A stretch of 64,000 nt of DNA, taken from contig JABDIY010000049.1 of the NCBI GenBank assembly GCA_013003535.1, forward strand, positions 124,001 through 188,000. The letters run 5' to 3'. Positions within the stretch are counted from its first letter, which is position 1. The number at the start of each line of letters is the position of its first letter. The DNA is from Acidimicrobiales bacterium (GTDB lineage Bacteria; Actinomycetota; Acidimicrobiia; Acidimicrobiales; SZUA-35). The position numbers and the translations under genes were made by a program. The notes under the pieces are model-generated. The model was not told the DNA's origin. It was given only the letters and a program-made list of their open reading frames with translations, and did no database searches. Positions 1 through 64,000 of this stretch are shown here, one piece after another.

Positions 1-86
1 ACATGAATAGGTTTCGGCCGCTCCGACACCAACGGTGCACCGGAAGCGGTTGCAATCACGAGCGCTGACACATCACCCTTCGCCAT
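1..86 (-). CDS. Partial hypothetical protein, N-terminus only
   Basis: An ATG at 86-84 is preceded on the minus strand by GGTGGAGG, a strong ribosome-binding sequence lying very close to the start. The frame stays open to the window edge, so only about 28 residues are visible, beginning MAKGDVSALVIATASGAPLV. No domain can be recognised from this fragment. It lies 140 bp downstream of the bS22 gene on the same strand. The call rests on the ribosome-binding site and the open frame only. Confidence 0.4.
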   Translation of the reverse strand, partial: MAKGDVSALVIATASGAPLVSERPKPIH

Positions 87-226
87 ATCCTCCACCGTAG
101 TTGTTCGACGGGACAAAGGATTACCGCGGGACCTGAAACCCTGTTCCTTCCGGTAGGCCAAAACGCCAAACGGCCAGACCTCGAGGTCCGACCGAAGGGA
201 ATCGCTGACGAAACGAGGGCGGTGTT

Positions 227-322
227 CTACTTGTTCCGACGTTGAATACGGGTGCGCTTGAGCAGCTTGCGGTGCTTCTTCTTCCGCATACGCTTCCGAC
301 GCTTCTTGATCAACGATCCCAT
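227..322 (-). CDS. Small ribosomal subunit protein bS22 (AURKAIP1/COX24 family)
   Basis: This is a 31-residue, extremely basic protein beginning [20 protein letters not shown] and ending RIQRRNK before a TAG stop. The sequence matches the actinobacterial bS22 family, which binds the small ribosomal subunit and belongs to the AURKAIP1/COX24 domain group. Actinobacterial members are about 30-33 residues and share the [11 protein letters not shown] start, so the ATG at 322 is secure. No Shine-Dalgarno sequence is evident upstream. It is monocistronic here, followed 140 bp later by the partial gene at the left edge. The second actinobacterial mini ribosomal protein, bL37, lies at 20729. Confidence 0.9.
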
Positions 323-419
323 AAGAGGAGTCAGACTAACGCCTGCCGCACCAAGAAACGCTCCACCGGAGATGAGAAAGGTTGCTAACGTTGTTGCCAC
401 CGCCTCTCAGCGAGGAGAT

Positions 420-492
420 TCCCGAGTAGTTCAATTGGTAGAACACAGGCCTTTGAAGCCTGGCGTTGTTGGTTCGAGTCCAACCTCGGGAG
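420..492 (+). tRNA. tRNA-Gln, anticodon UUG
   Basis: The 73-nt sequence folds as a full cloverleaf. The 7-bp acceptor stem is perfect (TCCCGAG with CTCGGGA), the D stem is GTTC/GAAC, the anticodon stem is CAGGC/GCCTG with loop CTTTGAA (anticodon TTG), and the T stem is GTTGG/CCAAC with loop TTCGAGT. The discriminator base is G73, as expected for glutamine tRNAs. The 3' CCA is not encoded; the genomic sequence continues CAA. No integrase or attachment-site duplication is seen next to it. Confidence 0.96.
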
Positions 493-501
493 CAAATCAC
501 C

Positions 502-663
502 ATGTCCCCAAAACATGTCTTTCAGTTGGGCGTGGCGGTTGGGGCGCTCGCCCTCTTCTTGGTCCTGACCCTGGCCACCGGCAACCGCATCGAAGCAGCC
601 GCTATCGCGATCGGCGGGGCGTTGATTGTCACCGCCTTCTTCAATCGGCCCAAATCGTCATAA
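502..663 (+). CDS. Small hydrophobic membrane protein, unknown function
   Basis: A 53-residue protein starts at an ATG 10 nt after the tRNA-Gln gene, beginning MSPKHVFQLGVAVGALALFL. Two hydrophobic segments can be seen, roughly residues 8-24 and 29-45, separated by a short polar loop (TGNRIE), and the tail is basic (NRPKSS). This is a two-helix hairpin topology with no recognisable family. A longer in-frame start would run into the tRNA gene, so the ATG at 502 is preferred. The hydrophobic pattern is the main reason to believe it is real. Confidence 0.5.
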   Translation: MSPKHVFQLGVAVGALALFLVLTLATGNRIEAAAIAIGGALIVTAFFNRPKSS

Positions 664-738
664 CGGCTCGGTTGACCCAGCACCACCCAGTCCCCACTTG
701 AACCCCCACTCCCGACTTGGTGATGAAACACTGGGGTT

Positions 739-1473
739 GTGCCCCCCGTGTTTCTCACCGCTCCCGCCAAGCTCACACTCGGGCTCCGTATCACCGACGT
801 TCTGAAGAACGGGCACCACCTGATCGATGCCGAAATGGTGACCGTAGATCTTCACGACACACTGTGGCTCGACCCGACCGGCGACGGGCTCACCGTGGTG
901 GGCGGCAGCCAGGACGTACCGGTCGGCCCCGACAATCTGGTGGCCCGGGCGTTACGGCTAGCAGGTCGGACTGCTGCCGTTCGCGTGACCAAGCGGATAC
1001 CTAGCCAAGCCGGGCTGGGTGGCGGGTCGGCCGACGCCGGCGCAATTCTCCGCTGGGCCGGCTTCAAGGATCTTGTAGCAGCCGCCGAAATCGGCGCCGA
1101 CGTTGCGTTCTGCGCGGTAGGTGGGAGAGCACACGTGAGCGGGATCGGCGAGATCGTTGCGCCTCTCGAATTTCAACCGATGGACCTGACCCTCCTGACC
1201 CCGCCCGTGGGATGTCCCACCGCTCTGGTGTATGCCCGCTGGGATCAAATGGGTGGGCCTGTTGGCGACAGCGGTAACGATCTAGAACCGGCTGCGGTGC
1301 AGGCCGTCCCCGCGCTGCTTCCGTTTCGTGAGGCGTTGGGAAACGCCACAGGTCAGACGCCCCGACTCGCCGGTAGCGGTAGTACGTGGTTCGTTTCGGG
1401 CCACCACCCCGGCCAGAACCACGTCCTCGTTCGCACGGTTCAGGCCGGATGGTCAGCAACCGACCCCCGGTAG
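739..1473 (+). CDS. ispE: 4-diphosphocytidyl-2-C-methyl-D-erythritol kinase
   Basis: IspE is a GHMP-family kinase that phosphorylates the 2-hydroxyl of CDP-methylerythritol in the non-mevalonate isoprenoid pathway in the cytoplasm. The N-terminus has the substrate-binding APAKLTLGL pattern (residues 8-16) and the glycine-rich ATP loop GLGGGSADAGA at 92-102; a C-terminal GHMP motif (LAGSGSTWF) lies near residue 210. At 244 residues it is shorter than typical IspE (about 280-300), with a compressed central region. The start is GTG; a GGGG stretch lies just upstream. In many actinobacteria ispE follows rsmA in the same direction, but here it is on the opposite strand and separated from rsmA by a small membrane-protein gene. 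Confidence 0.9.
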   Translation: MPPVFLTAPAKLTLGLRITDVLKNGHHLIDAEMVTVDLHDTLWLDPTGDGLTVVGGSQDVPVGPDNLVARALRLAGRTAAVRVTKRIPSQAGLGGGSADAGAILRWAGFKDLVAAAEIGADVAFCAVGGRAHVSGIGEIVAPLEFQPMDLTLLTPPVGCPTALVYARWDQMGGPVGDSGNDLEPAAVQAVPALLPFREALGNATGQTPRLAGSGSTWFVSGHHPGQNHVLVRTVQAGWSATDPR

Positions 1474-1516
1474 GCCAGGCGTTGTCGCCAGGATGGTCTT
1501 CCCTACGACCCCCTGG

Positions 1517-1798
1517 TCATGAAACCTTGTGCCGTCGTTCTTCTTCTTCTAGATATTGCCGAGTCTTCCGTTCCTCGAGGTCCCGCCCGTCCACCAGGTA
1601 GGCCAGCGCATGAAAGGCCAACGCGAAGCCCCAGGCGGCAGTGATCCAGATCGACCAATTCACACCACCCGCATCCAGAGTGTCCAGTAACCAGAAGAAC
1701 GCGTTGATGATCACGTACGTCCCGGCGTGCCAGACCAGGCCCGCCAAGTATCCGGCGCGCCGTTGGGCACGTTCCTCAGCAGTTTGAGTTCTCCTCAC
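1517..1798 (-). CDS. 2TM domain-containing small membrane protein
   Basis: The 93-residue product has a charged N-terminus, two transmembrane segments (about residues 17-38 and 48-66) and a strongly charged Glu/Arg/Lys-rich tail. This matches the 2TM domain layout found in many actinobacterial and Bacteroidetes proteins, whose function is not established; in other proteins the domain is attached to histidine kinases. The GTG at 1798 was chosen because GGGAGG lies about 6 nt upstream on the minus strand; an in-frame start at 1906 would lack such a site and add an unstructured stretch. It stands alone, downstream of rsmA. Confidence 0.75.
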   Translation of the reverse strand: MRRTQTAEERAQRRAGYLAGLVWHAGTYVIINAFFWLLDTLDAGGVNWSIWITAAWGFALAFHALAYLVDGRDLEERKTRQYLEEEERRHKVS

Positions 1799-1946
1799 AA
1801 GAAACCTCCCTTGTATCTTCACTAACCAGACTGCATTGGCACCGCCCCGTTGCCTAGAGGCCAACGTCACGCGCCGAACCCTCGTTGGGACAGACGTAGT
1901 TCGCACCCTGACGAGTGTCGATTCCGTCCGGTTTGTTTACGGATTC

Positions 1947-2786
1947 CTAGAGCAACGCCAACGAGCCCCACTGGGCGGGTGTGAGCATTTCGGCGCGGCT
2001 GGTTGGATCTACACCGGCTGCGGTCATCTGCTCCGCGGTCAACAGGGCCGAGAGACTTCGTCGGAGCATCTTTCGACGCTGATTGAAGCCCGTTCGAACG
2101 AGCGTCGCGTAGCGATCAAACGGAGCACTGATCGGCAGCGTTTCATGCCGATGCACTTTCAGCAACGCCGAACTCACCCGAGGGCGGGGAAGAAAAACGG
2201 AGTTGCTCACGGTGTCGACTATTCGGGCCGACGCCCAGTATCCCAACAACACCGACGGGATCCCGTAGGTTCGGCTCCCCGAACCTGCGGCGAGCCTTTC
2301 ACCCGCCTCCTGCTGCACCATCACGAGCCAGTCAGTGAGCGTTGGTTGATCGCGAAGTAAATCCAGGATCAGGGGTGTGGACACGTTGTAGGGCAGGTTG
2401 GCCACCACTTTCCAATCGTGCCCGCCCACAAGCGTTGTCCAATCCAGCTTCATCGCATCCCCGTGCACCAGACTCACCCGGTGGGCGAGACCTGCTGTTT
2501 CGAGAACTTCGCGTATACCGGGCAGCAGATACCGGTCGGCCTCGATGGCGATCACCTGGGCCCCCGCGTCAGCTAACCCCAGCGTGAGACTGCCCAATCC
2601 CGGGCCGATCTCGATTACTCGATCCCCTTCTTCCACACCGGCCAACCGAACGATCTTGTCTACGGTTCCCGGTTCGCATAGAAAGTTTTGTCCCAGTGCC
2701 CGGCTGGGTGTCAAACTGTGTCGTTCGATCAGTTCCCCAATCATCGGTCGCGTGAGTCGACGGGTCTGGCTCAGCTCAGCCGCCAT
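1947..2786 (-). CDS. rsmA: 16S rRNA (adenine-1518/1519-N6)-dimethyltransferase RsmA
   Basis: RsmA (KsgA) dimethylates two adjacent adenines in helix 45 of 16S rRNA during late small-subunit assembly. The SAM-binding motif I is visible as IEIGPGLGSLT (residues 58-68), the acidic motif II as AIEADR (80-85), and the catalytic NLPY motif at 130-133 (NLPYNVSTP). The C-terminal helical region carries FNQRRKMLRRSL, typical of the family. Length (279) is normal. Its start overlaps the end of tatD by 11 nt, indicating translational coupling in the metG-tatD-rsmA run. Confidence 0.95.
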   Translation of the reverse strand: MAAELSQTRRLTRPMIGELIERHSLTPSRALGQNFLCEPGTVDKIVRLAGVEEGDRVIEIGPGLGSLTLGLADAGAQVIAIEADRYLLPGIREVLETAGLAHRVSLVHGDAMKLDWTTLVGGHDWKVVANLPYNVSTPLILDLLRDQPTLTDWLVMVQQEAGERLAAGSGSRTYGIPSVLLGYWASARIVDTVSNSVFLPRPRVSSALLKVHRHETLPISAPFDRYATLVRTGFNQRRKMLRRSLSALLTAEQMTAAGVDPTSRAEMLTPAQWGSLALL

Positions 2787-3549
2787 GATTCAACCGATAC
2801 AAGCGTTCACCGTTTCGCCAGGTGAGATCGGCAACCTCCTCGGTGGGCTGTGAACGAATCTGGGCAACAGCTTCACCCACAACGGAAACCCAGGCGGGTT
2901 TGTTGGACTTGCCGCGGTACGGCACGGGTGCCAAATAGGGGCTGTCGGTCTCCACCAGGAGTCGGTCGGCGGGGCAGAGTTGCGCCGCTTCGCGCAGCTC
3001 CGGTGCTGACGGGAAGGTGACGATGCCGCTGAAGCTCAAGTAGCAATCCCGCTCCAGAGCCTTCCGGGCTTCGGCGGGGCCGCCGGTAAAACAATGAAAC
3101 ACCGTACGCTCGGGCGCTCCTTGCTCGTCCAGGATGGCGAACGTGTCGTCCCAGGCGGAGCGGCTGTGGATGACAAGCGCCAGGTTCAGCTCGTGGGCCA
3201 TCTGTATCTGTTGTGCGAAGACCTCGGCCTGGATGTGGTGCTCGGAGTGGCTGTAGTGGTAGTCCAGTCCACACTCCCCTACGGCGACCGGAGACGGCTC
3301 TTCCCCAAACAGCTGGTGAAGGCCGTCGATGCCGCCCTTGGCATCGTGGGGGTGAACGCCAGCCGTGGCCCATACGTTGGGGAACCGAGAAGCGATCCGT
3401 ATGGCTTCGATCGAGTCCGCCACGGTGCACCCGACGGTCAAGAAACGGGTGACGCCCGACTCTGCGGCTTCAGCAACGGCGCGCTCGGGCGCGATCTGTT
3501 TCTTTGCCGCCCCCGTAGTGAGGTGACAGTGATTATCGAACCACTCCAT
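2776..3549 (-). CDS. tatD: TatD family metal-dependent hydrolase/DNase
   Basis: TatD proteins are TIM-barrel metal-dependent hydrolases with 3'-5' exonuclease activity on DNA. The first metal motif DNHCH (residues 5-9) is at the N-terminus, followed by the conserved glutamate in VGECGLDYH, a histidine in VIHSR, HCFTG, and the C-terminal LVETDSPYLAP. Length 257 is standard. GGAGGTG lies shortly upstream of the ATG. The gene starts 2 nt after the metG stop and overlaps rsmA by 11 nt. The metG-tatD-rsmA order is the classic actinobacterial arrangement. Confidence 0.93.
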   Translation of the reverse strand: MEWFDNHCHLTTGAAKKQIAPERAVAEAAESGVTRFLTVGCTVADSIEAIRIASRFPNVWATAGVHPHDAKGGIDGLHQLFGEEPSPVAVGECGLDYHYSHSEHHIQAEVFAQQIQMAHELNLALVIHSRSAWDDTFAILDEQGAPERTVFHCFTGGPAEARKALERDCYLSFSGIVTFPSAPELREAAQLCPADRLLVETDSPYLAPVPYRGKSNKPAWVSVVGEAVAQIRSQPTEEVADLTWRNGERLYRLNHGG

Positions 3550-3551
3550 CG

Positions 3552-5210
3552 CTACACCTCCACATCGGAGGTCTCGAGATCGACTTTGGTGAAGAGTGGA
3601 GTGGGCTTGCCGATCGGCCTACCCGGTACCAGGGGCTCACGCTTCCAGCCGGACGGAACTCCAAGGATCTCATCGAGCGTTGCGCTGGACCACGGAAGGA
3701 ACGGAGCGAACAGGACCCGCACCCCGTTGATCGCCGACAGCGCCGTGTGCAGAACTTCGGATGCCCGATTCGGATCCGTCTTCTGGAGCCGCCACGGCTC
3801 GGTGGCGTTGAGATAGCCGTTGGTGGCCTGAGCTGTCTTCATGGCGGTTCGGAGCGCCGCCCGCAACTCAGACGCGTGGAATTGATCAGCGGCCTCAACG
3901 AACGCGGCATCCACCGCGGCCAGCAAATCGGAATCCTCCGGGTCGCTACCCGGGGTATCCGGGATCTGTGCATCACAATTTTTGTTCACCATGCTGAGTA
4001 CCCGATTGACCAGATTGCCCCAGGTGGCGACCAACTCTTCGTTGATTCGCCTGCCGATCTCCTCATCGGACACCTCGGTATCGGCTTGCTCCGGGAGAGC
4101 TGCGGCGAGTGCGAAGCGAAGTGCGTCGGGCTGGAACATGTCTAACGCATCAGCGATCGTGAGACCAACACCACGGCTTGCTGACGCCTTGCCGCCCTTG
4201 AACGTGACATATTGGTTTGCGGGGATCTCATCGGGGAGATGCAGATTGCCCACGCCCATCAATTGCGCTGGCCAAAAGAGGGCATGGAACGGGATGTTGT
4301 CCTTGCCGATGAAATAGACATGCCGGGCGGCGGGGTTCTCCCACCACTCCCGCCACGATTCCGGGTCACCGGCGGGATTGGTTTCACTGGCCGCCCATTC
4401 CTTCGATGCACTCAGGTAGCCAATGACCGCGTCGTACCAAACGTAGATCTTCTTCCCCGGACCGAGATCGTCGACCGGAAGGTCTATGCCCCACTCGATA
4501 TCCCTTGTGATCGCTCGGTCTTGGAGACCCTCGTCTTCAAGCCAGCCCTTGGCGAAATTGAGCACGTGGGGGCGCCAGTGGCTCTTGGTATCCAGGTAGT
4601 TGCGGATTTGTTGGTTGAAATCCGAGTACCGGAAATAGAAGTGTTCGGTTTCGCGAGGCTCGGGTATGGCCCCACTCAGTTTGGAACGCGGATTGATCAA
4701 GTCGATCGGGTCCAATGTTTTTCCGCAGTTGTCGCACTGGTCGCCGCGAGCCTCGGCATAGCCGCAGTATGGACACTCACCCTCCACGTATCGGTCCGGC
4801 AGGAACCGTTGCACCTCCGGATCAAAGAACTGCTCACTGACCCGTTTGTCGATATGACCATTCTCAAACTGAGCGAGAAACATCTCTTGGGTGACCTTGG
4901 CGTGGTTCTCGGTTCCTGTTGTGGTGTAGAGATCCCAAGAGATACCGAGTTGTTCCCAATGACGTAAAATTTCGCCGTGATATCGGTCCACGATGTCTTG
5001 AGGGTCCACGCCCTCTGCTTCGGCACGAACCGTGATGGGCGTTCCATGGACATCGGAACCCGACACCATCAACACCCGATTCCCCAACAGCCGTTGCTGC
5101 CGAGCGAAGATGTCGGCTGGCAGATAGGCGCCTGCCAAATGGCCAATATGGCGAGCACCGGAAGCATAGGGCCAGGCCACGGCAACCAGCACGTTCACAG
5201 GTTCAGTCAC
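3552..5210 (-). CDS. metG: Methionyl-tRNA synthetase with degenerate KMSKS loop
   Basis: Class I synthetase that charges tRNA-Met. The HIGH motif is at residues 21-24 (RHIGHLAGAYLPADIFARQ); a connective-peptide zinc site with CPYC and CDNC pairs is near residues 145-162; the WYDA motif (VWYDAVIGY) is conserved. The KMSKS position reads KASAS (residues 341-345, in FKGGKASASRGVG), so the second lysine is replaced by alanine; relaxed forms of this loop occur in some four-Cys MetRS. The anticodon-binding helical domain follows, and at 552 residues there is no C-terminal dimerisation domain. The GTG start at 5210 has a -10-like TACGCT 7 nt upstream, implying a leaderless transcript. It heads the metG-tatD-rsmA operon. 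Confidence 0.94.
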   Translation of the reverse strand: MTEPVNVLVAVAWPYASGARHIGHLAGAYLPADIFARQQRLLGNRVLMVSGSDVHGTPITVRAEAEGVDPQDIVDRYHGEILRHWEQLGISWDLYTTTGTENHAKVTQEMFLAQFENGHIDKRVSEQFFDPEVQRFLPDRYVEGECPYCGYAEARGDQCDNCGKTLDPIDLINPRSKLSGAIPEPRETEHFYFRYSDFNQQIRNYLDTKSHWRPHVLNFAKGWLEDEGLQDRAITRDIEWGIDLPVDDLGPGKKIYVWYDAVIGYLSASKEWAASETNPAGDPESWREWWENPAARHVYFIGKDNIPFHALFWPAQLMGVGNLHLPDEIPANQYVTFKGGKASASRGVGLTIADALDMFQPDALRFALAAALPEQADTEVSDEEIGRRINEELVATWGNLVNRVLSMVNKNCDAQIPDTPGSDPEDSDLLAAVDAAFVEAADQFHASELRAALRTAMKTAQATNGYLNATEPWRLQKTDPNRASEVLHTALSAINGVRVLFAPFLPWSSATLDEILGVPSGWKREPLVPGRPIGKPTPLFTKVDLETSDVEV

Positions 5211-5217
5211 CCGGCTA

Positions 5218-5223
5218 AGCGTA
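5218..5223 (-). promoter_or_regulatory. -10 box of metG (TACGCT), leaderless type
   Basis: TACGCT lies 7 nt upstream of the metG GTG, so transcription is expected to start at or next to the start codon. No Shine-Dalgarno sequence is present. Confidence 0.5.
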
Positions 5224-5249
5224 ATGAGGGAGAAAGTGGCTCGTGCCGC

Positions 5250-6413
5250 TTATTGCGCCGCGCTCGCTCGACGCACCGCTCGAACGCGTTTGGCCTCGAC
5301 CACCAGCATCACCAGCAAGAGAACGTCGACGACGACGAGCAGCGTTATGGCGTTGGCCGAACCGCCCAAAAGGAGCACCGCAGCAACAGCGAGTACAACG
5401 ACACCGCGTTCAACGGCTATCACGCTGTGCGCTCGAAGCACTGCACCGGCCACCCCAAGGTGGAACAGGACCAAGCCGCCGAGAAGCATGAGGCGGTACG
5501 AGAGGTCCGCTGGTTCGGACGGGTGAAGGGTGATTTCCTCCAATCCGGCGGCTGCCAGAATAACCCCGGCCACAACCGGAAGGTGCCAGAGTGTGTAGAC
5601 ATCTCGAGAGAATCTCCCCTTGGATCGCAAACCAAGCTGCTCGCTGCGATGCTCGAACGAGGGTTGAGGGAGATCGAAATACGACCACCAGAGCAGCCCG
5701 GCAAATGTGGCTGCGCTCAAAAGGGCGAGCAGGGTCCGGCCGCCCAGTCCTTCGCCTTCCTCCAACGCATCAACCACGGGAAGCCCAACGGCGACGATCA
5801 CTTCACCGAGGGCAACGATGATGATGAGCCCGTGGCGCTCTGCAAAGTGGCCGCTGCGGACCAGAAAGTCACCGCCGCCAGCCACAACCAATGCGATCAC
5901 GAAAATCCCCAGCGATGACAGCCACAGCGCCAATCGCAGGCCACCTTCGAAGAATCCGCCCACCACCAATGGCACAAATGACGCCGCCGCCACCCCGCCG
6001 TAGCTGAGAACGGAACGGAACACCTCTGGCTGGTCCTTGACATTCAGCACATATAACGCCAGTCCCATGAGGAAGATGACGGCCAACGACAGCGAGAACA
6101 GGACTCCTCCACCTTCGAATGCGGTGCCGATCGAGGCCCCCATCGGCACACTGGCTGCGGTGGCGATAAGGAAGACCAACCGCACGATTCGCTGGTTGCC
6201 CGGCACGGCGTTGGCCGACCACGTGAACTGACTCCAGGCGACCCACATGAGCGTGAAGAGCAGCGCGGTTCGCCCTACCGCCTGCCAGTTGTGATCGTGG
6301 ACGAGCACGCCAACCAGCTGGGAGAACGCGAAGACGAACGCAAGGTCGAAATAGAGCTCGGAGGGATCGGCAGTGAAATCTTCGCCGAGATCCGGGACGG
6401 TTATTCCTCTCAC
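5250..6413 (-). CDS. LtrA family (low temperature requirement A) membrane protein
   Basis: A 387-residue polytopic membrane protein with about ten hydrophobic segments. It carries the hallmark N-terminal ELYFDLAFVFAFSQL near residues 19-33 and the central ERHGLIIIVALGEVI of the bacterial LtrA family. The family was named from a Listeria cold-growth locus; its biochemical role is unknown. The GTG start at 6413 has TAGTCT 7 nt upstream. It is divergent from trkH and separated from metG by 39 bp on the same strand, but with its own promoter. Confidence 0.88.
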   Translation of the reverse strand: MRGITVPDLGEDFTADPSELYFDLAFVFAFSQLVGVLVHDHNWQAVGRTALLFTLMWVAWSQFTWSANAVPGNQRIVRLVFLIATAASVPMGASIGTAFEGGGVLFSLSLAVIFLMGLALYVLNVKDQPEVFRSVLSYGGVAAASFVPLVVGGFFEGGLRLALWLSSLGIFVIALVVAGGGDFLVRSGHFAERHGLIIIVALGEVIVAVGLPVVDALEEGEGLGGRTLLALLSAATFAGLLWWSYFDLPQPSFEHRSEQLGLRSKGRFSRDVYTLWHLPVVAGVILAAAGLEEITLHPSEPADLSYRLMLLGGLVLFHLGVAGAVLRAHSVIAVERGVVVLAVAAVLLLGGSANAITLLVVVDVLLLVMLVVEAKRVRAVRRASAAQ

Positions 6414-6420
6414 CTATCCA

Positions 6421-6426
6421 AGACTA
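6421..6426 (-). promoter_or_regulatory. -10 box of the LtrA-family gene (TAGTCT)
   Basis: TAGTCT lies 7 nt before the GTG start of the LtrA gene, in the 98-bp divergent region shared with trkH. For trkH, a TACGGT at 6494-6499 could be the -10, giving a leader of about 6 nt. Confidence 0.5.
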
Positions 6427-6511
6427 GGGCGGATCTTTGGGCCAGGACACGGATGCGCTGCCTTCAGAAAACGCGCCCCGGTTTGCTGGCGAGTACGGTT
6501 TGACCCGTCCT

Positions 6512-7879
6512 ATGAGCATCATTCCGCGGGGAGAACTTAGGCGACGCGTGAAGCGACGCTCCCACCCGGGACTTTTCATCGTTGCCTGCTTCGCCGCGCT
6601 GGCCAGCTCGGGAACAGCCCTCCTCTCTCTACCGTTCAGTCATGCGGACGCCACGGTCGGTGTCAGCGATGCGTTCTTCACCAGCTTTTCGGCCGTGACC
6701 GTCACGGGTCTGGCGGTACAAGACACCTCTACCGCGTGGACACCATTCGGACAGTTCGTCATTCTCCTTCTCATACAGATTGGCGGGTTGGGAATCATGA
6801 CGCTCGCCGGCTTCATGGGCCTGGTCGTCTCTCAGCGCATGAGCGTTCGGGCCGGAATGCTGGCCGGCACAGAAATCGGTCTCACCGATCTCGGACCACT
6901 GCGACCACTCCTGCGAGGTTTGGTCAAGTTCGTGATCCTTTCAGAGGCGCTCCTCGCCGTCGCTCTCTCAGCGCGTTTCGTTCTCGGGGACGACAACGGG
7001 GCCATCATCCGCCCGATTTTTGACGGTCTGTTCCACGCGATCTCGGCGTTTAACAACGCGGGTTTCAGTACGTTCGCCGGCGGTCTGGAATCCTATGCCG
7101 CAGACTGGTTTGTGAACCTCGTGATAGCGGGAGGATTCATCATCGGCGGCATCGGCTTCCCGGTGATCTTCGAACTCCGGAAACAGTGGCGTAAACCTGA
7201 CCGCTGGTCTCTGCACACCAAAGTGTCTCTCGCCTTTACGGGTCTTCTTCTGGCGGGGGGAACTCTGGTCATCGCCGCATTGGAGTGGACCAATTCCGGA
7301 ACGCTCGGCGCTTTGGACCCGGGCGATCGGATCCTGGCGGCGTTCTTCCAGTCCGCTACGGCTCGAACCGCTGGTTTCAATACGGTTCCCTTTGATGCGC
7401 TTCATTCATCCACACTCTTGGTATTCATTCTGCTGATGGTGATTGGCGCCAACAGCGCCTCAACCGCCGGAGGGATAAAGACCACAACCTTCGCCGTCGC
7501 CATCCGCTCCACGATCGGCCACTTTCGAGGCGACGCCGACGTCACGATGTTTCGTCGGCGCATTCCCACGGAGTTGCAGCAACATGCCCTGTCATTGGTG
7601 GTCGTCGCTCTGGGCACGGTTGGAACGGCGGCCTTCGGGTTGGCGATCGTGGAGCCCGACATCGAAACGGCCAAGCTTCTCTTCGAAGCTGCATCAGCGT
7701 TCGGAACCGCCGGACTGTCAGCGTCTGTGACGCCCTCGCTCGGTACCCTCGGCCGGATCATCATCGTGGTCTTGATGTTTGTAGGTCGGGTGGGTCCAAT
7801 CACGTTTGGCACCGCGTTCTTGTTCCGACGAGAGGCCCGCCACTACCGCTACCCAGAAGATGACTTGATGGTTGGATAG
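6512..7879 (+). CDS. Potassium uptake protein, TrkH/KtrB family
   Basis: Ion-translocating subunit of a Trk/Ktr-type K+ transporter in the cytoplasmic membrane. The four pore loops expected of the family are visible, each with its filter glycine: VTVTGLAV, AFNNAGFSTF, TARTAGFNTV and AFGTAGLSASV. The 455-residue length fits KtrB-type proteins. The ATG at 6512 was chosen because it opens directly onto a basic leader (MSIIPRGELRRRVKRR) before the first helix; an upstream TTG in frame at 6437 is unlikely. trkA follows after 12 nt, so the two are co-transcribed. Confidence 0.93.
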   Translation: MSIIPRGELRRRVKRRSHPGLFIVACFAALASSGTALLSLPFSHADATVGVSDAFFTSFSAVTVTGLAVQDTSTAWTPFGQFVILLLIQIGGLGIMTLAGFMGLVVSQRMSVRAGMLAGTEIGLTDLGPLRPLLRGLVKFVILSEALLAVALSARFVLGDDNGAIIRPIFDGLFHAISAFNNAGFSTFAGGLESYAADWFVNLVIAGGFIIGGIGFPVIFELRKQWRKPDRWSLHTKVSLAFTGLLLAGGTLVIAALEWTNSGTLGALDPGDRILAAFFQSATARTAGFNTVPFDALHSSTLLVFILLMVIGANSASTAGGIKTTTFAVAIRSTIGHFRGDADVTMFRRRIPTELQQHALSLVVVALGTVGTAAFGLAIVEPDIETAKLLFEAASAFGTAGLSASVTPSLGTLGRIIIVVLMFVGRVGPITFGTAFLFRREARHYRYPEDDLMVG

Positions 7880-7891
7880 AAGGAACGAAAC

Positions 7892-8644
7892 ATGGCAACA
7901 GAGCACTCCCTTGAACCCACAACCCTCGAGAAGATCCTGGGCTTCGCCAATCGCCGATTTGGTGCGCGCGAGGAGATTCCGATCACGCCGACCGACACGG
8001 TGTTCGTGGCGGGGTTGGGACGATTCGGTTCCGCCGTGTGCGCAACGCTGGTGGACCTGGGAATTGAGGTGATGGGGATCGACCTCGATGAGCGGTTGGT
8101 GGACAAGTGGGTCGACGTCATCCCCCACCTCCGTGTAGCTGACGCCACGGACGCTGCCACGCTCAAACAACTCGGGGTGCAGCAGTTCGATGTGTGTGTT
8201 GTTGGCATCGGTACGGCGATCGAGGCGAGCGTACTGACGGTGGCCGCCCTCAGCGACGCTGGGGCGCCCGTCATCTGGGCGAAAGCCATGACACCGGAGC
8301 ACGGCCGAATTCTCGAACGGGTCGGCGCGCACAACTTGGTCTACCCCGAGATCGAGATGGGTGAACGGGTAGCTCGAATCGTGAGCGGATCAGTGATCGA
8401 CTTCTTCGAGCTCGACGACGACTTCGTGATGGCCGAGATCGAGGCTCCGGCGTTCCTCGTCGGTCAGGCGCTAGCTGAAGCCCACCTGCGCGAGCGATAC
8501 AACGTCTCGGTCGTGTGCATCAAACCACGCGGCGGCACGTACACCTACGTGACCCCGCACACAGTCCCCCGTCGCGGAAGTCTGGTGGTAGTGGCCGGAC
8601 CCACCGCCGCCGTACAGAAGTTCACCGACGACGCCAAGCGCTGA
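7892..8644 (+). CDS. TrkA/KtrA family K+ transporter regulatory subunit
   Basis: Cytoplasmic RCK-domain protein that gates the adjacent TrkH channel in response to nucleotides. The N-terminal Rossmann fold has VAGLGRFGSAVC (GxGxxG) around residue 40 and an acidic GIDLDER at the end of the second strand; the C-terminal RCK_C domain spans about residues 165-245. It has a single RCK-N/RCK-C pair (250 residues), as in KtrA rather than the duplicated enterobacterial TrkA. AAGGA precedes the ATG by 7 nt. Confidence 0.92.
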   Translation: MATEHSLEPTTLEKILGFANRRFGAREEIPITPTDTVFVAGLGRFGSAVCATLVDLGIEVMGIDLDERLVDKWVDVIPHLRVADATDAATLKQLGVQQFDVCVVGIGTAIEASVLTVAALSDAGAPVIWAKAMTPEHGRILERVGAHNLVYPEIEMGERVARIVSGSVIDFFELDDDFVMAEIEAPAFLVGQALAEAHLRERYNVSVVCIKPRGGTYTYVTPHTVPRRGSLVVVAGPTAAVQKFTDDAKR

Positions 8645-8689
8645 GAACGGTCCCCGGCGGGACTGCAGTTGACGGTTGTGACCCCTGGT

Positions 8690-9541
8690 CTACTTTCCGA
8701 GCTTGCCGGCGAGGTGCACGCGGTTACCGAGGACGAATGCTGCAAGAAACATGGCCGTAGCCACGAGGACGATGGTGGAGCCAGAGGGCAGGTCGAGATG
8801 GAAACTCAGGTTCATTCCCACGAACCCACTGACCGCACCAACGGCGGTGGCGATCAACAGCATCGTTGAGAAGCTGTCGGTTAGCATCCGGGCCACTACG
8901 GCAGGAACCACCAGCGTGGCTGCGATGAGGGTCACTCCGATCACGCTCATGGTGGCCAGCACGGTTGCGGCCAGCACGATCATGAGCAACACCTCAACTA
9001 ACGTAGTGTTCACACCGGAGGCTTCGGCCACTTCCTCGTCGAAGGTGGTGAAGAGCAACGGTCGGTAGCCGAACGCAACCAAGGCAACAGCTGTCAGCGA
9101 AACCCCGGCTACCAGCCACACGTCACCGGCATTGACGCCAAGGATGTTGCCGAACAGCAGGGCGTCAGCGTTCTTTCCTGGTGACCCGTACTTCTGAACC
9201 ACCGCAATGCCGAGTGCAAAGGACGCAGTGGTGACAACACCGATCGCTGCATCTGACCCGATGGGTCGACGCCGAACGATTCCACCGATCGCCAGGGCGG
9301 TCACGACGCCCCAGGTTCCGGCTCCCAGGAAGAGGTTCACCCCGACCAAACCGGCAACTGCGTAGCCGCCAAAGATCGCATGGGAGAGCCCGTGCCCGAT
9401 GTAACTCATGTTGCGCAGCACCACATAACAACCCACAAGGCCACACAAGGCTCCGGCCAGGGTGGCCACGATGACACCGTTGCGAAAGAACTGGAACTCA
9501 TACGGACCGAAGAGATCGACGGCGGCGAAAAACTGGGTCAC
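8690..9541 (-). CDS. znuB: Metal ABC transporter permease, ZnuB-like (ABC-3 family)
   Basis: Membrane subunit of a zinc or manganese importer. The 283-residue protein has eight to nine hydrophobic segments and typical ABC-3 family stretches (GHGLSHAIFGGYAVAGL and ATMSVIGVTLIAATLVVPAV). Its GTG start overlaps the znuC stop as GTGA, so translation is coupled. The metal cannot be decided from this subunit; the znuA histidine ligands favour zinc. Confidence 0.9.
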   Translation of the reverse strand: MTQFFAAVDLFGPYEFQFFRNGVIVATLAGALCGLVGCYVVLRNMSYIGHGLSHAIFGGYAVAGLVGVNLFLGAGTWGVVTALAIGGIVRRRPIGSDAAIGVVTTASFALGIAVVQKYGSPGKNADALLFGNILGVNAGDVWLVAGVSLTAVALVAFGYRPLLFTTFDEEVAEASGVNTTLVEVLLMIVLAATVLATMSVIGVTLIAATLVVPAVVARMLTDSFSTMLLIATAVGAVSGFVGMNLSFHLDLPSGSTIVLVATAMFLAAFVLGNRVHLAGKLGK

Positions 9542-10392
9542 AACCCGCTCACCCGTTTGGCGGATGGCACCGTGGTGAGGGCGGGGTTGTCAACGCTGCT
9601 GTTGTAACCGGCGTCCACCACAACCCGCATGCCGGCATGTTCGAGAATCTTCATCGGCGAGCCGTAGGTCTGTTCGAGGATGGACGGGGTGAGGACACGT
9701 TCGGGCGAGCCCGCACCCAGAATGCGCGTATTCAGACAGACCACAATTGGCAGATGGGCGGCAATCCCGTTCAGGTCGTGGGTGGACAGAACTACCGTCA
9801 CGCCTTCGGCATTGAGATCGGCCAGCAGATGCAGGACCTCGTGGCGGGTCTTCACGTCGAGACCAGAAGTTGGTTCATCCAGGAAGATCGTCTCCGCGCC
9901 TGTGAAGAGCGCACGGGCAAGAAACACACGCTGCTGCTGCCCACCGGAGAGATCGCGAATGTGGCGATCAGCGAGCCCGTGGAGTCCCAATCGTTCCAGG
10001 ACATCCAAAATCTCGACCCGTTCGTTCTTCGTGATCCATGGTGTCTTCCAGCCTCTGGACCGGGCCATCCCGACACATTCGGAAACGGTGACAGGGAAGT
10101 TCCAGTCGATTCGCTCCACTTGGGGAACGAAGCCGATCGTCATTCCTCTACTCCTGGCGACGGTTCCGTGAGAAGGCTTCAGACTGCCCAGGAGCACCCT
10201 GAGAAGTGTGCTCTTCCCAGAACCCGAGGGTCCAACGATCCCGATGAGATCGCCCCGCTCCACCGTGAGGTTGATGTCATCGAGCACATTGGGACCGGTG
10301 GCGAAGGCAACCGAGAGACTCCGGGCCTCTATCAACGCTTCGCCCGCCGGGGTCAGCGTTCTGCGGTTCATCAGACTGCTGGGGGTATTCAT
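9538..10392 (-). CDS. znuC: Metal ABC transporter ATP-binding protein, ZnuC-like
   Basis: Cytoplasmic ATPase of the znu importer. Walker A (GPSGSGKST), the signature LSGGQQQR, Walker B with D-loop (IFLDEPTSGLD) and the H-loop STHD are all intact. The ATG at 10392 is preferred over a start at 10491 because GGAG lies about 6 nt upstream and the extra N-terminal stretch is not ABC-like; this gives 284 residues. The C-terminal tail of about 50 residues beyond the ABC domain ends in unstructured sequence. It sits 22 bp after znuA and overlaps znuB by 4 nt. Confidence 0.92.
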   Translation of the reverse strand: MNTPSSLMNRRTLTPAGEALIEARSLSVAFATGPNVLDDINLTVERGDLIGIVGPSGSGKSTLLRVLLGSLKPSHGTVARSRGMTIGFVPQVERIDWNFPVTVSECVGMARSRGWKTPWITKNERVEILDVLERLGLHGLADRHIRDLSGGQQQRVFLARALFTGAETIFLDEPTSGLDVKTRHEVLHLLADLNAEGVTVVLSTHDLNGIAAHLPIVVCLNTRILGAGSPERVLTPSILEQTYGSPMKILEHAGMRVVVDAGYNSSVDNPALTTVPSAKRVSGL

Positions 10393-10414
10393 GGTTTCTC
10401 CAGACCGAGTGGCG

Positions 10415-11479
10415 TCATTGCGGGTATGTGGCCAGGTCAGGTCCAACCTGGCGCAGTTCGAGGTTGCGAATCGCCGAAGAGTCTCCACCAAGGGCGTCGG
10501 TCATCGTGATGAAGTTGAAGCGCATGAGCCCTAGCCAAGAGTGCTCGGGATCACCCGGTTCACCGGGGAGGTCGTCGTCTCGGAGTTCGTCGATGTAGGT
10601 GGCGCCGGTTTCCTTGGCCACCTGCTCCAGGACTGGCGAAGGAAAAACTTCGGACCCAAAGACGGCGGGCACGGATTCGGCGCGAATTTGCTCGATGAGC
10701 CGAACGACCTCCGCCGGTGTGGGCTCGCCGAAGTCCGCCGGCTGAATGGCACCGATCACGGTCCAACCATAGGTATCGGCGAAATAAGCGTACGCATCGT
10801 GGTAGGTGACGAGCTTCCGATCGGCCTCTGCAATGGTGGCGAACGCTTCCCCGATAGCGACGTCGAGATCATCGACGATGGCGGCGAACTCGGCGTAATT
10901 CGCCTCGTACTGTGCCGCTCCAGAAGGGTCGACCGCCCGCATGGTCTCCATGATCCGTTCGGCGTACCCCTTGGCGAGGAGAGGGTCGGTCCACAAGTGA
11001 GGGTTGGGTTTACCTTCCGCCTCGGGGAAGGAAAAGTCGAATTTGAACTCCGCTGCGGTAATCGTGGCATCCCCCAGTTCCACCAGCAGCGCCGAATCAT
11101 CCATGTTCCCCACGGCCAAGTCTCTGGTGGGTTCCTCGAGCTGCAGGCCGTTGATGAACACCACGTCGGCATTGGCCAGCGCTGAGGCCGCCGAGGGCGG
11201 TGGCTCGAAGGTATGGCTGTTGGTACCTTCTGGCACGAGACCGACGATCGTGGCTCTATCACCAATCACGCTGGAAGCGATTGAAGTGATTGGAGCCACG
11301 GTGGTGACCACGAGGGTTTCGTTGCCGCTCTCGAGCGTCGCAGCACGGTCCACGGATCCGCCGGCCGACCCGCAGGCGGTCGCAATCAGAACTGCCGCGA
11401 TCACACCCAATGTTGAGAGCCGTCCGAATGGCATTCGAGGCGTGTTTTGGGTAATGGTGTTCCGGGCCGTCGCTTCCAT
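10415..11479 (-). CDS. znuA: Zinc ABC transporter substrate-binding lipoprotein, ZnuA-like
   Basis: Cluster A-I metal-binding protein delivering Zn2+ (or Mn2+) to ZnuBC. The leader ends in a lipobox (ATAC, cysteine at residue 36 of the 354-residue form). Metal ligands are seen in NSHTFEPPPS, NPHLWTDP and YHDAYAYFADTYG, with an acidic fourth position further on (GSEVFPSP or the DDDLPGE segment). There is no His-rich loop. The ATG at 11479 lies 15 nt after a perfect palindromic operator candidate; longer in-frame starts would read through it. First gene of znuA-znuC-znuB. Confidence 0.92.
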   Translation of the reverse strand: MEATARNTITQNTPRMPFGRLSTLGVIAAVLIATACGSAGGSVDRAATLESGNETLVVTTVAPITSIASSVIGDRATIVGLVPEGTNSHTFEPPPSAASALANADVVFINGLQLEEPTRDLAVGNMDDSALLVELGDATITAAEFKFDFSFPEAEGKPNPHLWTDPLLAKGYAERIMETMRAVDPSGAAQYEANYAEFAAIVDDLDVAIGEAFATIAEADRKLVTYHDAYAYFADTYGWTVIGAIQPADFGEPTPAEVVRLIEQIRAESVPAVFGSEVFPSPVLEQVAKETGATYIDELRDDDLPGEPGDPEHSWLGLMRFNFITMTDALGGDSSAIRNLELRQVGPDLATYPQ

Positions 11480-11494
11480 AAGCACGGTCCACAC

Positions 11495-11515
11495 TATTGC
11501 GAACTGTTCGCAATA
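11495..11515. promoter_or_regulatory. Perfect 10-1-10 palindrome, putative Zur/Fur-family operator of znuACB
   Basis: The arms TATTGCGAAC and GTTCGCAATA are exact reverse complements around a single central base. The geometry fits a Fur-superfamily dimer site, although the bases differ from the mycobacterial Zur box. Its proximal end overlaps a -10-like TAGTGT that would drive znuA, so binding should repress transcription. It lies in the divergent region with the Gfo/Idh operon. Confidence 0.6.
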
Positions 11516-11636
11516 ACTCCCTCGAATTTTGTTTATCACTAAATTGGCCGATCCACCCCCGGTTCGGTGCAGAATGGGCAGCTATGGCCAGCGGCACGAG
11601 GTACAGCAGGGCCGAGAAAGAAGTTCATTACGCCAA

Positions 11637-13199
11637 ATGTTGACCTATACCACCAAGACAAGTGCCCCTCCCCCGCCGGGCGCTCCCACCGCATCGATTC
11701 GGGTAGTCCACGGACCGCTGAGCGATTTGGAGTCGAGCGACCTCCAATCGTTCGCTCATGGCGGTGGAGTCGTATTGTTCACTCCAGCCCCCGACAGCGC
11801 CCCCGACGTGGCGCTGGCCGGGGCTCGCATCACCGACGTTCTGCCCCGCACGGAATGGATCGTCACGCTGGCCGACCGTCCCGAACGTGTTCGCCTCGCC
11901 GACGAAGTCCCTATCTCTTCTCCGGTTCTGACCCTGCAGCCAACGCTCGACACCGCTGAAGTGGCCGCGACCACGAGCATTCGTTTTGAGCACCGGCCCA
12001 CAATCCTCCTCCGTCGCCACGGCGCCGGGACGGTGATCACCACTGGGTTCGATACCGCAGCACTACGCCGCCACCTCGTACTCGGCCCGTTCATCCAACG
12101 ATTGGCCCGCCCGAGCTTCGCTCCCGCCGCAACCGAGCTCGGCGTAGCGGTCATCGGCTACGGGCCCTATGGCGGAATGGGCTATTACCACGGCCTTGCC
12201 ACCACCGAGACCGAGGGTCTGGCGCTCGTTGCCGCCGCCGACACCGTTCCACAACGCTTGGATGCCGCCAGAGTTGATTTCCCAAACCTGGTAGCACACG
12301 CAGACGGCACATCTGTTGCGGCCGACACCAACGTGGATGTTGCGATCGTGGCAACGCCACCGGCGTTCCACGCAGGGCTCGCTCTCGAGCTTCTCCGAGC
12401 CGGCAAACACGTAGTGGTAGAGAAGCCAATGTGCCTCACCTCCGCCGACGCCGAACGCCTCATCACTACCGCCCAGGAAGTGGAGCGAACCATCACGGTC
12501 CACCAGAGCCGACGATGGGACCAAGACTGGCTGGCCGTCCGTCGTGTAATCGCCCAGGATCGCATTGGCGAGGTGTTCAACATCGAAACGTTCGTGGGCG
12601 GATTTGAGCATCCCTGCAGGGCCTGGCACTCCGAAGACTCGATCTCCGGCGGTGCGGTCTATGACTGGGGCTCACATCACGTTGACTGGATCCTTCAACT
12701 GTTTGGATCCGCGCCCCAGCGGCTGATGTGCACTGCCCACACCCGTGTGTGGCTGGACACTTCCAATGTGGACCAACTTTCCCTCTGGATGCAGTGGGCC
12801 GACGGCCGCGAAGCGACATTCCGCCAAAGTGATGTGTGTGCAATCCGGCGGCCCAAGTTTCATATCGAAGGAACTGAAGGAACGCTGCAGGGGCACTACG
12901 CACCAGTGACCACTCACACCATTACTCCAGGGCGGGGCTACCGAAACCAGGTTTCCCACCACGCTGAGGCACCTGTCAGCTTGCTCTTGGCCAGCTATGA
13001 CGGCGAGCACGGACTCATCGAGAGCACCATCCCCCCAGCTCCGCATCCGGGTTGGGGTTTCCACCAGAACCTAGCCAATCACCTCCTCTTGGGAGAGCCA
13101 CTCGCCGTGCTCCCCCAGCAATCGCTCGACGTGGTCCGAGTTCTCGAAGCCGCCCACAGATCCGGCGCCAATGGCGGCGAACTCATCGAACTCGCCTGA
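11637..13199 (+). CDS. Gfo/Idh/MocA oxidoreductase with ThuA-like N-terminal extension
   Basis: The C-terminal two thirds are a Gfo/Idh/MocA-type NAD(P)-dependent sugar or polyol dehydrogenase: GVAVIGYGPYGGMGY forms the nucleotide loop, EKPMCLTSADAE is the EKP motif, and GGAVYDWGSHHVDWIL carries the catalytic-region D-x-x-x-H pattern. The first 165 or so residues precede the Rossmann fold and resemble a ThuA/class-I-amidotransferase-like sandwich (DLQSFAHGGGVVLFTP, then GAGTVITTGFD); this is inferred by eye. The start is uncertain: ATG 11637 has a purine-rich GAGAAAGAAG upstream, whereas ATG 11574 fits a promoter with -10 TAAATT at 11540. First gene of a four-gene operon. Confidence 0.82.
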   Translation: MLTYTTKTSAPPPPGAPTASIRVVHGPLSDLESSDLQSFAHGGGVVLFTPAPDSAPDVALAGARITDVLPRTEWIVTLADRPERVRLADEVPISSPVLTLQPTLDTAEVAATTSIRFEHRPTILLRRHGAGTVITTGFDTAALRRHLVLGPFIQRLARPSFAPAATELGVAVIGYGPYGGMGYYHGLATTETEGLALVAAADTVPQRLDAARVDFPNLVAHADGTSVAADTNVDVAIVATPPAFHAGLALELLRAGKHVVVEKPMCLTSADAERLITTAQEVERTITVHQSRRWDQDWLAVRRVIAQDRIGEVFNIETFVGGFEHPCRAWHSEDSISGGAVYDWGSHHVDWILQLFGSAPQRLMCTAHTRVWLDTSNVDQLSLWMQWADGREATFRQSDVCAIRRPKFHIEGTEGTLQGHYAPVTTHTITPGRGYRNQVSHHAEAPVSLLLASYDGEHGLIESTIPPAPHPGWGFHQNLANHLLLGEPLAVLPQQSLDVVRVLEAAHRSGANGGELIELA

Positions 13200-13242
13200 T
13201 GCCTCCCAGACCTATCGCCGCCGGAATCGATGGCTTGGGGTT

Positions 13243-14238
13243 GTGAGCCCGACCAGCACTCCTCTGGGTATCGGCGTGATCGGGGGCCGGTCTACCGTGG
13301 CCGAACTCGCCATACTCCCGGCCATCAGGGCAAGCCCCAAGGTCCGGCTCGCTGCGATCGCCTCCGTGGGCGGGCCACTGAAGGAACCCTGGGCAGCGGC
13401 CGGGGTCAGCAGCTACGAAGCGGTCATCGAACACCCCGACGTTGAGGCCGTCTACATCCCCCTGCCAAACGGACTTCATGCGCTGTGGGCCGAGCGATGC
13501 GCGCAAGCCGGCAAACATGTCCTGTGCGAAAAGCCGATCGCCCGTACCGCCGCTGAAGCTGCGCTCATGGCATCGGTGGCCACCGCACAAAACACCCTGC
13601 TGGTAGAAGCGTGGATGACCCCGTTCGACGCCCGTTGGAGCGAGGCTCTGAACATTGCCAGACGTGGTGATCTTGGGGCGATCCACCGCATCGATACATC
13701 GTTCACGTTCACTCTCGGCCCGGCTCACACAAACAACTACCGCTGGGACCCACAGCACGGCGGGGGCGCGTTATTGGACGTCGGCATCTATTGCCTGGGC
13801 CCCGCCGTGGAACTCTGGGGGTCGCAGCCGTCCAAGATCCAGGCAGCGATGACGCAGACTGCGGGGGGTGTTGACCATACAACTGCTGCAACTCTCGTTT
13901 GGGACGAAGCGAGAAGTGCAACCATTCGCTGCTCATTTGCTGAGCCGGAACGCCAACTCCTCCAGATCGACGGTGATTGTGGCACGCTAAAAATCCATCG
14001 TGGCGCCCACACCGGCGGCGAAAGTCGTTCAGAGATCAGCCTCGTCACCGACGTGGAGGGTTCCAAAACCTTGACGACAGACGTTAACAACCCATACGCC
14101 GAAATGCTGGAAGCGTTTGCTGATTCGGTACGGAGAACCCGGGCATGGCCGCGCCCGATTCAGCGTTCGGTCGAGATGCTTCAGCTCATCGACCAGATCC
14201 GAGCGGCAACCGACCCCGTAGACCACCGCCTCCAATGA
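13243..14238 (+). CDS. Gfo/Idh/MocA family oxidoreductase
   Basis: Standard-length family member. It has an N-terminal Rossmann loop (LGIGVIGGRSTVAEL, lacking the usual third glycine), the EKP motif (CEKPIARTAAEA), and GGGALLDVGIYCLGPAVELWG in the substrate domain, resembling the dihydrodiol-dehydrogenase/xylose-dehydrogenase branch. The substrate is unknown. The start is ambiguous: GTG 13243 gives a compact N-terminus, while ATG 13171 would overlap the upstream gene by 29 nt. The stop overlaps the next start as ATGA. It is clearly divergent from its upstream neighbour, so they are not a recent duplicate. Confidence 0.88.
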   Translation: MSPTSTPLGIGVIGGRSTVAELAILPAIRASPKVRLAAIASVGGPLKEPWAAAGVSSYEAVIEHPDVEAVYIPLPNGLHALWAERCAQAGKHVLCEKPIARTAAEAALMASVATAQNTLLVEAWMTPFDARWSEALNIARRGDLGAIHRIDTSFTFTLGPAHTNNYRWDPQHGGGALLDVGIYCLGPAVELWGSQPSKIQAAMTQTAGGVDHTTAATLVWDEARSATIRCSFAEPERQLLQIDGDCGTLKIHRGAHTGGESRSEISLVTDVEGSKTLTTDVNNPYAEMLEAFADSVRRTRAWPRPIQRSVEMLQLIDQIRAATDPVDHRLQ

Positions 14239-15137
14239 CTCCTACCGCCTCATTCGTTTCGCTGCCCTCGGGTGTCGCGCTGCACACACTTCATTGGCAA
14301 CCTCCAAACCATACGGAGCCGCGTACGCCCTGGGTGCTCACCCACGGTCTGGCATCCAACGCCCGGCTTTGGGACGGCGCGGCTCGGCGGCTAGCCCACC
14401 ATGGGCACCCTGTGGTAACCGTCGATCAACGGGGTCACGGGCAATCCTCCAAACCCGAGATCGGCTATGACGTAGCCACCTGCGCCGATGATCTCGCCTT
14501 TCTCATCAGCGAACTGGGTTTGAAGAACCCAGCTGTTGCCGGTCAGAGTTGGGGCGGAAACGTCGTGCTCGAACTTGCTCATCGACACCCTGAGCTGGTC
14601 GCCCAAATCTGCTGCGTCGATGGGGGGTTCATCGACCTTCAATCCCAGTTCCCGACGTGGGAGGAGTGCGAGATATCGCTGGCACCGCCAGCCCTCCTTG
14701 GCACCCCGGCTGCCGAGGTCGAAGCCTGGATCGCCCGCAGCACTGCCGATTGGCCCGAAGAGGGACGAGCGGGCACGTTGTCGAACTTCGAGATCCAACC
14801 CGACGGAACCATCGCTCCGTTGTTGACATTCGACCGGCATATGGCGGTGCTCCGAGGACTCTGGGAGCATCGGCCGTTTGAGATTTTCGGCGCCATCGAG
14901 GTGCCAGCGCTCTTGATCGCAGCGGGCGAGCACAACGACCCTCGGACCGAGGACCGAGAACGCACAATCGCTCGGGCGCTGTCTCTGCTACCTACTGGTC
15001 GGGCCGAATGGTTTATCCCCGCCCATCACGACGTGCATGCCCAACATCCAGCCGCGGTTGCCGATCTGCTTCATCGTGCCGTTACGCGGCCGGGCTTCTA
15101 CCACCGTCCTTCCGCTACACCTGAGGCGCCGAAATGA
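14235..15137 (+). CDS. Alpha/beta hydrolase
   Basis: A 300-residue alpha/beta-hydrolase fold protein. It has the oxyanion-region LTHGLASNARLWD, the DQRGHGQSS strand-turn, the nucleophile elbow GQSWGG (serine nucleophile), and a late histidine in PAHHDVHAQHP; the acid is probably the aspartate in the AGEHNDPRT segment. The substrate cannot be deduced. ATG 14235 overlaps the preceding stop (ATGA), and the next gene again starts in an ATGA overlap. An upstream in-frame start would lie deep inside the previous gene. Confidence 0.9.
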   Translation: MTPTASFVSLPSGVALHTLHWQPPNHTEPRTPWVLTHGLASNARLWDGAARRLAHHGHPVVTVDQRGHGQSSKPEIGYDVATCADDLAFLISELGLKNPAVAGQSWGGNVVLELAHRHPELVAQICCVDGGFIDLQSQFPTWEECEISLAPPALLGTPAAEVEAWIARSTADWPEEGRAGTLSNFEIQPDGTIAPLLTFDRHMAVLRGLWEHRPFEIFGAIEVPALLIAAGEHNDPRTEDRERTIARALSLLPTGRAEWFIPAHHDVHAQHPAAVADLLHRAVTRPGFYHRPSATPEAPK

Positions 15138-16429
15138 CACTGCCCCGCCTACTTGTTCTCATGGGCTCGGGTGAAACCGCTCCCACCATGAAGGCGCCTC
15201 ACCGCGAGATATTCGAACGGATCGGTGGCCACCACGATCACGGAACGCCGATCAAGGCAGTCCTTCTGGACACGCCCTTCGGTTTCCAGGAGAACGCACC
15301 AATCCTGGCTGAAAAGGCCATCGAGTACTTTCGAGATTCAACGTTCCGAGAGGTTGAGGTTGCCGGTGTCGGCCGGACCGACACCGGCGACATCGTGGCT
15401 CTGGAATCGGGGATCGCCAGAATTCGCTCAGCTGAGTGGGTATTCGCCGGTCCCGGCAGTCCAACATTTGCCCTTTCCCAATGGGTGGGTACTCCCATTC
15501 CGGATCTGCTACGACAGAAACTCCGGACCGGCGGTGTTGTGGTTTTCTCCTCTGCCGCAGCACTCACGACCGGCGTCAAGACCGTTCCGGTCTATGAGAT
15601 CTACAAGGTTGGGATCGACCCCTTTTGGCTCGACGGGTTGAACCTGCTCGCCGAGGTCGGCATCAATGCGGCCGTGATTCCCCATTACAACAACACTGAA
15701 GGCGGTAACCACGACACCCGCTTCTGTTATCTCGGTGAGCGTCGGCTCGCGTTGCTCGAACCCGATCTGCCAGGCGACGCCTTCGTGCTCGGAATCGACG
15801 AGCACACCGGGATCATCATGGACCTCGACGCCGACACCGCCGAGATCATTGGCCGTGGCGTTGTGACCCTCCGACGCGATGGAGTCTCGTTCGAAATCCC
15901 CTCCGGTGGAAAGGTGGAGCTCGATATCATCCGGTCCGGAGGCGATCGAAACGTCGTTCGGGTGATCGACTCGGCGGCTGAGGCAGAGTCAATCGATGGT
16001 GACGAGAATAAAATCGTACCTGTGGCCGAGTCGCTCCAAGCCACACAGTCTCAATGCGAAAAGGCATTCGAGGCTGCCATGCAAGCTCGCAACGCCGACG
16101 CCGCTGTTGCGGCGGTTCTGGACCTCGACACTGCGATTCTCGAGTGGTCCCGTGACACACTGCAATCCGACCAAGTCGACCGAGCACGCTCGGCGCTGCG
16201 ATCGATGGTGATCCGCCTTGGAAGCGCTGCGAAGGGTGGACTCACCGATGTCCGCGAGGTGATTGGCCCCGTGGTGGAGGCGGCGTTGGAGGCCCGCCGG
16301 ATAGCCCGCCAAGAAAAGGCGTGGGCCGTCTCGGACTCTCTCCGGGATGGTCTGGACAACGCTGGTATCGAAGTCCGCGACACGTCTGATGGGGTTGAGT
16401 GGGTCGTTCGCGCGTCGTCTACGAGTTGA
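15134..16429 (+). CDS. Peptidase-E/cyanophycinase-like protein fused to a CysS C-terminal-like domain
   Basis: Residues 1 to about 230 look like a class-I-amidotransferase-like (DJ-1/PfpI, S51 peptidase E or cyanophycinase) fold: VLMGSGETAPTM at the start, FAGPGSPTFAL, and the expected nucleophile elbow VVFSSAAALTTG, where serine would be the nucleophile. Residues about 310-430 are helical and end in KAWAVSDSLRDGLDNAGIEV followed by DTSDGVEW, which closely resembles the C-terminal tail of cysteinyl-tRNA synthetase. No HIGH/KMSKS synthetase core is present, so this is not a CysRS. Function is unknown. Last gene of the four-gene operon, coupled by ATGA. Confidence 0.8.
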   Translation: MTLPRLLVLMGSGETAPTMKAPHREIFERIGGHHDHGTPIKAVLLDTPFGFQENAPILAEKAIEYFRDSTFREVEVAGVGRTDTGDIVALESGIARIRSAEWVFAGPGSPTFALSQWVGTPIPDLLRQKLRTGGVVVFSSAAALTTGVKTVPVYEIYKVGIDPFWLDGLNLLAEVGINAAVIPHYNNTEGGNHDTRFCYLGERRLALLEPDLPGDAFVLGIDEHTGIIMDLDADTAEIIGRGVVTLRRDGVSFEIPSGGKVELDIIRSGGDRNVVRVIDSAAEAESIDGDENKIVPVAESLQATQSQCEKAFEAAMQARNADAAVAAVLDLDTAILEWSRDTLQSDQVDRARSALRSMVIRLGSAAKGGLTDVREVIGPVVEAALEARRIARQEKAWAVSDSLRDGLDNAGIEVRDTSDGVEWVVRASSTS

Positions 16430-16453
16430 GCCCCAGCGGCGCCCGGGATTTAA

Positions 16454-17323
16454 TCATGCCTCTGCGTCGTCTTCGATAAGAACCTTGGTGAGATCGATGG
16501 CGAGGTCGTACACCCGCCGTTTGGGTTCGCCGGTCAGGGTGGACACCAGCGCCACCGCATCCCGGGTGCTGGCACCGTCGTTGAGCTCGGCATAGAGGAG
16601 CACGATGAGTTCTTCGTCTGTTCGAACGCTGGGTTCAGCAGATGACGGACCTACAACGATGACAAACTCACCCTTGGGCGGAACGTCGAAGTAGTGCTGA
16701 TGAAGTGAATCGAGCGTTCCCCGCTGGACATCCTGGTGCATCTTGGTGAGTTCTCTGGCCACTGACGCCATGCGGTCCTTTCCGCAGACAGCAGCTAGAT
16801 CCTCGAGGGTTCGCACCAACCGGTGAGGCGCCTCATAAACGATGACCGTTCGTGATTCGCGAGCGATGTCGCCCAGACGTCCGGCTCGTTCGGTTCCCTT
16901 GCGAGGCAGGAAACCTTCGAATGCAAACCGATCGGTTGGCAGACCGCTAAGGACCAGCGCCACGATCAGCGCCGTAGGCCCGGGAGCTACGTCGATCTCG
17001 ACTCCAGCATCAGCGGCCGCAACGATGAGACGCGACCCAGGATCGCTGATAGCCGGCATTCCGGCATCTGTGGCTAGGACGACGTTCTGGCCCTCGGCAA
17101 TCGCTTCGAGCATCCGATCGATCACGCTGTGCTCGGTGTGCTCGTTTGCCACCAACATCCGGGTCCCGGTGAACCCCAACTTCGACATCAGACCACCCGT
17201 TCGGCGAGTGTCTTCGCACAGGACGAGGTCAGCCGCAGCCAACGTCTCGCGTGCGCGATCAGTGAGGTCCCCCAAATTTCCAAGGGGTGTTCCTACCAGT
17301 GTGAGTTTGCCGCTCACTCGCAT
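16454..17323 (-). CDS. rsmI: 16S rRNA (cytidine-1402-2'-O)-methyltransferase RsmI
   Basis: RsmI 2'-O-methylates C1402 in the decoding centre of 16S rRNA. The sequence shows the tetrapyrrole-methylase fold: VGTPLGNLGDLTDRA at the N-terminus, LCEDTRRTGGL, TDAGMPAISDPG, and the IEVDVAPGPTA-like stretch (EIDVAPGPTALI), followed by the C-terminal GEFVIVVG segment. At 289 residues it is the usual length, including the C-terminal helical extension. Its start overlaps the DUF192 gene by 10 nt, so the two are co-translated. Confidence 0.95.
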   Translation of the reverse strand: MRVSGKLTLVGTPLGNLGDLTDRARETLAAADLVLCEDTRRTGGLMSKLGFTGTRMLVANEHTEHSVIDRMLEAIAEGQNVVLATDAGMPAISDPGSRLIVAAADAGVEIDVAPGPTALIVALVLSGLPTDRFAFEGFLPRKGTERAGRLGDIARESRTVIVYEAPHRLVRTLEDLAAVCGKDRMASVARELTKMHQDVQRGTLDSLHQHYFDVPPKGEFVIVVGPSSAEPSVRTDEELIVLLYAELNDGASTRDAVALVSTLTGEPKRRVYDLAIDLTKVLIEDDAEA

Positions 17324-17694
17324 TCCTCGGAGACTTCGAGGACATCACCGACGGCGATTCCCCATCTCTCGAACGCTCCGGCCTGCGCTTCGAGAACCGC
17401 GGCCGCATGAACGTGGTAGCCGCTGATCCGGTTGGGTGGAAGAGAGATCACTTTCATCACGGTGTTCCCATCGTCCAAAAAGGCCACATCCAAACCAAAT
17501 CGCATTCCAATTGTGTGAACCGATTTGGTGTGAGGCAGCAAATACGCCCCCGAAAAGTCTGACTTGCCCATCAATCCCTTGGCGCGCGCCAGCCTGGATT
17601 CGGCTGTTTCCAGCGAAGCCAGCACATGGCCATCCTTCATCAGCCAGTGACTGGAGTCAGGCCGACTGCGCTCTGTTTTCCTGCTCAGTGCCAT
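17314..17694 (-). CDS. DUF192 family protein
   Basis: A 126-residue protein of the DUF192 fold, recognisable by the order SRLARAKGLMGKSDFSGAYL, HTIGMRFGLDVAFLDDG, MKVISLPPNRI and VLEAQAGAFERWGIAVGDVLE. Biochemical role unknown. Many members carry a signal peptide, but this one has none, suggesting a cytoplasmic location. ATG 17694 is preferred because GAGGTGGTG directly precedes it. It sits upstream of rsmI with overlapping ends. A TAAAGT at 17745-17750 could be a -10 box with a leader of about 45 nt. Confidence 0.88.
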   Translation of the reverse strand: MALSRKTERSRPDSSHWLMKDGHVLASLETAESRLARAKGLMGKSDFSGAYLLPHTKSVHTIGMRFGLDVAFLDDGNTVMKVISLPPNRISGYHVHAAAVLEAQAGAFERWGIAVGDVLEVSEECE

Positions 17695-17797
17695 CACCAC
17701 CTCGCTCCAACCTCGTTTGACATGGGTCGCCTCAGACTCCCTTTACTTTAGGCAGTGACGGGGGGCAGTGCACCGACGGGTACCTCATTGGAACAAC

Positions 17798-18877
17798 TCA
17801 AACATTGAACCGAATCTCCATCACGTCACCGTCGGAAACCACATATTCCTTGCCTTCAGATCGAAGTTTCCCGGCGTCACGAGCTTTGCTCCACGACCCC
17901 ACTTCCAACAACTCATCCCAATGCACAACCTCAGCCCGGATGAAACCCCGATTCATGTCTGTATGGATCACCCCGGCACATTCGGGCGCTTTCGCGCCGG
18001 CCCGGAAGGTCCACGCCCGGGTTTCCTTTTCTCCGGTGGTGAAGAACGTTCGAAGTCCGAGCTCCCGATAGGCCGCGGCGATGAACCGGGGCAAAGCACC
18101 CTCACCGAGGCCGAATCCGTCGAGCATCTCGGCTCGATCGGCCGGATCAAGTTGGGAGGCTTCAGCCTCCAATTGCACGCACGCCCCGAAAACCGCCTGA
18201 GAAGCTCCGCCCAACTCCTCGATCACCGGCTGAACAACCGCATCGACATCGTCGAGTTGATCTTCGTCGATGTTGACCAGGGCCAACACCGGCTTGTTCG
18301 TGAGCAAGTAGTAGCCGGCCAGGTTGGCTCGAATGTCGGCAGCCAACGTAGTGCGGTAGATCGGCGTCCCATCGCTGAGGACATCGATCGCCGCTTCAGC
18401 GGCAGTGACCTCCTCGATCAGGGACTTGTCTGCCCGGGCGGCCTTGCGTTTCTTGTCTATCTGCTTCTCGAGGGTCTCGAGGTCAGCCAGCGTGAGCTCG
18501 ATCTCAAGGATTCGCAGATGTTCCAACGGGTCGGTCGGCCCTGGAACGTCGGGGTCGTTGAACGCCCGCAGTACGTAGACGATGGCATCAACCTCACGTA
18601 TCCCAGCCAAGAATTTGTTACCCAAACCCTCGCCCTGGCTGGCCCCCTCTACCAGTCCCCCGATATCGGCGAACTGAACCGATGCGTGGACGACTGACTT
18701 CGATTTGCTCATCTCGGCCAACGCACGAAGACGATCATCAAACACCTTGGCGACCCCGATGTTGGGATCGGTTGTAGCGAAGGCGTAAGGGGCGGCCAGT
18801 GCCCCGCCCCCTGTAAGAGCGTTGTAGAGTGACGACTTACCGGCGTTGGGGAGGCCTACGAAGCCGAACTTTTCCAT
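17798..18877 (-). CDS. ychF: Ribosome-binding ATPase YchF (OBG-type)
   Basis: YchF/Ola1 is a translation-associated P-loop NTPase that prefers ATP. G1 is GLPNAGKSS (near residue 8), switch II is DIGGLVEGAS, and the G4 position reads NIDE instead of NKxD, the family feature that changes nucleotide specificity. The TGS/DUF933 C-terminal domain is complete (ARDAGKLRSEGKEYVVSDGD, then EIRFNV). ATG 18877 gives the canonical MEKFGFVGLPN start; TACCCT lies 8 nt upstream, so the leader would be at most a nucleotide or two. Confidence 0.95.
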   Translation of the reverse strand: MEKFGFVGLPNAGKSSLYNALTGGGALAAPYAFATTDPNIGVAKVFDDRLRALAEMSKSKSVVHASVQFADIGGLVEGASQGEGLGNKFLAGIREVDAIVYVLRAFNDPDVPGPTDPLEHLRILEIELTLADLETLEKQIDKKRKAARADKSLIEEVTAAEAAIDVLSDGTPIYRTTLAADIRANLAGYYLLTNKPVLALVNIDEDQLDDVDAVVQPVIEELGGASQAVFGACVQLEAEASQLDPADRAEMLDGFGLGEGALPRFIAAAYRELGLRTFFTTGEKETRAWTFRAGAKAPECAGVIHTDMNRGFIRAEVVHWDELLEVGSWSKARDAGKLRSEGKEYVVSDGDVMEIRFNV

Positions 18878-18940
18878 TGGGGTTGAGGGTAGTCCGCCCA
18901 CCGACAGGTGAGAGCGGCCGAGACCAACGGCGCCGCGGTG

Positions 18941-20632
18941 CTAGACCAGCGCAGGTTTGTCGGGTTCCCCGCACGAGCGGAGGAATTCTTCTGCCGAAAC
19001 TGCTTTGGAGAAGAGGAACCCCTGAGCCAAATCACAGCCGATCTGCGACAGTGCTTCACACTCGGTTTCCTTTTCGACGCCGATTCCGATTACTTCCAAA
19101 CCGAGTGATTGGGCCTCGCTGACCAGACGTTCCGCCATCTCCCTCGACATCTCATCTATTGGCAGGCGAGAAACCACATTGCGATGCAACTTGATATATG
19201 AAACGCCAGCTTCCGCCAGCGGAGCCAACGGCTGCGCCAGGTCCGAGAAGCCATCAACTCCGAAGGGCATCCCCGCCCCCATTCTTGTTACCAACTCACG
19301 CAGCGTGTCCGCGTTTTCCCCAAACGAAGTTGCACTCAACTCGATCCCAAAACGACCGGCCAGCTCGGGATGACCGCTGATCATCGACAGGAGAGTCACA
19401 AACTCGGCGTCCAACAGCTGCGACCTGGCCACGTTGATCATGAGGCGACGGACGGTGTCGGGTTTCACGAGCCAGTCGCCGAGTTGTTCCTCCACCCCAT
19501 CGACCACGAGAATGCCCAATGCGCCCATCAGACCGGCCCGTTCCGCGGTCGCAACCACCTCGGTTGCCGAAAGGCCAACGTCGCCACCGATCCTCAGGAG
19601 CGCTTCAGCGCCTTCGACCTGTCGATTGCTGATTCGAACGAGTGGTTGGTAAGCGAAGCTGACGTTCCGGTGTTCGATCGCTCGACGGAGCTGTCGTTCC
19701 ACAGTGATCAGCCGCTCATTGCGAGAGGGAAGCGCCTCGTCGGACAGGACTACCCGGTTTCGGCCGCGGCCCTTGGCCAGTTGTACGGCGGTTTCAGCCG
19801 CCGCAAAGAGATTCTGGGCGGACTGTCCAGCTTCATTCACAGCGACCCCGACACTTGCCGTAAGCGGCAACCCCTCCGAGGGCTCGGGGAGCGTCGCGAT
19901 GGCAGACCGGACTCGTTCACCAAGGTCCTCGGCGCTCTCGTGGCCGGCCAATCCGACAGCAAGGATCATGAACTCGTCCCCTTGCAATCTGAACAGCATG
20001 TCAGTAGCCCGCATAGTGCTGGAAATCTTTCGCGAAACCTGTTCCACCACACGAACGGCCGAAACGTTGCCAATCGCAGCGGCGAGCCGTTCAAAGCGGT
20101 CGAGATCGATGTACACCGCAGCCACGCTGGACTCTGCGGCCTCTTCCAAAGACTCGGAGATAATTTCCAGAACTTCGGGACGATCGGTGACAACGCCGCC
20201 GGCGCCGATTCTCTCGGTAGCCAGAATCGTGACGTAGTGGGTTCCCCGCTCAGTTGCTGCCCCGATGAGCACCAGGTCATAGAGCACCTCGTCACCGGAT
20301 TGGTTGTGCAGTGTCCTAGAGCGCCGCCAGGTCTCGCCGGCAGGCGGCAGTGGCCACTCGGAGAACTCATGCGACTCCGGCAGATGGCGAGAGAGTATCT
20401 CGATGAGTCCGAACCGATCGATCCACGCTTCGGATCGCCATTGGACTCGGCCGGTGGTGCGTTCCGCAACGGCCACTGAGAGATCGGCTGCTGCGATTGC
20501 CAGGCGAGGGCCTTCGGAGACGATCTCGTCCACCTCGGCAGCAGGAGCCCCCAGCGTTCGCGGGACCACTACTTCGGTTGGCGCGCCCTTCTGAACGGCG
20601 CCCTTCATTCTCGAATCCCAGGATCTAACCAT
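18941..20632 (-). CDS. Degenerate GGDEF-EAL protein (c-di-GMP related, probably non-catalytic EAL)
   Basis: Soluble protein with about 145 N-terminal residues that may be a sensor region, a GGDEF domain (YIDLDRFERL, then RLQGDEFMIL, so GGDEF reads QGDEF) and an EAL domain. In the EAL domain EALLR is kept, but the DDFGTGYSSL metal loop is replaced by VDGFSDLAQPL and the catalytic K-x-D reads KLH, so phosphodiesterase activity is unlikely. Cyclase activity is possible but not assured. It may act as a c-di-GMP sensor. ATG 20632 is chosen; a TTG at 20662 overlaps a -10-like TAGTTT. Divergent from bL37. Confidence 0.85.
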   Translation of the reverse strand: MVRSWDSRMKGAVQKGAPTEVVVPRTLGAPAAEVDEIVSEGPRLAIAAADLSVAVAERTTGRVQWRSEAWIDRFGLIEILSRHLPESHEFSEWPLPPAGETWRRSRTLHNQSGDEVLYDLVLIGAATERGTHYVTILATERIGAGGVVTDRPEVLEIISESLEEAAESSVAAVYIDLDRFERLAAAIGNVSAVRVVEQVSRKISSTMRATDMLFRLQGDEFMILAVGLAGHESAEDLGERVRSAIATLPEPSEGLPLTASVGVAVNEAGQSAQNLFAAAETAVQLAKGRGRNRVVLSDEALPSRNERLITVERQLRRAIEHRNVSFAYQPLVRISNRQVEGAEALLRIGGDVGLSATEVVATAERAGLMGALGILVVDGVEEQLGDWLVKPDTVRRLMINVARSQLLDAEFVTLLSMISGHPELAGRFGIELSATSFGENADTLRELVTRMGAGMPFGVDGFSDLAQPLAPLAEAGVSYIKLHRNVVSRLPIDEMSREMAERLVSEAQSLGLEVIGIGVEKETECEALSQIGCDLAQGFLFSKAVSAEEFLRSCGEPDKPALV

Positions 20633-20728
20633 GTCACTCTGAGAGTCGGCCTCAGCGCTCAAAACTAAAGAAAGTTCCGCTGGATCTGCGGCGGTGAAGG
20701 GCGCTTCTCAAGCTACGATGTTCCCCCT

Positions 20729-20818
20729 ATGTCGAAGCGTCGCCGCAAGAAACGTCTGAACGCCCGTCGGAAGAAGGCCAACCATGGCCGGAAGCCAACG
20801 GTCGGTCGCAATTCCTAA
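20729..20818 (+). CDS. Large ribosomal subunit protein bL37
   Basis: A 29-residue, highly basic protein starting MSKRRRKKRLNARRKKANHG and continuing RKPTVGRNS. The KKANHG-(K/R)(R/K)P core matches bL37, the mini protein first seen in mycobacterial 50S structures and restricted to actinobacteria. A -10-like TACGAT lies 9 nt upstream of the ATG. The stop overlaps the 3' end of the convergent phosphoglucomutase gene by 4 nt. Members are usually about 24-30 residues, so the length fits. Confidence 0.88.
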   Translation: MSKRRRKKRLNARRKKANHGRKPTVGRNS

Positions 20819-22464
20819 TCAGTGAATCTGCTGGTCAGCGCTTCTGAGAGCGTACGCAGAGACGCTACGGCGTACTCGGGCTCCCCAACGGCTTCCAAGT
20901 AGAATTTCACCTTCGGCTCGGTTCCACTGGGTCGGACGATCACGCGACTTCGGTCGGTGTAGTTCACCATCACGCCCGGGGTTGGTGGAAGATCACCGTC
21001 AACCCGCAGATCCACTACCTTCGATGGCTCCGCGAGTCCTCGGGGGGGATTGCGTAGCACGGAGCTGAGAATTTCATCGGTCGTGATCTTTCCGTCATCC
21101 AACCGGATCGAAAAAGAGTCCGTTCGATAGGACCCAAAACGATCGTCCAGCTCTTCCAGAGCATCCGCCGCTGTGCGACCCTGTGACTTGAGCGCAGCCA
21201 ACATCTGCATGGCCACAAGCGCCGCGCTGATGCCGTCCTTGTCCCGCACAACTCCACCTACGCAATACCCCAGCGCCTCCTCATACCCGAGCAGATACTT
21301 ACGGTCGGGTTGGTCCACGATCGGTCTCGCCACCCATTTGAATCCGGTAAGAGTTGTCTCACAAGCAACTCCGGCTGCCTCCGCAATGGCTTCCATCTGC
21401 TGACTTGAAACAAGACTCTTGGCTACTACCGCCGGTTTGGTGTCAGCCTGTTCGGCGTTCTTGTCTGGGGTGCCGGCGTGTACCCGAATGAGGTGGTCGG
21501 CGAGAAGAACGCCAACCTGGTCGCCGCTGAGTCGGGCCCACACCCCATCGGGGCCAGGAACGGCGATCGCCAGGCGATCGGCGTCAGGGTCGTGAGCTAC
21601 AACGGCATCAGCGCCGGAACTCTCAGCCAGAGCCAGGGCAAGGTCGAGCGCTCCCGGCTCTTCAGGATTGGGAAAGTCAGCCGTAGGGAAGTCTGGGTCA
21701 GGCTGGAACTGTTCCGGGACGGCCAAAGGGCGAGGAAATCCCGCCTCGTTTGCTGCTGCCATGAACGGAGCGCCGCCGACGCCGTGCATGGCCGTATAGA
21801 CCACGCTGATGTCTCGCTCCGGTCCGGGAATGAGCTGGATGATCGCTTGACGGTGCGTCTCTACCCACCGATCCGACGGCACAACCCTGACTTCCGTTGG
21901 CGTTTCAAAGTCTGGAACAATCTCGCCGGCGGCAACTCGGTCGATCGCAGCTGCGATTTCCCCGTCGATTGGCGGGATGATCTGGATTCCGTCGGCCAAG
22001 TAGAGCTTGTAGCCGTTATCGGCGGGCGGGTTGTGACTCGCGGTAATCATGATGCCGGCGTCGGCCTGCTGGTCCAGGATGGCGAGCGCCAGAACCGGGG
22101 TGGGCAGTGCGGAGTCGACGATGATGGCTCGGCCGCCGGCTGCGGCGACGACGTCGGCTGCGGCGCGGGCATACTTGTGAGAATTGTGGCGGGCGTCGAA
22201 GCCGATCACGGTGGTGGGCGTACCGGACCCTGCCTCGTGCATCCACAACAAAAGCCCCCCCGTTGTCTGGGCGACCACTCGTTGGTTCATTCGATTGGGA
22301 CCGGGACCCATTTCCGCCCGCAACCCCGCGGTGCCGAAACTGAGCCGTCCGGTGAACAGATCTGCAATTGTGTCGAGGTCATTGGCAGCTACGAGCCGGT
22401 CAACCGCCTCGCGATGAACGGGTTCGGGGTCCTGGGCTGCCCAAAGAAGGGCCTCTTCGATCAT
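20815..22464 (-). CDS. Phosphoglucomutase/phosphomannomutase (PGM2-type)
   Basis: Alpha-D-phosphohexomutase superfamily enzyme interconverting sugar 1- and 6-phosphates. It has the phosphoserine loop TASHNPPADNGYK, the metal loop DPDADR, the sugar-specificity loop GYEEALGY and the phosphate-binding RPSGTEPK. The 549-residue length and GYEEALG loop place it with the bacterial PgcA/PGM2 branch, where glucose-, mannose- or pentose-phosphate specificity varies. ATG 22464 is chosen because TATCGT lies 6 nt upstream and the longer frame would overlap the neighbouring gene. Confidence 0.92.
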   Translation of the reverse strand: MIEEALLWAAQDPEPVHREAVDRLVAANDLDTIADLFTGRLSFGTAGLRAEMGPGPNRMNQRVVAQTTGGLLLWMHEAGSGTPTTVIGFDARHNSHKYARAAADVVAAAGGRAIIVDSALPTPVLALAILDQQADAGIMITASHNPPADNGYKLYLADGIQIIPPIDGEIAAAIDRVAAGEIVPDFETPTEVRVVPSDRWVETHRQAIIQLIPGPERDISVVYTAMHGVGGAPFMAAANEAGFPRPLAVPEQFQPDPDFPTADFPNPEEPGALDLALALAESSGADAVVAHDPDADRLAIAVPGPDGVWARLSGDQVGVLLADHLIRVHAGTPDKNAEQADTKPAVVAKSLVSSQQMEAIAEAAGVACETTLTGFKWVARPIVDQPDRKYLLGYEEALGYCVGGVVRDKDGISAALVAMQMLAALKSQGRTAADALEELDDRFGSYRTDSFSIRLDDGKITTDEILSSVLRNPPRGLAEPSKVVDLRVDGDLPPTPGVMVNYTDRSRVIVRPSGTEPKVKFYLEAVGEPEYAVASLRTLSEALTSRFTD

Positions 22465-22470
22465 TCGCCC

Positions 22471-22476
22471 ACGATA
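22471..22476 (-). promoter_or_regulatory. -10 box of the phosphoglucomutase gene (TATCGT)
   Basis: TATCGT is 6 nt upstream of the ATG, within the 29-bp gap after the queuosine-salvage gene, giving pgm its own leaderless promoter despite the same orientation. Confidence 0.45.
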
Positions 22477-22493
22477 GACCAGGACACCCGAAG

Positions 22494-23417
22494 CTAATAG
22501 AAAACCGACCGCGCCCGAGGCCGTGGAACGGCCTTGTAGCGAGCGCCTCCACCTCGTTCCCATAGCCACTGGTCTACGTGAAGCGCCCAGACGTCCGGCT
22601 GGTCGATTGACGCCACGATTTGGTCAACTGCCACCACTGCAGCGGCCCGCAGCTCCACTTCGGGCTTCGACCCCGGCTCCAGACGCTCCCGACGGTCGAT
22701 GCTGGCTGCAAGATCTGGATGAAGGATCAACGCGCCGTCCACTCGGAGAACATGGGGCACTAGATTGTCGGCAAAGGCGGTGAGGCGGGGTAGATCAGCG
22801 AAGGACCAAAGCCCATTTCGATAGAGGTCGGCCGGCGTGATCTGGGCTCGTTTGTAGAACGATACGGTCATGCCCGCGTAGCGTTCCTGGTCTCGATAGT
22901 ACGGCATCACGGTCAGCATTTCGGCCAACCGAACGGCGGAGTGTTCACAGTGCTCGAGCACTGCTCTGGCGGACCCACCGGCCTCAGCAACAAAGGATCC
23001 GAGGTCGGAGAGTGCCGAGGCGAAACGATTCATCAGCTCTGTGCTCGCTCCCCCGTCGAGTTCCTGACCAAAGATCTGCGAGCAATCCTCCGAGGTAATC
23101 GCTCGAAGGCGACGCCAGCTGAGAGGACCAGTTGCGTCCAGGTAGCGATCCAATCGGAGCTGCATCGTGCGAGCGCCAGACAGCCCAGGCTCTTTGCGAA
23201 TGATGTCGTGGTAGCCACTTCCGAAATTGATCGCATCGCCAGCCAAGACGCGGATGGCACGCTCTTCAGAGAATTCCACGGTTGCGGCAATGACCGGTGG
23301 CAACGCCTCGTTGAACGTTGCAGCTAATTCGTGGAGACGGTCTCGATCCAGCGCAACATGTTCCGCATGGCGAATGACCTGCGCACAGGTTGAGCGGACG
23401 CGGTCGGTCAGGTCCAT
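22494..23417 (-). CDS. Queuosine salvage protein (Qng1/DUF2419 family)
   Basis: The family releases queuine from queuosine 5'-phosphate so the base can be reused for tRNA modification. Family blocks are visible in order: INFGSGYHDIIRK (near residue 63), YAGMTVSFYKRAQITPADLY, LTAFADNLVPHVLRVDGAL with the aspartate expected in the active site, and the C-terminal LEPGSKPEVELRAAAVVAVD. Length 307 is typical. The ATG has TAGGTT 6 nt upstream. The gene is followed 29 bp later by pgm. The same window carries queG at 48800, so the organism combines a late synthesis step with salvage. Confidence 0.85.
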   Translation of the reverse strand: MDLTDRVRSTCAQVIRHAEHVALDRDRLHELAATFNEALPPVIAATVEFSEERAIRVLAGDAINFGSGYHDIIRKEPGLSGARTMQLRLDRYLDATGPLSWRRLRAITSEDCSQIFGQELDGGASTELMNRFASALSDLGSFVAEAGGSARAVLEHCEHSAVRLAEMLTVMPYYRDQERYAGMTVSFYKRAQITPADLYRNGLWSFADLPRLTAFADNLVPHVLRVDGALILHPDLAASIDRRERLEPGSKPEVELRAAAVVAVDQIVASIDQPDVWALHVDQWLWERGGGARYKAVPRPRARSVFY

Positions 23418-23423
23418 TGCGAG

Positions 23424-23429
23424 AACCTA
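23424..23429 (-). promoter_or_regulatory. -10 box of the queuosine salvage gene (TAGGTT)
   Basis: TAGGTT, then CTCGCA, then ATG: a 6-nt spacing consistent with a transcript beginning at the start codon. Confidence 0.5.
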
Positions 23430-23475
23430 CTGGTCCTCCAACCGTGAACGGGATCCCGGGCGGATTCGCTTGTCC

Positions 23476-25614
23476 TTACACCCCCAGCCGAGTTGATGCT
23501 TCGCTCGACGGTGGCGCGGCTGATCGGGTCGCCGGTGGCGTGGGATTCTGTCTTTGGTTGTTTGTGTTGACGGCATCGGCCTTGGGTTCCCCCATATCGA
23601 AGTAGCCATGGATCAATACCGGTTCCAGTTCCTCGGGACTCATCGGACGGCTGGCGAGGTAGCCCTGGAACTCGTCAACCCCAATATCCCGGACGATGGC
23701 GAGCACCTCGTCGGTTTCCACACCTTCTGCTACCACCGACAAACCCAAGTTCCGGCCCAGCTCTACCACCGAGCGCACGATCGTCAGATCGGCACTGCCC
23801 TCGGTCAGGCCGACGACGAACGATCGGTCAATCTTGATTCGGTCGATCGTGAGATCACGCAAATTGGCCAACGAAGAATAGCCGGTTCCGAAATCGTCAA
23901 TCGAGATATGAACACCGAGGCTCCGGAGCTCCGCGAGAATCGCCGATGAACGTCGAGGGTCCTCCATGATGGTGTTCTCAGTGATCTCGAGTTCCAGCCA
24001 GCCGGCGTCCAATCCCTTCTCCTTGAGAAAGCTGGCGATCCGATTGGGGAATCGGACGTCGTGAAGATTTCGGGCCGATGCGTTCACAGCAACGCCCACC
24101 ATGATCCCCTTGCGGTGCCATGTCGCACACTGTTCAAGAGCCAGTTTGAGGACATAGTCCGTGAGATCCCGCATCAGGTCCGTCTGTTCTGCCATCGGCA
24201 TGAACCACCCCGGGCTCACTTGGCCATGCTCGGGGTGGTTCCAGCGCAGTAACGCCTCAACACTGAGGATTCGGCCACTCGCCATGTCGACCTTGGGCTG
24301 GTAGTGAAGCGTCAGCTCCCCGTTCTCGATCGCCGCGCCCAGTTCACCAACGAGCGAGAGCCTTCCCGGGGCGAGCGCCGTGCCAGTAGAGAAGAGCGAA
24401 ACCCCGACGTCGTCGGTCTTCGCTCGATACATCGCAAGGTCGGCGTGGTGGAGAACCGTGGCCAGGTTGTCACCGTGCTCGGGGAACAGGGCAACGCCCA
24501 GGCTGGCGCTGACTTGGAGAGGTATTCCGTCTACCACCAGTGGTTCCTCCACGAGGTAGAGGATCCGTCTCGCGACTGATTCAGCGTCTGATGCGCCGCT
24601 GACTTGGCCGAGCACGATGCCGAATTCGTCGCCGCCCAAACGCGCCACAAGATCCGTACCGCTGCGGGCGTTTTCGAGACGCTCGGCGAGCTGGCGAAGA
24701 ACACCGTCGCCATACTGGTGCCCAAGGCGATCGTTTATCGCCTTGAAGCCATCGAGATCCAAATGGATCAATGCCGCCTGTCCCCCCTGAAGTTGCGCCG
24801 CTTCCAACATGAGGGTTCCCCGGGTCTCGAATGTTCGCCGATTGGGGATGCCGGTGAGAACGTCCGTTGTGGCCTGGTGTTCATTGGTGAGCGCCACGCT
24901 GGCACTGTGCAGGATCACCCACACCACCATGAGAAGAACGGGCATCAGGATGAGGGCACTGGCCCCAACGACCGCGAAGATCGGCGCGAGCCCAAAGAGG
25001 TAGCCATCGGTTCGCAGTTGGGAGAACGCCCGCACCCGAACGGCCTGCATGACCGGGACTTGTTGTTCCAATCCACTGGCTGCACCGGCAATGAATGCGT
25101 TTACAACGAACCCGATCGCCAGCGCTCCCAGAACTGCCGCCAGCCACGGTAGATCTGGTTCCGATCCCACCGTTACCGCATCTAACTCCGTCATCACCCC
25201 TCCCGCTACGCCTGCGGTGAAAAGCGAAATCGTGGACCGGGCGGCAACGAATCCCGCGGCAATCTCGGTCTCCCGGCCTCGCCGTCGGCGAATCACTTCT
25301 CCAACCATCGCAGCACCGAAGTTCGCGGTGAGGGCGAAATTCAGCGGGGCGATCAACAACAGCGTAAAAGCAAACGTCCACGAGAACGTCGCTGAACGTT
25401 GGGCATCACCCTCATTCATGGGTTTTGCTTCGAGGAGCACCAGCAGCGAGGCAAAAAGCCCGAAGATCACAGTGCGATCACCGAGGCTCTCCATCTGACC
25501 AACTGCGAACAACCACGACACTACGATCATGAACCCAGCAACAACCATGCAGGCCATTGCGAAGACGGCGGCTCTACGTTCTCCCCGGAACTTTACAATC
25601 AGCCGCTTTTCCAT
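23476..25614 (-). CDS. Membrane-bound GGDEF-EAL protein (c-di-GMP cyclase/phosphodiesterase)
   Basis: The N-terminal 240 residues contain about seven hydrophobic segments forming a membrane sensor-like region. The GGDEF domain is intact (DVLTGIPNRR, IHLDLDGFKAIND, RLGGDEFGIVL), and so is the EAL domain (VEALLRW, VNASARNL, LEITENTIMED, DDFGTGYSSL, IKIDRSFV, AEGVET). Both cyclase and phosphodiesterase activities are therefore plausible. The C-terminal 40 residues are low complexity. ATG 25614 has AAGGA 6 nt upstream and gives 712 residues; the in-frame 25674 start has no such site. Confidence 0.93.
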   Translation of the reverse strand: MEKRLIVKFRGERRAAVFAMACMVVAGFMIVVSWLFAVGQMESLGDRTVIFGLFASLLVLLEAKPMNEGDAQRSATFSWTFAFTLLLIAPLNFALTANFGAAMVGEVIRRRRGRETEIAAGFVAARSTISLFTAGVAGGVMTELDAVTVGSEPDLPWLAAVLGALAIGFVVNAFIAGAASGLEQQVPVMQAVRVRAFSQLRTDGYLFGLAPIFAVVGASALILMPVLLMVVWVILHSASVALTNEHQATTDVLTGIPNRRTFETRGTLMLEAAQLQGGQAALIHLDLDGFKAINDRLGHQYGDGVLRQLAERLENARSGTDLVARLGGDEFGIVLGQVSGASDAESVARRILYLVEEPLVVDGIPLQVSASLGVALFPEHGDNLATVLHHADLAMYRAKTDDVGVSLFSTGTALAPGRLSLVGELGAAIENGELTLHYQPKVDMASGRILSVEALLRWNHPEHGQVSPGWFMPMAEQTDLMRDLTDYVLKLALEQCATWHRKGIMVGVAVNASARNLHDVRFPNRIASFLKEKGLDAGWLELEITENTIMEDPRRSSAILAELRSLGVHISIDDFGTGYSSLANLRDLTIDRIKIDRSFVVGLTEGSADLTIVRSVVELGRNLGLSVVAEGVETDEVLAIVRDIGVDEFQGYLASRPMSPEELEPVLIHGYFDMGEPKADAVNTNNQRQNPTPPATRSAAPPSSEASTRLGV

Positions 25615-25747
25615 AGTGGTCCTTGAGATCGGGGAGGACACCACTCCACGCTCCGAGTGGTGATCAGCCCACATTGAGCCGTGAACTCGTGGACAGTGTT
25701 GACAACGACACGAATGGTGGTCCGCTTGAGGTCAGAAATGTAAGCAG

Positions 25748-26860
25748 ATGGGCCCATCCGGCCGTTTCTCCCCTATGACCGCCGTCATGTTGGCTACGGT
25801 TGTCACCATGGCACTCGCACCCCTACACCTGCGCCCGCATCATTCACTCGGAACCGGCACGGCGGTGCTCATCGGTTCAACCGATCCTGCGCTTCAGGCC
25901 GAGGCCGAGGAATACGCCGCATCATATGCAGACACCGTAGATGTGCGATCCGCTCACGCATGGCTCTCGGTCGGTGATCCTGATGAGTTCGCTACTGCCA
26001 TGATACGGGCGTTTCCAGACCGACTGCGAGACATTCGCCTCGCCTTCGCTCCCGACGATGCCGAAGCCGCGGAATGGAGTCGATACGCACTTCTCGGCAC
26101 AACGCTCTCACGGCATGCGGCCCGTCTCGGTCTCACCACCGACCCCGACGCAGAGCCGGAACGCTACGAAGTTCGGTTCCAACCGATCGTCTCCCTCAAG
26201 AAGAGATCTGCCATCGGTTTCGAAGCGTTGGTTCGGGGGGTGGGCACTCAGGGTGTGATCGATGCCGAACAGCTGATCGCCACTGCCACCCGCACTGGCC
26301 GCCTTGGCGCCTACGACCAACTTATGCGGAACCTTAGCCTGCGAGCTGTCGAAGCCAACTGGCTGGGCGAGGGGCTGCTGTTTCTGAATCTCGGCGCCCC
26401 CGGTGGGCAGTTCGACGGCGAAGCCATCCACTCCTGCATCGATCAAGCTGAAGCGTTGGGCCTCTCGGCCGACCAGCTGGTATTCGAGGCGGTCGAGTGG
26501 AATCGGTACAACAACATCTCGGCCGCGGCGCGCCAGCTTCGCGAGATTCGCAAACGCGGTGTCCGCATCGCCGTAGACGACGTTGGCGACGGATTTTCCT
26601 CTTTGAACATCGTGGCTGAGTTCGAACCAGACATCGTGAAGATCAATGGTCGCCTCACCCGAAATATCACCGAGAAGCCTGCAGTAGCGGTGGTGTCGGC
26701 TGTGGTGGACATGGCCCACAGACTCGGTGCGTGGGTCGTTGCGGAAAACATCGAAACGTGGAACGAACTCCGAACACTCCGCAAGCTCGGTGTCGATTGG
26801 GGCCAAGGGCACTTCCTGGGCGAACCAACGGCAGCCCTCGGCGGTGCCAGCATCCGCTAA
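25748..26860 (+). CDS. EAL domain c-di-GMP phosphodiesterase-like protein
   Basis: A 370-residue protein with one N-terminal hydrophobic segment (residues 11-26), a middle region of about 110 residues of unknown type, and an EAL domain with EALVRG, LFLNLGAP, a glutamate-bearing VFEAVEWN, DDVGDGFSSL and AENIET. The catalytic K-x-D reads KING, so one acidic residue is missing and activity is uncertain. ATG 25748 is used; a second ATG at 25775 would shorten the leader before the hydrophobic segment. Divergent from the membrane GGDEF-EAL gene and transcribed toward gabD, with a hairpin after the stop. Confidence 0.85.
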   Translation: MGPSGRFSPMTAVMLATVVTMALAPLHLRPHHSLGTGTAVLIGSTDPALQAEAEEYAASYADTVDVRSAHAWLSVGDPDEFATAMIRAFPDRLRDIRLAFAPDDAEAAEWSRYALLGTTLSRHAARLGLTTDPDAEPERYEVRFQPIVSLKKRSAIGFEALVRGVGTQGVIDAEQLIATATRTGRLGAYDQLMRNLSLRAVEANWLGEGLLFLNLGAPGGQFDGEAIHSCIDQAEALGLSADQLVFEAVEWNRYNNISAAARQLREIRKRGVRIAVDDVGDGFSSLNIVAEFEPDIVKINGRLTRNITEKPAVAVVSAVVDMAHRLGAWVVAENIETWNELRTLRKLGVDWGQGHFLGEPTAALGGASIR

Positions 26861-26895
26861 ATCCACGGAGCGGACCAGCGTTCTCGAGAGAAAGT

Positions 26896-26929
26896 GTCGG
26901 CAGGGGCGGGGCGACGCGCCCCCGCCGAC
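26896..26929 (+). terminator. GC-rich stem-loop after the EAL gene
   Basis: Arms GTCGGC/GCCGAC are continued, after one A-C mismatch, by GGGGCG/CGCCCC around an 8-nt loop, and the sequence then reads ATACTGTTTCT. The T-tract is weak, so intrinsic termination is likely but not certain. It separates the EAL gene from gabD; nothing else was seen in this 239-bp gap apart from the gabD -10 box. Confidence 0.5.
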
Positions 26930-27087
26930 ATACTGTTTCTACCAGGAAAAGGTGCCTAGTTGGCAACTTCTACGGATACCAGCAGTGGGCAAATAGCCTA
27001 CGCTCTGAGCGCGCAACCCAGTGCTGTGTGCGAGAACCGTAGTGTCCGCACAGTTCAAACTCTCAGGAACGCCTCTAGCCATACCGC

Positions 27088-27093
27088 TACCTT
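27088..27093 (+). promoter_or_regulatory. -10 box of the gabD-like gene (TACCTT)
   Basis: TACCTT lies 6 nt upstream of the GTG. The spacer GGAGCC also contains GGAG, but it is too close to the start to act as an ordinary ribosome-binding site. Confidence 0.45.
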
Positions 27094-27099
27094 GGAGCC

Positions 27100-28524
27100 G
27101 TGAACTACATAGCTGGCCAGTGGCAAACCGCGAATCAAACCTTTGATGTCATGAATCCCGCGACGGGCCAGATCCTCGGATCAGTGGCCGATGGGGGCGC
27201 CGAGGAAGCCGAAGCAGCGATAGCTGCAGCCGATGGTGCCGGAGCTGACTGGGCAGCCCGCACCGCATATGAGCGGTCGCACTACTTGTACCGGGCGTGG
27301 CAGTTGATGACCGAGCGTTCTGAGGATTTGGCTCACCTCATGACGAACGAACAAGGCAAGCCTCTCAAGGCTGCCCAAAACGAGGTGAAGTACGCCAGCG
27401 ACTTTCTCCTGTGGTACGCCGAGGAAGCCAAGCGGGTTTACGGCGAGACCATTCCGGCACCGCGATCCGATCAACGATTCTTGGTGATGAAACAACCGGT
27501 AGGCGTCTGTGCCGCCATCACGCCATGGAACTATCCAGTATCCATGCTTACCCGTAAAATCGGTCCCGCCTTGGCAGCCGGCTGCACCATGGTTCTCAAA
27601 CCTGCCGAGCAAACGCCGCTGTGCGCAATCGCCGTATTCGAAATCCTCCACGATGCGGGGATCCCCGCCGGAGTGGTGAACATGGTGAACTCCAGTGATC
27701 CGGCGGCGATTGGAACGGTGTGGCTGAATGATTCACGCGTCCGCAAGCTCACGTTCACCGGCTCCACTGAAATTGGAAAACGGCTTAGTCAGCAGGCAGC
27801 TGGCGCAGTGAAGCGCGTCTCAATGGAACTTGGGGGCCACGCCCCGTTCATCGTCTTCAATGACGCCGACCCCGCCCATGCAGCCAAAGGCGCCTCATTG
27901 GTGAAATTTCTCAACACCGGTCAGGCGTGCATCAGTCCCAATCGAATCTACGTGCAACGGTCTATTGCTGATGAGTTCATCGCAACCTTGACAGCTCGGG
28001 TTGCCAAAATGAAGGCTGGCGTCGGTACGGCGCCGGGCGTCTCGATTGGTCCACTAGTGGATGAAGCCAGCCTCGCCAAGGTAGACCGGCAGGTGGAGGA
28101 TGCCCGTTCGAAGGGAGCCACCGTGACCACCGGCGGCCGCCGCCTCGTGGACGATGGTCTGGACAAGGGTCTCTTTTATGCGCCCACCGTGCTGACCGGA
28201 GTGAGCACCGACATGACGATCCATTCTGAGGAGACGTTCGGGCCCGTCGCGCCCGTGATTATCTTCGATGAAGACGACGACGTGCTGAGCTTGGCCAATG
28301 ACACCGATTACGGGCTTGCCGCATACATCTATACCCGAGACATCTCGCGAGCATGGCGAACCGCGGAGGGTTTGCGCTTCGGAATCATCGGCATCAACGA
28401 CATCAACCCCACCGCGGCAGCGGCACCCTTTGGCGGAATCAAGGAATCCGGAATTGGCAGGGAAGGCGGACACGCCGGGCTGGATGAATATCTCGACACC
28501 AAACTCGTGGGATGGAGCGTCTGA
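27100..28524 (+). CDS. gabD: NAD(P)+-dependent succinate-semialdehyde dehydrogenase
   Basis: Aldehyde dehydrogenase superfamily protein of 474 residues that best fits the GabD group oxidising succinic semialdehyde to succinate, for example in GABA breakdown. It has TPWNYPVSMLTRKIGPALAAG, the NAD-site GSTEIG, the general base in SMELGGHAP, and the catalytic cysteine in NTGQACISPNR. The ISPNR after the cysteine is characteristic of some actinobacterial GabD proteins. No aminotransferase gene sits beside it, so the physiological substrate is inferred only from sequence. GTG start. Confidence 0.85.
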   Translation: MNYIAGQWQTANQTFDVMNPATGQILGSVADGGAEEAEAAIAAADGAGADWAARTAYERSHYLYRAWQLMTERSEDLAHLMTNEQGKPLKAAQNEVKYASDFLLWYAEEAKRVYGETIPAPRSDQRFLVMKQPVGVCAAITPWNYPVSMLTRKIGPALAAGCTMVLKPAEQTPLCAIAVFEILHDAGIPAGVVNMVNSSDPAAIGTVWLNDSRVRKLTFTGSTEIGKRLSQQAAGAVKRVSMELGGHAPFIVFNDADPAHAAKGASLVKFLNTGQACISPNRIYVQRSIADEFIATLTARVAKMKAGVGTAPGVSIGPLVDEASLAKVDRQVEDARSKGATVTTGGRRLVDDGLDKGLFYAPTVLTGVSTDMTIHSEETFGPVAPVIIFDEDDDVLSLANDTDYGLAAYIYTRDISRAWRTAEGLRFGIIGINDINPTAAAAPFGGIKESGIGREGGHAGLDEYLDTKLVGWSV

Positions 28525-28573
28525 GTCAGCGGGCAAACCTCACGGAAATTCGGTTTTCGTGCGATCATTCCCT

Positions 28574-28798
28574 ATGGCCTTGTCAGTGTTCGGAATCCTC
28601 GTACTTGGCGTGTTTCTCGCCGCCCTCATCTTCTGGGTCTTCACGCTTGTGGATTCGTTGCAGATCCCGGACCACATCTGGCAGGCTGCCGGGCAAAACA
28701 AGCTACTCTGGGTTCTTCTCATCGTCTTCCTGGGCGTCTTGGGATCGATTCTCTACATGGTCATCCCCCGACCCAGTTTGAAAGCCATTTCTGGATGA
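28574..28798 (+). CDS. PLDc_N domain small membrane protein
   Basis: A 74-residue protein with two transmembrane segments (about residues 4-26 and 44-64) separated by LVDSLQIPDHIWQAAGQNKL, a pattern matching the phospholipase D N-terminal (PLDc_N) membrane domain without any catalytic HKD domain. Such stand-alone proteins are common in actinobacteria and have no known role. ATG 28574 was chosen because the upstream in-frame stretch lies inside gabD. Convergent with the PfkB kinase gene 7 nt away. Confidence 0.75.
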   Translation: MALSVFGILVLGVFLAALIFWVFTLVDSLQIPDHIWQAAGQNKLLWVLLIVFLGVLGSILYMVIPRPSLKAISG

Positions 28799-28805
28799 CT
28801 GCAAC

Positions 28806-29825
28806 CTAGTCCTTCACCCAGGAACGAGGGTCTACTTTGGCGTCCTCAATCCGAAGCCGCTCCAGCGGAGACATCGGACGTGGTCCAACATGGCTGATTA
28901 CTTCCGCAGCCGCTAAGGAGCCGAGCCTCCCGCAGCGGTCCAACGACATTCCCTGACTGAGGCCATAGAGGACTCCTGCGGCGTACTGGTCACCAGCCCC
29001 GGTGGTATCGATGACGCGGCCCACCTCATATGCGGGGATCTTTATCTGCTTGCCGTTGTCTATCAACATGGATCCAAGCGTTCCCATGGTGACACACCCC
29101 AGCGCAACGTCGGCGCCGAGGAGTTCGAATGCTTCCTCCACATGATCGGTTTCATAGAGGCGAAGCAATTCGGCGCGGTTGGCGAACAACGTGTCCACGG
29201 GCCCCGCCACCAACTCGCGAAACTCGGCGTGATGTCGGTCGACGCAAAACGTGTCCGAAAGCGACAGCGCAACACGGTTGCCGGCATCGATGGCCGTCTG
29301 CATAGCGAAACGAATCGCCTTTTTTGCTGATTCAACGTCCCAGAGGTAGCCCTCACAGAACAACAGGGTGGAGCGTTCTACGAGATCCGCGTCAACATCA
29401 TCGGGTTCGAGAAGACCGGCGATGCCAAGAAAAGTGTTCATGGATCGCTGGGCATCGGGGGTGACAAGAATGAGTGACCGTGCGGTAGCCGGGCCGCGAT
29501 CTGCTCCCATCACATCGCAGGCCACGCCAACCGCACGCATGTCATGAATAAAGACTTCGCCAAGCTGGTCGGCGTGAACCTTGCCGATGAACGCAGGGTT
29601 GCCTCCGAACGAAGCGATTCCGGCCATGGAGTTGGCAACCGACCCGCCGCTCGCCTCCAACGCCGGGCCCATGGCGGCATAGAGCTGTTTGGCCCGTCCT
29701 TCATCGATGAGGGTCATCCCCCCTTTTTCGATGCTCTCGCCAACAAGAAAGTCGTCCTCGCAAGTGGCGATGACGTCCACGATGGCGTTCCCGATACCCA
29801 GGACGTCGTACTGGTTAGGCGGCAT
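28806..29825 (-). CDS. PfkB family sugar/nucleoside kinase, adenosine-kinase-like
   Basis: Ribokinase-fold kinase of 339 residues. It opens with DVLGIGNAIVDVIA, followed by EKGGMTLIDE, GGSVANSMAGIASFGG (the PfkB first signature) and the C-terminal DTTGAGDQYAAGVLYGLS holding the anion hole and catalytic aspartate. The GNAIVD start and spacing resemble the actinobacterial and plant-like adenosine kinase branch, but the nucleoside cannot be settled without structural comparison. ATG 29825 has GGAAAG upstream; a TTG at 29843 is the alternative. Confidence 0.85.
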   Translation of the reverse strand: MPPNQYDVLGIGNAIVDVIATCEDDFLVGESIEKGGMTLIDEGRAKQLYAAMGPALEASGGSVANSMAGIASFGGNPAFIGKVHADQLGEVFIHDMRAVGVACDVMGADRGPATARSLILVTPDAQRSMNTFLGIAGLLEPDDVDADLVERSTLLFCEGYLWDVESAKKAIRFAMQTAIDAGNRVALSLSDTFCVDRHHAEFRELVAGPVDTLFANRAELLRLYETDHVEEAFELLGADVALGCVTMGTLGSMLIDNGKQIKIPAYEVGRVIDTTGAGDQYAAGVLYGLSQGMSLDRCGRLGSLAAAEVISHVGPRPMSPLERLRIEDAKVDPRSWVKD

Positions 29826-29886
29826 AGTGGTGGTTCTTTCCAAAATCTCCGACAGCAGGGGGCGGTAGGAGACGGTACCGGACCGC

Positions 29887-29892
29887 TAACCT
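29887..29892 (+). promoter_or_regulatory. -10 box of pepN (TAACCT)
   Basis: TAACCT, spacer CGCACG, then the pepN GTG. The 73-bp gap is shared with the divergent kinase gene. Confidence 0.5.
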
Positions 29893-29898
29893 CGCACG

Positions 29899-32454
29899 GT
29901 GTCTGATGATGAAACAGTTACCAACCCGCATCGGTTGCCTCGTACCGTTACCCCTCGCCACTACAGCATTTTCATCCATCCTCACCTCGATGAACACCGC
30001 TTCGAAGGCACGGTCGAGATAGAGGCAGAAGTCCCCGAGGCGGTAGAGAGCATCGTTTTGCACAGCTCGGGACTGGAGATCACGGCTGCCACGGTCAACG
30101 GCGAGTCGTCCACATTCTCACTGGATGAAGCCAACGACCAGATGACACTCAACTCGGCTCCATCGACGGGTTCGGCAACGATAGAGATTTCCTTCAACGG
30201 TCAATTCAACGAAAAACTTGTGGGTTTCTACCTCAGCAACTTCAGCGACGACAATGGCGTTGAGCACCAGATGGCAACCACTCAGTTCGAGGCGCCTTAT
30301 GCCCGAATGGCATTCCCTTGCTGGGATGAACCCGAGTACAAGGCAACGTTCGAGATCTCCTTGCATGTGCCGGCGGGACTCGACGCCGTATCCAACGCAC
30401 GGGAGCTTCGCAGGACCAAGAATGGCGACGGCACCGAGATTGTCCATTTCGCTCCAACGATGATCATGTCCACGTATTTGGTGGCTTGGGTCATCGGACC
30501 ACTGGAATTCAGCGAAACCAGAATGGTGAATGACGTGCCCCTGCGCGTGGTTTCGCGGCCGGGCTTGGGAACGATGTCGACATTTGCATTGGATGCCGCG
30601 GAGTTCGCCCTCGCCTATTTCGCCGACTACTTCGGCGTACCGTATCCCGGGGACAAGGTGGACTTGATCGGTATCCCCGATTTCGCATTCGGCGCGATGG
30701 AAAACCTCGGCTGCATCACGTTCCGTGAGGCGATCCTCATGGTGGACCCCGCGGTCACGACACAAACGGAAATGCAACGTTCTGTCGATGTGGTGAACCA
30801 TGAGCTGGCCCACATGTGGTTCGGCGACCTCGTCACGATGTCGTGGTGGAATGGCATCTGGCTGAATGAAGCATTCGCCACTTTCATGGAGATGAAATGC
30901 ACCGACGCATTCAAGCCCCAGTGGAACCGGTGGGCCGATTTCGGTCTCTCCCGATCAGCCGCGTTTTCCACCGATGCGCTTGCCAGCACACGCCCGATCG
31001 AATTCACGGTGAACACACCGGAAGAATCGGAAGGGATGTTCGACATCCTCACCTACGAAAAGGGCGCCGCTGTCGTTCGAATGCTCGAAATCCATCTCGG
31101 CGAGGACGTCTTTCGGTCCGCCCTACGTAGCTACATGGCCGACAATGCTTACGGGAACACTGAGACAACCGATCTCTGGGATGCCATCGAAGAAAAAAGC
31201 GGCCAACCCGTGCGGGAGATGATGGACGGCTGGATTTTCCAAGGGGGATTTCCCCTGGTCACCGTGAAGGTCAAGAACAACATGGTCACGCTCAGCCAAA
31301 GCCGGTTCTTGAATGCGGGTTCCGAGCCAACCGATCCCGCGACGGTTAACCCTGTGTGGCACACGCCACTGCGTTTCCGCATGGGCTCGGACGACAACGT
31401 GACCGACGGTTCGATCGTTTTGGGGGCGGAGCCTGTGGAGATTGACCTCGCAGGAAATCGATGGATCGTGGTGAACGCCGATGGCGCCAGTTTCGTTCGG
31501 GTCGCCTACCCGCCTGACATGCTGGATGCGCTTTCTTCCCTCTCGCCTGGTCAACTCAGCGATGTTGAGCGGTACGGATTGATCGACGATGCATGGGCCA
31601 GCGTGCTGGCGAATCGGAGCTCAACGACAACCTTCCTCACCCTTCTGGACTCGATGGCTTCGGAAACGGAACGGCCGGTCTGGCTGCGGATCATCGCTGG
31701 ACTCTCGCACTTGGATGCGCTGGTTACGGGCGACGCTCGCGACGACTTCGCGGCCATTGCCCACGACATCCTGTCGCCGATGTTGGCCAATCTTGGGCTG
31801 ACACCGGTGGCTGATGAACCAGAGGCCACACGACAACTCCGGGCGGATCTCGTGAAGGCGATGGGCATCCTGGCCGAGGATCGAGACGTCCAAGCTGAGT
31901 GCCAGAGAACCGTCTCGGTTGGCCGTCGCGATCCTTCGCTGGTTGATCCGTCACTCATGGCCGCCGCCATCTCGGTGGCGGCTCATGTTGGTGATGAAAC
32001 CGACTTTGACGACTTCGCGGAGATGTACCGCACTTCGCAGAACCCCCAGGAACAACTCCGCTACCTTTACAGCCTCTCCGCCTTCCCCTCAGAAGAACTC
32101 ACCGCAAAGTTGTGCCAGATGGTGCTCGCTGGACGAGTACGTACGCAGAATGCCCCGTTCAGTCTGCGCTTTGCCTTGGAGAATCGATTTGGCGGGCGTT
32201 ACACATGGGAGTTCATCAAGGAGAACTGGAATCAGCTGAGCGAGATGTTCGCCTCTGGTTCGATCGGGCGGATGCTGGAAGGGCTCAGCGCGCTCGACAC
32301 ACCGGAACAAGTTTTGGATACGGCTACCTTTATCGCCGACCACCCTGTTCCACAAGCAGAGAAGCAATTGCAGCAAACACTCGAGAAGCAACGGGTCAAC
32401 GCCATGCTCCGTGAACGCGAGTCGGCGCGCCTGAACGCCTTCGTTACCCAGTGA
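29899..32454 (+). CDS. pepN: M1 family aminopeptidase N
   Basis: Zinc aminopeptidase of 851 residues, probably cytoplasmic because no signal peptide is visible. The exopeptidase motif GAMEN (in FGAMENLGCITF), the zinc site HELAH followed by the downstream glutamate in LNEAFATFME, and a late tyrosine region (YEKGAAVVRM) are all present. The C-terminal third is the helical ERAP1_C-like domain. Length fits the eukaryotic and actinobacterial M1 type. GTG start. The metallophosphoesterase gene begins 7 nt after its stop. Confidence 0.94.
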   Translation: MSDDETVTNPHRLPRTVTPRHYSIFIHPHLDEHRFEGTVEIEAEVPEAVESIVLHSSGLEITAATVNGESSTFSLDEANDQMTLNSAPSTGSATIEISFNGQFNEKLVGFYLSNFSDDNGVEHQMATTQFEAPYARMAFPCWDEPEYKATFEISLHVPAGLDAVSNARELRRTKNGDGTEIVHFAPTMIMSTYLVAWVIGPLEFSETRMVNDVPLRVVSRPGLGTMSTFALDAAEFALAYFADYFGVPYPGDKVDLIGIPDFAFGAMENLGCITFREAILMVDPAVTTQTEMQRSVDVVNHELAHMWFGDLVTMSWWNGIWLNEAFATFMEMKCTDAFKPQWNRWADFGLSRSAAFSTDALASTRPIEFTVNTPEESEGMFDILTYEKGAAVVRMLEIHLGEDVFRSALRSYMADNAYGNTETTDLWDAIEEKSGQPVREMMDGWIFQGGFPLVTVKVKNNMVTLSQSRFLNAGSEPTDPATVNPVWHTPLRFRMGSDDNVTDGSIVLGAEPVEIDLAGNRWIVVNADGASFVRVAYPPDMLDALSSLSPGQLSDVERYGLIDDAWASVLANRSSTTTFLTLLDSMASETERPVWLRIIAGLSHLDALVTGDARDDFAAIAHDILSPMLANLGLTPVADEPEATRQLRADLVKAMGILAEDRDVQAECQRTVSVGRRDPSLVDPSLMAAAISVAAHVGDETDFDDFAEMYRTSQNPQEQLRYLYSLSAFPSEELTAKLCQMVLAGRVRTQNAPFSLRFALENRFGGRYTWEFIKENWNQLSEMFASGSIGRMLEGLSALDTPEQVLDTATFIADHPVPQAEKQLQQTLEKQRVNAMLRERESARLNAFVTQ

Positions 32455-32461
32455 CGCAGTC

Positions 32462-33583
32462 GTGAGTTTTTCTTGGCTAACTCCAACCCCCATGCAGGTG
32501 TGGGCCGTAGAACCGGGGGCGATGCAGATCACCTGGGGTTTCCTACCGCGCGGTCAGCTGACCGTCAGGGTCAATCGGGATCATCCAATCTCCCTCGTTC
32601 ACGAAGGGGGACCTGGTTCGGTTGCTTTGGAGAGCCTCAGCCCGGGGCCGAAAGAGATCGAGATCACGTCGGTACGGGGCACCTTTCGCCTCAGCACCTC
32701 TATCCCCGAGCGTCCGGGCGGAGAGGAGCTGTGCCGTATCGCAACGATTTCGGACCTTCATCTCGGTTCCGGGAATTGGGGGGCGCTACGAACCATCCGC
32801 GACAACGACCCCGGGCATCGCGATCACTACGACATGCGCTGCGCCTCATATGCAATCAACGAAGCGATTGACTGGGGCGCATCTCTTCTCATCATCAAAG
32901 GCGACTCGGCTCATCACCGTCGCGAACGCGACTTCGCCCTCGTTGGTCAACTGGTCGACCGATTCCCTCGGTTACCGATGATCCTCATTCCCGGTAATCA
33001 CGACGTTGATAGAACTCACCCCATCGACATTCCATTGTCGGTTGGCAAACGCGGCTTGCGGATGGAACGCGGGGTGGTAACCCACGACTTCCCCGGTGTT
33101 CGAGTGATCGCGGCCGACACCACCATCGAGTTCAAGGGCACGGGCACCATGAAACACGTTGAGGAGCAAATCCTCACCGAGGCAGCTGACTCACCGACGC
33201 AGAACCTAATCGCACTGCATCATCAATTCCAGGAGCACCCGGTGGCAACGTACTGGCCGCCCGGCATTTCCCGCCGCGAAGGGAAGCGCTTCCTGGCAGG
33301 GCTCAACCGGGCGGCACCCAACAGTCTGGTGACCTCCGGGCACACTCACCGGAACCGTAGCCGTCGCTCGGGGTCAGTTCTTGTTACCGAAGTGGGGTCA
33401 ACGAAAGACTGGCCGGGCGTTTGGGGCGGTTACCGAGTGTTTGATGGCGGGATCTACCAAACGGTCCGCCGGGTGGCGGCTCCGTCGGCGATCGCCTGGA
33501 CCGAATACAGCCGCCGCGCCCTTCTGGGCCTGTGGTCAGGCTGGTCACCCGGCACCATCGAGGACCGCTGCGTTGCGCTGTAG
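32462..33583 (+). CDS. Metallophosphoesterase with N-terminal beta-domain
   Basis: Calcineurin-like phosphoesterase of 373 residues. After an N-terminal region of about 90 residues that looks beta-rich and may be fibronectin/purple-acid-phosphatase-like, the metal motifs follow in order: SDLHLGS, KGDSAHH (where most relatives have GD and N), GNHD, LHHQ and GHTH. Substrate unknown; no signal peptide, so probably cytoplasmic. GTG start, 7 nt downstream of pepN, indicating one transcript. Convergent with the SDR gene. Confidence 0.87.
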   Translation: MSFSWLTPTPMQVWAVEPGAMQITWGFLPRGQLTVRVNRDHPISLVHEGGPGSVALESLSPGPKEIEITSVRGTFRLSTSIPERPGGEELCRIATISDLHLGSGNWGALRTIRDNDPGHRDHYDMRCASYAINEAIDWGASLLIIKGDSAHHRRERDFALVGQLVDRFPRLPMILIPGNHDVDRTHPIDIPLSVGKRGLRMERGVVTHDFPGVRVIAADTTIEFKGTGTMKHVEEQILTEAADSPTQNLIALHHQFQEHPVATYWPPGISRREGKRFLAGLNRAAPNSLVTSGHTHRNRSRRSGSVLVTEVGSTKDWPGVWGGYRVFDGGIYQTVRRVAAPSAIAWTEYSRRALLGLWSGWSPGTIEDRCVAL

Positions 33584-33598
33584 CCCGGCAAAGCTGAA

Positions 33599-35128
33599 CT
33601 ACCAGTCGGTGGGCTTGTAGTCCTTCAGGAACTGTCCCCACACATGAGCACCAGTGTTCATCCCATCGATGATCGGATCAACGATTCGAGCGGCGCCATC
33701 CACGATGTCCAACGGCGGATGAAACCGATGCTCCGCGGTCTTTCGCTCGGCGATCTCCAGCGGATCCTCATCACTGACCCACCCCGTGTCAACGCTGTTC
33801 ATGTGAATCCCGGACGCTACATAGTCGGTAGCTGAGGTTCGAGTCATCATGTTCAACGCAGCCTTCGCCATATTGGTGTGCGGGTGACGCGTTGTCTTGA
33901 ATCGTCGGTAGAACTGACCCTCGACGGCGGAGACGTTCACCACGTGTTTGTGCCGCCCTGGTGTGGCATCCAACAACGGTTTGAGTCGAGCATTGATGAT
34001 GAATGGAGCAACGGCATTGACCAGTTGAGTCTCCAGCAACTCCACCGAGGAGACGTCTTCCAGCAGGAGCCGCCACGAGTTTTGGTCCCGCCGGTCAACC
34101 TGCTGGAGGTCTTTGTCCAGTTCACCGACGGGAAATAGCGCAGCTCGAGCGCGTCGCTCCGACGACTCGAACTCTTCAGGAAGTAACGGTCGCTGCGAGA
34201 GTTCAGCTGATGCCGCTAGGCCCCGGAGGGGAACCGCTACCGCCGTAGGCGCGGACGGCAACATGTTGTAACGCCGCAATCCTTCATAGGACCCCACCAG
34301 TTGGAGAACCTCCGGACTCAGCTCGTCGACGGCAGAGCGTTCTCCTTCCATCATGTGCCGATAGAAGTCCGGGGGACGCCGGACCGTCTGGCACGCATTG
34401 TTGACGATGTAATCCAGCCGGTCGCGACCTTCTAGTAGATGCTGACAGAACGCTTCAACACTCGGTGTGTGGCGAAGATCAAGACCAAAGATCTCCAATC
34501 GGCCACCCCAGTCGTCGAAGTCGGGTTCTGCGGAATAACGCGCTGCGGCATCACGCGGGAAACGCGTGGCCACGATCAGTTCGGCACCGCTGCGAAGCAG
34601 CTTGATACCGGCCTGGTAACCGATTTTCACTCGACCCCCGGTCAGCAGTGCCGTCCGGCCGGACAGGTCGGCTACCTCGGATCGCTTGTAGAAATTGAAG
34701 CCGGCGCAATCAGGACAGAGCTGATCATAGAAATGATGAACACTCGTGTATTTTGCTTTGCACACATAGCAGTGCTGCTCTTCCTCTGTTTCACCAGCAT
34801 TCAACCTCCGAACGTCGGCGCCGGGTTCGGGCATCGGCGGCGGGAAGACGTTTGGGGTTGTGAACACCGGTTTATCCCGCAAACCGCGGATGCCCGTCTC
34901 ACTCAAAACGGCCTCATCCCGGGCGATTTTCTCTGCCCGCCGCTTCCGACGAAGCACCTTCACCCGACGTCGACGCTCCTCCGGGTCGGCACAAAAGACG
35001 TCCCCCGCCGCGGTGAGAAGCTCGGTTCGTTCCTCAACCGAAAGCTGATTCAGCAGATCCCGAGCCGACGCAATGGATCGCAGCGTGGCGGTGGCGGCAA
35101 GCATCTGTTCTCGCCCCGGAATGGTCAC
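33599..35128 (-). CDS. SDR family protein with N-terminal zinc ribbon and non-canonical active site
   Basis: A 509-residue protein: about 110 charged N-terminal residues, a four-cysteine zinc ribbon (CYVC and CPDC, about residues 119-140), then an SDR Rossmann domain with TALLTGGRVKIGYQ, NNACQ and VVNVSAVEG. The catalytic serine is present, but the YxxxK position reads TNMAK, so the usual tyrosine is a threonine. An insertion lies between the serine and lysine. The fold is recognisable; the reaction is unknown. GTG start with TAGCCT 6 nt upstream. Convergent with the phosphoesterase and divergent from the NUDIX gene. Confidence 0.85.
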   Translation of the reverse strand: MTIPGREQMLAATATLRSIASARDLLNQLSVEERTELLTAAGDVFCADPEERRRRVKVLRRKRRAEKIARDEAVLSETGIRGLRDKPVFTTPNVFPPPMPEPGADVRRLNAGETEEEQHCYVCKAKYTSVHHFYDQLCPDCAGFNFYKRSEVADLSGRTALLTGGRVKIGYQAGIKLLRSGAELIVATRFPRDAAARYSAEPDFDDWGGRLEIFGLDLRHTPSVEAFCQHLLEGRDRLDYIVNNACQTVRRPPDFYRHMMEGERSAVDELSPEVLQLVGSYEGLRRYNMLPSAPTAVAVPLRGLAASAELSQRPLLPEEFESSERRARAALFPVGELDKDLQQVDRRDQNSWRLLLEDVSSVELLETQLVNAVAPFIINARLKPLLDATPGRHKHVVNVSAVEGQFYRRFKTTRHPHTNMAKAALNMMTRTSATDYVASGIHMNSVDTGWVSDEDPLEIAERKTAEHRFHPPLDIVDGAARIVDPIIDGMNTGAHVWGQFLKDYKPTDW

Positions 35129-35134
35129 CGCTTG

Positions 35135-35140
35135 AGGCTA
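35135..35140 (-). promoter_or_regulatory. -10 box of the zinc-ribbon SDR gene (TAGCCT)
   Basis: TAGCCT stands 6 nt upstream of the GTG start, in the 54-bp region divergent with the NUDIX gene. Confidence 0.5.
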
Positions 35141-35170
35141 TCCACCATCACGACGGCCCGGCCGGTTTCG

Positions 35171-35176
35171 TAGAAT
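35171..35176 (+). promoter_or_regulatory. -10 box of the NUDIX gene (TAGAAT)
   Basis: TAGAAT, spacer CGGTTG, then ATG 35183. This spacing supports the 35183 start over the in-frame ATG at 35201, which has GGAGAGGAG directly before it. Confidence 0.5.
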
Positions 35177-35182
35177 CGGTTG

Positions 35183-35794
35183 ATGAACCCCGGAGAGGAG
35201 ATGGTGGAGGTCGTCGACGAGGACGGCATTGTCATCGACGTCGTCAGCCGGGCGGAGATGAGAGCGGGCGTTCTGCGTCATCGTTCAACCTACGTCGCAG
35301 TTGTGCGACCCGATGATCGTCTGGTGGTTCATCGCAGGGCGGATTGGAAAGACATCAACCCGGGCTACTGGGACATCGCTTTCGGGGGTGTGGCCGGCGT
35401 GGGTGAGAGCTGGCCTATGGCGGCAGAGAGAGAACTAGCCGAAGAGGCCGGCGTGGTCGACGTGCCACTGACAGACCTCGGCCGCGGTGCATACGATGCC
35501 GAGGATGGCCACATCGTTGCGGCACTATTTCTTGCGCGCACCGACAAGCGCATCGTTCCCGAGGACGGCGAGGTGGTCGAGATCGGCGAGGTTCCACTCA
35601 GCGATCTCGACGCATGGGCCCGTTCTCACAACGTGTGCGGTGACAGCATGGCCCTCATAGCGCCATTCCTTCGGCAATTGGCGGCGACTGTCCCTGATGA
35701 GGACGCTCACCGCCAGGGAGACCGGCCTATTCGGCCCAGCAGCAACTCCACCGAATCGCCAAGTCCAGACTGCTCAAAGAACCTCAACCCTTAG
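35183..35794 (+). CDS. NUDIX hydrolase, IDI/YfcD-like
   Basis: The Nudix box is complete: G, then five residues, E, then seven residues, RELAEEAGV (around residues 73-95). The N-terminal EVVDEDGIVIDVVSRAEM and HRSTYVAVV resemble the isopentenyl-diphosphate isomerase-like and YfcD subgroup, which hydrolyse assorted nucleoside or isoprenoid diphosphates; the exact substrate is not predictable. The last 30 residues are low complexity. Its stop overlaps the 3' end of the convergent selenoprotein gene by 4 nt. Confidence 0.87.
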   Translation: MNPGEEMVEVVDEDGIVIDVVSRAEMRAGVLRHRSTYVAVVRPDDRLVVHRRADWKDINPGYWDIAFGGVAGVGESWPMAAERELAEEAGVVDVPLTDLGRGAYDAEDGHIVAALFLARTDKRIVPEDGEVVEIGEVPLSDLDAWARSHNVCGDSMALIAPFLRQLAATVPDEDAHRQGDRPIRPSSNSTESPSPDCSKNLNP

Positions 35795-36399
35795 AGGTTG
35801 GCTACAAGCTCCAGAACCTCGGTCTCGGGGTATCGACCCAGCCAGCCCTTGACCGGGTCCCCGTTTCGGTCCACCAAGATCGCTGTTGGCTGCGCTCTCA
35901 CCTGGTAGTAACTCCAAGACGTGAATGATTCATCCCAAATCATGGTGAAACCTGTTGTTCCGGTGTCCTGTTGGAAGACCTGGGCTTCCGGGAAGCTGTC
36001 CTGCGCGCCCATTCCCACCACTCGGACGATGTTGGCATTCTCACGAGCGAACCGCTCGACGCCAGGGGCTTCGCCCCGGCACGTGGGTCAATGAGGCGCC
36101 CAAAACCACAGAAGCACCGGGAGTTCACCGCCGGATAGCTCGGACCTGAGGTTGAGAGACTCACCGGTTGCGACGCTCAAGACATCGAGATCCGGGAACA
36201 GGTTGATGGTTTCGCCACCACGGCCCACAGAATCTGGTGGATTAGTGATCGCCGTTTCCGCGGGCTGCTCGACACCACAGGCGGTCAAGAGAAGCGACGC
36301 CACCAAAGTAACCGAGACGATCAAGCGACGGCGGGGACGGATTCGCACCGCGGGGAGATCGCCCGCACTCCTAGAAATTCGTCGGACTAGCGCTCTCAC
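35791..36399 (-). CDS. TlpA/thioredoxin-like lipoprotein, probable selenoprotein (UxxC, in-frame TGA at 36088-36090)
   Basis: Read through one in-frame TGA, this frame gives a 202-residue lipoprotein. It has a basic leader and hydrophobic segment ending in lipobox LTAC (near residue 41), then a TlpA-type thioredoxin domain. Around the TGA the protein reads WFWAPH-U-PTCRGEAP, placing Sec104 exactly at the first cysteine of CxxC and Cys107 at the second. Downstream hallmarks are intact: RVVGMGAQD, the cis-proline QPTAILVDRNG, and GWLGRYPETEVLEL. A stem-loop follows the TGA (36061-36080). It should act as a thiol-disulfide oxidoreductase outside the membrane. Sec use is inferred; a Cys-to-stop mutation or sequencing error is the alternative. 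GTG start; divergent from a molybdopterin oxidoreductase. Confidence 0.8.
36061..36080 (-). promoter_or_regulatory. Candidate bacterial SECIS stem-loop
   Basis: On the mRNA, GCCGGGGC pairs with GCCCCUGGC around a GAA loop: 5 bp, a bulged U on the 3' side, then 3 bp. The loop begins with G and starts 16 nt after the UGA, at the near edge of the distance known for bacterial SECIS elements. All of it is also coding sequence. Confidence 0.55.
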
Positions 36400-36530
36400 A
36401 GGACTACCTAACCGGCGCGTCTACGTGGAAATTCCTGCCTTTTCGCCGATCTTTACGGGAGCGGGCTCAAGATAATGGCTGACAGCCCACCGCCTACCCC
36501 CCAGTTGTCACGTCGGCTTCGAGGAGCAAG

Positions 36531-38135
36531 ATGACCACCACCCCTTTCCCAACCAGCACAAATCACCCGGTGCGCCACCCGCCCAGCTGGTGGGCGGGAG
36601 CGATCGCCGGCATGGCCGCTGGAGGGACGGCTCTTGCGGTAGGTGAACTCGCCGGTGCGCTGGCAGCGCCGAAACCCGGCCCGGTGATCGCAGTGAGCAA
36701 TCGGGTGATCGAGCATGCACCGGTCTGGTTTGTGAACTTCGGGAAACAGGTCTTTGGTCTCGCCGACAAGCCGGCACTTATCGCGGGAACACTGATCCTG
36801 TCGATCTTGTTCGCTGCTGGCCTTGGCGTCATCTCACTTCGTAGCCGGGTCGTCGGCGTGGCTGGCATCGCCGCCTTCGGTGTTTTGGGTCTGATCGCCA
36901 TGGGTGTCGATCCGCAAGGGGGATGGGTTTACGCGGCCGCCGTGTCGCTGGCTGCGGTGGTGGCTGGGGTCGTGTCGCTTCTCGCCCTACTTCGTCGGGT
37001 CCCGAGAAACGAGGTGCCCGATCTGGAGAATCCCATTTCTGCCCGCCCGGTTGAACGGCGAACATTTCTCGGCTGGGCGGCGGCTATGGCAGCCGCAATC
37101 GGGGCGGTAGCAGTGGGAGCAAATCAGCTACGAGGCCGCGCCGCCGTCGAGTCCGCTCGCGACGAGGTGGAACTCCCGACCGAGGTTGGCGAAGCGGAGA
37201 TCCAGGCACAGGTATCGGCCGCAGTCGCCAGTGAGGTTGCGAATACTCCCGGAATCGCCGATCTCATTACTCCCAACGATGAATTTTATCTCATCGACAC
37301 AGCCACGCTGGTGCCGCAGGTGGATCCATCGTCATGGGAGCTGACGATCAAGGGAATGGTGGACCGGGAGGTCACCTACACATACGACGACCTCCTCGCC
37401 CGCGCCTCCACAATCGCCCCGGTGACGCTCAGCTGCGTTTCGAATGAAGTGGGCGGTCAGCTGGTGGGAAATGCTGTCTGGCAGGGAGTACCGCTGAGCG
37501 AACTCCTCGATGAGGCCGGCGTCCAGACCGGAGCCACCCAGATTCGCAGTCAGTCGGTCGATGGTTGGGACTGCGGATTCCCTACCGATGCCGCCTTCGA
37601 TGGGAGAACGGCGTTGGTGGCGATTGCAATGAACGGCGAGCCTCTTCCCGTTGACCATGGCTTCCCCGCTCGCCTGGTGGTTTCAGGACTCTATGGGTAC
37701 GTCTCAGCCACGAAATGGCTCAAGGAGATCGAACTCACCACGTGGGAAGCATTCGATGGGTTCTGGATTCCTCGGGGTTGGTCCAAATCGGGGCCGATCA
37801 AGACCCAATCGCGAATTGACACTCCCCGGAATGGCGAAACGATTTCGTCCAGCGGTGCCGCCGTTCCGATCGCCGGGGTGGCATGGGCACCCAATCTGGG
37901 GATCGAGCGGGTCGAGGTTCAGATTGACGATGGCGACTGGTTCGAGGCCACACTCGGTGAATCCTTGGGGGACGACAGTTGGCTGCAGTGGTCCTTGGCT
38001 TGGACGCCCACACCGGGCCAACATCGGATCCGTGTTCGGGCCACCGATGGCACCGGCGAAACCCAAACAAGCGAAGTCGCCCGCCCTGCGCCAAACGGAG
38101 CCTCGGGCTGGCACACCATCACCGTAAAAGCCTGA
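36531..38135 (+). CDS. Membrane-anchored molybdopterin-dependent oxidoreductase (sulfite oxidase family)
   Basis: A 534-residue protein with four or five transmembrane helices in the first 165 residues, then a twin-arginine-like VERRTFLGWAAAMAAAIGA that may form a further Tat-type anchor, then the sulfite oxidase/YedY molybdopterin domain with the molybdenum-ligand cysteine in TLSCVSNEVGG. A C-terminal Mo-co dimerisation domain follows (IDTPRNGETISSSG onward). It probably reduces or oxidises small oxyanions or oxidised amino acids outside the membrane; the substrate is unknown. GGAGCAAG precedes the ATG. Divergent from the selenoprotein lipoprotein, suggesting a common extracytoplasmic redox theme. 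Confidence 0.9.
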   Translation: MTTTPFPTSTNHPVRHPPSWWAGAIAGMAAGGTALAVGELAGALAAPKPGPVIAVSNRVIEHAPVWFVNFGKQVFGLADKPALIAGTLILSILFAAGLGVISLRSRVVGVAGIAAFGVLGLIAMGVDPQGGWVYAAAVSLAAVVAGVVSLLALLRRVPRNEVPDLENPISARPVERRTFLGWAAAMAAAIGAVAVGANQLRGRAAVESARDEVELPTEVGEAEIQAQVSAAVASEVANTPGIADLITPNDEFYLIDTATLVPQVDPSSWELTIKGMVDREVTYTYDDLLARASTIAPVTLSCVSNEVGGQLVGNAVWQGVPLSELLDEAGVQTGATQIRSQSVDGWDCGFPTDAAFDGRTALVAIAMNGEPLPVDHGFPARLVVSGLYGYVSATKWLKEIELTTWEAFDGFWIPRGWSKSGPIKTQSRIDTPRNGETISSSGAAVPIAGVAWAPNLGIERVEVQIDDGDWFEATLGESLGDDSWLQWSLAWTPTPGQHRIRVRATDGTGETQTSEVARPAPNGASGWHTITVKA

Positions 38136-38232
38136 CCACCGGGGCGCAGTTGACTTCGAGTTTCGGTACGCCGGTCCGACAGGGCCAGAGGATAGCGGCG
38201 GCATTTCTGTAGCAATGGCGGACAGGCGCAAT

Positions 38233-38248
38233 CTGAGATTAGTCTCAG
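38233..38248 (+). terminator. Small hairpin between convergent genes
   Basis: CTGAGA-TTAG-TCTCAG followed by CATTTTC lies between the molybdopterin enzyme and the convergent peptidase. The stem is only 6 bp and the T-run is short, so this is a weak terminator candidate; the rest of the 175-bp gap shows nothing recognisable. Confidence 0.35.
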
Positions 38249-38310
38249 CATTTTCACAGGTCAATGAATCAACGGGTGCGTGTCACCAGCTTTCTCCGGT
38301 TGGCTGATTC

Positions 38311-39501
38311 TCAGGGCAAATATGGCACTGGATCGATCGGATTGCCGTTGAGCCGCAGCTCAAAGTGGAGGTGGGGCCCGGTGGACCAACCGGTGCTCCC
38401 CACGTAACCAACTACATCTCCGATCGCTACCGCCTGCCCGGCCGACACTGCGATGGCGGACTGATGGGCGTAGAGGGTGGAGAAGCCGCCCCCGTGATCG
38501 ATGACAACGGCATTCCCATAGCCACCGCGCCATCCGGCCGATAACACCACCCCGCCCTTTGCCGCGTAGATGGGTTCACCAGCCCGACCACCAAGGTCTA
38601 TTCCAGTGTGCATCCGGCGAGTTCCGAAAATCGGGTGCACACGGGTGCCGAATCCGCTGGATAACCGACCGACCAACGGCCAGTTGTAGCCCTGGACCGA
38701 CGGGTCCGACGGCGGCGGTGGGACGGTTGGTCCGGTGGTGCTCGGCGGAGTGTTCGCGATGATGTAGGCGGTGAGTTCCTTGATGTCGTTGTCGCGCTGG
38801 GAGACCTTGGCTTCCCACTCAGCCACTCGAACTTCCAGTTCCCGCTTCAATTCCACCGACGTCGCCCGGTCACCTTCCAATCCCGCCAGACGGTCAGCCA
38901 GAAGTGCTTCTAACTCAATGGTTTCGGCTGCGGCCGCCCGGACTTGGGCTTCGGCAAGCTTGCCCTCTTCTTCGACCAGTCGGATCTGATCGAGCAGTTC
39001 GGCGGGCTCGGCGTTGGCCTCGCGGATGAGGGAGTCCTGACGATACGCATCGCTCAGAGAACCCGAGCTGAAGAAGGACTGCTCCTTGTGAGTTGACCGG
39101 ACGAATCCGGCAACGGCGATCATGGCAATCTCGTCCTTCAAGCGTTCGGTCTCCACAACTGCGTCTGTTTGAATCTTGGCGGCGGCGGCAAGGTCTGCTT
39201 CGACGATGACCAGTTGGTCGTGGAGGCTTGCCACGGCGAGTTCGGTGGCAGCTATCTCGGTGGTCAGGTAACCCAGGAGCTCAGAAAGTTCTCGATCATC
39301 GAGCTTTGCCGCTTCGAGTTCGCCGAGCTCCTTGGCTCGCTCGGCCCGCTCTTTCTCGCGCTCGTTGCGCGCTTCTTCGAGCGAATCCTGTGCCTGGGCC
39401 AACGGAGCGCCCACAACGGTGAAGCTGAGGGAGAGGGCGAGGACGAGTTTTACCGAACGGCGAGCAGCACTTCTTTGCGTGGGCGTGTTGTTTCCTGTCA
39501 C
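38311..39501 (-). CDS. M23 family peptidoglycan endopeptidase with coiled coil (EnvC/NlpD-like)
   Basis: Exported 396-residue protein: signal peptide (ending about VVGAPLAQAQ), a long charged coiled coil over residues 40-250, a Pro/Thr/Ser linker (TVPPPPSDPSV), and a C-terminal LytM domain with the zinc ligands in RMHTGIDLGG and HLHFELR. Such proteins cleave peptidoglycan cross-links or activate amidases during septation. A GTG start at 39501 follows GAGGTTGAG. Its neighbour at 39774 is a divergent membrane-anchored acidic protein. Confidence 0.9.
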   Translation of the reverse strand: MTGNNTPTQRSAARRSVKLVLALSLSFTVVGAPLAQAQDSLEEARNEREKERAERAKELGELEAAKLDDRELSELLGYLTTEIAATELAVASLHDQLVIVEADLAAAAKIQTDAVVETERLKDEIAMIAVAGFVRSTHKEQSFFSSGSLSDAYRQDSLIREANAEPAELLDQIRLVEEEGKLAEAQVRAAAAETIELEALLADRLAGLEGDRATSVELKRELEVRVAEWEAKVSQRDNDIKELTAYIIANTPPSTTGPTVPPPPSDPSVQGYNWPLVGRLSSGFGTRVHPIFGTRRMHTGIDLGGRAGEPIYAAKGGVVLSAGWRGGYGNAVVIDHGGGFSTLYAHQSAIAVSAGQAVAIGDVVGYVGSTGWSTGPHLHFELRLNGNPIDPVPYLP

Positions 39502-39773
39502 CTCAACCTCAACGTGCGCTTGATGTGCTCGAACCTTTCGCAGCCTGGGTAACTTCCCCCGGGAGCAGAATCGCTCAAATGCTAACCCCGTTGTTGAGTT
39601 CTTGCTCGAAACCCACCGGGGGTGGTCTCAGTTTTCGTTCGGTGGTGATGCTTTCGACAGGGCAAATTGCCGCCTATCGTGGAGTACCACCCACCAATCT
39701 GCCACTTCGAGTGGTGCTTTGTTCGCACCTTACCGGTGTCGTCCTGCGGTGTCCCCAATCTAGAGAGGACAAA

Positions 39774-41048
39774 ATGACCAAGTCGATTGTTACAGGCGGA
39801 GTGATGCTGGTAGCCCTCGCGGCGCTTGTCATGGGTTTGACCGATGTCTTGACACTGAGTAGCGCTGGGATTGTTTCATGGGCTGCCGTGGGAGCCGTGG
39901 CAACGATCCTGTTCGGCGCCTTTGGGGGTTTCAAGCCGTTCTTTGCTTCCGGTCTGCCCGACGACGACGAGGGTGGAGGTGGAGGCGGCAGTGGCACTGG
40001 CGGAGACGATGGCGGAGGTGGCTCGCCGCTCCAAGCGCTGGAGGGGCAGAGCCAGTCGATAACCCGCAAACTGGTCACCGTTGGCGGCGAAGACGAGGAT
40101 GGCCGCCCATTGTTCGATGATCGCGCCCCGATTGTAAGTCAACCGTCTGTTGGATCGCCGCCGGTCTTCAATCCGGACGCCCCAACCGCCGTTGGTTCCG
40201 CCCAAGCCAATCACCCATTGTTCGGACAGGCCCTCAGGGAACAGCTGGACAGCGATCGCGTTTCTGGCGAAGACGATGTTGATCACGGCTCGGAGGCCTT
40301 AGAAACCAGCCAGACCGAGACGGCACCGGAAGCAACCGGCCCCCCTCCCCTTGTCAATGAGGCGGCGCCGTGGGTGGCAGCGCGCAATGCCCAGATCGAC
40401 GAAGACGCCAGTTCTGTCCCCACGATCGACGTGGAAGAAAGCCCGTCCTGGGTCACCACCGCCGACGCCGAAGAACTCGATGTCGAAGCCGAGGCCGAGC
40501 GGGTTCATGATGAGAAAGAAATCGGTGAACCAATCGACGAGCCCGAAGAGACCCACGATGATTTGTCAGCCGAGGCTGAAGGGGAATCTGAGAGCGAACC
40601 TCCCATTATCGACGATGCGTCAGACAACCTCGACCAACGCGACACCACCGAGGATCTTGACCTCGAGGACGCCGTCGAAGACATCGACGCCGAGGACTCA
40701 ACCGAAATCGCCGAAGACGACGCTAGTGACTCATCCAGTGACGATCTCGTCATCACCAGCCAAGACGATCAGCTACCCGTGGTCATGAAGTCGCCAGCGA
40801 CTATGGAAATCGAGACGTACTCCTCCACGGAGATTCTGGCCGTCGTCCGAGCCCAGGAGTCGGAACTGGTAGACACACTCATCGGTGAGGGTGTGCTCAC
40901 CACCTCGGGACCGATCACCGACAAGGATGTTCGCACGATGTTGTTCGTCGCCGTCAGTAGCAACGAACTCATCGAAGTACTCACCGAAGCCAGTGGAGAT
41001 TCCCACGAGCTTCAAACCAGTGGTAGGACGGCACTGCCGAAGGGGTGA
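39774..41048 (+). CDS. Membrane-anchored acidic low-complexity protein, unknown
   Basis: The protein has two hydrophobic helices (about residues 5-23 and 32-50), a Gly/Asp-rich linker (residues 62-85), a very acidic disordered region rich in Asp, Glu and Ser (to about residue 345), and a C-terminal folded-looking part of about 75 residues (STEILAVVRAQESELVDTLI). No family is recognised. GAGAGG lies 6 nt upstream of ATG 39774, which rules out the long upstream frame. The 272-bp gap before it contains only a short CCACT/AGTGG hairpin at 39702-39714. Confidence 0.7.
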   Translation: MTKSIVTGGVMLVALAALVMGLTDVLTLSSAGIVSWAAVGAVATILFGAFGGFKPFFASGLPDDDEGGGGGGSGTGGDDGGGGSPLQALEGQSQSITRKLVTVGGEDEDGRPLFDDRAPIVSQPSVGSPPVFNPDAPTAVGSAQANHPLFGQALREQLDSDRVSGEDDVDHGSEALETSQTETAPEATGPPPLVNEAAPWVAARNAQIDEDASSVPTIDVEESPSWVTTADAEELDVEAEAERVHDEKEIGEPIDEPEETHDDLSAEAEGESESEPPIIDDASDNLDQRDTTEDLDLEDAVEDIDAEDSTEIAEDDASDSSSDDLVITSQDDQLPVVMKSPATMEIETYSSTEILAVVRAQESELVDTLIGEGVLTTSGPITDKDVRTMLFVAVSSNELIEVLTEASGDSHELQTSGRTALPKG

Positions 41049-41117
41049 CCGCAACCAAAACCCACTAGTTTCTCCGGGGACGGTTCCGCGACCGTCTACG
41101 CAAAGAAGGAGTTCATT

Positions 41118-42590
41118 GTGGGAATTGTTGTGGCGCTGGACGCAGGAACCACGGGCGTACGCGCCCTGGCGATCAACGAACGATCTGAGGTGCAGGGTCT
41201 CGCCTACACCGAATTCACCCAGCATTTCCCGCAACCGGGTTGGGTTGAACACGACGCCAACGAAATCTGGACCTCGATGCAGAAGGTCATCGCCGAACTC
41301 ATGGAGTCGATCGATGAACCGGTGGTGGCGGTCGGGATCACCGACCAGCGCGAAACGGTGGTGGCTTGGGACCGGCGCACCGGCGAACCCCTACACCGTG
41401 CCATCGTATGGCAGGACCGACGAACCGCCCCTTTCTGCGATGAGCTGAGCGCGGCCGGCCACCTTCCGATGGTTCGCTCTACCACCGGGCTGGTACTCGA
41501 CCCGTATTTCTCCGGGACGAAATACCGATGGCTACTGAACGAAGGCCGGGTAGAGGTCAGCGAACACCTGGCTTTGGGCACGGTGGATTCGTGGCTGCTG
41601 TGGAAGCTGACCGAGGGCGCAGTATTTGCTACCGAGCCTTCCAATGCATCGCGAACCCTGCTGCTGGACATCGCTTCCCTCACATGGTCTGAAGAGATGT
41701 GTGAACTGCTCGGCGTTCCGAAGTCGGCGCTCGCCGAGGTGAAACCCACCAGCGGTCGCTTCGGCGAAACCGCTGCCACCACCGCTCTCGGGGCCGGAAT
41801 TCCGATCAGCGGTGTTGCCGGGGATCAGCAGTCGGCACTTTTCGGGCAGGCCTGCTTCGAGCCCGGAATGACAAAGAATACCTACGGCACCGGCAGCTTC
41901 ATCCTGATGAATGTGGGCCAGAAGATGCCCGAACCAGTAGAAGGTCTACTCAGCACAGTGGCATGGCAATTGGGAGAAGGCGCGTCCCCAACATACGCCT
42001 ATGAGGGCGCGGTGTTCGTCACTGGGTCTGCGATCCAATGGTTGCGTGACGGTCTGGGCATCATCTCTGAAGCAGCCGAGATCGGCCCGCTGGCGGCAAG
42101 TGTGGACAACACCGGGGACGTGTTTCTCGTCCCCGCGTTCACAGGATTGGGTTCTCCGTACTGGGATCCATACGCCCGCGGCACAATCGTTGGAATCACC
42201 AGGGGAACAGGCCGAGCCGAGATCGCTCGGGCCACCGTTGAAGCCATCGCCTACAGCGTTCGTGACGTCGTAGATGCGATGACCGCGGGGTCGGGTCAGC
42301 CTCCGGCAGAACTCCGTGTGGATGGCGGGGCCAGCGTGATGCCTCTTCTTCTCCAGATGCAGGCAGACCAGCTGAACGTGCCAGTGACCCGACCCAAGAA
42401 CATGGAGTGCACGGCACTGGGAGCGGCCTACCTCGCCGGGCTGGCCGAGGGCTACTGGTCAAGCACTGATGAAGTCAAAGACTCCTGGGCTGTGGACGTT
42501 CAGTTCACTCCGGCCGGGGATCGCAGGACAGCTGAGGAGCTCTATTCCCGTTGGGGTCAGGCCGTCGCCAGGTCACGCAGCTGGGTGTGA
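41118..42590 (+). CDS. glpK: Glycerol kinase
   Basis: FGGY-family kinase that converts glycerol to glycerol 3-phosphate. It begins GIVVALDAGTTGVRALA (phosphate 1 loop), keeps the substrate region in GITDQRETVVAWDRRTGEPL and IVWQDRRTA, the second signature in GVAGDQQSALFGQ, and the third in VDGGASVMPLLLQMQADQLN. Length 490 is normal. GTG start with AAGGAG 7 nt upstream. The upstream gap has a 6-bp hairpin (GACGGT/ACCGTC, 41079-41096) of unclear role. A TetR gene follows 36 bp later and may or may not be functionally linked. Confidence 0.93.
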   Translation: MGIVVALDAGTTGVRALAINERSEVQGLAYTEFTQHFPQPGWVEHDANEIWTSMQKVIAELMESIDEPVVAVGITDQRETVVAWDRRTGEPLHRAIVWQDRRTAPFCDELSAAGHLPMVRSTTGLVLDPYFSGTKYRWLLNEGRVEVSEHLALGTVDSWLLWKLTEGAVFATEPSNASRTLLLDIASLTWSEEMCELLGVPKSALAEVKPTSGRFGETAATTALGAGIPISGVAGDQQSALFGQACFEPGMTKNTYGTGSFILMNVGQKMPEPVEGLLSTVAWQLGEGASPTYAYEGAVFVTGSAIQWLRDGLGIISEAAEIGPLAASVDNTGDVFLVPAFTGLGSPYWDPYARGTIVGITRGTGRAEIARATVEAIAYSVRDVVDAMTAGSGQPPAELRVDGGASVMPLLLQMQADQLNVPVTRPKNMECTALGAAYLAGLAEGYWSSTDEVKDSWAVDVQFTPAGDRRTAEELYSRWGQAVARSRSWV

Positions 42591-42626
42591 GCGCCGGGCC
42601 CCACTGGTGCTGTACTCTCAAACGCC

Positions 42627-43268
42627 ATGCCCGTCCGCGACGTAGGAGCAAGAACCGAGTCCCCGCTCACATCACGCGGTCAAGAGCGTCGGGACGAGTT
42701 GGTTCGCTTCGCCACCGCCAAGTTCGCCCAGCAGGGATACCACCCCACGTCGGTGGCCGAGTTGGTAGATGGGATCGGTGTAGGAAAGGGGGTCTTCTAC
42801 TGGTATTTCGCCTCCAAGGAAGATCTACTTCGCGAGATTCTCAACGATGCCCTGCTGGACGTCCGACGCCATCAGCAGGCGGCGATTCGCTCCGAGAGCA
42901 ACCCGATTCGCCGGATCGAGTTGGGGGTGCGAGCGTCTTTGGAGTGGTTGCAGCAGCATGCCGAGGTAATGCGCTTGGTGGATTTCGCGTGGACCGAGGA
43001 CACCTTCGCAGCCGATCTGCGCAAAGGGCGAGCGATCTCGATCGAGGATACAGCTCGTCATCTCCGCGAAGCGATGGATATGGGGATGATCGAGCCGGCC
43101 GATCCCGTGACCCTGGCAATAGCAGTTCGAGGTATTACCGAGGAGGTCGCCAGGGTGAACGCTGACGCCGCGAACCCAACAGTTCCGGTAGAGGACGTAG
43201 TCCGCATGGTCATCTCCGGCATAACCGGCAAGACCGCTATCGACCGTGAAAGAGATCCCGTGCGCTGA
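42627..43268 (+). CDS. TetR family transcriptional regulator
   Basis: A 213-residue one-component regulator with the N-terminal TetR helix-turn-helix: RDELVRFATAKFAQQGYHPT, then VAELVDGIGVGKGVFYWYFA and SKEDLLREIL. The C-terminal ligand domain is variable and the ligand unknown. A TACTCT -10-like box lies 8 nt upstream, so the gene likely has its own promoter despite following glpK. Its last 32 nt overlap the convergent ROK kinase gene, an unusually deep overlap for a real pair, but both frames are well supported. Confidence 0.9.
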   Translation: MPVRDVGARTESPLTSRGQERRDELVRFATAKFAQQGYHPTSVAELVDGIGVGKGVFYWYFASKEDLLREILNDALLDVRRHQQAAIRSESNPIRRIELGVRASLEWLQQHAEVMRLVDFAWTEDTFAADLRKGRAISIEDTARHLREAMDMGMIEPADPVTLAIAVRGITEEVARVNADAANPTVPVEDVVRMVISGITGKTAIDRERDPVR

Positions 43269-44208
43269 TAGCTGCGCCGATCGCTCCCGCCTCAGCCCCC
43301 AACCGGGCGGGCACTATCGGCACCTCCGGCCGGTATGCGGCCCCCATCACCGTTTGGTTCACGAGTTCCTGAACATCGGAGATGAAGTGTCGGTTGATAG
43401 CTGTGAGCCCACCGCCCAACACGATGACCTCCGGATCGAGGAGAGCGATCAGGCTGGCGAGGCCTTCAGCCACCCACCAGGCAAACCGGTCGAGCACCAA
43501 CTGCGCCTCAGCATCACCCTCGGCGATCGCCGCCGACACGTGCTCGCCCCGAATGTGTGCCGCATTACCTCCCGCCAACGCCAGTAAGCGTGCGCCCTTT
43601 CCTTCAGTAACGATCTCCCGTGCGATGTTGGCGAGACCGGCCCCGGAAGCCACCGACTCCCAACACCCAACCTTGCCGCAGGCACACACATGACCGTTGG
43701 CATTGACGAGCATGTGCCCCGGTTCGCCGGCGAAGCCGTTGGCTCCCCGATGAAGGCGGCCACCGATGATGATGCCCCCGGCGATACCGGTCCCCTGGTT
43801 CACGACTACAGCGTGCATCGTCCCCCGTGCCGCACCCAGCCGATGCTCCGCAAGGGCGGCACAAGTTGCATCGTTCTCGCCCACGACCGGCAACCCGAAC
43901 TGTTTGCGAAGTTCGCCCGCCATGTCCAGACCCAATACCCCAGGAACGTTCGGGCCGTAGTGCAGGACGCCTTGGTGATCTACCAGGCCCGGTACACCAA
44001 CGCCGATTCCAACCGGCCGGCCAGCCTCCTCGATGAGTTCCTCAACCACCGCTGCAATAGCGATCGGGAGGTCGCTCGGATCGTATTTAGGTGTAAGCGC
44101 CTTGCGGCGAACTTGGATCTCGCCGGTCCGAGGGTCGGCTACGACGCCCAGGATTTTGGTGCCACCGACGTCGATACCGATGAACCGATTGCGGGGTTCG
44201 ATTGTCAT
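43237..44208 (-). CDS. ROK family glucokinase-like kinase
   Basis: ROK (repressor, ORF, kinase) sugar kinase without the DNA-binding domain. The N-terminal phosphate loop is DVGGTK (residue 12 region), and the zinc/ROK signature [10 protein letters not shown] is complete (CxCGxxGCxE), along with GVGVPGLVD and [14 protein letters not shown], where the catalytic aspartate is. Glucose is the likely substrate by similarity. ATG 44208 leads with GGGGGCT. Divergent from the aminotransferase with a 33-bp gap. Confidence 0.9.
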
Positions 44209-44228
44209 AGCCCCCAGTATTCCCCGTC

Positions 44229-44234
44229 TATATT
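44229..44234 (+). promoter_or_regulatory. -10 box of the alaC-like gene (TATATT)
   Basis: TATATT, 7 nt, ATG 44242. It sits within 33 bp of the divergent ROK start, so both promoters overlap. Confidence 0.5.
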
Positions 44235-44241
44235 CAGTTGG

Positions 44242-45423
44242 ATGGAGTTTCGCCGGATCAATCACCTCCCGCCGTATGTGCTTGGTGTTATCAATGAACT
44301 CAAGCTGCAGGCGCGGCGGGATGGGATAGATGTCATCGACTTCGGCTTCGGCAACCCTGACCTAGCGTCCCCCGACGTTGCGGTCAACAAGCTGGTTGAG
44401 GCCGCCCAAAAGCAGCGGAATCACCGCTACTCCTCCAGCAAAGGCATCCCCAAGCTACGGGAGGCCGCTGCTGGCCTCTATGAACGACGGTTCGGCGTTT
44501 CGCTCGATCCCGAGACCGAGGTCATCAGTACGATCGGCGCCAAGGAAGGTTTCACGCACCTCATGTGGGTGCTCCTTCAGCCCGGCGACGCTTGTCTGGT
44601 GCCTGCGCCGAGTTACCCCATTCACATTTGGGGTCCGATCTTCGCCGGTGCGGCCATACGCGAAGTACCACTGGCCGAAGGTGACCAGTTCATCGCCAAT
44701 CTCGAACGTTCGTGGGAATACTCGTGGCCAAAGCCCAGAACACTGGTCATCAGCTTCCCGCACAACCCCACTACCGTATGCGTGGATCTACCGTTCTTCG
44801 AGAAGGTCGTGGCGTTCGCGAAACGCCGAAATCTCATCGTGGTTCACGACAACGCGTATGCCGAGTTGGGCTTCGATGGCTATGATCCACCGTCGATTTT
44901 GCAGGTCCCGGGAGCGAAGGACTGTTGCGTAGAGCTGTACTCCATGACCAAGTCTTTCTCGATGGCTGGTTGGCGCGTGAGTTTCCTCCTTGGAAACGCC
45001 GAGGTAGTGGGAGCATTGGCCAAGTTGAAGAGTTATCTGGACTACGGGACGTTCCAGCCGATCCAGATCGCCGCCACCGTCACGCTCAACGAGGCCTCGG
45101 AACACCCCAAGCTGGTGAAGGACATCTATCAGAAACGCCGCGACGTACTGTGCGATGGACTGGATCGAATCGGCTGGCCAATCCAGCGACCGCGGGGAAC
45201 CATGTTCGCATGGGCACCAATTCCAGTGGAATACGGCCATTTGAGCTCGCTCGAATTCGCCAGCTATCTCGTACGCGAAGCCGGGGTTGCAACATCACCG
45301 GGTGAGGGATTTGGCCCCGGTGGCGAAGGCAACGTCCGCTTTGCCCTGATCGAGAATGAACAACGAACCAATCAGGCGATACGCAATCTTTCGAAGGCTC
45401 TTCCGGACCTCACTGCGAATTAG
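44242..45423 (+). CDS. alaC: Pyridoxal-phosphate aminotransferase, AlaC-like (glutamate-pyruvate)
   Basis: Class I/II aminotransferase of 393 residues. The sequence follows E. coli AlaC closely along its length: [78 protein letters not shown] and [15 protein letters not shown] with the PLP lysine. It probably makes alanine from pyruvate and glutamate. The ATG at 44242 follows TATATT by 7 nt. The convergent SMC-like gene ends 20 nt after its stop. Confidence 0.9.
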
Positions 45424-45443
45424 TCCGACGTCGGCTACCGGCG

Positions 45444-47099
45444 TTAGACCGAACTCGCCCGTTCCAAACCAACGGTTGCGGCCCATTGTTGCGCGCAGTC
45501 TCGTTCGGTCACAACGATGAGCTGGAAGTGTTCAGTGAACGCCTCCAAGCTGAAGAGGAGGTCTTCCACTTCATCGTCGGTGAGCACGCCGAACTGACCG
45601 CTGAGGATCACCGGGCAAGACGATCCCGCATGGGCATTGATTCGTTCCAGTTGCGGCAGAAGATTGTCCAATGCTTCGGACGCTCCCGGACGAGAAGGTT
45701 GCTCAGCCCGGGCGAGCTGCATTTCGAGGTGCTGGGCCTTCCGTGCAGTTTGCTCGGCAGCCGCCTCCATTTGATCGATCCGGGCCATCGCCTTGGCGTG
45801 GCGCCGAAGGGCGTTCTCGGCGGCGGTTACCTGATCATCGATGTCGTCAGGGGCAATCCCGGCCTTCTCCCGAGCGTCTCTTTCGGTTATTTCGATCCAC
45901 TCAACCGCCCATTGAGGCAGATCAGCCGGTTCCATGTTGGTCGGGATACCGGAGCCGACCGAATCGAGCGCATCGAACAATTTCCCGAGCGCCTCGATCC
46001 ACAGTGGGTTCTCACGCTCTGTTAGCCGGCTTTCCAGAGCCGGGCCAAGGTCCTCGGGCAGCAGCTCTCCCAGGTGCGGTTTGGCCTCTTCAACGATAGC
46101 GGCCCTGTCGAATTGGAGTTCGCGTTGCACCGGATCGAGACTGGCCTCTGCCCTTGCTTCTTCCAGATCGGCCTGAGCACGGGCCACGGTGGCACTGGCG
46201 GCATGAAGCGCCGCTTGTTTCTGAGGCGGGGCCTGGGGATTGAGGCGATGCATTGCGTAAGCGGTGTAGGTGGGAAGACCGATCCGCCCGAGGATCGCAT
46301 TCATCTCCTTGCTCTCAGCGTCGGTTCGTTCACGCGGCTTTTTCTTGCCGCGCCTTTCTGTCGTTGGGTTGGCCAGCTCGTCGAGACGAGCTTCCTCTTC
46401 ACTGCTCAATCGCACCGGTTGGGCGTCAGCCTCGGCTTGGATTTGGGCGATCTCCGCCAGTTTGAGCTCGCTTTCCGCCGCCGCAATCCGCTCGGTCAGG
46501 GCATCGACGTGCGGAGCGTGACTGGCGGCCTTGGCTTGGTATGCGCGCCATTTTTGAATGAGATCCATCATCCCGGTCGCGGCCTCGATCAGCGTTGGCG
46601 GCTGCTCGTTCACTACAGAAAGCGCATGACCCACCTTGGCCAGGTTGGCCACCACACGAGAATCCATGAGAGCTTCAGCATCGCCTGCCTGATAGCTGCG
46701 AAGGTGCTGAAGGCGAGCTGCGGCTGCGGGATCCAGGTCAGCGCGAATCATCTCCACAGCAACGGCGTCAATACTGGCCCGGCGGACGAGCTGGTCTAGC
46801 TCGGCCTTCATGGCGGGTGGTGACGTGGTTCCACCGGCGGCCTCGTCAGTGTCCAGCACGATGTCCTCGGTAGTGATGGGGCAACCAAGCGCAGCGGGCG
46901 GCAGGCCCTCCAGCTCGATCAGCCCCTTTTCGGTCTCAACGAGGCCGTGGACACCTGCACCGTCGCCATTGGCGAGGGCACGAGCAGCATTGATCACCGG
47001 TTGCCGGTCATCAACCCCTTTTCGTTGCATCACCGTGAGGAACGGGTGCAGATTGAGGGATCCCGATTGACCACCGAGATCCAGACGGAGCAAGCGCAT
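45444..47099 (-). CDS. SMC/RecN-like coiled-coil protein lacking Walker A and B (pseudo-ATPase)
   Basis: A 551-residue protein with the layout of an SMC-type ABC ATPase: an N-terminal MRLLRLDLGG-LNLHPFLTV segment, central coiled coils (about residues 170-240, 300-350 and 410-480), and a C-terminal VILSGQFGVLTDDEVEDLLF followed by FQLIVVTE. The expected P-loop after LTV reads MQRKGVDDRQ, and the Walker B aspartate position reads SGQF, so ATP hydrolysis is unlikely. No known family name was recognised; the relationship is by pattern only. GGAG precedes the ATG. It has no obvious operon partner. Confidence 0.65.
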   Translation of the reverse strand: MRLLRLDLGGQSGSLNLHPFLTVMQRKGVDDRQPVINAARALANGDGAGVHGLVETEKGLIELEGLPPAALGCPITTEDIVLDTDEAAGGTTSPPAMKAELDQLVRRASIDAVAVEMIRADLDPAAAARLQHLRSYQAGDAEALMDSRVVANLAKVGHALSVVNEQPPTLIEAATGMMDLIQKWRAYQAKAASHAPHVDALTERIAAAESELKLAEIAQIQAEADAQPVRLSSEEEARLDELANPTTERRGKKKPRERTDAESKEMNAILGRIGLPTYTAYAMHRLNPQAPPQKQAALHAASATVARAQADLEEARAEASLDPVQRELQFDRAAIVEEAKPHLGELLPEDLGPALESRLTERENPLWIEALGKLFDALDSVGSGIPTNMEPADLPQWAVEWIEITERDAREKAGIAPDDIDDQVTAAENALRRHAKAMARIDQMEAAAEQTARKAQHLEMQLARAEQPSRPGASEALDNLLPQLERINAHAGSSCPVILSGQFGVLTDDEVEDLLFSLEAFTEHFQLIVVTERDCAQQWAATVGLERASSV

Positions 47100-47161
47100 G
47101 ACTACTCCATCGACCCGGACCCCCCTCGGGTGTAGAAATCAAACGCTGATTTTTCAGCCGC

Positions 47162-47623
47162 CTACGAAGCCCGTCGTGCGACTTCGGCGCTGAAACGTTC
47201 GAGGGCGGTCCTCATCAGGAGATCCTCGGCCCTTCGCCGGACGAACCCGGGCACCGGAATGACCAGTTCAACCTCGAGCTGATAGATGACGTCGGTCTGC
47301 CCTGGCTCATCCAGCGAGGGCGAAAACCTGTAGCTCCCGCTGATCGTTTGCACGATGTCGCCTTTCACCAGTTCCCAGGAAATCTGATGGGGCAGATGCT
47401 GGGTTTCGTAGAGAAGCTCATAGCTGACGACCCGCCCGAACGCGGCCGCCGTGAACTTGGCATTCCGGACAAGACCGTCGGAGTTGATTTGGGTGATCTC
47501 TGCCGAAGCTACCCCTTCGGCCCAATCGGGGTACGAAGGGATGTCCAGTGCTACTGCGACACACTCGTCCACCGTTGCATCGATGGTTCGCTTGACTAAT
47601 CGTTGCTCTCTACGGCCGGTCAT
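47162..47623 (-). CDS. SRPBCC family protein (polyketide cyclase/START-like)
   Basis: A 153-residue single-domain protein with the helix-grip pattern: IDATVDECVAVALDIPSYPDW, AKFTAAAFGRVVSYEL, ISGSYRFSP and VELVIPVPGFVRRRAEDLLM. These proteins bind small lipophilic ligands or act in lipid and ubiquinone pathways; the ligand is unknown. ATG 47623 is chosen, with TACATT 8 nt upstream; the upstream in-frame extension lies inside the glycosyltransferase gene. Confidence 0.8.
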   Translation of the reverse strand: MTGRREQRLVKRTIDATVDECVAVALDIPSYPDWAEGVASAEITQINSDGLVRNAKFTAAAFGRVVSYELLYETQHLPHQISWELVKGDIVQTISGSYRFSPSLDEPGQTDVIYQLEVELVIPVPGFVRRRAEDLLMRTALERFSAEVARRAS

Positions 47624-47654
47624 TGAAGCCGAATGTAGTCGTTCCCGGCCACCA

Positions 47655-48803
47655 TCAGGGGGAGGATGCCGGCGGCGGCGTTGCCTGAAGCGCCTGGAGA
47701 CCGGTGTCCAGGCGACGCGCCAAAAGCGAATAATCGAACTGCTCCACGGCCCTCGCACGAGCTGCGACGCCCATCCGGATCCGGCGGTCGGAGTCCGAGA
47801 GAAGCTCGGCGAGCGCGGTCGAAACCGCTTCGACCGATTTCGGTTGATCGACGATCAGACCGGAGACCCCATGTTCTACGGCTTCGTGGGCCCCTCCACT
47901 TCTTCCGGCGATTTGAGGGATTCCCGCCGCCGCTGCCTCCAGAAAGACGATGCCGAAGCCCTCCTGCTCCAAACCCAGCCAACGGTCGTGGCACAACATA
48001 GCCATCGCATCGGAAGCGCCGTACAGAAGGGGCACATCGCCATCGTCCAAGCGTCCGAGGAGGCGCACGGGCGCCTGCAGTTCTCGGATCAACTCCTCCA
48101 AACGGTCGAATTCGCGTCCCGTCCCACCGATCATCACTCGCAGCGAAGGGAAGCTCGTCTGCAGCTTCGCAGCGGCACGAATGAGGACGTCGATTCCTTT
48201 CCGAGGCACCAGCCGGTTGATGGTGGAAACCACCAACGCATCGGCGTCGAGATCGAACCGCTGACGGGCCTGTTGGCGCTGAACCTCGGTCAAAGGATGA
48301 AACCGTGCCGTGTCTACGCCTGGCGGAATGACGATGGATCGTAGCGATCGGCCGACACATCGCTCGGCCTCTTCCAGGGCATATTCGCCAGCGGAGACAA
48401 CCACTTCTGCCTTCTCGAGAACTCGCCGCAGGATCTGTCTCGTCAACGGTAGGCGTCCCGGAATCGTGACCTCGGCGCCGTGAAGCAGCACTCCGTAGCG
48501 ATGGTCGAGGAACGGTCCGATCACCCCCAAGGGCACCGCCGGGTCAAGCAGGACAAGATCTGCTCCCACTTCATCGGCCAGACCGTCGATCCGTCTGGGC
48601 AGCCACGGGTAGGGAATCAGTACGGGCTCCGGGGATCGTTCAATTCGATAGAACTCACCCCGGTCGAACGCTGCACTGTTGGCATAGGGGGTGCAGTAGA
48701 CCGTGGTTGACTCCGGCGGCAGACGCCGCCAGAGTTCCCAAAGGTAGTTCTGAATACCGCCAACTTTGGGGGGGTAGTCGTTGGTGACCAGCAGGTGTTT
48801 CAC
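47655..48803 (-). CDS. GT4 family glycosyltransferase, PimB-like
   Basis: GDP- or UDP-sugar dependent retaining glycosyltransferase with the GT-B fold. The N-terminus reads VTNDYPPKVGGIQNYLWEL, a characteristic of the actinobacterial PimB group that mannosylates phosphatidylinositol, and the C-terminal catalytic EGFGIVFLE (E-x7-E) motif is intact. The actual acceptor is unproven. The GTG at 48803 overlaps the queG stop as GTGA, so translation is coupled and starts upstream of this position are excluded. Confidence 0.87.
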   Translation of the reverse strand: MKHLLVTNDYPPKVGGIQNYLWELWRRLPPESTTVYCTPYANSAAFDRGEFYRIERSPEPVLIPYPWLPRRIDGLADEVGADLVLLDPAVPLGVIGPFLDHRYGVLLHGAEVTIPGRLPLTRQILRRVLEKAEVVVSAGEYALEEAERCVGRSLRSIVIPPGVDTARFHPLTEVQRQQARQRFDLDADALVVSTINRLVPRKGIDVLIRAAAKLQTSFPSLRVMIGGTGREFDRLEELIRELQAPVRLLGRLDDGDVPLLYGASDAMAMLCHDRWLGLEQEGFGIVFLEAAAAGIPQIAGRSGGAHEAVEHGVSGLIVDQPKSVEAVSTALAELLSDSDRRIRMGVAARARAVEQFDYSLLARRLDTGLQALQATPPPASSP

Positions 48804-49831
48804 GCCCGTACCTGAACCCGTTCCAGCGCCCACTGGGCATGTTCGGCCAGAACCGGGTCAGGACCGGTGGCGTAACGACCCAGAACCTCTCTACTTTCGC
48901 AATCGTCAGAAGATGCCGAGTTGCCCAATGCGATGAGGGCGGTCCTCCGCAAGACATTGGGATCCCGGTTGGCGATATAGAAGCGACCGAGCCGATCGAG
49001 AATCTCAGCGTCGCTGGCGGAGAGCAGCCAGAGCAATTCGACGACCGGCTCGGAGTCGTCCTCAGCGTCTGGTGCGAGCTCGAATCTGGCCGGCGGACAG
49101 ACCTCCTGGCAGTCGTCACAGCCATACAGGCGGTCACCCATGGCCTCACGAAACGCCAGCGGCATGGGATCTGGGCCCTGAACGAGCCAAGCGAGACAGC
49201 GGCGGGCGTCTACCACGCCAGGGGCAACGATGGCGTCGGTCGGGCATCCGTCGAAACAACGGCGACACGATCCGCATCCGTCGACGACCGGTTGTTCGTT
49301 GCACTGAAGCGGTGCGTCCGTAACGACGGCTCCTAAAACCACCCAGCTTCCTACGCCGGGCACCAGCAGGTTGGCGTTTTTCCCGTACCACCCCAGACCA
49401 GCTCGCCAGGCGACGTTGCGGTCGACCAAGGCGTTGTCGTCGGCCTTTATGACGGCCCGGTAGCCGGCGAGCCGAAGCACCTCAGCCATCGTCCCCAGAG
49501 CTACCCGCAGGTCGGCATAGTGGTCGTGCCATGAGTAACGAGCGATTCTGCCAACTGGCCCGGTGGTGTCCAGGACGGGCTCGGACCGGCGGTAGTCCCA
49601 CGCACCGGCGATCACGGTCTCAACGGAGGGGAGGCTGGTTGCGGGGTCGGTGCTGCGATCAGGATTCCGATAGGTGAACGCCATCGATGACGCAAACCCG
49701 GCGGCCTTTCGGCGATGGAGCAAAGTCCGGGCAGGTTCCAGGATCTCGTTGGTGGTCACCCCGACGGCGACCAACCCGGCCTCGCGGCCAGCGTGGAGAA
49801 CCGCCTCAGTGAGCTCAGCGGCCGATTGCAT
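48800..49831 (-). CDS. queG: Epoxyqueuosine reductase QueG
   Basis: Cobalamin and 4Fe-4S enzyme that reduces epoxyqueuosine to queuosine in tRNA. The DUF1730 region carries VDRNVAWRAGLGWYGKNANL, followed by two clusters: CGSCRRCFDGCP and CDDCQEVCP. The C-terminal 80 residues look like HEAT repeats. ATG 49831 was chosen because TATTCT lies 7 nt upstream and the longer frame extends into the divergent dehydrogenase. GTGA overlap with the downstream glycosyltransferase. Confidence 0.93.
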   Translation of the reverse strand: MQSAAELTEAVLHAGREAGLVAVGVTTNEILEPARTLLHRRKAAGFASSMAFTYRNPDRSTDPATSLPSVETVIAGAWDYRRSEPVLDTTGPVGRIARYSWHDHYADLRVALGTMAEVLRLAGYRAVIKADDNALVDRNVAWRAGLGWYGKNANLLVPGVGSWVVLGAVVTDAPLQCNEQPVVDGCGSCRRCFDGCPTDAIVAPGVVDARRCLAWLVQGPDPMPLAFREAMGDRLYGCDDCQEVCPPARFELAPDAEDDSEPVVELLWLLSASDAEILDRLGRFYIANRDPNVLRRTALIALGNSASSDDCESREVLGRYATGPDPVLAEHAQWALERVQVRA

Positions 49832-49838
49832 TCCACCC

Positions 49839-49844
49839 AGAATA
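49839..49844 (-). promoter_or_regulatory. -10 box of queG (TATTCT)
   Basis: TATTCT, 7-nt spacer, ATG. The spacer GGGTGGA could also serve as a ribosome-binding site if the true transcript starts further upstream. Confidence 0.45.
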
Positions 49845-49917
49845 GGCCACATCGCACCCGGTCCCGACGAGATCATCGGTCGAGATGGCACTGGCTTGCG
49901 ACCGGGCCGGAGGCTGT

Positions 49918-49923
49918 TAGGGT
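49918..49923 (+). promoter_or_regulatory. -10 box of the medium-chain dehydrogenase gene (TAGGGT)
   Basis: TAGGGT, CTGGCC, then GTG 49930. It faces away from the queG promoter 74 bp to the left. Confidence 0.5.
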
Positions 49924-49929
49924 CTGGCC

Positions 49930-51099
49930 GTGAAAGCTCTGGAGTTCTCCCGCAACGAGGTCCGCTACGTGGCGGCCGCGATGGCGTCACGAATTCGGCC
50001 CGGCAGCGCCGCAAGAAGATCACCCCTCAACTTGATCAATGCCGACCCACCGGAACTGCCCGGCACGGATTGGCGGCGAGTCCGCACGCTTCTCTCAGGT
50101 ATCTGCGGAAGTGATATCGCCACAGTTGAGGGTCGGTCGGCCCGGTATTTCGGCCCGTGGGTCTCGTTCCCATTTGTGATGGGCCACGAGATCATCGGCT
50201 TGGATCCGAACGACCAACGGGTTGTTATCGAACCGGTTCTGGGCCATGAAGCGCGCGGTTTCGACGCGCCGTTCGATGGTGCCGCTCCAGGAGACGGCAA
50301 CGACTACCGCCATATTGTCTGCGGCCACCTGAAGCCCGGAATCCAAACCGGGTTTTGTGCCTCAACCGGCGGCGGGTGGTCCACCGAGTTCATCGCTCAC
50401 AGCAGCCAAATTCATACCGTCCCGGAGGAGTTGACTGACGAGGCAGCGGTGATGATCGAACCAGCCGCGGTTGGAGTTCACGGCGTCCTGAAGGCCAATG
50501 TCGCCCCGGGCGCAACGGTGGCTGTGATCGGTGCCGGAACCATGGGTCTGGTAACGCTGGCGGCACTTCGCCACTTCACCGATGCTGGCAATATTGTAGT
50601 GGCAGCCAAGTATCCAGAGCAGAAAGAGTTGGCGAAGGCCCTCGGAGCCACCACCGTTGTGGATCCCAGCGAAATCGTTCGTGCCGTTCGCCGCTCCACC
50701 TCCAGCTTCGCTATCGGTGACGACCTCAGCGGCGGCGCCGACGTCACCATTGACGCCATCGGTTCAGCGGCAACCATCAATCAAGCGATCGGCATCACCC
50801 GGCCCCGTGGGCGGGCGGTATTGGTGGGCATGCCGGGCAGCGAACAAGTTGACCTCACCGCGCTGTGGCACAGGGAGACCGAACTGGTCGGCGCCTACAC
50901 CTATGGAACCGAGACGCTTCCCGATGGCTCCATGGCCCGTACGTTCGCCCTGGCCACTGAACTGGTGGAAGCTGCTGACCTTGGCCGCTTGGTGAGCCAG
51001 ACCTATCCTCTGGATCACTACGCCGAAGCTCTCGATCACGCGGTAAACGCGGGTCGACGCGGTGCTATCAAGATATGTTTCGACCTGCGTCAGGGCTAG
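49930..51099 (+). CDS. Medium-chain zinc-binding dehydrogenase lacking the structural-zinc cysteines
   Basis: MDR-superfamily alcohol dehydrogenase-like protein (389 residues). Catalytic zinc ligands are present: cysteine in GICGSD, and GHE in VMGHEIIG; the Rossmann loop is AVIGAGTMGLVTL. The lobe that normally binds structural zinc with four cysteines reads VLGHEARGFDAPFDGAAPGD, with none of them. The pattern QTGFCASTGGGWS matches an actinobacterial subgroup of unknown substrate. GTG start with TAGGGT 6 nt upstream. Divergent from queG. Confidence 0.87.
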   Translation: MKALEFSRNEVRYVAAAMASRIRPGSAARRSPLNLINADPPELPGTDWRRVRTLLSGICGSDIATVEGRSARYFGPWVSFPFVMGHEIIGLDPNDQRVVIEPVLGHEARGFDAPFDGAAPGDGNDYRHIVCGHLKPGIQTGFCASTGGGWSTEFIAHSSQIHTVPEELTDEAAVMIEPAAVGVHGVLKANVAPGATVAVIGAGTMGLVTLAALRHFTDAGNIVVAAKYPEQKELAKALGATTVVDPSEIVRAVRRSTSSFAIGDDLSGGADVTIDAIGSAATINQAIGITRPRGRAVLVGMPGSEQVDLTALWHRETELVGAYTYGTETLPDGSMARTFALATELVEAADLGRLVSQTYPLDHYAEALDHAVNAGRRGAIKICFDLRQG

Positions 51100-51201
51100 A
51101 ACACCTCCGGTGCATCGGTGACCAGGCCGAAAACCCACCTCGCCGGCTGAGACCATCGGCACATGCCGAGCCACGAGGCCTCACATCAGCGAGCGGCCAC
51201 C

Positions 51202-51207
51202 TAGGCT
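51202..51207 (+). promoter_or_regulatory. -10 box of the ABC-2 exporter operon (TAGGCT)
   Basis: TAGGCT lies 6 nt before GTG 51214 and decides that start over ATG 51223 nine bases further on. Confidence 0.5.
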
Positions 51208-51213
51208 CATCGG

Positions 51214-52185
51214 GTGGAAGCAATGATTTCGGTCCAGGGTCTGTCGGTCCATTTCGGGGATCTGAAGGCCGTAGATAACCTAAGCCTCCAAATACCCAAG
51301 AACCAGGTGCGCGGCCTCCTCGGACCAAACGGAGCTGGCAAGACGACCCTGGTGAAGGTCATCGCCACGCTGCTGCAGCCGACTGCGGGCACCGTGAGCG
51401 TGGGCGGGTACAGCATCGATTCCCAGGCCAACGCCGTACGGTCAATGATCGGCCTGGCCGGGCAGTATGCCGCGGTGGACGACCTACTCACCGGCCGCGA
51501 AAACCTCGAAATCGTGGGACGGCTCTATCAGCTGCCAAAGGCCGAGGCCAAGCGTCGCGCCGAGGAAGCGTTGGAGCGTTTGTCACTCACCGACGCCGCA
51601 GATCGACTGGTCCGAACCTATTCCGGTGGGATGCGACGACGGCTGGATCTGGGCGCCAGTCTGGTGGGACGCCCCCAGGTACTCATCCTAGATGAGCCGA
51701 CCACCGGTCTGGACCCCCGTACCAGACTGGACCTCTGGGACTTCCTTCGCGACCTTGTGTCGGACGGCGCAACGATTCTGCTCACGACCCAGTATTTGGA
51801 GGAAGCTGACGAGCTGTGCGACCGGATCACGGTGATCGATTCGGGGACAATCATCGCCGACGGAACGGCCGACGAACTGAAAGCCCGGGTTGGTGGTGAT
51901 CTGGTAATGGCCTCACCAAAACGAAGGCAAGACCTGCATCGAGTAAAGGAGCTGCTCGCTGACATCGGCGAGGGCTCGGTACGGGTGGACGAGAACTTGA
52001 TGACTGTGGCGGTGCCGGTTGAGTCACGTGTGACGGCGCTGGTGAAGGCCGCTCAGGCTATCGACACAGCAGGCATCGAACTGAGCGATCTCGGTGTGCA
52101 GCGCCCCTCACTCGATGACGTGTTTCTCGCCATCACCGGTACGGCCGGAAACGACGCCGCTGGAACCAATGGAGGTCAGAAGTGA
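51214..52185 (+). CDS. ABC transporter ATP-binding protein, DrrA-type
   Basis: Cytoplasmic ATPase of an ABC-2 exporter, 323 residues. Walker A GPNGAGKTT, the signature YSGGMRRRLDLG, Walker B and D-loop LILDEPTTGLDP, and TTQYLEEADELCDR are all typical of the DrrA daunorubicin-resistance family and its polyketide or lipid export relatives. The DrrA-type C-terminal domain follows. It overlaps the permease gene as GTGA. The exported compound is unknown. Confidence 0.92.
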   Translation: MEAMISVQGLSVHFGDLKAVDNLSLQIPKNQVRGLLGPNGAGKTTLVKVIATLLQPTAGTVSVGGYSIDSQANAVRSMIGLAGQYAAVDDLLTGRENLEIVGRLYQLPKAEAKRRAEEALERLSLTDAADRLVRTYSGGMRRRLDLGASLVGRPQVLILDEPTTGLDPRTRLDLWDFLRDLVSDGATILLTTQYLEEADELCDRITVIDSGTIIADGTADELKARVGGDLVMASPKRRQDLHRVKELLADIGEGSVRVDENLMTVAVPVESRVTALVKAAQAIDTAGIELSDLGVQRPSLDDVFLAITGTAGNDAAGTNGGQK

Positions 52186-53006
52186 CCAGCGTTCAAAGCA
52201 CGTCGGGACCTGATCTGATCACTCCCGTTCCGAACTCGCAAAGCAAACCTTTCAGCGGTCTGCTCAACGATGTTGTGGCCATGACCAGGCGGAACCTTCT
52301 CCGACTCTTTCGGACGCCACAGGTCATAGTTTTCGCCACAATCCAACCGGTCATCTTTGTGCTGCTCTTCAACTTCGTGTTCGGCGGCTCGGTGCAGTTT
52401 GCTCCCGGCATTGAATACATCGATTTCCTGATCCCGGGAATCTTGGTTCAGACGTCGCTCTTCGCCGCTGGGAACACTGCGATCGGTCTGACCGATGATC
52501 TCCAAAAGGGTGCGATCGACCGATTCCGCTCGCTGCCAATGCACCACAGTGCCGTGCTCATTGGGCGGACGAACGCGGACGCACTACGGGCTGCGCTTAC
52601 GATGACGATCGTTTGTGTGGTCGGTTTCGTCATCGGTTTCCGGACAAGCCATTTCTCGGGTCTCGTGCTCGGGGTGCTTCTGGCCATCTTCCTCAGCTAC
52701 GCCTTCAACTGGGTCTTCGCGGCGTTTGCTTTGTATGTAAAAGACCCCGAGGCGGCTCAGGCTGGAGCGTTCTTGCCGGTATTCCCGTTGGTATTCGCCG
52801 CTTCCACCTTTGCGCCGGTGGACAACATGCCCGGCTGGTTACAGCCATTCGCTGACAATCAGCCGGTGACGGTGACCGTCGATGCGGTCCGCGCGCTGAC
52901 CCAAGGGACGCCCGCTGGCGCCGACGTGCTCGCCTCGATGGGATACTCGGCGGCGATCATGGCGATCGCAATTCCGATCGCCACGAGAAAATTCAAACGG
53001 TCCTAA
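52182..53006 (+). CDS. ABC-2 family permease, DrrB-type
   Basis: Membrane subunit paired with the preceding ATPase. The 274-residue protein starts with a cytoplasmic arm and has six transmembrane segments; the family signature FPLVFAASTFAPVDNMPGWL lies near residue 206. The GTG start is embedded in the ATPase stop. Downstream there is a tandem repeat before the convergent small membrane-protein gene. Confidence 0.9.
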   Translation: MTSVQSTSGPDLITPVPNSQSKPFSGLLNDVVAMTRRNLLRLFRTPQVIVFATIQPVIFVLLFNFVFGGSVQFAPGIEYIDFLIPGILVQTSLFAAGNTAIGLTDDLQKGAIDRFRSLPMHHSAVLIGRTNADALRAALTMTIVCVVGFVIGFRTSHFSGLVLGVLLAIFLSYAFNWVFAAFALYVKDPEAAQAGAFLPVFPLVFAASTFAPVDNMPGWLQPFADNQPVTVTVDAVRALTQGTPAGADVLASMGYSAAIMAIAIPIATRKFKRS

Positions 53007-53011
53007 GCGGC

Positions 53012-53190
53012 GAACCGGCCACCTACTGCAGCGCCGAAAGCAAAGCCTCCGTGGCACCTGAACGGCCCCCGGAGGGACAACAAAACCTAGAGCAGTCCAG
53101 GCTCGAGGAACCGGCCACCTACTGCAGCGCCGAAGGCAAAGCCTCCGTGGCACCTGAACAACCCCCCGGAGGGACCACAGAGCCTAGGCG
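53012..53190. repeat. Two tandem copies of an 82-83-bp element between convergent genes
   Basis: Copies begin GAACCGGCCACC at 53012 and at 53108, a period of 96 bp with a 14-bp spacer. The first 52 positions differ at one base; the rest diverge slightly with one indel. Each copy contains CCTCCG...CGGAGG, a potential hairpin of about 35 nt, and ends in a CCTAG sequence. The second copy runs into the stop codon of the small gene at 53184. A terminator or genome-wide interspersed repeat role is possible. Confidence 0.85.
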
Positions 53191-53345
53191 GCGTAGAGAA
53201 ACCCCGCGCCGAAGGCGGCAGCGATCAGACCGAAAATCACGGCTAGTTTGATGACCTTCTTGAAGAAGAACAGCGCTGCCAACCCGACCAGCGCAATCGT
53301 CGTGATGCTGTAGCCGGCCAGGTTTTCCGAAATCCATTCCTTCAC
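53184..53345 (-). CDS. Small membrane protein, unknown function
   Basis: A 53-residue protein starting at GTG 53345, MKEWISENLAGYSITTIALV, with two hydrophobic stretches (about residues 13-27 and 34-52) separated by FFFKKVIK, and ending in TAG. It was missed as too short by length-based searching. Hydrophobic pattern and codon use look coding. Convergent with the ABC-2 permease, its stop falling inside the second repeat copy. No ribosome-binding site is obvious. Confidence 0.5.
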   Translation of the reverse strand: MKEWISENLAGYSITTIALVGLAALFFFKKVIKLAVIFGLIAAAFGAGFLYAA

Positions 53346-53406
53346 GGCCGTAGATACTAGGGACCCGTGGTAGCCAAGTGGTGGCGGTCAGGGTAGATCT
53401 AGTCCC

Positions 53407-53871
53407 ATGAGCGAACGACCATTCAACATCCTTGGCATCCAGCAGGTTGCCTTGGGCGGGCTGGACAAGGCAGCACTCACCGGCCTTTGGACCGGACTCT
53501 TCGGCATTCCCAAAGTTCACGAGTATCGAAGCGAGAGCGAAAACGTCGATGAGGATGTACTGCAACTGGGTTCGGGCGCTCACGCGGTCGAGATCGACCT
53601 GATGCAACCACTCGACGCTGAACGCTCCCCCAAAGTCCACGTTCCTGCCCTGAATCATTTGGGGTTATGGGTCGATGACCTCCCAAAAGCGGTTGCATGG
53701 CTAGGCGAGCAGGGCGTGCGCTTCACTCCGGGCGGAATCCGAAAAGGCGCCAGCGGCAACGATGTTTGCTTCATTCACCCGAAAGGAAGTGAGGATGCCC
53801 CTCGCAGTGGTGAGGGAGTACTTATCGAGCTCGTTCAAGCGCCTCCAGAAGTCATCCTTGCGCTGTCCTGA
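53407..53871 (+). CDS. VOC family (glyoxalase/bleomycin resistance-like) protein
   Basis: A 154-residue protein with paired beta-alpha-beta-beta-beta modules of the vicinal-oxygen-chelate fold. It opens with [20 protein letters not shown], and the second module starts at [19 protein letters not shown]. Metal ligands can be guessed as a histidine in NHLG and the glutamate in LIELVQ; the first-module histidine is replaced (QQVA). The substrate is unknown; methylmalonyl-CoA epimerase-like proteins have a similar start. ATG at 53407, no clear operon partner. Confidence 0.78.
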
Positions 53872-54035
53872 CCAGCGGGTCATCTTGGTCAATACCGTGA
53901 TTGCGCAACCGGTGGGATACATTCGAATTGAATGAAATTGTCCCTTGTGCCGCCCGGCTCCAGACCAATCGCATTGATTGTTCGCTGCTCGTACGTTCGT
54001 GCCGGAAGTGCAATGATCCCAACTAGGAGCTCTCC

Positions 54036-55304
54036 GTGACCGAGACCGTCACCATCACTGACAACAGGACCGGGAAAAGCGTTGAGATACCCATCAAGGA
54101 CGGCGGGGTGGACGCGAAAGCGTTCTCCAAACTGCTGCCGGGAATCTGGTTCTTCGATCCCGGCTTCACCGCTACCGCCAGTACGTCAAGTGCAATCACC
54201 GATCTCGACGGAACCAACGGCATCCTCCGATACCGGGGCTACCCCATCGAACAACTAGCGGAGCAATCGAACTTCCTGGAGGTCTGCTACCTCCTTCTCT
54301 TCGGCGAATTACCCAACGCCGACCAGCTGGAGAACTGGGTCCACGACATCACCTACCACACGTTCATCCACGAGAACATGCGCAAGCGTTTCATGGAGGG
54401 TTTCCACCACGACGCTCACCCCATGGGCATGCTCGTTAGCGCCATCGCCGCCCTCAGCACGTTCTACCCCGAAGCCAAAGACATCCACGACCCGGAGTCC
54501 CGTTACAAGCAAATTAATCGACTGATCTCGAAGGTTCCCACCTTGGCTGCGATGGCCTACCGCGCCAGCGTCGGCCAACCCTTTGTTTACCCGGACAATA
54601 ACCTCAACTATTCAGAGAACTTTCTGTCCATGATGTGGAAAGTGGCAGAACCTAGCTACGAGCCCAACCCGGTTCTTGCCAAGGCCCTCGATACGCTCCT
54701 CATCCTTCACGCCGACCACGAGCAAAACTGTTCCACTACAACGATGCGAGTGGTGGGGTCATCCCATGCCGACCCATACTCAGCAGCAGCGGCCGCAACC
54801 TCAGCGCTATACGGACCTCGCCACGGTGGCGCCAACGAGCAGGTCATACACATGCTCAACGACATCGGGACCTACAAGAACATCGAACCCTTCATAGAGA
54901 GCGTCAAGGCGGGCGAGGGCCGTTTGATGGGGTTCGGCCATCGTGTCTACAAGGCCTACGATCCGCGAGCAGCCATCGTCAAGAAGCAGGCTGACGCCGT
55001 GTTCGACGTGACCGGTCGCAGTCCATTACTAGACATTGCTCTCAAGCTCGAGGAGATCGCACTCAACGACGAGTATTTCAAGAGCCGCAACCTGTACCCC
55101 AACGTCGATTTCTACACCGGCCTCATCTATCAGGCAATGAACATCCCGATGGACATGTTCACCGTGATGTTCACCATTGGTCGGATGCCGGGCTGGCTGA
55201 GCCACTGGCAAGAAATGCTCGAACAGGAACAGCGGATCGCTCGACCCCGTCAGCTCTATATCGGGCCGGGTGAGCGCCAATACGTGCCAGTGGAGAACCG
55301 CTGA
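54036..55304 (+). CDS. gltA: Citrate synthase
   Basis: Catalyses condensation of oxaloacetate and acetyl-CoA, the first step of the TCA cycle. The 422-residue protein has the type II bacterial N-terminal beta region (SVEIPIKDGGVDAKAF), catalytic histidines in LLILHADHEQN and RLMGFGHRVYK, and the catalytic aspartate in NVDFYTG. AGGAG lies 6 nt before the GTG. The 164 bp upstream hold an ATTCGAAT palindrome at about 53932 but no other clear signal. Convergent with the GNAT/ligase gene. Confidence 0.95.
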   Translation: MTETVTITDNRTGKSVEIPIKDGGVDAKAFSKLLPGIWFFDPGFTATASTSSAITDLDGTNGILRYRGYPIEQLAEQSNFLEVCYLLLFGELPNADQLENWVHDITYHTFIHENMRKRFMEGFHHDAHPMGMLVSAIAALSTFYPEAKDIHDPESRYKQINRLISKVPTLAAMAYRASVGQPFVYPDNNLNYSENFLSMMWKVAEPSYEPNPVLAKALDTLLILHADHEQNCSTTTMRVVGSSHADPYSAAAAATSALYGPRHGGANEQVIHMLNDIGTYKNIEPFIESVKAGEGRLMGFGHRVYKAYDPRAAIVKKQADAVFDVTGRSPLLDIALKLEEIALNDEYFKSRNLYPNVDFYTGLIYQAMNIPMDMFTVMFTIGRMPGWLSHWQEMLEQEQRIARPRQLYIGPGERQYVPVENR

Positions 55305-55319
55305 GGTCGAGGCCGCAGG

Positions 55320-57929
55320 TCAAACGGTTCGCATTCCGGCAAGGGGGTTGACCGGCCACTGGCGCAGCGTTACCCGAGCCTCCACCGCAACAACCGTCTC
55401 AGCGGAAACCAGGGTTGGGTTCAAATCAATTTCGGCAATGTTGGGTACGCATTCCGCCAGCACCGACAGCCGTTCAACCAACGGACGAAGCAACTCAGGA
55501 TCATGATCGGTCAGCAATTCCGCCAAACCCGGTGTAAACAGCAACTGATCGATATCGGCCGTGGCAGCCGGAAGAACCATCTGCCCGAATGGCGGAAGGT
55601 CGGCCCGGCCGATACCACCTACGCCGATAAACAGGTGCGACCCGCTCGCAGGCGACTGACTCACCCTGACCCGAAGGTGGGCACCAGTGATCTGCATCGC
55701 CTGCACAATTATCGGTCGGTCGCTGCCCCCGCCCATTCGCCCAAAGGCTCGTTTGAGGTGTTGACGGTGACGAATATCGAGAACTGTCCCACCCGCTTCC
55801 CCGGCTCTGCGCTGGTCTTGCCACGCTGCCTTCAGGGCGACCGGATAACCCAACCTCTCGGCGGCATGACTGGCATCGCGGACATCATGCACGGTGATTG
55901 CTGGCGCAACGGGCAAATCGAAAGCTTCGAATAGCTCCTTCGCATCCGGGTCGGCCACATCGAGAACCCGGACTTCGTGACCAGCTAGGTGGTCACGAAC
56001 CGCCTCGATGACTGCTGCACAGGACTCCGGATCCGCCGCGGGAGTGGGTTCGGCATGGGTGCGGGTCCAGCGGGCATACTCCACCATCCGCCCCAGCGCA
56101 TCCGTGGCCTGTTCGGGGAAGGCGAATGTAGGTGGCGACGCCCCCGATTTGGGTGCGCCGACAAGATTCACTGCGACCACCGGTTTGTCGACAGCTCTGT
56201 CCACGTCGCTCACGATCCGATCGAGTTCGTCTGCGGGAAGGGCCGGTGTAGACACCAAGGCGAGCAGTACCGAATCCACCGAGTCCGAGACTGCCGCCGC
56301 CACGACGGCCCGTTCGAACACTCCCGCATCGGTGGATTGAGAGAGCGAAAGGGTGTCCGCGTCGTCGACCAGCACAGAATCGCCGTGTTCGGAGAAACCG
56401 ACGCCCTCGGTGAAGGCCGACGGCGCCACAACCTCGAGCCCTGCCGCCAGAGCTGCGGTTCGAGCCAGCCGGGCCACGGAGGTGGCATTGGAAACAATGG
56501 CAACCCGGGGTCCCTGCGGCAAAGGTTGAGAGGAGAACAGCTGTACCTGGTCGCCAAGCTCCGAGACCCGATCGACGAGCACGATTCCGCCGGCCCGGGC
56601 CACCGACGCCAGGTTGAGGTCCGCAGGTGCCACCGCCACTACCGGCTTTACGAGACTGATCTGACGGGCCACTTTTACGAAGTTCCGAGGATTCCCGAAG
56701 TTCTCGAGATAGAGCGCCACCACAGTGGTCGGGGTATGGGTGATCCAATACTGGAGCACGTCGTACACCGACACGTCAGCGCGGATACCGGCTGACATGA
56801 ACGTGCTGACCCCGAGCTTCTTGGCAGCGAATTGGTTGAGCAACGCCGCCCCCAACGGGCCCGATTGGGAGAGCAAGCCCACCGATCCGACCGCAGCCTC
56901 AACAGGCAGAAAGTGGGCGGCCAGGGAAACCTCGGCACTGGTGTTGATGACGCCGTAGCTCAGCGGCCCTACCAGTCGGACACCACTTCGCCGCACGAGG
57001 GCCACGAGCTCAGCCAGGCGCTTCTCCCCTTCTGCCCCGACCTCGCTGAAACCTGCCGAAACGACCACGACGGCCTTCACGCCGGCCGCAACGCACTGCT
57101 CCACCGCTTGCAGAACCTTCGGGGCCGGGATGGCAACAATGGCGAGATCTACCGGGTCGTCGAGGTCGGTGATTTGGCCAATCGTGAGAGCACCCAAAAT
57201 CGGTTCGGTGGCGTTTGGGTTGACCGCTACAACCTTGCCGGTGAATCCTCCGGCGAGGATCGACCGCAAGATTTCGTGGCCGGCGGATCCAGGCGCCCTA
57301 CCGGCCCCCACCACCGCAACCGACGTTGGCTCGAAAAATCGAGCCACCGCCTTGCTCCGGGCTTGTTGGTCCCTGGCATCTATCGCGGACTGAGCCTTGG
57401 CAGGATTGGCTATGCCGATCTTCACTGCGATCGCCCCGTCCTCGAACCGTGTGGAAACGTCAAATCCGGCGCTCCTGAAGACGCCCAACATCCGGTAGTT
57501 CTCACTCAGTACGGTGGCGGTGAAGGTAGTGATCCCTTGGGTGCGAGCCCGTTGCGCAAGGTATTCGAGCATGAGCGTTGCCAAGCCACGACCATGGTGC
57601 TCGTCATCCACGAAAAAGGCCACCTCGGCAACGTCACTCCCCTCACCCTCATATCGGGAGACTGCGACCATGTCGTCGTCTAGCAGAGCGATGAAGGCCA
57701 TCCGCGTGGCGTAATCAACGGTAGTGAAATAGTCGACTTCCTTGTCACTGAGTTCGGGCCGGTATCGAAAATACCGGAAGTAGATACTCTCCTGGGACTG
57801 CCGCTTATGGAAGCGTCGCATCCGGTCGGCATCGTCAGGGCGAATGGGCCGAACTTGTACGGTTGCACCGTCCTTCAGCAGTGCGTCGGTCTCCCAGTCA
57901 GATGGATATCCCGGGGGAAGATCGGCCAC
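55320..57929 (-). CDS. GNAT acetyltransferase fused to acyl-CoA synthetase (NDP-forming)-like domains
   Basis: An 869-residue fusion. Residues 15-170 form a GNAT domain (VAFFVDDEHHGRGLATLML is the acetyl-CoA loop). Residues 195-480 are CoA-binding and succinyl-CoA-ligase-like (AVVGAGRAPGSAGHEIL; GLLSQSGPLGAAL), and residues 640-869 an ATP-grasp domain. The fusion resembles the Pat/acetate-CoA-ligase-like family that acetylates proteins such as acetyl-CoA synthetase. GTG start with TAGGCT 6 nt upstream, the promoter lying inside the 3' end of recD. Whether the ligase part is catalytic cannot be judged here. Confidence 0.88.
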   Translation of the reverse strand: MADLPPGYPSDWETDALLKDGATVQVRPIRPDDADRMRRFHKRQSQESIYFRYFRYRPELSDKEVDYFTTVDYATRMAFIALLDDDMVAVSRYEGEGSDVAEVAFFVDDEHHGRGLATLMLEYLAQRARTQGITTFTATVLSENYRMLGVFRSAGFDVSTRFEDGAIAVKIGIANPAKAQSAIDARDQQARSKAVARFFEPTSVAVVGAGRAPGSAGHEILRSILAGGFTGKVVAVNPNATEPILGALTIGQITDLDDPVDLAIVAIPAPKVLQAVEQCVAAGVKAVVVVSAGFSEVGAEGEKRLAELVALVRRSGVRLVGPLSYGVINTSAEVSLAAHFLPVEAAVGSVGLLSQSGPLGAALLNQFAAKKLGVSTFMSAGIRADVSVYDVLQYWITHTPTTVVALYLENFGNPRNFVKVARQISLVKPVVAVAPADLNLASVARAGGIVLVDRVSELGDQVQLFSSQPLPQGPRVAIVSNATSVARLARTAALAAGLEVVAPSAFTEGVGFSEHGDSVLVDDADTLSLSQSTDAGVFERAVVAAAVSDSVDSVLLALVSTPALPADELDRIVSDVDRAVDKPVVAVNLVGAPKSGASPPTFAFPEQATDALGRMVEYARWTRTHAEPTPAADPESCAAVIEAVRDHLAGHEVRVLDVADPDAKELFEAFDLPVAPAITVHDVRDASHAAERLGYPVALKAAWQDQRRAGEAGGTVLDIRHRQHLKRAFGRMGGGSDRPIIVQAMQITGAHLRVRVSQSPASGSHLFIGVGGIGRADLPPFGQMVLPAATADIDQLLFTPGLAELLTDHDPELLRPLVERLSVLAECVPNIAEIDLNPTLVSAETVVAVEARVTLRQWPVNPLAGMRTV

Positions 57930-57935
57930 GCCCTC

Positions 57936-57941
57936 AGCCTA
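57936..57941 (-). promoter_or_regulatory. -10 box of the GNAT/ligase gene (TAGGCT)
   Basis: TAGGCT lies 6 nt before the GTG and overlaps the final codons of recD, so the gene need not depend on recBCD transcription. Confidence 0.45.
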
Positions 57942-59801
57942 GGAGAGTCTGGGGTCCCTACCGATATCCGCACCTTGGAGCAGCCGGGCCAGACCCGTGG
58001 CGCGACGAATAGGCTGCCGTATTGCCGCCTGAACCGACTCCGCGGTGCCCACGATCGTGACCTGGTGTTGGGCCCGAGTGACGCCGGTATACAACATCTC
58101 GCGCGTCAGGATAGGTGAACCTGGCTCGGGCAACGCCACCACGGCATGTTGGAATTCAGACCCCTGGCTCTTGTGGACTGTCATCGCCCACCAGGTGTCT
58201 ACCATCCCGAGTTGCGCCGGAGCGAGTGGCTGAGGATTGGCTGACTCTGGGAAGATAACCGCCCGCTGTTTCCCACTCTGTATGACTACGCCGGTGTCGC
58301 CGTTGAAAAGATTGAGGAGATAGTCGTTTGCCGAAACCATGACTGGCCGGCCAACGTACCACCGGCCTCGAAATGCCGTTTCGGTCACCCCAGCGAGAAC
58401 GGCGCCCTCGATCTCTTTCTGCCAGATGTCTCGACCGTTCGGTCCGCGGCGGGTTGCACAGAGAACCTTCACATCGTTGGCAAGAGTGGCTGCCCGAACT
58501 GCATCGCCCTCCAGCGCAGCATCCAGGCTCAGCTTCCCGGTGGTGACAACCAGATCCAACACCTGCCGACGGTGATGGGGATGTACGAGCGTGATGTCCG
58601 GGTGGAGCGGATCGGCCAGGAGATCCAAAGCCAATTCAGCGTTGCCATGGCGGATGGCGTCAGCGAGGAAAGCGATCCCGGAGCGGGCTTCGAATCGTTT
58701 GGTTGCCGTGAGGCTGACGATGGCCTTCTGGATTCGGCCGCCACTGCCGGTGATGTCGCCCAACACCGCCCCGGCTTCCACACTGGCCAGCTGAAAAGGG
58801 TCACCTACCAGAATGAGCTTCGTGTTGGCGCCAATTGCCGACAACAACCGACTCATCAGCGGAAGCGAAACCATTGAGACCTCGTCAACTACCACAACAT
58901 CTAGTGGGAGCGGACGATCAGGTCCATGCTGGAAGCGGATGCCATCACCTCGTCCAAGCAGCCGATGGACGGTCACCGCCTCGGTCCCGGCGAGGTTGGA
59001 GGCTGCGTCCGGGAGCTCCGCCGCCGCGGCCTGGATCGCCTCCTTCATCCTTCCGGCCGCTTTTCCGGTGGGGGCAGCCAAGCCGATGCGAAGCTCCGGG
59101 TTACCCGCCAGCAGAGCGGCGAGAATTCGAGTAATCGTGAACGTCTTCCCGGTACCGGGACCACCCGAGAGCACGGTGAGCCGGTGGGAGAGAGCGTGAT
59201 CGGCGGCCACCCGTTGCGCCATCTCCAGTGCCGATGAATTGAGCACAGCGACCGATTCCGGATCGAGGGTCGAGGCGGCGGGCGCGGATCGGAGCAGCGA
59301 GTTGAGCGCCGTGGACACAGACTCTTCGTAGTTGAAATAGCGCTGGAGATAGAGAAGGTCGTTGTGGAACACCAGCGGTTGCTTGGGCAGACTGGGAAGG
59401 AGCGGAGAGGCCCCATCGGTGAGAATTTCGGGGATCCGGGCCCTCCTCACCATGGTTCGGAACAGGTTGAGCCAGTCTTCACCTTCGGGCCAAGGGAGGT
59501 CCGACACCTGCGGTGGCGGGGTCTCGTTCTCACGCACTGGAACTGTGGGGCTGTCGACTGCGGCGGTGGTGGCGATCGTGCCAAGGTCCACGCCCACATG
59601 GCCATGCTGGGGCGCTCGGGCGGCCAACGCCGCTCCCAGGACGACCATCCGCTGGTGCTTTCCCTTCAGAACACCGTTGAGCTGCTCGGTGATGAAGTTT
59701 GCAAATGCAACGTCGACGGTCTCCAGCACGCCGGCATCAACAAAGGGCTGGAGGAAACGAACGGCATTCGGCGCCGGCGGCGTGATGTGAGAGCGGCTCA
59801 T
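57939..59801 (-). CDS. recD: Exodeoxyribonuclease V subunit alpha, RecD
   Basis: The fast 5'-3' helicase subunit of RecBCD, acting on double-strand DNA ends. The 620-residue protein has Walker A GGPGTGKTFTITR (near residue 215), Walker B VVVVDEVSM, a GDPFQLASVEAGAVLGD helicase motif and the C-terminal TVHKSQGSEF of motif V. The N-terminal third is the RecD accessory region. Its start overlaps the recB stop (ATGA). The recC-recB-recD order matches other actinobacterial RecBCD operons. Confidence 0.94.
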   Translation of the reverse strand: MSRSHITPPAPNAVRFLQPFVDAGVLETVDVAFANFITEQLNGVLKGKHQRMVVLGAALAARAPQHGHVGVDLGTIATTAAVDSPTVPVRENETPPPQVSDLPWPEGEDWLNLFRTMVRRARIPEILTDGASPLLPSLPKQPLVFHNDLLYLQRYFNYEESVSTALNSLLRSAPAASTLDPESVAVLNSSALEMAQRVAADHALSHRLTVLSGGPGTGKTFTITRILAALLAGNPELRIGLAAPTGKAAGRMKEAIQAAAAELPDAASNLAGTEAVTVHRLLGRGDGIRFQHGPDRPLPLDVVVVDEVSMVSLPLMSRLLSAIGANTKLILVGDPFQLASVEAGAVLGDITGSGGRIQKAIVSLTATKRFEARSGIAFLADAIRHGNAELALDLLADPLHPDITLVHPHHRRQVLDLVVTTGKLSLDAALEGDAVRAATLANDVKVLCATRRGPNGRDIWQKEIEGAVLAGVTETAFRGRWYVGRPVMVSANDYLLNLFNGDTGVVIQSGKQRAVIFPESANPQPLAPAQLGMVDTWWAMTVHKSQGSEFQHAVVALPEPGSPILTREMLYTGVTRAQHQVTIVGTAESVQAAIRQPIRRATGLARLLQGADIGRDPRLS

Positions 59802-62800
59802 CCCACGGCCTCGATCCGCTGGCCGTGATGAAGGAGGTCGCTAAGCCCCACAACCAGCTCCGGAGGGATTGGCCAGGAGAAGACCCCATGAACGGCAGAT
59901 CCGCTGGGGGGTGTCTCAGGACCGATCATCCCCCGGACGAAGAGGTAGGCGGCGCCGCCGAGGTTGGTTGCAGGATCGTAGGTATCGCCCAGCCGCCATC
60001 GCAGGTACCGGTGCAACGCAACCGCATACAGAAGCGCCTGGAGTGGATAGTCATGATGGGCCATCGCTGTTGCCATGTTGGCCTGGGAGTAGTCATGAAG
60101 GACCAGGGGCGATCCGTAAGCACCCAACCGATTTGTTTTGTAGTCAACCACCACATAGCGGTCGTGCCTACCTTCGGCGCTGACGCGAAAGATCCCGTCG
60201 ATCGCTCCGGTGAGGTGGCCGGCAAGATTCACGTTGATGGCGTTGTTGGCAAGCTGCTCGGCCCACTTCCGCAGAGGGCTGACCGGCGGCAGGTGCGCCA
60301 AGATCAGCTGGCCGACGTCGGTTCCCGTGGGGCGACGGCCGGGAGGAACCGACGGCGCCAGCGGAAGCTCGAACGTCATCTCATCGAGAACATTTGTTGA
60401 GTCAAACGACCGCATCGGTCGATTGTCGAACAACGGACCGAGCGGTGTGTCTATGGCGGAAACCAAACCGTGGGTCAGCTCAGCCGGGTCGATCTTCCAG
60501 TTGGACCACGCCACGGCATTGCCCACGTGAGTGGCCAGTTCGCTCTGAAGGTTGGGGGCGGCGAAATCGACGGCTTCCAGAACACCGTGGACCATGGTGC
60601 CGAAGGCAGCACCGCCGGCGATGTTGCCAAGCGGCAAGGGTGAGCCTTGTGCGTCGGAGTCGTCGACGGTGAGACCATCTGGCGTAGCTTCGTCGGTGGC
60701 GCCCTGTTCAGGGCCGACGTCCTGTAGCGCAACGGACGAACCCGATTCCGTGTGGTCACCGGGGTGAATCCGCTTCCCGCTGATGCGGGTGAACGACCAC
60801 CGCTGGGGGTCACGATCGAACACCCGGTCGATGGTGGCAACCCTCAACACCGGAGCTTCTTGACTGGTGGCTCCCAGCCAGCGAGCGGGAGGGCAATTCT
60901 CATCGATCACCGTCACCCGGAATGCACCGTCGGATTCAATTACCCGTGGCTGGAGTGCGGCCATTACCCCCTCGCCGGTTGCAGGAGCCTTCCCTTTGAA
61001 CAAAAGCCGGCTTAGGGGGGCATCGCCTGGCTTGCTGCCAAGGTAAACCACGGACTTGTGTATTGCCCGGGTAACAGCGACGTAGATCAAGCGCAGTTGC
61101 TCTGCTTTTTCTTCGTCTTTGATCAGCGGATCAAGATCTTTGCGCTCCCAAGCTTTGGCCGCTCCGAATATCACCGTCCGCGTGCCGTCGGGCTGGTCGA
61201 AACTGGTGGGTCGCCGGTTCGTTGGTGCCGCGCCAAGACCGACGGCGATGGCGATAGGAAACTCCAATCCCTTTGCCGCATGGACGGTCATGATCTGCAC
61301 GGCGTCGTCGTCGGAGTCGGTGCGACGGGCGAAGAGTTCGGCGTCGGCGTCCTCCTCTACGTCGGTCATGAGCTGTTCCATTCGCTCGACCAGACGATGG
61401 ACCTGCTGCGACGAGCCGTCGCTCTCGAGGAGTTCCCGAATGTGATTGAGATCGGTTAGCGAACGTTCACCTTGGCCGGATTCCAACAGTCGTACGGCGA
61501 CGTCTTTGTACTGCCATATCCGATCGAAAAAGGCGGGAAGGCCCTCTTTCTGTAGAACCTCAGCCCACTCGCTGAACATCACCTGGAGGTCTGCTACGAC
61601 CCCGGCGCCCGGTTGATCGGGTTCGATGCCGTCGAGTTCCTCCCACGTCTTATGACAGAACCAGCCCAACGCCGCCGCCCGCACGAGCCGGGGTCGAGCC
61701 GGTGCCGCGACAGCCTGTAGCAAAGCAAAAAGCTGTGAGGCCGCTTCGGTGGACATGACCGAACCTACGTTGCCGATCACCACCGGCACGCCCGCCTGCG
61801 TCAGCGACCGATGGATAGCGTCTACGTGACCGTGACTTCGGACCAGTACGGCAATATCGCCGGGTTGGATCGCTCGGTGACCTCCGGCGTGGGGGACCTG
61901 TCCGTGCTCAAGGTGCTCTACGACCAGCCTGGCAATGTCGGCACCGGTTGCCTCCTTGGCCGGCTCGGCCGGGATCCTGCTGTTCGAGAAGGCACGAAGT
62001 TCCACCCCTGAAGCCGAATGGCCCCGCACGAGCAGGGGCGATGATTCTTTCTTGCCACTCATCACCGGTTCGAACCCGATTCGCGGGTCCCCAAACGTTG
62101 TGCCCTCGAACAAGCGCTCTGTGCCGGCGAGGAGCACGGGGTCACTCCGGAAGTTGGTACCAAGGGTGAACCGCTCGGCGTCTTTGCTATCGGAAGAGGC
62201 GAGGTACGCCTTGATGTCGGCTCCGCGGAAGCGGTAGATGGACTGCTTGGGGTCTCCGACGGTAATCAGCGTCGCCTCCGTCTTCCCAAACAATGCATCG
62301 AGCATCTCCCATTGGGTGCCGTCGGTATCTTGGAACTCATCGATCAGGGCAACATCGATTCGACTGCGAACTTCGGCCACCGCCCTTTGGCCGGAGCGGG
62401 GGTTCGTCACCAGTTCTCGGGCGGCGATCAGGATGTCGTCGAAACTGAGAACAGCACGGTTGCGGCGGACCATGGTGACTCGGTTGACGACCTCCGCGAC
62501 CACGTCGGCGGATTCGGCCAAGGCGTCGGCGCTCTCCAAGAAATCTTTCGACCTCCGGGTAGCGCGAGCCGTATCGATTTCTGCCCGGGTGGGAGACAGC
62601 ACAGAATCGGGCTTCTTCAGGGCGAGCTGGGCTGCATCAACCACCGTCTTCGGGTCCACCACAGGCAAATGTTGGGTTCCTCGGCGGGCCAGCACGTCTG
62701 CCAGCGCTTCTTCTACAACCACCGTGGTGTCTTCGGTGAGGGTGGCATCGGGGTTGGTGGTCGCGGCCACGCCTTGCTCGCTGAGCAGCGTTTGCGCGAA

Positions 62801-63187
62801 GGAGTGAATGGTGCCAATCGTGGCCGTGTCGAACTCGGCCAGCGACCGCTCGATTCGTCGGAATCGTTCGCTGAGCTCCACGTGGGACCCGGACGTCAAA
62901 TGGAGCAACACCGCATCATCTTCCGCGGCGAGCACCTCCCCGGCCAGGATCTGCCGGAGCGCCTCGGCGGCATGGGCAAGCCGACCGCGAATTCGATCTC
63001 GAAGTTCTGCCGCCGCAGCCTTGGTGAAGGTGACAACCAGAATCCGACTGATCGGGACATCCTGCTCAGCAACGTAACGGGTGACGAGGGCCGCGATGCT
63101 GTACGTCTTGCCGGTCCCGGCACTGGCCTCGAGGAGCATCCGACCCGCTGGAAGCGGGTCGGTGAGTGCGAAGCGTTGTGATCTCAC
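59798..63187 (-). CDS. recB: Exodeoxyribonuclease V subunit beta, RecB
   Basis: Helicase-nuclease subunit of RecBCD. Walker A is ASAGTGKTYSIA near the N-terminus, Walker B is LIDEFQDTDGTQWE, and motifs around VGDPKQSIYRFRGAD and MTVHAAKGLEFPIA are intact. The C-terminal nuclease domain is present (GAIDGIFRVS with VVVDYKTNRL). The GTG at 63187, about 1129 residues, is preferred over the 63376 frame start because GAGGTG lies upstream and it overlaps the recC stop as GTGA. recB is of normal length for the family. Confidence 0.94.
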   Translation of the reverse strand: MRSQRFALTDPLPAGRMLLEASAGTGKTYSIAALVTRYVAEQDVPISRILVVTFTKAAAAELRDRIRGRLAHAAEALRQILAGEVLAAEDDAVLLHLTSGSHVELSERFRRIERSLAEFDTATIGTIHSFAQTLLSEQGVAATTNPDATLTEDTTVVVEEALADVLARRGTQHLPVVDPKTVVDAAQLALKKPDSVLSPTRAEIDTARATRRSKDFLESADALAESADVVAEVVNRVTMVRRNRAVLSFDDILIAARELVTNPRSGQRAVAEVRSRIDVALIDEFQDTDGTQWEMLDALFGKTEATLITVGDPKQSIYRFRGADIKAYLASSDSKDAERFTLGTNFRSDPVLLAGTERLFEGTTFGDPRIGFEPVMSGKKESSPLLVRGHSASGVELRAFSNSRIPAEPAKEATGADIARLVVEHLEHGQVPHAGGHRAIQPGDIAVLVRSHGHVDAIHRSLTQAGVPVVIGNVGSVMSTEAASQLFALLQAVAAPARPRLVRAAALGWFCHKTWEELDGIEPDQPGAGVVADLQVMFSEWAEVLQKEGLPAFFDRIWQYKDVAVRLLESGQGERSLTDLNHIRELLESDGSSQQVHRLVERMEQLMTDVEEDADAELFARRTDSDDDAVQIMTVHAAKGLEFPIAIAVGLGAAPTNRRPTSFDQPDGTRTVIFGAAKAWERKDLDPLIKDEEKAEQLRLIYVAVTRAIHKSVVYLGSKPGDAPLSRLLFKGKAPATGEGVMAALQPRVIESDGAFRVTVIDENCPPARWLGATSQEAPVLRVATIDRVFDRDPQRWSFTRISGKRIHPGDHTESGSSVALQDVGPEQGATDEATPDGLTVDDSDAQGSPLPLGNIAGGAAFGTMVHGVLEAVDFAAPNLQSELATHVGNAVAWSNWKIDPAELTHGLVSAIDTPLGPLFDNRPMRSFDSTNVLDEMTFELPLAPSVPPGRRPTGTDVGQLILAHLPPVSPLRKWAEQLANNAINVNLAGHLTGAIDGIFRVSAEGRHDRYVVVDYKTNRLGAYGSPLVLHDYSQANMATAMAHHDYPLQALLYAVALHRYLRWRLGDTYDPATNLGGAAYLFVRGMIGPETPPSGSAVHGVFSWPIPPELVVGLSDLLHHGQRIEAVG

Positions 63188-64000
63188 GTGAACACCTCGG
63201 TGGTGTCGGAAATCAATCCTGTGAGGTAGTGGTGCAGACGAAGAAATCGACTCTGTTCGTTGGGATCCCCAGGGTCGGTTGGGCGAGCGGGCAGCTGGAG
63301 CAGCTGCGCATCCGACAGCGCCCCAAAAGCCGCCCGAGCATAGGAATTGGTGGACATACCGAATCGATCGGCCCACCGCAGCAACGATCCCGGTTCTTTC
63401 TTAGGTTCGACCTTGGCGAAAACGGGAAGTGGTTCCCTCATCCCCAGCTCAGCAAGATCGGAAATCTGCTCCAGCGCAAAAATGGCGAAATCCCTTCGTT
63501 CCTGCGGTGATTCTCCCCTCATCCGCATCCGCATCGAGGTGGTGAAGTCTTTCTTTTTGATCTTGCCCGAATCAGCTTTGGTTACTCCTACCGCAGTCCA
63601 CTGCTGGTGCGGGTGGGCGGCGGTCAACAGACAGAGGTCCAACCAGAGCCGACGCGTGAATCGCTGATCGATGGCCGATGCCGATGCCCGGATAGGACCG
63701 ATACGTCGACCCTGGTCAACTCGAGCGATCTGACCACGCAGGCACAGACGCTGATGATCCAGTTCGATCGACAGCGTCTCGGTGGCTGATGCCCCTTGCA
63801 ATTCTGCCAACTCCTTGACCACCGCCTCCGCAATCTTGCGCTGGAGATCCAGAATCTCGGCCCCGGATGGGCCAGGCGGAAAGGATCCTCTTCGACGAAG
63901 GACATCGAGGCGAGGACCCAGGTCCTTGTTCAACAGACCGGACGTGATCAGGTCGTCCAGCACGCTCCACATGAGGAGATTGTCTTTGCGGACCGGGATA
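63184..64000 (-). CDS. recC: Exodeoxyribonuclease V subunit gamma, RecC, C-terminal part
   Basis: Partial gene running off the right edge. About 272 C-terminal residues are visible, including PVRKDNLL just before MWSVLDDL, and the RecC-like nuclease-fold region (RLWLDLCLLTAAHPHQQW). RecC lacks nuclease activity and recognises Chi during DNA-end processing. It heads the visible recC-recB-recD run. Identity rests mainly on context and on a modest family resemblance. Confidence 0.8.
   Translation of the reverse strand, partial: IPVRKDNLLMWSVLDDLITSGLLNKDLGPRLDVLRRRGSFPPGPSGAEILDLQRKIAEAVVKELAELQGASATETLSIELDHQRLCLRGQIARVDQGRRIGPIRASASAIDQRFTRRLWLDLCLLTAAHPHQQWTAVGVTKADSGKIKKKDFTTSMRMRMRGESPQERRDFAIFALEQISDLAELGMREPLPVFAKVEPKKEPGSLLRWADRFGMSTNSYARAAFGALSDAQLLQLPARPTDPGDPNEQSRFLRLHHYLTGLISDTTEVFT

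Follow-up and report, generated by a model that had tools for sequence, protein, structure and literature searches.

A thioredoxin-fold lipoprotein gene of an Acidimicrobiales bacterium with an in-frame TGA as a probable selenocysteine codon

On the minus strand of the window (the whole 64,000-nucleotide stretch of DNA analysed here), two open pieces share one frame and are separated by a single TGA. The locus therefore raises the question of whether this codon marks a broken gene or is read as selenocysteine (Sec). The initial annotation favoured the second reading, describing a complete TlpA-type lipoprotein with U at the first position of a UPTC motif, and named as checks an alignment of homologues and a genome search for selA, selB, selC and selD. 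Our analysis points to the same answer. Judged from sequence comparison, the TGA almost certainly encodes Sec, making the gene a real selenoprotein gene rather than a broken one (probability about 0.97). The complete proposal, which combines Sec decoding with an exported, lipid-anchored Sec104/Cys107 oxidoreductase, is considered highly likely as well.

Reading frame and protein features

Re-reading of positions 36399-35791 bore out the shared frame: from GTG to TAA it holds one internal stop only, TGA 36090-36088, which on readthrough becomes U104 in the active-site context WFWAPH-U-PTC. The translated protein comprises, in order, a signal peptide, the lipobox LTAC41, a linker and a thioredoxin-like domain with the cis-Pro segment QPTAILV. 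Pfam gathering scores were passed across the TGA by AhpC-TSA (PF00578, 9e-8, 32.5 bits versus gathering 26), Redoxin (PF08534, 29.3 versus 26.6) and Thioredoxin, with UxxC inside the domain. The lipobox and these matches agree with the lipoprotein architecture claimed initially. A simple pattern found a lipobox-like motif in 85 of 102 homologues. The start is ambiguous, as the open frame extends 7 codons upstream of GTG 36399 and internal GTG or TTG codons are also possible. The features are collected in Table 1.

Table 1. Features at the locus (window coordinates)
Feature	Position	Strand	Remarks
TlpA/DsbF-like thioredoxin-fold lipoprotein, putative selenoprotein gene	35791..36399	-	202 residues, putative Sec at residue 104; GTG 36399 start uncertain
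Putative Sec-UGA codon, first position of UPTC	36088..36090	-	TGA in >100 homologues, TGC/TGT in Cys homologues
Lipobox LTAC (Cys41), signal peptide end	36277..36288	-	read from sequence
CAT (His) codon just 5' of UGA	36091..36093	-	codon counts in homologues
First hairpin after UGA	36061..36080	-	stable in Sec genes, possible SECIS part; register slides between homologues
Candidate SECIS apical hairpin CGAGCG-GUU-CGCUCG	36044..36058	-	34-35 nt between UGA and loop
SUOX-type molybdopterin oxidoreductase, divergent neighbour	36531..38135	+	neighbour in close relatives; partnership a lead only

Conservation of the TGA codon and selenocysteine machinery

A nonsense mutation of recent date, or a TGC called wrongly, would give the same picture of one in-frame stop in a draft genome. 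This explanation can be dismissed as extremely improbable, since TGA stands at the same codon, with both flanks intact, in more than 100 homologues from independent genomes and rare codons preserve an RNA hairpin behind it. These were distinct Acidimicrobiia homologues with TGA at exactly the U104 codon; the others had TGC or TGT, mostly in genomes without tRNA-Sec or selB. Base-calling error is untenable because TGA recurs in independent genomes. The homologues had no scattered stops elsewhere; together with the Sec system described below, this disposes of two of the three refuting outcomes that the initial annotation had named.

Homologues with a single TGA at the matching place were found in 81 of 298 genomes of the order, and 13 of 298 had stop-free matches only, among the matches listed down to ~1e-13; this split was sorted by hand from the match list, and the counts are not independent trials because the homologues are related. 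All VEQFAR-type homologues examined had TGA as this codon, which together with the 81 genomes excludes a chance origin. In a named genome collection, every readable locus among the best 80 had TGA at the site. Loci with informative titles came mostly from Acidimicrobiia, including the cultured Ilumatobacter nonamiensis, whose strain YM16-303 has two such genes (L100, L119). Elsewhere in the phylum, TGA is likewise found in a WFWAPW-U group, beside Cys forms, and the source genome itself contains three more TGA paralogues (L048, L049, L050). The tree was built from few columns and leaves many forks open. It requires 6 Sec/Cys changes, of which well-supported branches impose 4, and does not give their direction.

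Tandem pairs of Sec genes of this lipoprotein family were observed at L028, L030, L035-L038, L043, L046 and L137. Frequently the linker of one copy is long and rich in Pro/Thr or Ala/Glu, and the cis-Pro QP motif is missing from some copies.

The source genome is a 3.99 Mb draft in 221 contigs. All the components named for the genome search were present: one tRNA-Sec (67.8 bits, above the Rfam cut-off; ARAGORN SeC, anticodon TCA), selB above its cut-off and directly downstream of selA, and selD (374 bits). selA was identified by its sequence and its position beside selB, without a family model. The selD gene itself has one in-frame TGA. So does a formate dehydrogenase alpha homologue (context NRT-U-HAPS), where the TGA is followed by a hairpin with a loop read as GGUCU.

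UGA readthrough is known in bacteria, and the open downstream frame would also suit decoding of the TGA as another amino acid without Sec, through a code change (Trp or Gly) or plain readthrough. This reading is nevertheless very improbable. TGA is an ordinary stop here, terminating 21 of the 39 large ORFs of the window; homologues have their catalytic Cys at this residue; a SECIS-like hairpin accompanies the TGA forms and is absent from the Cys forms; and across genomes the TGA forms track tRNA-Sec and selB. tRNA-Sec was present in 74 of the 81 TGA-form genomes versus 2 of the 13 others (Fisher's test, p = 3e-8, uncorrected for relatedness). Matches of ~190-206 bits in the selB search were taken as EF-Tu; on this basis, of the 13 genomes without TGA forms, 12 had no selB above the cut-off and one had it.

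Seven TGA-form genomes had no clear tRNA-Sec (G071, G119, G223, G070, G267, G170, G178). Five of them have selB above the cut-off and one (G178) has a partial match of 221 bits; in G170 neither a clear tRNA-Sec nor a clear selB was found. Assembly gaps or a divergent tRNA-Sec probably account for the missing tRNA-Sec in these seven genomes.

Downstream hairpins and codon usage

Two hairpins follow the UGA. The second lies at positions 31-47 counted from the TGA and has the form (U)CGAGC-(A/G)GUUY-GCUCG(A). The loop core GUU (101/101) and two of the pairs did not vary among 101 distinct HU-type sequences. In a set of 65 sequences that are less than 90% alike, pairing held in 96.2% of cells, compared with 20-46% when the register was slid, and three pairs had changes on both sides. 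Both stem strands were altered in L023 (GCAC/GUGC), where the peptide VEQFAR becomes VAQFVQ, and one L030 copy has the stem GGGC/GCCC. When ten W-U sequences of other families were added, stems of the type UGCAC/GUGCA or CGCGC-like appeared at the same place, with 96.7% of cells paired.

Codon choice also preserves the stem. The rare codon GCT accounted for 82 of 87 Ala at codon +14, versus 11% elsewhere in these genes, and CGA for 60 of 72 Arg at +15, versus 12.5%. Compared with synonymous sequences, the second hairpin had a mean z of −2.9, whereas ten Cys homologues gave z ~0; these nulls are descriptive, being built on family codon usage and related sequences.

In the published model of bacterial SECIS elements, the hairpin lies 16-37 nt downstream and has G, then G/U, near the start of its apical loop (PMC13188914). 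The second hairpin fits this model, with the loop 34 nt past the UGA and G followed by U. Because compensatory changes and rare synonymous codons maintain it and the Cys homologues do not have it, it is very probably the SECIS element. At the level of sequence, the conserved hairpin adds independent evidence for the Sec reading. The gene combines three features of SelB-dependent selenoproteins: UGA where homologues have Cys, Sec machinery in the genome and a putative SECIS hairpin in range.

The first hairpin is nearer to the UGA, and its stability exceeds that of synonymous sequences (mean z −1.55, versus +0.24 in Cys homologues), so SelB might read it instead. We regard this as unlikely, since its register slides, and the copy in the window places a GAA loop 15 nt away from the UGA; the second hairpin, in contrast, has a fixed register, an invariant loop core, covariation and a fit to the published model. 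The first hairpin had been the initial idea for the SECIS (z only −1.25) and was dropped after alignment.

A pattern search of the source genome with the hairpin sequence alone gave 7 matches, and only the two with an in-phase TGA 33 nt upstream were selenoprotein genes; such a short sequence is therefore no detector by itself. The WFWAPW-U paralogues L049 and L050 of this genome, and L053, do not have the common hairpin. Reading by eye, they have CUGC-GGUC-GCAG ~26 nt past the UGA instead.

The His codon before the Sec-UGA was CAT in 81 of 88 homologues, while elsewhere in these genes CAC was used for 72 of 77. CAT in this place may affect termination or decoding.

Predicted fold, function and relation to known families

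AlphaFold2 (51 aligned sequences, Cys standing in for Sec) predicted the domain with pLDDT ~94-99 and placed the active-site pair where the first long helix begins. The top sequence and fold matches were M. tuberculosis DsbF and MPT53/DsbE, followed by ResA and, lower, CcmG and pneumococcal Etrx. The predicted thioredoxin fold, the cis-Pro loop and the export signal with lipobox place the protein in the TlpA/DsbF-like group. Scores against the NCBIfam ResA, DsbE and StoA equivalogs or subfamilies were ~27-30 bits, far short of the cut-offs of 123-359.

The Sec machinery, codon conservation, hairpin and predicted fold were computed here, and together they suggest the following course. Ribosomes would meet the UGA on the mRNA, and the hairpin ~34 nt downstream, with its (A/G)GUU loop and CGAGC/GCUCG stem, would recruit SelB with Sec-tRNA-Sec, so that Sec is inserted. 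The signal peptide would direct export, and lipidation of Cys41 would anchor the protein to the cytoplasmic membrane on its outer side. In this location the Sec104/Cys107 pair would act as a thiol-disulfide oxidoreductase, with Sec exposed and reacting and Cys107 resolving the bond. The most likely role is disulfide exchange in exported proteins, with recharging through a CcdA/DsbD-type membrane protein as the presumed partner.

The assignment as an extracytoplasmic thiol-disulfide oxidoreductase, drawn from fold and homology, builds on the fold matches, on the activity of the mycobacterial relatives and on the source genome, where a single CcdA/DsbD_TM-like gene was found and a search for VKOR as membrane oxidant gave no match. 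Mt-DsbE and Mt-DsbF fold hirudin oxidatively and, in the assay reported there, did not act as insulin reductases (PMC3853704). The only CcdA/DsbD_TM-like gene found follows directly downstream of a Cys-form TlpA-like lipoprotein gene (L166:904-2373).

The direction of the reaction is evenly balanced. The selenoprotein could be a CcdA-fed reductant of the ResA/Etrx kind and not an oxidative folding catalyst like DsbE and DsbF of M. tuberculosis; this concerns direction only. The presence of CcdA/DsbD_TM beside the missing VKOR match speaks for a reductant, as does the occurrence of ResA, CcmG and Etrx lipoproteins among the fold matches. However, the closest sequence and fold match is DsbF, which folds hirudin oxidatively in vitro (PMC3853704), and the neighbour of the CcdA-like gene is a Cys-form TlpA-like gene and not the Sec gene, which weakens the proposed partnership of CcdA with the selenoprotein.

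Metagenome surveys have described UxxC Trx-like and Prx-like selenoproteins (PMC1088965, PMC2398784), and reviews list them (PMC9312934, PMC13188914). The Trx-like 1 (COG0526), Prx-like 1 (PF00578) and Redoxin-family (PF08534) members of the marine surveys and later tables (PMC2398784, PMC13188914) share the thioredoxin fold, Sec first in UxxC, common Cys homologues and a SECIS downstream of the UGA. Unlike them, by description, the present branch consists of exported WFWAPH-U lipoproteins spread over Acidimicrobiia; a genome often has several paralogues, and the branch has a single, fixed putative SECIS hairpin. M. tuberculosis DsbF (3ios) and DsbE/MPT53 (1lu4) are likewise exported actinobacterial oxidoreductases and share the WFWxPxCPxC-EAP motif, but have Cys where the present protein would have Sec. 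ResA/StoA/CcmG and the Etrx lipoprotein thioredoxins share the extracytoplasmic TlpA-like fold and a membrane anchor, with lower similarity and a Cys active site. TlpA disulfide reductase selenoproteins (cd02966; PMC13188914) also combine a TlpA-type fold with Sec, in a UGC motif versus UxxC here. None of the selenoprotein-specific NCBIfam models matched.

The initial annotation had called this lipoprotein form unfamiliar. That stands for the exported, lineage-wide branch, of which no description turned up in the open literature that was searched; the kind is less new, UxxC Trx-like and Prx-like proteins having been catalogued (PMC2398784, PMC13188914). A search on selenoproteins of Acidimicrobiia or Ilumatobacter returned nothing on point, although absence from open-access literature is weak evidence.

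As a tentative extension, which we hold to be rather doubtful, Acidimicrobiia and related Actinomycetota might use selenium for some of their thiol-disulfide chemistry outside the cytoplasm. They would do so with an expanded family of often duplicated Sec lipoproteins, decoded through a SECIS of two hairpins that is particular to the lineage and has (A/G)GUU as its apical loop, with CAU as the favoured codon before the UGA. Standard gene calling would cut such genes at the UGA, so many exported actinobacterial selenoproteins may hide as truncated or broken genes. The family would also offer a candidate SECIS with unusually clear covariation over many sequences and, because relatives carry both forms, a natural setting in which to compare Sec with Cys within one enzyme. 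Tests are practical, as the cultured I. nonamiensis strain has two such genes.

No universal neighbourhood partner of the Sec gene was found. The SUOX-type gene lies beside it in most close relatives (cluster of 19 loci) but not in others, which makes a functional link no more than a lead. The Sec gene stands alone, with a convergent NUDIX gene (35180-35794) on its other side, overlapping it by 4 bases.

Follow-up and report, generated by a model that had tools for sequence, protein, structure and literature searches.

Tandem hairpins behind an in-frame UGA suggest a composite SECIS element in an Acidimicrobiales thiol:disulfide oxidoreductase gene

According to the bSECIS model, a bacterial SECIS element has an apical loop of 3-9 nt with a G in one of its first two places (mostly as G[G|U]), is located 16-37 nt from the UGA, and has a minimum free energy (MFE) of -7.5 kcal/mol or below, as given in the available part of PMC13188914. 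In the E. coli element, the distance from the UGA to the start of the recognised stem is 11 nt, and the loop bases G23 and U24 matter, as does the bulged U17 (PMC8659212, available part). The kind of protein that we describe here is already known, as UxxC selenoproteins of the Thiol-disulfide isomerase-like (cd02966) and Redoxin (PF08534) families are found in Table 1 of PMC13188914, in the part of that source available to us. Here, we analyze a 64,000 nt stretch of DNA from an Acidimicrobiales genome (the window), where a gene with an in-frame UGA contains two consecutive hairpins behind it (Table 1). Throughout, n counts the nucleotides after the UGA, and the corresponding window position is 36088 - n on the minus strand. 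It is quite probable that the two hairpins together form a composite SECIS element: hairpin 2 would be read by SelB, hairpin 1 would be an accessory part, perhaps a folded spacer, and the UGA would be decoded as selenocysteine (Sec).

Table 1. Positions of the gene, its in-frame UGA and the two hairpins within the window
Feature	Position	Strand	Basis
Predicted selenoprotein gene, TlpA/DsbE/DsbF-like thiol:disulfide oxidoreductase	35791..36399	-	Translation with TGA = U, open to TAA
In-frame UGA, almost certainly read as selenocysteine U104, in place of the first Cys of CxxC	36088..36090	-	TGA at 104/123 aligned sites
Hairpin 1, probable accessory element or spacer, n8-27, loop GAA, bulged U at n24	36061..36080	-	Region selected to fold
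Hairpin 2, probable SelB-recognised SECIS stem-loop, n29-45	36043..36059	-	Covariation; z -2.65
Apical loop of hairpin 2, GGUUC, n35-39	36049..36053	-	RGUU conservation; G[G|U] loop rule

When TGA is translated as U, the gene is open over 202 residues, only one of which, residue 104, is U; its start codon is uncertain, with the GTG at 36399 as the longest option. The protein (P0001) contains a lipoprotein-like signal, LLLTAC, followed by WFWAPH-U-PTC-RGEAP. In Pfam, it scores above the cut-offs for both Redoxin and AhpC-TSA (9e-08 for the latter), thioredoxin is also assigned, and no cut-off was reached when it was compared with NCBIfam. In the alignment with its best solved relative, DsbF (PDB 3ios, 3.4e-15), the U stands opposite the first Cys of the active site. 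A match to the thioredoxin fold and a UxxC motif are both present, which places the protein among the TlpA/DsbE-like oxidoreductases, and it is probably secreted and lipid-anchored, of the TlpA/DsbE/DsbF-like type, with the active site U-P-T-C. The divergent neighbour on the plus strand (36531-38135) codes for a sulfite-oxidase-like molybdopterin protein (PF00174). At gathering score, Rfam identified one tRNA within the window and no match to a SECIS family; Rfam is not known to include a model for bacterial SECIS elements.

The UGA at 36090-36088 is almost certainly a selenocysteine codon, because it replaces the first Cys of a CxxC motif, the genome encodes the Sec machinery, and most homologous sites are also UGA. 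A homologue is present in 139 of the 298 genomes of the order (E <= 1e-8) and, among the matches listed, homologues with one TGA are found throughout the order; the genome_contigs scan returned 2 distant Cys homologues only. At the 123 aligned sites examined, we found TGA in 104, Cys in 18 and ACT in one. The ACT sequence (L066, genome G235) has Ser at the second Cys, so that both redox residues are gone. In several relatives, two UGA copies of the gene are neighbours, about 0.6-1.2 kb apart (L030, L032, L037, L038, L039, L040, L045, L048, L072 and L078). The window's own genome contains selA, selB, selC and selD, including a tRNA-Sec with the anticodon TCA (UCA; 67.8 bits). The selA and selB genes are next to each other and encode the domains diagnostic of each, among them the C-terminal winged helix of SelB (PF09107). 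Its SelD itself carries one in-frame UGA, and an FdhA-like molybdopterin oxidoreductase has a UGA preceding H-A-P. Across genomes, the UGA form occurs together with selA, which is present in 79 of 81 UGA-form genomes vs 2 of 13 Cys-only genomes (Fisher p 8e-11, among the matches listed and with the omission of G282, whose listed fragments begin past the site). The two UGA-form genomes with no selA match, G170 and G070, are 83% and 80% complete. A preliminary description of this locus had already implied selenocysteine at this codon, and the machinery, the homologous sites and the co-occurrence with selA bear it out.

We compared hairpin 2 across homologues using an alignment of 62 non-redundant UGA members, obtained from 104 by removing three and then thinning the remaining 101 at 85% identity. 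The three removed sequences (L052, L053 and L130) are divergent paralogues without hairpin 2 in its usual register. A single consensus fold of all 104 members had been rejected (RNAalifold, only -0.93 kcal/mol), and we took these three as the cause of its poor quality. In the window gene, n30-34 pair with n40-44, one basal pair is lost (n29-45 is U.U, but is paired in most homologues), and the loop bases n35 and n39 can also pair, leaving GUU. Over the 62 members, the stem n29-34/n40-45 is paired in 97.3% of cells, with 30 double changes vs 5.4 in shuffles (0/500) and a covariation score of 0.301 vs 0.117 in shuffles, a signal that is lost when the partners are slid. The pair n30-44 joins the free third base of a Val, Ile or Leu codon to the middle base that decides between Arg and Gln, and it is C-G in 42 members, U-A in 17, G-C in two and A-U in one. 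On a tree built without these two columns, parsimony yields 13 changes at n30, 13 at n44 and 13 for the pair, every one of them double; when only well-supported branches are considered, there are just 4 independent pairs, all concordant, a number too small to reach significance (p 0.125). The loop is similarly constrained, with RGUU at n35-38 in 101 of the 104 UGA members, AGGU in the other three, and G at n36 in all 104.

Folding was also compared with synonymous recodings that used each gene's own codon usage, in 24-nt sliding windows from -90 to +144. The UGA members have just two peaks, at n7-30 (mean z -1.99 over 62 homologues) and at n28-51 (z -2.65), and elsewhere only the overlapping windows depart clearly. 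The 18 Cys homologues are flat in the same test, with a value near 0 at n7-30. Hairpin 2 of the window gene is within the bSECIS limits in its loop (GGUUC or GUU), its loop spacing (34-35 nt, near the far end of the 16-37 nt range) and its folding energy (-8.0 kcal/mol). Across homologues, the loop is AGUUN or GUU in 62/62; loop, spacing and energy agree jointly with the model in 49/62, and hairpin 2 by itself misses the -7.5 kcal/mol threshold in 13/62. The stem is continuous, without a counterpart of the bulged U17 that characterizes the 5' side of the recognised stem in the E. coli type. Hairpin 2 is most likely the part that SelB reads.

The hairpin's influence extends to the encoded residues. 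Of the 104 Sec members, 92 contain the motif Q-[FL]-A-[RQ], which hairpin 2 encodes, whereas none of the 18 Cys members does. Codon usage within it departs from the remainder of the same genes: Ala is GCT in 91/100 cases (57/501 elsewhere), Glu is GAG in 89/89 (119/211 elsewhere), Gln is CAG in 98/98 (166/269 elsewhere), and Arg codons end in A in 59/75 (CGA in 34/181 elsewhere). Codon choice here appears to be forced, with the RNA dictating the protein; the recognition hairpin appears to set four amino acids, which clearly illustrates how a signal in the RNA can mould a protein.

Hairpin 1 behaves differently. The preliminary description had correctly located a hairpin with one bulged U at 36061-36080, in which we count 8 pairs: GCC and GGGGC on the 5' side, the loop GAA, and GCCCC, the bulged U (n24) and GGC on the 3' side. 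It had placed this hairpin 16 nt after the UGA, leaving unstated that it is on the minus strand; the loop begins there, but the stem begins at n8, 7 nt after the in-frame UGA. Taken alone, hairpin 1 is not beyond chance. Among 200 dinucleotide shuffles of a 61-nt window around it, 20 matched its folding, and n7-30 of the window gene itself misses p <= 0.05 against synonymous recodings (z -1.96). When folded together with the UGA and 33 nt upstream, its upper five pairs have probabilities of 0.35-0.46 and its lower three 0.08; in the full-context fold, hairpin 1 competes with other pairings, and the neighbouring hairpin 2 has probabilities of 0.94-0.97. Across the UGA family, the region of hairpin 1 is well beyond chance and is selected to fold, as the first of the two peaks shows. 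Since its region is under selection to fold, hairpin 1 is probably a component of the Sec signal and not an accident.

The composite element would operate as follows. The UGA would be followed by about 7 nt, hairpin 1 (36080-36061), a gap of 0-4 nt and hairpin 2 (36059-36043). SelB would bind to hairpin 2, whose loop contains the G-U also needed by the E. coli SelB, and would deliver the tRNA-Sec that decodes the UGA as selenocysteine. Hairpin 1 would be a generic stem, free of sequence requirements and selected only for being folded. By folding, it would shorten the path between the UGA and hairpin 2 from 28 nt when unfolded to about 7-11 nt, a distance close to that in E. coli fdhF (11 nt). 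It would also keep hairpin 2 from mispairing. From the sequence comparisons, Sec insertion, SelB binding to hairpin 2 and a spacer role for hairpin 1 are the most likely interpretation.

A different function for hairpin 1 is rather unlikely, although it competes more closely than any other alternative. Hairpin 1 could be a ribosome-pausing or termination-slowing stem instead of a spacer, with hairpin 2 still being the SelB site; positioned 7 nt after the A-site codon, the stem would abut the mRNA entry and keep the ribosome waiting at the UGA for the arrival of SelB. Selection for stability without a fixed sequence or register would agree with such a role, as would the 5' gap between the UGA and hairpin 1, which is 6-13 nt across homologues and most often 7 nt. 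However, pausing leaves unexplained why the 3' end of hairpin 1 is located at n25-28, adjoining hairpin 2, in 57/62 homologues, and it provides no reason why the FdhA-type gene, with its near recognition hairpin, needs no such stem.

Much less likely is that the hairpin at 36061-36080 is itself the SECIS element, with its loop G and bulged U as the features to which SelB binds, as had been suggested. The hairpin is real, it is near the UGA, it has a G at the start of its loop and a bulged U, and its region is selected to fold. However, its register drifts, with most loop centres between n17 and n19.5, and a T at n24, the position of the bulged U, is found in only 8/62 homologues. In the window register, 56.0% of cells pair across the 62 homologues and covariation equals that of shuffles; a second common register is likewise without covariation, and we rejected the hairpin as a conserved element in either one. 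The bSECIS loop, spacing and energy limits are jointly satisfied by hairpin 1 in only 7/62 homologues (0/25 in SelD), and the window gene is not one of them, as its GAA loop is preceded by 15 nt, just outside the published 16-37 nt. TGA homologues that lack a conserved stem, which the preliminary description had named as the observation that would speak against its proposal, are what we found for the 36061-36080 stem. Its broader suggestion of a candidate SECIS directly 3' of the UGA, inside the codons of a redox protein, holds with a change of hairpin, the recognised one most likely being 36059-36043. What seems to be maintained in hairpin 1 is the presence of a stem of some kind and not a particular shape that is recognised.

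The remaining alternatives concern the UGA and are extremely improbable. If the UGA were simply a stop, or resulted from an error in sequencing or from mutation in a pseudogene, the downstream frame would be a remnant. This would agree with the normal use of TGA as a stop in this genome, but the identical UGA recurs at the 104 homologous sites in many genomes, the frame behind it is intact and conserved, the Sec machinery is complete, and covariation 3' of the UGA is confined to UGA members. Reading of the UGA as Cys or Trp, whether by a suppressor tRNA or because the code as a whole differs, is just as remote: non-UGA homologues do have Cys there, but the UGA form tracks selA, a tRNA-Sec with the TCA anticodon is present, and TGA is the ordinary stop of three neighbouring genes and of selA and selB, so the genetic code has not changed.

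The Sec form of SelD, an unrelated protein, has the same architecture as the window gene, with tandem hairpins and a G-U loop behind its UGA, both in the own genome and in relatives. In the own genome, the hairpins are located at n8-26 and n27-43, and the second has the loop GUG. We sampled 30 SelD loci (L131 and L140-L168), comprising 4 Cys loci and 26 UGA loci, of which 25 were taken (L151 was missed). Over these 25 sequences, helix 1 is paired in 87.5% and helix 2 in 95.4% of cells, and the two helices together show 25 double changes vs 9.2 in shuffles (0/500). Unlike in the window gene, hairpin 1 of SelD has double changes of its own (4/8 pairs). The synonymous test is stronger for helix 2 (mean z -3.23, p <= 0.05 in 23/25) and weaker for helix 1 (mean z -1.37, p <= 0.05 in 5/25), and the bSECIS limits jointly hold for hairpin 2 in 24/25 sequences and for hairpin 1 in none. 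Among 10 UGA SelD loci outside the order, inspected by eye, both hairpins appear in the best fold in 5, three more have the hairpin 2 sequence with another fold, and L183 and L184 have neither.

The own genome (G000) contains at least six UGA selenoprotein genes: the window gene (C146), L051 (C145), L052 (C113), L053 (C175), the SelD gene (L131) and the FdhA-like gene (L134). Four of them are TlpA/DsbE-like paralogues. Six is the figure used for 'selenoprotein-rich' in the available part of PMC5029168. A covariance model of the UGA and the following 51 nt, applied to the whole genome, yielded four matches below E 0.05, which are the window gene and three UGA paralogues. L052, L053 and L130 are paralogues with WFWAPW-U-[PT][TS]C and, by eye, a hairpin loop GGUC at n27-30; two UGA paralogues in the own genome have this loop at this distance. 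The FdhA-like gene has one near hairpin with the loop GGUCU at n19-23; in this it resembles E. coli fdhF and differs from the genes of its own genome that have tandem hairpins. The gene types thus have a recognised loop motif in common (GGUC or G-U), but at differing distances from the UGA. A folded spacer is present in those two gene types in which the UGA-to-loop distance is greatest.

It is possible, and we put it forward tentatively, that this actinobacterial lineage uses a bipartite SECIS element, in which a sequence-free, folded spacer hairpin precedes a distal recognition hairpin and allows one SelB to read loops at differing distances. The recognition loops would start 19 nt (FdhA type), 27 nt (two UGA paralogues), 34 nt (SelD) and 35 nt (TlpA-like family) after the UGA, and the folding of the intervening RNA would set the effective distance to the ribosome; the spacer idea draws on these four UGA gene types within the own genome only. 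If hairpin 1 is functional, a bacterial SECIS element can consist of more than one stem-loop, and SelB's tolerance of widely differing distances would be explained. Predictors that stop at the hairpin nearest to the UGA could then choose the wrong element, as the first reading of this locus did.

In the literature searched, to the extent that its texts were available and with subscription papers and bioRxiv outside its scope, we found no description of tandem hairpins acting as a bacterial SECIS. The tandem-hairpin architecture appears to be new, and it is plausibly an unreported SECIS variant. The best solved relatives of the window protein, DsbF and MPT53 (PDB 3ios and 1lu4, both presumably mycobacterial), have a CxxC aligned with its UPTC; unlike the window gene, they are Cys forms without an in-frame UGA or SECIS. 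The known cd02966 and PF08534 selenoproteins share with it a TlpA-like thioredoxin fold with UxxC, a likeness drawn from their listed family only. The signal itself resembles the bSECIS model and E. coli fdhF in being a coding-region stem-loop shortly 3' of a Sec UGA, with a small loop that has a G followed by G or U, and the spacing and energy of hairpin 2 (34-35 nt, -8.0 kcal/mol) agree with the former. Unlike in E. coli fdhF, the stem that SelB would recognise starts 28-29 nt after the UGA, not 11 nt, and has no bulged U; and unlike in both, a second, sequence-free hairpin is located between the UGA and the stem-loop most likely to be recognised.
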